Positions 1 to 10,675 of a stretch of 10,675 bases of DNA are shown piece after piece; position 1 is the first letter of the stretch; each line of letters opens with the position of its first letter. The notes beneath the pieces were generated by a model. That model had not been told where the DNA came from. It did not search any database and saw only the letters and a list, made by a program, of their open reading frames with translations. Source of the stretch: Sphingomonas sp. IW22 (lineage in GTDB: Bacteria; Pseudomonadota; Alphaproteobacteria; Sphingomonadales; Sphingomonadaceae); assembly GCF_041321155.1 (NCBI RefSeq), contig NZ_JBGGWB010000014.1, positions 1 to 10,675 of the forward strand, written 5' to 3'. Both the position numbers and the translations under genes were made by a program.

Positions 1-44
1 GCTCGGTCAGGTTGGGAGCGACTGCGACCAAACTGACAACGAGC
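1..44. repeat. Terminal hairpin dyad in left TIR
   Basis: GCTCG (1-5) pairs with CGAGC (40-44), GTCAG (6-10) with CTGAC (33-37), TTGG (12-15) with CCAA (28-31), and GC (18-19) with GC (24-25), closing on a GACT loop. This gives 16 base pairs interrupted by a two-A bulge and a few mismatches. It could be a factor-independent terminator without a clear T run, a transposase or telomere-type recognition structure, or a REP-like element. The mirror copy is at 10632-10675. Confidence 0.6.
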
Positions 45-48
45 AGGG

Positions 49-62
49 CGAGCGATAGCTCG
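49..62. repeat. Second TIR hairpin, CGAGC-GATA-GCTCG
   Basis: This is a perfect 5-bp stem with a GATA loop; two further G-C pairs (46-47 with 64-65) are possible after one mismatch. Its arms repeat the same five-base word as the terminal hairpin arms (1-5 and 40-44), so alternative pairings between the two hairpins are possible. It lies 30 bp beyond the methyltransferase stop codon and could serve as its terminator. The mirror copy is at 10614-10627. Confidence 0.5.
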
Positions 63-91
63 GCCTCCACATGATGGACGGGTGAATAGGG

Positions 92-1465
92 TTAGGCCGC
101 AAGTGGGCTGTCTTGATCACCATCTTCGGGTTCGGCCAGCACACGCTGTTCAGCCACCGAGAAAAACTCTTTCTCCATCTCGACCCCGATGCTCATGCGA
201 CCGGCACGATGCGCAGCAACGCAGGTGCTTCCACTTCCCATGAAGCTGTCGAACACAACGTCGCCTTCGTTGGAGTAGGTGCGGATCAGATACTCCAGCA
301 AGGCGAGCGGCTTCTGAAACGGATGCACACCGTTCTTGTCTTTCGGGCAGAACACGGTGGTCCGAGGGTTATTGGTGGTTCCCTCGTATTTCCGGCCGGG
401 ATTATGAGTAACGTTGTCTAGATGCGGCGAATGCGTCGAGCCGCTTACGGTTTGAATGCCCGTCGAACGTTGCCCAAGCGCATGATAGGTATAGCGGCGG
501 GGGGAGCGATTCTTATGAATCGTTGTGCCAGCACTAAAGACGAGAATGTCTTCGTGCTGCTTCAAGGGCCGGTTGCGCGCATGAAGTGATGCGGTAGCTC
601 GGTTCTTGATCCAGACAATGTCATGCTTGAAGAGGTCAATCCCTTCGCAGACCAGCTTGGACGAGAAAGGCTGGGAGCCGAAAAGGATGATCGTGCCGGT
701 CGGCTTGATGATGCGGCGATACTCCGCCCACATTGCCTTCAGATCAATCGTAGGGTCGATTGCGAGGCCCGTGGTCGCATAGGGCGGATCGGCGAGGATG
801 AGATCGACCGAGCCATCCGGCATGGACTTCATGATTTCGAAGCAGTCCCCCCGATGCAGCACGGGCGTGAACTTCTCGGTGGGAGCCGGGGCATCGGCCA
901 CACGCTGCCGCACGTCCGTGATCGCGTCGGGCGGCATTGCCCCGCGAGAACGCGCGGGGCGAGTGCCGCCGGTAGTGGCTTCGGAGACCATCGCGTCGTC
1001 GGGCCGGTGCTTGGAACGAGGCGAACGGAGCCGCCAGCGAACAGGAGCATCGGCAGCCTCGATCAGGTCGGGAAGCTCGGCCTCCAACTTGGCGAGACGC
1101 TTGTAGACCGTGCCGTAAGCAACCCACCGTCCCTTGGAGGCCATCTCGGCACGGATAGCATGCGCGCTCCGCCATTCGGTGCAGAGGGCGTCGAGGAAAA
1201 GATCATCAGGGATAGCAGTGCGAATCGGCGTGGTGCTGCCACGAGGCGGCGTGCTGGGATGCTCCACAACCTCGACGCTGATCGCGTCCGCGTCATTCGC
1301 CGCCTCGGGAAGGTTCGCGGCGGGTTGGTTGACCAGCGCCCGCAGCCCGTCAAAAAGGCGCTGATACTGGCTTTCAGCCGAAGTGGCGCGGTCATTGGCG
1401 GCATCAAGTTGCGCAGTGATAGCTGCGCCAAGCTGGGTGAGGATATCATGGATGGGTTGGGTCAT
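92..1465 (-). CDS. Beta-class DNA (adenine/cytosine-N4) methyltransferase with N-terminal winged-helix-like region
   Basis: This 457-aa S-adenosylmethionine-dependent DNA amino-methyltransferase probably makes N6-methyladenine or N4-methylcytosine. The catalytic DPPY is at residues 226-229 and precedes the SAM-binding FMGSGST at 408-414, the motif order of the beta class. HPFQKP (381-386) matches the family HPxQKP motif just before the SAM motif. Residues 1-60 look helical. Residues 85-150 (DDLFLDALC through YKRLAKLEAE to VRWRLR) resemble a winged-helix DNA-binding module, and 150-198 is a low-complexity Arg/Pro linker. The ATG is preceded by GAGGTG (1475-1470). The gene reads outward, is divergent from the 201-aa gene, and ends inside the left TIR (DQDSPLAA plus stop). 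No restriction gene is beside it, and the Type ISP enzyme has its own methyltransferase, so this looks like an accessory or orphan modifier. Its target sequence cannot be read from the protein. Confidence 0.92.
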   Translation of the reverse strand: MTQPIHDILTQLGAAITAQLDAANDRATSAESQYQRLFDGLRALVNQPAANLPEAANDADAISVEVVEHPSTPPRGSTTPIRTAIPDDLFLDALCTEWRSAHAIRAEMASKGRWVAYGTVYKRLAKLEAELPDLIEAADAPVRWRLRSPRSKHRPDDAMVSEATTGGTRPARSRGAMPPDAITDVRQRVADAPAPTEKFTPVLHRGDCFEIMKSMPDGSVDLILADPPYATTGLAIDPTIDLKAMWAEYRRIIKPTGTIILFGSQPFSSKLVCEGIDLFKHDIVWIKNRATASLHARNRPLKQHEDILVFSAGTTIHKNRSPRRYTYHALGQRSTGIQTVSGSTHSPHLDNVTHNPGRKYEGTTNNPRTTVFCPKDKNGVHPFQKPLALLEYLIRTYSNEGDVVFDSFMGSGSTCVAAHRAGRMSIGVEMEKEFFSVAEQRVLAEPEDGDQDSPLAA

Positions 1466-1530
1466 GCGTCACCTCGTCCGTTGGGGCGACCGACCAGATA
1501 TCGCTCCTCGGGGTGATTCGTCTCCAGCCC

Positions 1531-1552
1531 TAACGTTTAGATGTGGCCGTTA
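1531..1552. promoter_or_regulatory. Inverted repeat TAACG-N12-CGTTA over the 201-aa gene start
   Basis: TAACG at 1531-1535 faces CGTTA at 1548-1552 across the GTG at 1543, in the divergent gap between the methyltransferase and 201-aa genes (1466-1542). Its position suits an operator that could control both genes, or a leader hairpin. No convincing -35/-10 pair was found in this gap on either strand. A five-base arm can arise by chance. Confidence 0.3.
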
Positions 1553-2148
1553 ACTTCACATTTAGTGGGCGAGTTCAAACCCTTCCGATGCAGGAAGAGC
1601 GCGAACGCGGCAGGATCATTGGGTTGAGACAACGGCGGATTGCCACCGCCGAATGGGCGGCGAACTTTGTTCCGCTGCTTGCGGAAGCACGCCGAGAACT
1701 CCCGATTTACGCGGATACCGGAGAACCATCTCACGACGCATACGCGCGGTGGCTCACTGGAAAGGGTGTTCTCACGCGACGACAGAAAAAGACATGGCAC
1801 TCGGAATCAGTGCGTCGCCTGTTCGACGTTCACATCGGTCTTATTGATGAGGCAGAACGCGAGTTCGAGATCGCGATGGCAATCGTGAGATTCAAAATGC
1901 GCTATGCTGATCCTGCTTCGCGGAAAGCCCTTGCGACTGAAGAGGAAACATCGACGAATGAGCGGGCATCCGCCATTCGCGATGCACTGCGACTGTCTGC
2001 TGATTTGCGTGGGCACACCTATGAGGATCGACCGATTCCAGATCGGGTCGAACTGAAATCGACCGTGCAAACGGGCCGCTCACAGCGGCGATCTTCAAGC
2101 CAAACGGCGGAAACAGAAACCGCGACGAAGCAGATTTCGCTCCTCTGA
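1543..2148 (+). CDS. Unknown protein with recombinase-type helix-turn-helix
   Basis: This 201-aa protein belongs to no family I can name. Residues about 66-94 (AYARWLTGKGV ... TRRQKKTWHSESVRRLF) follow the pattern seen in the DNA-binding tail of large serine recombinases: a short helix, a Gly-turn, an Arg/Lys-rich hairpin, then Trp-x-x-x-x-Val-x-x-Leu/Phe. No catalytic resolvase domain is present. The C-terminal 60 residues are Ser/Thr/Arg/Gln-rich and probably disordered. The frame opens at GTG 1543 with no Shine-Dalgarno site. The first in-frame ATG is at 1588 (residue 16), beyond the inverted repeat at 1531-1552, and is a reasonable alternative start. The gene is probably co-transcribed with the 156-aa gene 27 bp downstream. 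DNA binding is inferred and could be regulatory. Confidence 0.65.
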   Translation: MAVNFTFSGRVQTLPMQEERERGRIIGLRQRRIATAEWAANFVPLLAEARRELPIYADTGEPSHDAYARWLTGKGVLTRRQKKTWHSESVRRLFDVHIGLIDEAEREFEIAMAIVRFKMRYADPASRKALATEEETSTNERASAIRDALRLSADLRGHTYEDRPIPDRVELKSTVQTGRSQRRSSSQTAETETATKQISLL

Positions 2149-2175
2149 CGCGCTGCAAGCGCGATAAATATCACC

Positions 2176-2646
2176 ATGAAAAGGCAGGTGAAGAACTGGC
2201 GGCACTATGTGGCGCGCGATACGGGCGAATGCACCGTGGTGAGGTCGGGGGGGGAGCGGGAGCGCATCAGCTACCAACTCGGCATTGTTGAGACCGGGAG
2301 CAGCCGCGTATTCGCTGGCTACTTCGTCACCGTCACTGTGGATTCGGATGAGGAAATCACAGGCGAGGATTCGGGTTCACTTGTCGCGGCCCTGTGGCGG
2401 CTTGCCCGCAATGTATCGGCGCGTGGTCTGCGGCTGCGGTGTGCGGGTATGAGCGGTCAGTGGCGTGAGAGCGGTCTGTCGCAGAACACGGGGTGGGGCT
2501 ATTTCGGAAGCCATCAGCAGCCCATGCACATGATGGACCTCACGCCGGAAGGTGGCGGTCCTGATACAATCGACGAGATGATCCGTGAGGCGGTCGGGAA
2601 CATGAAAATCGGTCTCACCGAGAAAGCGGCCGTTCGCGATTCCTAA
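2176..2646 (+). CDS. Hypothetical protein, 156 aa
   Basis: I do not recognise this protein. It looks soluble, with no signal peptide or membrane segment. It appears mixed alpha/beta, with a strand-rich part around residues 30-57 (YQLGIVETG ... YFVTVTVDSD), a basic helix at about 67-80 (LVAALWRLARNVSARG), an aromatic and Gly-rich stretch around 94-110, and an acidic C-terminal helix (DTIDEMIREAVG). The ATG has no good ribosome site, and 27 bp separate it from the 201-aa gene, so the two are likely one transcript. It converges with the ATPase gene, whose stop is 29 bp away. No function is proposed; a regulatory or accessory role in the cassette is only a guess from position. Confidence 0.65.
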   Translation: MKRQVKNWRHYVARDTGECTVVRSGGERERISYQLGIVETGSSRVFAGYFVTVTVDSDEEITGEDSGSLVAALWRLARNVSARGLRLRCAGMSGQWRESGLSQNTGWGYFGSHQQPMHMMDLTPEGGGPDTIDEMIREAVGNMKIGLTEKAAVRDS

Positions 2647-2675
2647 TGACACAGGTGACCACGTTTAGGCTATAG

Positions 2676-4679
2676 TCAGTCAATCCCCAGCTTATGAAAG
2701 AATACTTTGTTGCGCATCTCGGCGTCGTGTAGAAGTTTATCCCAGCTAATAACCTCAATGTAGAGGTGAATATTCTTTCTCCAGTCGAACCAACCCATCG
2801 CGTCAGCCATGGGCGTGAAGTTCTGCTCAAACTCAAGCCACTCATTGACTTTTGGCGTGAGGTCGCAGACGATGTAGCCGTAGAAGGGAGTAGTGGCACT
2901 GACGCGGATTTCCCGCCCTTTGCTGTTCCTCACCTTACCGTTTCGGATCAGATTTACATAGCGAACTATCTGATTGACCGGGTCTTCCTTGGAAGACGGG
3001 TTTACGAAGTCGTCCCGCTGCGGTTTTTTAAACTCGAAAATCGTGACTGGATTACTGGGCTCGTTCTCGGCGCGAAATACGACGGGGCGGTTGAAGACCG
3101 TCACGTCCGTGCGATCTAAACTCGATGCCTCTGTCGGCTTATCGGAGATCACGTAAGAGGCGAAGTTGAGCCGCTCGTCCAGCATCCAGAGATTGTGGTC
3201 GTTGTAATCGAGACCATCGGAGTCCGCTCGTCTGGGGAAAATAATGTCGTGGACTTCTCCCTCCGATCGATACTTTCCATCTGGGCCAAGCTCAAGCGCT
3301 TTACCAAATAAATCTAGCACACAACGTCTCATCGAGACATAATGTATTAGATCGCTTTTGCTTGTTTCGGAAATACTAGCAATAACACTATTGATCTGAT
3401 CACCTAAATCGTCGCCTTCATCTGCATTTAGGATTGCGGAAACCCGGGTTCTTGTCGAAACTTCACGCTCATATTTCTTCTTCTGAAGAAATATTTCGAT
3501 CTCCTGATGGGAAGGGGTCATCGGCAGGCCGCTAAAATCGACCTCTTTGCTCAAAACGCGATGCCATGGGGCTTGCGTTTCCACATACTCCGCAATCCGC
3601 GCGCCTTTTCGCAGACGCCGCTCGGAAATCTCCGCTCCAACGGCCGACTGCGCTATCTCTGCGGCGCGCTGTTCGATCTGCGTCTGTGAGATGCCGTTCA
3701 GCAAGTCCGAGTCAGATTGGAAACGAAACTCACCGCGCTCCAACGACACGTTCTCGTTGAGATAATCGCCAAAGACATACGCCTTGATTACGAAGTTGCG
3801 CCCTTTCGCGTCGCCCTGATCTGGCGAAGGCTCAAAAAACTCCTCGGCAAACTCGGGTATGTATGTTTGCAGAGGGTTTTCGGTGACTTCACGGCGGTGT
3901 GCCACCAGCGCCACTTTGCTTTTGCTCGCCCTAGGAGCGAAGAACTTGAATACCCTCACATGGAACGTGCGATCGCCATCGGTCGAGGGGAAACTGAAGG
4001 TTGGATTTTCGACTGCAAGCTCAACGATTTGCGTATTTTCGCGAGCAAGGTAATCGTTGAGCGCGATGGGCGTCGTCGAGCGATGGTCCCGGATAACGAT
4101 GCGCGGACAAACACGCTCCTTGTCTACGAAATAGGGCAACAGGCGTTCGACCACGACCCTGCTGATCACGTCCAAGCCCTTATCCGGGAACTTGACGGAT
4201 TTTATGCCCGAAATCTCAACCTCTGATCCCGTATCAGTAGCATCGGAAGCAGCGACCTTTTCATCGACGACGATTTCGTTGCCGAGCCCCATCCGAAAGG
4301 AGCGGTCGAAGAACGAACCGTCTTCAGCGAAAGTGCTCTTGACCTTGACGCGCTCGAAATACTTCAAGCAGGTGAACCGCCCAAAACCCTTACCCCCGTC
4401 AGCAGCTTTCAGATCGGTGTAGAGCGTATCAAACGCATCCCGATTGCGCTTGGTGAAGCCAACACCGTTATCCTTCACCACAAACCCATCGACCTCTTCG
4501 AGCCGGTCGGTGAGGTCTGGTTGGCCGTTGCGAAGCACGTCGATTTCGACCAAGCCGTCCCCGGCTCCCCTCTGCTCGACCGCTTGGATGCCATTTACCA
4601 CCAGTTCGACCAGTGGCGTGTAGCTGTTCGTTCCCGACCGGATGTTCTCAACGAGTCGCTTGATATTAACGTTGCTCAT
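2676..4679 (-). CDS. MORC/MutL-like GHKL ATPase with C-terminal PD-(D/E)XK-like nuclease domain
   Basis: The N-terminal third of this 667-aa protein is a GHKL (gyrase, Hsp90, histidine kinase, MutL) ATPase. Its N-box is ELVVN (catalytic E25, metal ligand N29), motif G1 is DNGVGF (70-75) and the ATP lid is GGKGFGR (95-101). Residues 140-330 fit the S5-like transducer that follows GHKL in MutL and MORC proteins, and about 331-480 is mostly helical. The C-terminus reads D525 ... E549-F-K551 within strand-like segments (RTDVTVF, TIFEFKKP), as in PD-(D/E)XK nucleases, followed by a helix (DPVNQIVRYV). MORC-like GHKL ATPases in bacterial restriction operons are known from comparative genomics. The ATG overlaps the Type ISP stop (ATGA), so translation is coupled and the two proteins are probably made in fixed proportion. 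Codons 400-460 are AT-rich compared with the rest. The nuclease assignment is less certain than the ATPase. Confidence 0.85.
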   Translation of the reverse strand: MSNVNIKRLVENIRSGTNSYTPLVELVVNGIQAVEQRGAGDGLVEIDVLRNGQPDLTDRLEEVDGFVVKDNGVGFTKRNRDAFDTLYTDLKAADGGKGFGRFTCLKYFERVKVKSTFAEDGSFFDRSFRMGLGNEIVVDEKVAASDATDTGSEVEISGIKSVKFPDKGLDVISRVVVERLLPYFVDKERVCPRIVIRDHRSTTPIALNDYLARENTQIVELAVENPTFSFPSTDGDRTFHVRVFKFFAPRASKSKVALVAHRREVTENPLQTYIPEFAEEFFEPSPDQGDAKGRNFVIKAYVFGDYLNENVSLERGEFRFQSDSDLLNGISQTQIEQRAAEIAQSAVGAEISERRLRKGARIAEYVETQAPWHRVLSKEVDFSGLPMTPSHQEIEIFLQKKKYEREVSTRTRVSAILNADEGDDLGDQINSVIASISETSKSDLIHYVSMRRCVLDLFGKALELGPDGKYRSEGEVHDIIFPRRADSDGLDYNDHNLWMLDERLNFASYVISDKPTEASSLDRTDVTVFNRPVVFRAENEPSNPVTIFEFKKPQRDDFVNPSSKEDPVNQIVRYVNLIRNGKVRNSKGREIRVSATTPFYGYIVCDLTPKVNEWLEFEQNFTPMADAMGWFDWRKNIHLYIEVISWDKLLHDAEMRNKVFFHKLGID

Positions 4680-7600
4680 GCAAGATCACCAAGGGGCGGC
4701 AGCGAGCGAACGATCTTCATTGTCTCCAAGCTGACGGTGATCACCCGCTGGAAAAGTAGCAACGGATAGGCCGGATCGCCCACCGTCTCGGTGGCATAGC
4801 GGTTGGCGTCGTTCACGATGCCGCTGGCCTTGTCGGTCTTTACGCACTGCCGTTCCATCACCCATTCCAACGCGGGCTTGCCACTTACCACATACTCATA
4901 GGCGTCGAGCGGTATGCCAGTCATGGTAATGTGGGCGTTGTAAACCACCGTTGTCTTGTCGAGCTTCGGGCGCTTACCCGCGAATCGCATCTGCTCAACC
5001 CGATAAAAGCTCTGGGGATCGTCGATGTTCGCGAGGCGCAGATCGCCCTGCGCAATGGATACGGGATACGGATCAACGCCCTCGTAGCCGACGTGAAGGT
5101 CGGCCAGCTTCCGACCAGCTTCCGCAAAAGCGCGAAAGTTCTCGATTCCCTTCACGGCCGGGATGCGGGGCAACTCCTTTGCAAGGTTGTCCGCGTAGCT
5201 CTCCCGATAGGAGGGCGAGTGGAGCACGGCGTAGATGTAGTAGAAGAGGTCGTCCTCGATAATCTCGCTTCCCGGGTATGCCGCTTGGAAGTGACCGAGC
5301 CCTTGAACCGATATCCCGCTGCGTTGCCCGACCGCCTTGAGATCGAGTCCTCCGGCTTCACGTCCGGGAGGATCGTAGACGATCAATGGGAAGCATTGCG
5401 CTCCACCCATATCGCCAAAGTGAATGCTCGGTGTCAGGTCAGTCATCAACACCGAGAACTCGCCACGAAAACCGGGCGCGGAGAGCGAGATCACGCGGTT
5501 CTCGGAGTCGGGTTTCGGGAAATACCTGTCGGTGAGATACTTGCTCCAGTTCAGGCGTCCATCCATGTAGAGCCACTGTCGAGTAAAGGGCCGATAATGC
5601 GCCAGTCGGAGCTTGGACTCTTCAAACGTATACTTCTTTCCCGATGACAGATCGGCCAGCGTTTTCTGACACCATTTGAATGAGGCTTCATCGCCACGGG
5701 GGGTGTAGGCTTGGTCCAACGAGTTGAAGAACGAAATGGACTTCTGCATGCGGGACGCAAGACCAGCCTTTGAGCTATCGTAGCACCACAAGTCTCGATT
5801 GGTTTTCATTCCAGCCGAGTAGGTGGGAAACAGTCCCGCCCCGGTCTTATCGCTGTCAGGCATCGGGACGAACTGCTCGAAGCCAAGCTCGCCCTGATTG
5901 AGCCAGTTTCCGCTCTGATCCGGTTCGATGGTCTGCCAGCCATCAGCCTCCGCGATGCCGGAGATGCTGCCAAATCGCGCAACAATCCCGAGCTTCTCCT
6001 CGCGCGAGAGATAATCTCCAATATCGTGGAAATGTATTTGACCGCTCTTCTTGGTGGAAGGGTTCTTCACCAGTAAGGAGATAGCGACTGGGGTGCGAGA
6101 GCCCAATCCGAATACGTTGTCTTTCTCTCGACGACGGCGTTCTCCTGCCGTTCTGGCATTACCCCGCAGGTGAAACACATAGATGTTTGCGAACTCGTCA
6201 GCCAAGCACTTGCGCAGACCATCAGTAGCGTTTCCATCCACCCAACTTCCGTTGCTCACGTAGGCGATCACACCGCTGTCTCCGATGCGATCGCTCGCCC
6301 AGCGGATCGCGCGAATGTAGCTGTCGTAGAGCGACCGCTTGTTCGTCATGCGGGTTTCGGCCGCATACGTCTCGCGAATGCGCCCATCGAGTTTTGGGTA
6401 AACGACGTTGGCGGCATCGTCGTTGGCGCTGCCTTGCCCGACCGAATAGGGCGGGTTGCCCATGATGACCCGGATGTCGAGCGACTTCTGGCGCGTGCGG
6501 CGGCTGCTGTTATCCGCCATGAGGTCGCTGATGAGGTCGCGATCCTGCTCATAAAGCTGGAAGGTGTCGGTGAGACAGATGCCCTCGAACGGCTTGTAAT
6601 CCCCGCCCGACATCGTGTGATAGACGGCCTCGATATTGATGGCGGCAATGTAGTAGGCGAGTAGCACGATCTCGTTGGCATGGATTTCGTGCTGGTATTT
6701 GTGGGCGAGTTCGTCCGGCGCGATCAGTCCAGACTGGAGCAGGCGCGTGATGAAGGTGCCGGTGCCGGTGAACGGATCGAGGATGTGGACGCCCTTGCTG
6801 CCGAGCGTCTGACCGAACTCCGACTTGAGCACCTCATTCACCGAGTGGATGATAAAATCGACCACCTCGACCGGCGTATAGACGATGCCGAGCCGCTCGG
6901 TCATTCGGGGAAAGGCGTTGCGGAAGAACTTGTCGTAGAGTTCGACGACGATCTTCTGCTTGCCCGCCGCGTTGTCGATCCCGGCAGCGCGCACGCGCAC
7001 GCTGGCGTAGAAGCGCTCAAGTGACTCGGCTTCCTTGCCGAGGTTCTGCTCGTCGAGCGCGGTGAGAACCTCCTCCATCGCGACCGAGACGGGGTTGTTC
7101 TTGGTGAAGCTGTAGCCCTCGAACAGCGCCTCGAAGACCGGGCGCGTGATCAGATGCTGGGCCAGCATCTCGATCGCGTCGTTCTCGCTGATGCTCTCGT
7201 TCAGGTCGTCCCTGATTTCGGCAAGGAAGCGCTCGAACGCCGCGCGCTCGGTCGATCCCGGCTGCTGCACGATGGCGGTGATACGGGTGATATGGTTCTG
7301 GGCAATCTTGGCGATATCGCCTGCCCAGTCTTCCCAATAGTCGCGCCTTCCACACTTCTTGACGATCTTGGCGCGGATCGCGGTGGTGAACTCGTCGAGC
7401 GTGAAGGCAAGCTGGTCCTCACCGCCTGTGGGCTCGCTGCTGCCATCGCGGTCGCCACTATCGGTCGATCCGCCACCCTGACCGATGCCGATGCCGCCAG
7501 CCTTCTTTTTCGCCTTTGTCGGCAGCTTGTCGGAAACCGCGATCACCTCGATCTGGCCGCTGACATCGACGCCCAAATCCATCTTGTTGATGGTGGCATC

Positions 7601-9502
7601 GAAGCGCTCGTCGTGCGCGCGAAGCGCATTGAGAATCTGCCAGACGACTTTGTATTTCTCGTTGTTGTTAAGCGCCTCCTCGGGCGCGACTCCTGCGGGG
7701 ATACCGACCGGCAGGATGACGTAGCCCATTTTTTTACCGGGAGCGCGGCGCATGACGCGACCGACCGACTGGACCACATCAATCTGCGACTTGCGAGGAT
7801 GCAGGAACATGATCGCGTCGAGCGCGGGCACGTCCACACCTTCCGACAGGCAGCGCGCGTTCGACAGGATGCGGCAGCTATGATCCTCATGCTCGGCCTT
7901 CAGCCATTCGAGTTCACGGGTGCGCGTTTTCGCATTGAAGGTGCCATCGACGTGGTGGACCTCGCAGCCGAGGGGCGGCTCCTCGTCACCGCTGGCGGCT
8001 GACGTGAGATATTCCTCTACGACGGCAGAGAACTCGTCACGCACCAGCTTGGAGGAAGCAATGTCCTTACAGAAGGCGAGCGCACGGCGCATATGCCCGG
8101 TGTCGGTCGCCACGTCGGCGGCGAGATCGGCCTTGGTGAGGGCCTTGTAGCATCCGACGATCTTGGTCGCGTCGTCGAGCTTGAGGGCGTTGTCCTCGTC
8201 CTTGAGGCGGTTTTGGATCGAGGTGCTGACCATCGCCTCATCGACGGCGAGGACGATCACCTTGTAGTCGGTGAGAAGGTCATTCTGGACCGCCCATCCA
8301 AAGCCGCGCTGGAATAGTGTCTCGCCATAGAGCGCTGGGTCGTCCATCGAGCATAGCTCGGCGGAAACCTCCTTCGCCTTCGACCGCACGGCGTCACCGA
8401 AGATGCGCGGCGTCGCGGTCATGTAGAGGCGTTTCTTGCCCGCGATGAAATCCTGATTGTGGATGCGAACGAAGTTGCTCTCGTCCTCACCTTCCAGCGT
8501 CGCGCCGGTCGTGCGGTGCGCCTCGTCGCAGATGATGAGATCGAACTCGGGGAAGCCGTGCTGCTTCTGGGCGTTCGAAATCACCTGAATCGACTGGTAG
8601 GTGCTGAAGACCACCGTCATCTCGTCCGGGGCGGATGCCTTCGCCTTGTTGGCGAGCTTCGCCGGATCGGTGGTGGCGGGGTGCGCGAGATCGTGAACGT
8701 CGATATCACCGATATCGTCGTTGCCCTTGTTGCGCTTGCCCACCTGCGCGTCCGAGCAGACCGCGAAGGCCCGGAGCGGCGTGGTGGTGTCGAGCGACCA
8801 CTCCCGCACCGTCTGGCTCATGAGGGCGAGCGATGGCACGAGGAACAGCACAAACTTGCCGGGACCGGCGAGGTCTTCGGCGATCTTGAGGCCGGTGAAC
8901 GTTTTGCCGGTGCCGCAGGCCATGATGAGCTTGCCGCGATCCGCTTCCGACAGCCCCTCGCGCACCGCCTCCAGCGCCTCGCGCTGATGCTGGCGCACCT
9001 CCTTCTTGGGCGCGAGGACGATCTGGTCGTCGGCCAGATAGGTGCGCCAGTCGATCGGGCTCTGTTCGAGCCGCTCCATGCTGATCCGGGTGGTCGAGAT
9101 ATTCTGGCCGTCGAGGGCGTCTTCGGCGTTCTTGCTCCACGCCACCTCGGTCGTGTCGATGATTAGGCGGCGGGTGAACGGGGCTTTGCCCGACGCGGTG
9201 AAGAACGAGTCGATATCGGATTTCTGGATGTGGTGGTCGGCGCGATAGAACTTGCACTGGACCGCGCAGAAGCCGCCATCGTCGCGCAGCTTCGCCACAA
9301 GGTCGATGCCTGTGTCGGTCTGCTTCCACCCAGCGGCTTCAGCCCACTCGCGGAAGGTCCACGCATCCTCATATTGCTGCGCCATCTCGGGGTCATGCTT
9401 CAGGAACTCGACGCACAAACGCTCGAAATACGTGCCCTTCTCGCGCTCGGACTTGGCACCCGAGCGATAGCGTTCCAGCAGATCACGAATAGCAGAAGAC
9501 AC
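4676..9502 (-). CDS. Type ISP single-polypeptide restriction-modification enzyme (nuclease-helicase-methyltransferase-TRD)
   Basis: This 1608-aa chain matches the size and order of the LlaGI/LlaBIII Type ISP enzymes (about 1.6 kaa). An Mrr-like nuclease lies at 1-150, with GIDLVA (D67) and QCK (Q82, K84). A superfamily 2 helicase/translocase lies at about 165-600: Walker A ACGTGKT (195-201), DEAH (326-329), MTATPR (361-366) and motif VI VVQSVGRVMRR (576-586). A Lys then Gly/Ser-rich linker spans 663-696 and a helical coupler follows. A gamma-type N6-adenine methyltransferase has YTP (875-877), DPFTGTGTF (909-917) and NPPY (1016-1019). A target-recognition part runs from about 1150 to 1608, with YIYAVLHSP (1422-1430). 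Family enzymes methylate one strand and cut after ATP-driven translocation between head-to-head sites. All catalytic motifs are intact. The GTG start is supported by the promoter 25 nt upstream and by the N-terminal RYRSGAKSEREKG stretch. The stop overlaps the ATPase start. Confidence 0.93.
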   Translation of the reverse strand: MSSAIRDLLERYRSGAKSEREKGTYFERLCVEFLKHDPEMAQQYEDAWTFREWAEAAGWKQTDTGIDLVAKLRDDGGFCAVQCKFYRADHHIQKSDIDSFFTASGKAPFTRRLIIDTTEVAWSKNAEDALDGQNISTTRISMERLEQSPIDWRTYLADDQIVLAPKKEVRQHQREALEAVREGLSEADRGKLIMACGTGKTFTGLKIAEDLAGPGKFVLFLVPSLALMSQTVREWSLDTTTPLRAFAVCSDAQVGKRNKGNDDIGDIDVHDLAHPATTDPAKLANKAKASAPDEMTVVFSTYQSIQVISNAQKQHGFPEFDLIICDEAHRTTGATLEGEDESNFVRIHNQDFIAGKKRLYMTATPRIFGDAVRSKAKEVSAELCSMDDPALYGETLFQRGFGWAVQNDLLTDYKVIVLAVDEAMVSTSIQNRLKDEDNALKLDDATKIVGCYKALTKADLAADVATDTGHMRRALAFCKDIASSKLVRDEFSAVVEEYLTSAASGDEEPPLGCEVHHVDGTFNAKTRTRELEWLKAEHEDHSCRILSNARCLSEGVDVPALDAIMFLHPRKSQIDVVQSVGRVMRRAPGKKMGYVILPVGIPAGVAPEEALNNNEKYKVVWQILNALRAHDERFDATINKMDLGVDVSGQIEVIAVSDKLPTKAKKKAGGIGIGQGGGSTDSGDRDGSSEPTGGEDQLAFTLDEFTTAIRAKIVKKCGRRDYWEDWAGDIAKIAQNHITRITAIVQQPGSTERAAFERFLAEIRDDLNESISENDAIEMLAQHLITRPVFEALFEGYSFTKNNPVSVAMEEVLTALDEQNLGKEAESLERFYASVRVRAAGIDNAAGKQKIVVELYDKFFRNAFPRMTERLGIVYTPVEVVDFIIHSVNEVLKSEFGQTLGSKGVHILDPFTGTGTFITRLLQSGLIAPDELAHKYQHEIHANEIVLLAYYIAAINIEAVYHTMSGGDYKPFEGICLTDTFQLYEQDRDLISDLMADNSSRRTRQKSLDIRVIMGNPPYSVGQGSANDDAANVVYPKLDGRIRETYAAETRMTNKRSLYDSYIRAIRWASDRIGDSGVIAYVSNGSWVDGNATDGLRKCLADEFANIYVFHLRGNARTAGERRRREKDNVFGLGSRTPVAISLLVKNPSTKKSGQIHFHDIGDYLSREEKLGIVARFGSISGIAEADGWQTIEPDQSGNWLNQGELGFEQFVPMPDSDKTGAGLFPTYSAGMKTNRDLWCYDSSKAGLASRMQKSISFFNSLDQAYTPRGDEASFKWCQKTLADLSSGKKYTFEESKLRLAHYRPFTRQWLYMDGRLNWSKYLTDRYFPKPDSENRVISLSAPGFRGEFSVLMTDLTPSIHFGDMGGAQCFPLIVYDPPGREAGGLDLKAVGQRSGISVQGLGHFQAAYPGSEIIEDDLFYYIYAVLHSPSYRESYADNLAKELPRIPAVKGIENFRAFAEAGRKLADLHVGYEGVDPYPVSIAQGDLRLANIDDPQSFYRVEQMRFAGKRPKLDKTTVVYNAHITMTGIPLDAYEYVVSGKPALEWVMERQCVKTDKASGIVNDANRYATETVGDPAYPLLLFQRVITVSLETMKIVRSLPPLGDLA

Positions 9503-9533
9503 AGAAAACCCCGCCCCAACAACCCTATGACGG

Positions 9534-9562
9534 GTGATAGCGAAAGAGCAGCGCGCTGTCAG
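9534..9562 (-). promoter_or_regulatory. Sigma70-like promoter of the Type ISP operon
   Basis: On the minus strand CTGACA (9562-9557) is followed after exactly 17 bases by TATCAC (9539-9534), matching the -35 and -10 consensus at 5/6 and 4/6 positions. Transcription would start near 9527, leaving a leader of about 25 bases before the GTG at 9502. This supports that GTG as the start and suggests the operon can be transcribed apart from the upstream small genes. Confidence 0.55.
9549..9558. promoter_or_regulatory. Perfect palindrome CAGCGCGCTG inside the promoter spacer
   Basis: This 10-bp perfect dyad sits between the proposed -35 and -10 boxes and overlaps two bases of the -35. A repressor bound here would exclude RNA polymerase, a common arrangement for restriction-gene control. 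The binding protein is unknown; candidates in the window are the RHH protein and the 201-aa HTH protein. Confidence 0.4.
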
Positions 9563-9590
9563 CGACGATGAGAAAAGCCGCTCCGGTTAT

Positions 9591-9601
9591 CCCCGCTGGG
9601 G
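9591..9601. other. Short hairpin CCCC-GCT-GGGG
   Basis: This 4-bp G-C stem with a three-base loop lies 18 bp past the stop of the 64-aa ORF and about 30 bp upstream of the Type ISP promoter. It could end transcription from the upstream genes, although no T run follows on the minus strand. It may have no function. Confidence 0.25.
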
Positions 9602-9618
9602 GCAGTGATAGGACCGAG

Positions 9619-9813
9619 CTAGAACTCCGGTGAGCCGAGCCGCTTCAAAACGCGGCCCCGCACCTCCGCCTCTGCCGCCATCTGCGCCAACCGTTGTTCT
9701 GCCAGCGCCCATCGAAACGAACGGGTAGCTGGATCGGTAGCGCGCGCAGGGTCGCGGGGGCTCATCAGCTTGAAAAGTGAAAGGCTGCCCTCGTCGTCAC
9801 AATAGTCGTCCAT
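9619..9813 (-). CDS. Small hypothetical protein, 64 aa
   Basis: I do not recognise this protein. It has an acidic start (MDDYCDDEG), a basic middle, and a long charged helix in the second half (FRWALAEQRLAQMAAEAEVRGRVLKRLG) that could be amphipathic or coiled. It has no membrane segment. The start has no Shine-Dalgarno site and sits just after an AT-rich TAAATATT, and no good promoter was found, so it may depend on read-through from the RHH gene 60 bp upstream. It lies in the same direction as the restriction operon. The ORF could be spurious, but nothing else explains this stretch and its composition is protein-like. Confidence 0.45.
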   Translation of the reverse strand: MDDYCDDEGSLSLFKLMSPRDPARATDPATRSFRWALAEQRLAQMAAEAEVRGRVLKRLGSPEF

Positions 9814-9873
9814 TCAATATTTAGGCGCAGCCAGAAGGCTTTTCGGGCCTACATCGGCACGGCTGACACGACA

Positions 9874-10086
9874 CTACTCGTTGCCAGACAGGTTCTCACG
9901 AGCCTCGTTCTCACGGCGATCAAGAGCTTCTTCGAGAAGGAGGCGAATGAAATCACCCTGCCTCATTGTGCCGCGCAAAGCGTCAATGCGCGCTTTCGTG
10001 CCTTCGCGGGCACGCAGATGGATCGCTTCGTCGAATATCTTGGGCTTGGTCACATAAGCACGAATAGCGGTATCGCTTTCTTTCAT
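9874..10086 (-). CDS. Ribbon-helix-helix (CopG/antitoxin-like) DNA-binding regulator
   Basis: This 70-aa protein fits the ribbon-helix-helix plan: a strand at about 20-26 (EAIHLRA), helix A at 29-38 (GTKARIDALRG) with the usual Arg/Leu spacing, a turn, and helix B at 43-57 (QGDFIRLLLEEALDR) with the FIRxxLEEAL signature of CopG-like proteins. Such proteins bind operators as dimers and often repress their own genes. The ATG has GAGGG (10095-10091) four bases upstream. The promoter region holds three AACCGAT repeats (10099-10149), a likely autoregulatory operator shared with the divergent membrane-protein gene. RHH proteins also act as antitoxins or relaxosome accessory factors, but no toxin or relaxase is recognised here. 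The operator link is inferred. Confidence 0.75.
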   Translation of the reverse strand: MKESDTAIRAYVTKPKIFDEAIHLRAREGTKARIDALRGTMRQGDFIRLLLEEALDRRENEARENLSGNE

Positions 10087-10098
10087 CCAGCCCTCACG

Positions 10099-10149
10099 AA
10101 CCGATCTCGTTTGACGTTTAACCGATACCGGTTATCTTAACCGATACCG
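10099..10149. promoter_or_regulatory. Three phased AACCGAT repeats (operator)
   Basis: AACCGATCTCG (10099-10109, degenerate), AACCGATACCG (10120-10130) and AACCGATACCG (10139-10149) start 21 and 19 bases apart, close to two helical turns. The two exact copies extend to a 13-base TTAACCGATACCG. Each exact copy is itself nearly palindromic: AACCG-ATAC-CGGTT at 10120-10133 and TTAACCGATACCGCTTAA at 10137-10154. The array covers both divergent promoters, as expected for cooperative binding by a small dimeric regulator such as the neighbouring RHH protein. Confidence 0.65.
10111..10138 (+). promoter_or_regulatory. Candidate promoter of the membrane-protein gene
   Basis: TTGACG (10111-10116), a 16-base spacer and TATCTT (10133-10138) match the consensus at five and four of six positions. 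Its -10 box overlaps that of the opposing promoter almost base for base, so the two would compete for polymerase. Another exact AACCGATACCG repeat fills its spacer. The leader before the ATG at 10227 is about 80 bases. Confidence 0.4.
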
Positions 10150-10161
10150 CTTAACAAGCAA
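10134..10161 (-). promoter_or_regulatory. Candidate promoter of the RHH gene
   Basis: On the minus strand TTGCTT (10161-10156), a 16-base spacer and TAAGAT (10139-10134) match four of six bases in each box. Transcription would begin near 10127, about 40 bases before the ATG. One AACCGATACCG repeat fills the spacer, so occupancy would block this promoter. Confidence 0.4.
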
Positions 10162-10226
10162 GGCTCGACGACGCTGACAGGCGCGGTCGCGTCATGGCTT
10201 GGAGCCACCGGTCAAAGGGGGAAATG

Positions 10227-10559
10227 ATGGACGAGAAAACGAGGCGCTTTATCGAGCAAGCCGAATGGCATCGGATGCGCGCCAACGAAGACAGAGTCAG
10301 GTTTAAAGCAGGGCAGGAATCTGAAGCTCAACGCGCACACGACAAACGAGTGGCCTATGTCCTGAAATACGGACGTGACGGAGCAGTGGCACGCACGATT
10401 AAGAAGTGGGCCGTTGGATTCTTTGCCGTGGCGGTGCTCTCATTCCCAGATATGTTGAAAGATGAAGGCGCAGTCCATGCGTTTTCAATGGCGATCTTTC
10501 TACCGCTGCTCGGGTTTGGCATCGGGTGCTATCGGGCTTCCCGACTTCCTCGGGTGTGA
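10227..10559 (+). CDS. Small two-helix membrane protein, unknown function
   Basis: This 110-aa protein has a charged, helical N-terminal half (TRRFIEQAEWHRMR, then RVRFKAGQ) likely to face the cytoplasm. Two hydrophobic segments follow, at about 61-77 (WAVGFFAVAVLSFP) and 82-101 (AVHAFSMAIFLPLLGFGIG), and a basic tail (RASRLPRV). The ATG at 10227 is chosen because GGGGG (10217-10221) lies five bases before it. ATGs at 10194 and 10224 are in frame but lack a placed ribosome site. The gene is divergent from the RHH regulator and shares its operator region, and it stops at the first bases of the right TIR. Small membrane proteins next to defence genes are sometimes effectors, but nothing in the sequence proves that role. 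Confidence 0.7.
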   Translation: MDEKTRRFIEQAEWHRMRANEDRVRFKAGQESEAQRAHDKRVAYVLKYGRDGAVARTIKKWAVGFFAVAVLSFPDMLKDEGAVHAFSMAIFLPLLGFGIGCYRASRLPRV

Positions 10560-10675
10560 TCAAGACAGCCCACTTGCGGCCTAACCCTATTCACCCGTCC
10601 ATCATGTGGAGGCCGAGCTATCGCTCGCCCTGCTCGTTGTCAGTTTGGTCGCAGTCGCTCCCAACCTGACCGAGC
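10556..10675. repeat. Right terminal inverted repeat (120 bp)
   Basis: This is a perfect inverted copy of bases 1-120. The TGA stop of the small membrane-protein gene (10557-10559) falls within its first four bases. The reading frame that encodes the methyltransferase tail in the left copy is not the frame entered by the right-hand gene, so the two terminal proteins do not share a C-terminus. Confidence 0.98.
10632..10675. repeat. Terminal hairpin dyad in right TIR
   Basis: This is the mirror image of the dyad at 1-44, with the same 16 pairs and GACT/AGTC loop, at the extreme right end. It lies about 70 bp past the stop of the small membrane-protein gene. Confidence 0.6.

Follow-up and report, generated by a model that had tools for sequence, protein, structure and literature searches.

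Type ISP restriction enzymes such as LlaGI and LlaBIII are described as single-polypeptide systems (PMC4872093). What, then, is the role of a second gene that begins on the stop codon of such an enzyme, and does its product act as a partner of the enzyme? The locus that raises this question lies on a complete contig of 10,675 bases, one of 43 contigs in the assembly, and this whole stretch is referred to here as the window. The features assigned to the window are as follows.

4676..9502, minus strand: Type ISP restriction-modification (RM) enzyme (ISP), 1608 aa, GTG start (ORF, Pfam, LlaBIII 4xqk, motifs)
9029..9400, minus strand: ISP Mrr-type nuclease domain, residues 35-158, with QCK and K84 (PF13156, E 3.2e-43)
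7745..9004, minus strand: ISP SF2 helicase-like motor, residues 167-586 (PF04851, PF00271, motifs)
6965..7339, minus strand: ISP coupler domain, residues 722-846 (PF22240, E 6.6e-52)
6425..6955, minus strand: ISP N6-adenine methyltransferase domain, Pfam match over residues 850-1026 (PF02384; DPFTGTG, NPPY)
4781..5833, minus strand: Type ISP C-terminal specificity domain, residues 1224-1574 (PF18135, E 6.3e-99)
5003..6502, minus strand: ISP segment exchanged relative to Sphingobium soli L005, residues about 1001-1500 (identity 33-34% at 1201-1400)
4679..4705, minus strand: final 9 ISP codons, SLPPLGDLA (tail comparison between loci)
4676..4679, minus strand: ATGA overlap of the ISP stop TGA and the GHKL start ATG (junction reading, 4 nt)
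2676..4679, minus strand: 667-aa GHKL ATPase-nuclease, ATG start, paraMORC3-type and Shedu-like (ORF, motifs, structure and profile matches)
3609..4679, minus strand: GHKL and S5 ATPase module, residues 1-357 (matches of the model to GHKL+S5 structures)
2679..3362, minus strand: C-terminal nuclease region, residues 440-667, with E473, D525 and E549-x-K551 (motifs, profile; fold partly of low confidence)

The overlapping gene pair and its counterpart in Sphingobium soli

Pfam places Mrr_cat_2, ResIII, Helicase_C, ISP_coupler, N6_Mtase and Type_ISP_C in the expected order along the ISP, whose motifs are QCK with K84, GTGKT at 197, DEAH at 326, DPFTGTG at 909 and NPPY at 1016. The chain contains the domain set of a single-chain Type ISP enzyme (Mrr nuclease, SF2 motor, coupler, methyltransferase and C-terminal target-recognition domain, TRD), and its closest solved structure is that of LlaBIII (4xqk), aligned over residues 18-1603, an enzyme known for ATP-driven translocation and collision cleavage (PMC7049714). 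The first-pass annotation had read two open reading frames joined by ATGA, and both are found as described, at 9502-4676 and 4679-2676 on the minus strand, together with all the residues that it cited (E25, K84 and K551). The co-production that it proposed for the two proteins is supported by the 4-nt ATGA seen in the sequence, from which coupling of their translation would be expected. An Rfam search of the window gave no match, and promoter and terminator scans of the window did no better than shuffles.

Comparison of the GHKL gene with that of S. soli gave a dS of 0.198 and a dN/dS of 0.033, the proteins being 98.5% identical, and the gene is therefore under strong purifying selection. Along the ISP, residues 1-900 showed pS values of 0.10-0.29 and 97-100% identity, and residues 1001-1400 showed pS values of 0.74-0.93, with identity down to 33-34% at 1201-1400. 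This pattern indicates that the methyltransferase-TRD part of the ISP has been exchanged between the window and S. soli, an exchange that the GHKL gene did not follow. As the GHKL protein stayed the same despite this exchange, it is probably independent of the target sequence.

Several further features of the window were recorded. A separate 457-aa N4/N6 DNA methyltransferase (92-1465, minus strand) has a pS of about 0.6 against S. soli in its C-terminal part and of 0.15-0.18 in its N-terminal part, resembling the ISP pattern; its counterpart in S. soli continues into an ORF of 723 aa, in which a further stretch resembling a methyltransferase is found. Two small ORFs upstream of the ISP (9619-9813 and 9874-10086, both minus strand), 89 and 94% conserved in S. 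soli and lacking a Pfam match, are possible regulators. The contig ends form a perfect 120-bp inverted repeat (1-120 and 10556-10675), found nowhere else in the assembly and absent from the S. soli locus, which may represent an assembly boundary or the end of a real element.

Family assignment of the 667-aa protein

Sequence libraries said little about the 667-aa protein. Pfam returned only sub-threshold HATPase_c (E 0.0038) and HATPase_c_3 (E 0.06) matches, NCBIfam and PADLOC had none at E <= 1, and no PADLOC model matched the GHKL protein in the four members scanned (window, L010, L022 and L018). A PDB sequence search with the protein or its alignment as query found no relevant relative. A scan for its own family gave 1622 relatives at E <= 0.001 (7999 candidates scored), and the ATPase residues E25, N29, D70, G72, G74, G98, G100 and R101 as well as the nuclease residues E473, D525, E549, K551 and Q570 are identical in all 32 aligned members. 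In a structure search, residues 1-357 of the model aligned with SMCHD1, Hsp90, MORC2, Topo VI-B and MutL; the N-terminal half of the model filled the match lists, and the nuclease fold was modelled with partly low confidence. No Shedu structure appears among the matches listed, which does not count against a Shedu-like fold. The named viral matches listed were mostly RIIA-like and topoisomerase GHKL proteins.

The protein had been called MORC-like, a label that holds for the fold, given the matches to GHKL+S5 structures, and fails for the family. MORC proper was considered and rejected: the S5 motif GhXhhpXXRhl, a pattern taken from the published MORC-specific motif, is absent from 32 of 32 members. 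A better description is provided by paraMORC3, for which GHKL, S5 and a C-terminal E-D-ExK domain in the absence of the MORC-specific motif are the published marks (PMC2292703). The window protein has an N-terminal GHKL domain with conserved ATP motifs; an S5 domain follows it, as indicated by the match of residues 1-357 to GHKL+S5 structures; the E-D-ExK tail is represented by the invariant residues (32/32) and by a profile match to SduA_C; and the MORC-specific pattern occurs in none of the 32. The 667-aa protein carries these marks and is, by the description of that group, a putative paraMORC3.

For the profile match, 13 nuclease tails were compared with eight SduA_C domains, giving a probability of 93.6 (E 2e-7). 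The control comparison, with ISP Mrr domains instead, gave a probability of 0.2, and comparison with one single Shedu sequence gave 1.9. When the window protein and 10 family members were scanned with PF14082 (SduA_C/DUF4263), no match reached E <= 1, and the GHKL tail matches the Shedu nuclease at the profile level only. The architecture of GHKL plus nuclease was tied to Shedu type I-D in 2025 (PMC12137116). As paraMORC3 proteins are published (PMC2292703) and the related VcSduA is a stand-alone system (PMC12137116), the partner gene at this locus is of a known kind.

Shedu genes proper were also encountered. The genome of the window has a gene with a direct SduA_C match elsewhere (G000:C4:29970-30464, L116). 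On a Vibrio fluvialis plasmid (L107, 4571-7965), an SduA_C Shedu gene adjoins a distant GHKL-nuclease homologue with a 4-nt overlap; this homologue (30-33% identity) terminates a Type I RM operon of the order hsdR-AAA-hsdM-hsdS-Shedu and has E27 and K556 at the equivalent catalytic positions.

Partners and mobility of the GHKL gene

Matches to the GHKL protein were found at 26 loci in the genome scan, in one viral record, in 55 plasmid records and in one phage. The gene is rare in whole-genome samples. At E <= 1e-20, seven out of 385 genomes from the class and seven out of 398 from the phylum had a match, counting the genome of the window, and several of these matches are distant. The count was 6 of 199 relatives at E <= 1e-50 (again including the own genome), the other matches being partial or about 30-35% identical, and 1 of 284 genomes of another class at E <= 1e-60, which is the centre genome itself. 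For neighbourhood counts we used a set of 29 close relatives with 49% identity or more. L009 (protein identical to that of L008), L088-L090 (same contigs as L008, L020 and L027), the fragments L028-L030, L093 and L100 and the frame-broken L092 (GHKL copy at 8508-10503) were dropped before counting.

For 16 of the 29, an RM operon contains or adjoins the gene, and the operons are of four kinds. Representatives were scanned by Pfam and the remaining operon genes assigned via similarity clusters. The ISP stands directly upstream in three (window, S. soli L005 and the Aliivibrio MAG L018), Type I HsdM/HsdS genes are the partners in L011, L024, L019, L022 and L026 (Pfam), IIG/Eco57I-like genes in L015 and L084 (Pfam) and L025 (PADLOC), and a trio of MmeI-like methyltransferase, DEAD helicase and GIY-YIG protein in L007, L008, L010, L012 and L013 (Pfam). 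Contig ends truncate the partner genes in L018 and L025; in L018, 211 C-terminal residues of the ISP remain, and no further part of it was found in that Aliivibrio MAG. An unknown 451-aa gene separates GHKL from the Type I partner in L019, and the HsdS-position gene of L024 lacks a Pfam match and seems frame-broken. L006, from Erythrobacter, adjoins an ISP remnant and has the trio further upstream. No RM gene was recognised beside the remaining 12 (the neighbours of L004, L027 and L091 fall outside the Pfam scan), and the catalytic residues are intact in these loci as well. Ten of the 29 genes overlap the ORF upstream of them by 4 nt; that ORF encodes the ISP in three cases, GIY-YIG in four, HsdS in one and IIG in two.

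Some of these neighbourhoods have features of their own. The last 24 codons of the L024 HsdS-position gene (6690-8004) are in another frame. In Pseudoalteromonas L022 and Colwellia L026 (7110-13244), GHKL precedes hsdM and hsdS and stands behind a related gene, the L022 copy of which has a WYL domain. The trio (L007-L013, L109-L113) resembles a separate RM-like system; 219 plasmid records contain a match to its GIY-YIG protein, with the helicase next to it in all five that were opened. The IMG/VR viral contig L004 carries a complete close relative (8001-9998, 52%) with no recognised RM neighbour.

The pair proposed by the first-pass annotation does extend beyond the window, to S. soli, to the Aliivibrio MAG and, as a remnant, to Erythrobacter L006. 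A dedicated partnership with the ISP is not borne out: within the class GHKL accompanies 1 of 30 ISP loci, other RM partners or none are found elsewhere, and the exchange of the ISP target-recognition region beside a GHKL protein that stayed 98.5% identical leaves it unsupported. Of the 385 genomes sampled from the class, 36 contain Type_ISP_C, and at the 30 loci surveyed (up to 1.5 kb beyond the match) the GHKL gene was present only at the window's own. Four plasmid ISPs, with 72, 62, 62 and 58% identity to that of the window, have different genes next to them, and a comparison by eye of the 60 plasmid records listed for the ISP (of 188) with the 55 for GHKL showed no record in common. Conversely, a Type_ISP_C match is absent from 13 of 17 genomes or records with the cassette (one of them a plasmid record only); in L005 and L018 the match is the paired copy, and in L012 and L027 it is unlinked. 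The ISP-GHKL pairing is facultative. The tree separates L018 from the Sphingobium pair, and the starred branches force at least two changes of the ISP label by a quick method; clustering of that label did not exceed shuffles (65 of 500 were as low). Partners switch within clades, and partner kind is not fixed by clade.

DNA comparison shows what is carried over when partners switch. The Type I locus L024 and the trio locus L008 share one same-strand match at E <= 1e-10 (7990-10008, 87.7%), which consists of the GHKL gene with 11 bp before and 4 bp after it. L011 and L007 share a similar one-gene match (87.2%), and the shared DNA begins 26 bp before GHKL in L006/L005 and 24 bp before it in L082/L010. 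Between loci with different partners, the common DNA is thus the GHKL gene with an 11-26 bp leader; L010 and L008, which both have the trio, have most of the operon in common.

The Erythrobacter locus suggests how such junctions arose. Ahead of its intact GHKL gene stands an ORF of 38 codons, in which a stretch matching ISP residues 1-27 is followed by three further residues and then by SLPQLGDL, the eight codons of an ISP end. In a tblastn search of 24 upstream regions with an 80-residue N-terminal piece of the ISP, this was the sole N-terminal match (E 1.8e-5); the same search with the whole ISP gave E 0.005, and searching the L006 region alone gave 1.2e-4. No other Type_ISP_C match was found in the Erythrobacter genome. 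Several ISPs terminate in IV..LPxL, and GIY-YIG proteins carry tails at the same offset of -26: ALPPLGDLT in L007, MPPVPGDLA in L008, ALPPSGDLA in L010 and AQPPLGKLT in L013. Such a tail is absent from the GIY-YIG proteins of L006 and of five plasmids without an adjacent GHKL. When the tails were scored, those of L006, L007, L010 and L013 exceeded every other plus-strand position of their locus, L008 (P 0.0067) and L082 (P 0.016) were weaker, and L012 showed nothing (0.59). At other offsets L027, L084, L024 and L011 reach P 0.016-0.041, so that L082 and L008 are weak when taken alone.

Judging from these junctions, ISP-GHKL was probably the older arrangement in this alphaproteobacterial clade, with the ISP later deleted or exchanged, and deletions would have brought the cassette, together with the final codons of the ISP, next to new partners. 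Because such tails could also stem from a ribosome-binding leader carried over with the gene, the direction of this change depends mainly on L006. The ISP tail might instead serve as a docking peptide, although the tail is present in L006 and, weakly, in L082 without an intact partner, and some copies contain a Shine-Dalgarno-like GGGAG, which a carried-over leader explains as well.

Role in defence and comparison with known systems

We consider it moderately probable that the 667-aa protein is a self-contained paraMORC3-type, Shedu-like nuclease, a second defence layer that moves as a one-gene cassette and ends RM operons, often by codon overlap. The locus is best read as carrying a cassette embedded in RM operons at the level of translation, and not a subunit of the ISP. 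This assessment follows from the paraMORC3 marks together with the SduA_C profile match (93.6 versus 0.2 for the control); from VcSduA, a relative by architecture and a tested member of Shedu type I-D, which restricts phage alone (PMC12137116); from the TRD exchange that left GHKL unchanged; and from Erythrobacter, which keeps GHKL behind a mere remnant of the ISP. That the cassette is a single gene follows from L024 and L008, which share nothing beyond it and its 11-bp and 4-bp flanks. Against this assessment stand the lack of a direct Pfam SduA_C match and the ISP pairing, which arose or survived in two branches. With 16 of 29 copies near RM genes and 10 of 29 overlapped, more than life in a defence island needs, a functional link with restriction is likely.

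In operation, the ISP would read an unmethylated site, translocate and cut on collision, as expected from its family and domains. The codon overlap would hold the production of both proteins in step. In the co-made protein, a GHKL+S5 ATPase, probably dimeric, would gate the C-terminal PD-(D/E)xK nuclease, close on foreign DNA using ATP and allow the DNA to be cut without reading the ISP sequence.

The first-pass annotation had envisaged a compound system, and a two-stage version of it, in which GHKL is triggered by RM products (ends, nicks or stalled translocases), extends the damage and acts only after its partner, is a possible though doubtful alternative. It would account for the recurrent codon overlap with four RM kinds that share only DNA products or motors and for the independence of GHKL from target sequence, and some Shedu N-terminal domains are reported to sense free DNA ends (PMC12409362). 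Yet 12 of the 29 relatives keep all catalytic residues without an RM neighbour, VcSduA acts alone (PMC12137116), and most ISPs examined lack the GHKL gene. We favour independent action over action on restriction products because of these catalytically intact solitary copies and because the cassette also occurs in genomes without an ISP match.

The place of the gene as the last one in several kinds of RM operon would also suit a guard that restrains the RM enzyme, or that kills the cell or clears DNA upon RM inhibition or loss, and defence genes embedded in other immune systems are a published theme (preprint title cited by PMC12137116). The nuclease site is conserved in 32 of 32 members, however, and loci without RM genes exist, which makes such a guard quite improbable. 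Slightly less credible still is the idea that the genes are chance neighbours in a defence island and their overlap a by-product of insertion without functional meaning; the pair is rare and patchy and the cassette readily moves, but a 4-nt overlap recurs in 10 of 29 loci with different partners, the pair is kept between the window and S. soli at a dS of about 0.2 with a GHKL dN/dS of 0.033, and ISP pairing is found in two branches.

The overlap and the varied partners, since relatives of the gene are likewise attached to Type I, IIG and MmeI/helicase/GIY-YIG systems, suggest that single-chain restriction machines such as those of Type ISP can carry an exchangeable second effector. It is tempting, if speculative, to regard paraMORC3/Shedu-like nucleases as a general plug-in effector, one ATP-gated nuclease that senses what differing restriction enzymes share (ends, nicks, stalled motors) and is passed on as a one-gene cassette; ISP-GHKL would then be an older compound two-stage form, its break-up recorded in the ISP end-codons before the cassette and its later partners. 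The loci offer natural controls (paired, exchanged, ISP-deleted and standalone), with which the idea put forward in 2008, that MORC/paraMORC ATPases cooperate with restriction systems, can be tested directly. In the open-licence full text covered, we found no account of a Type ISP and GHKL/MORC pairing, of one gene exchanged among four RM kinds, or of ISP remnants.

The individual parts have precedents. Like LlaGI and LlaBIII, the window ISP carries all its domains in one chain; unlike them, it has a second gene overlapping its stop codon. GHKL-nuclease proteins beside RM genes were predicted in 2008, and paraMORC3 (Iyer, Abhiman and Aravind 2008, PMC2292703) is described from RM neighbourhoods or standalone, as here. 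The text of that paper names no Type ISP (0 occurrences), and the one-gene cassette exchange and ISP remnants seen here are not described in the sections of it consulted. Experimental tests of a protein with this architecture followed in 2025 (PMC12137116). By its published description, VcSduA shares the GHKL plus PD-(D/E)xK architecture, with E27/K557 reported as its catalytic positions against E25/K551 in the window protein. It differs in being reported as a stand-alone gene, whereas the gene of the window protein shares codons with an RM gene and its product, in contrast to Shedu, has no direct SduA_C Pfam match.
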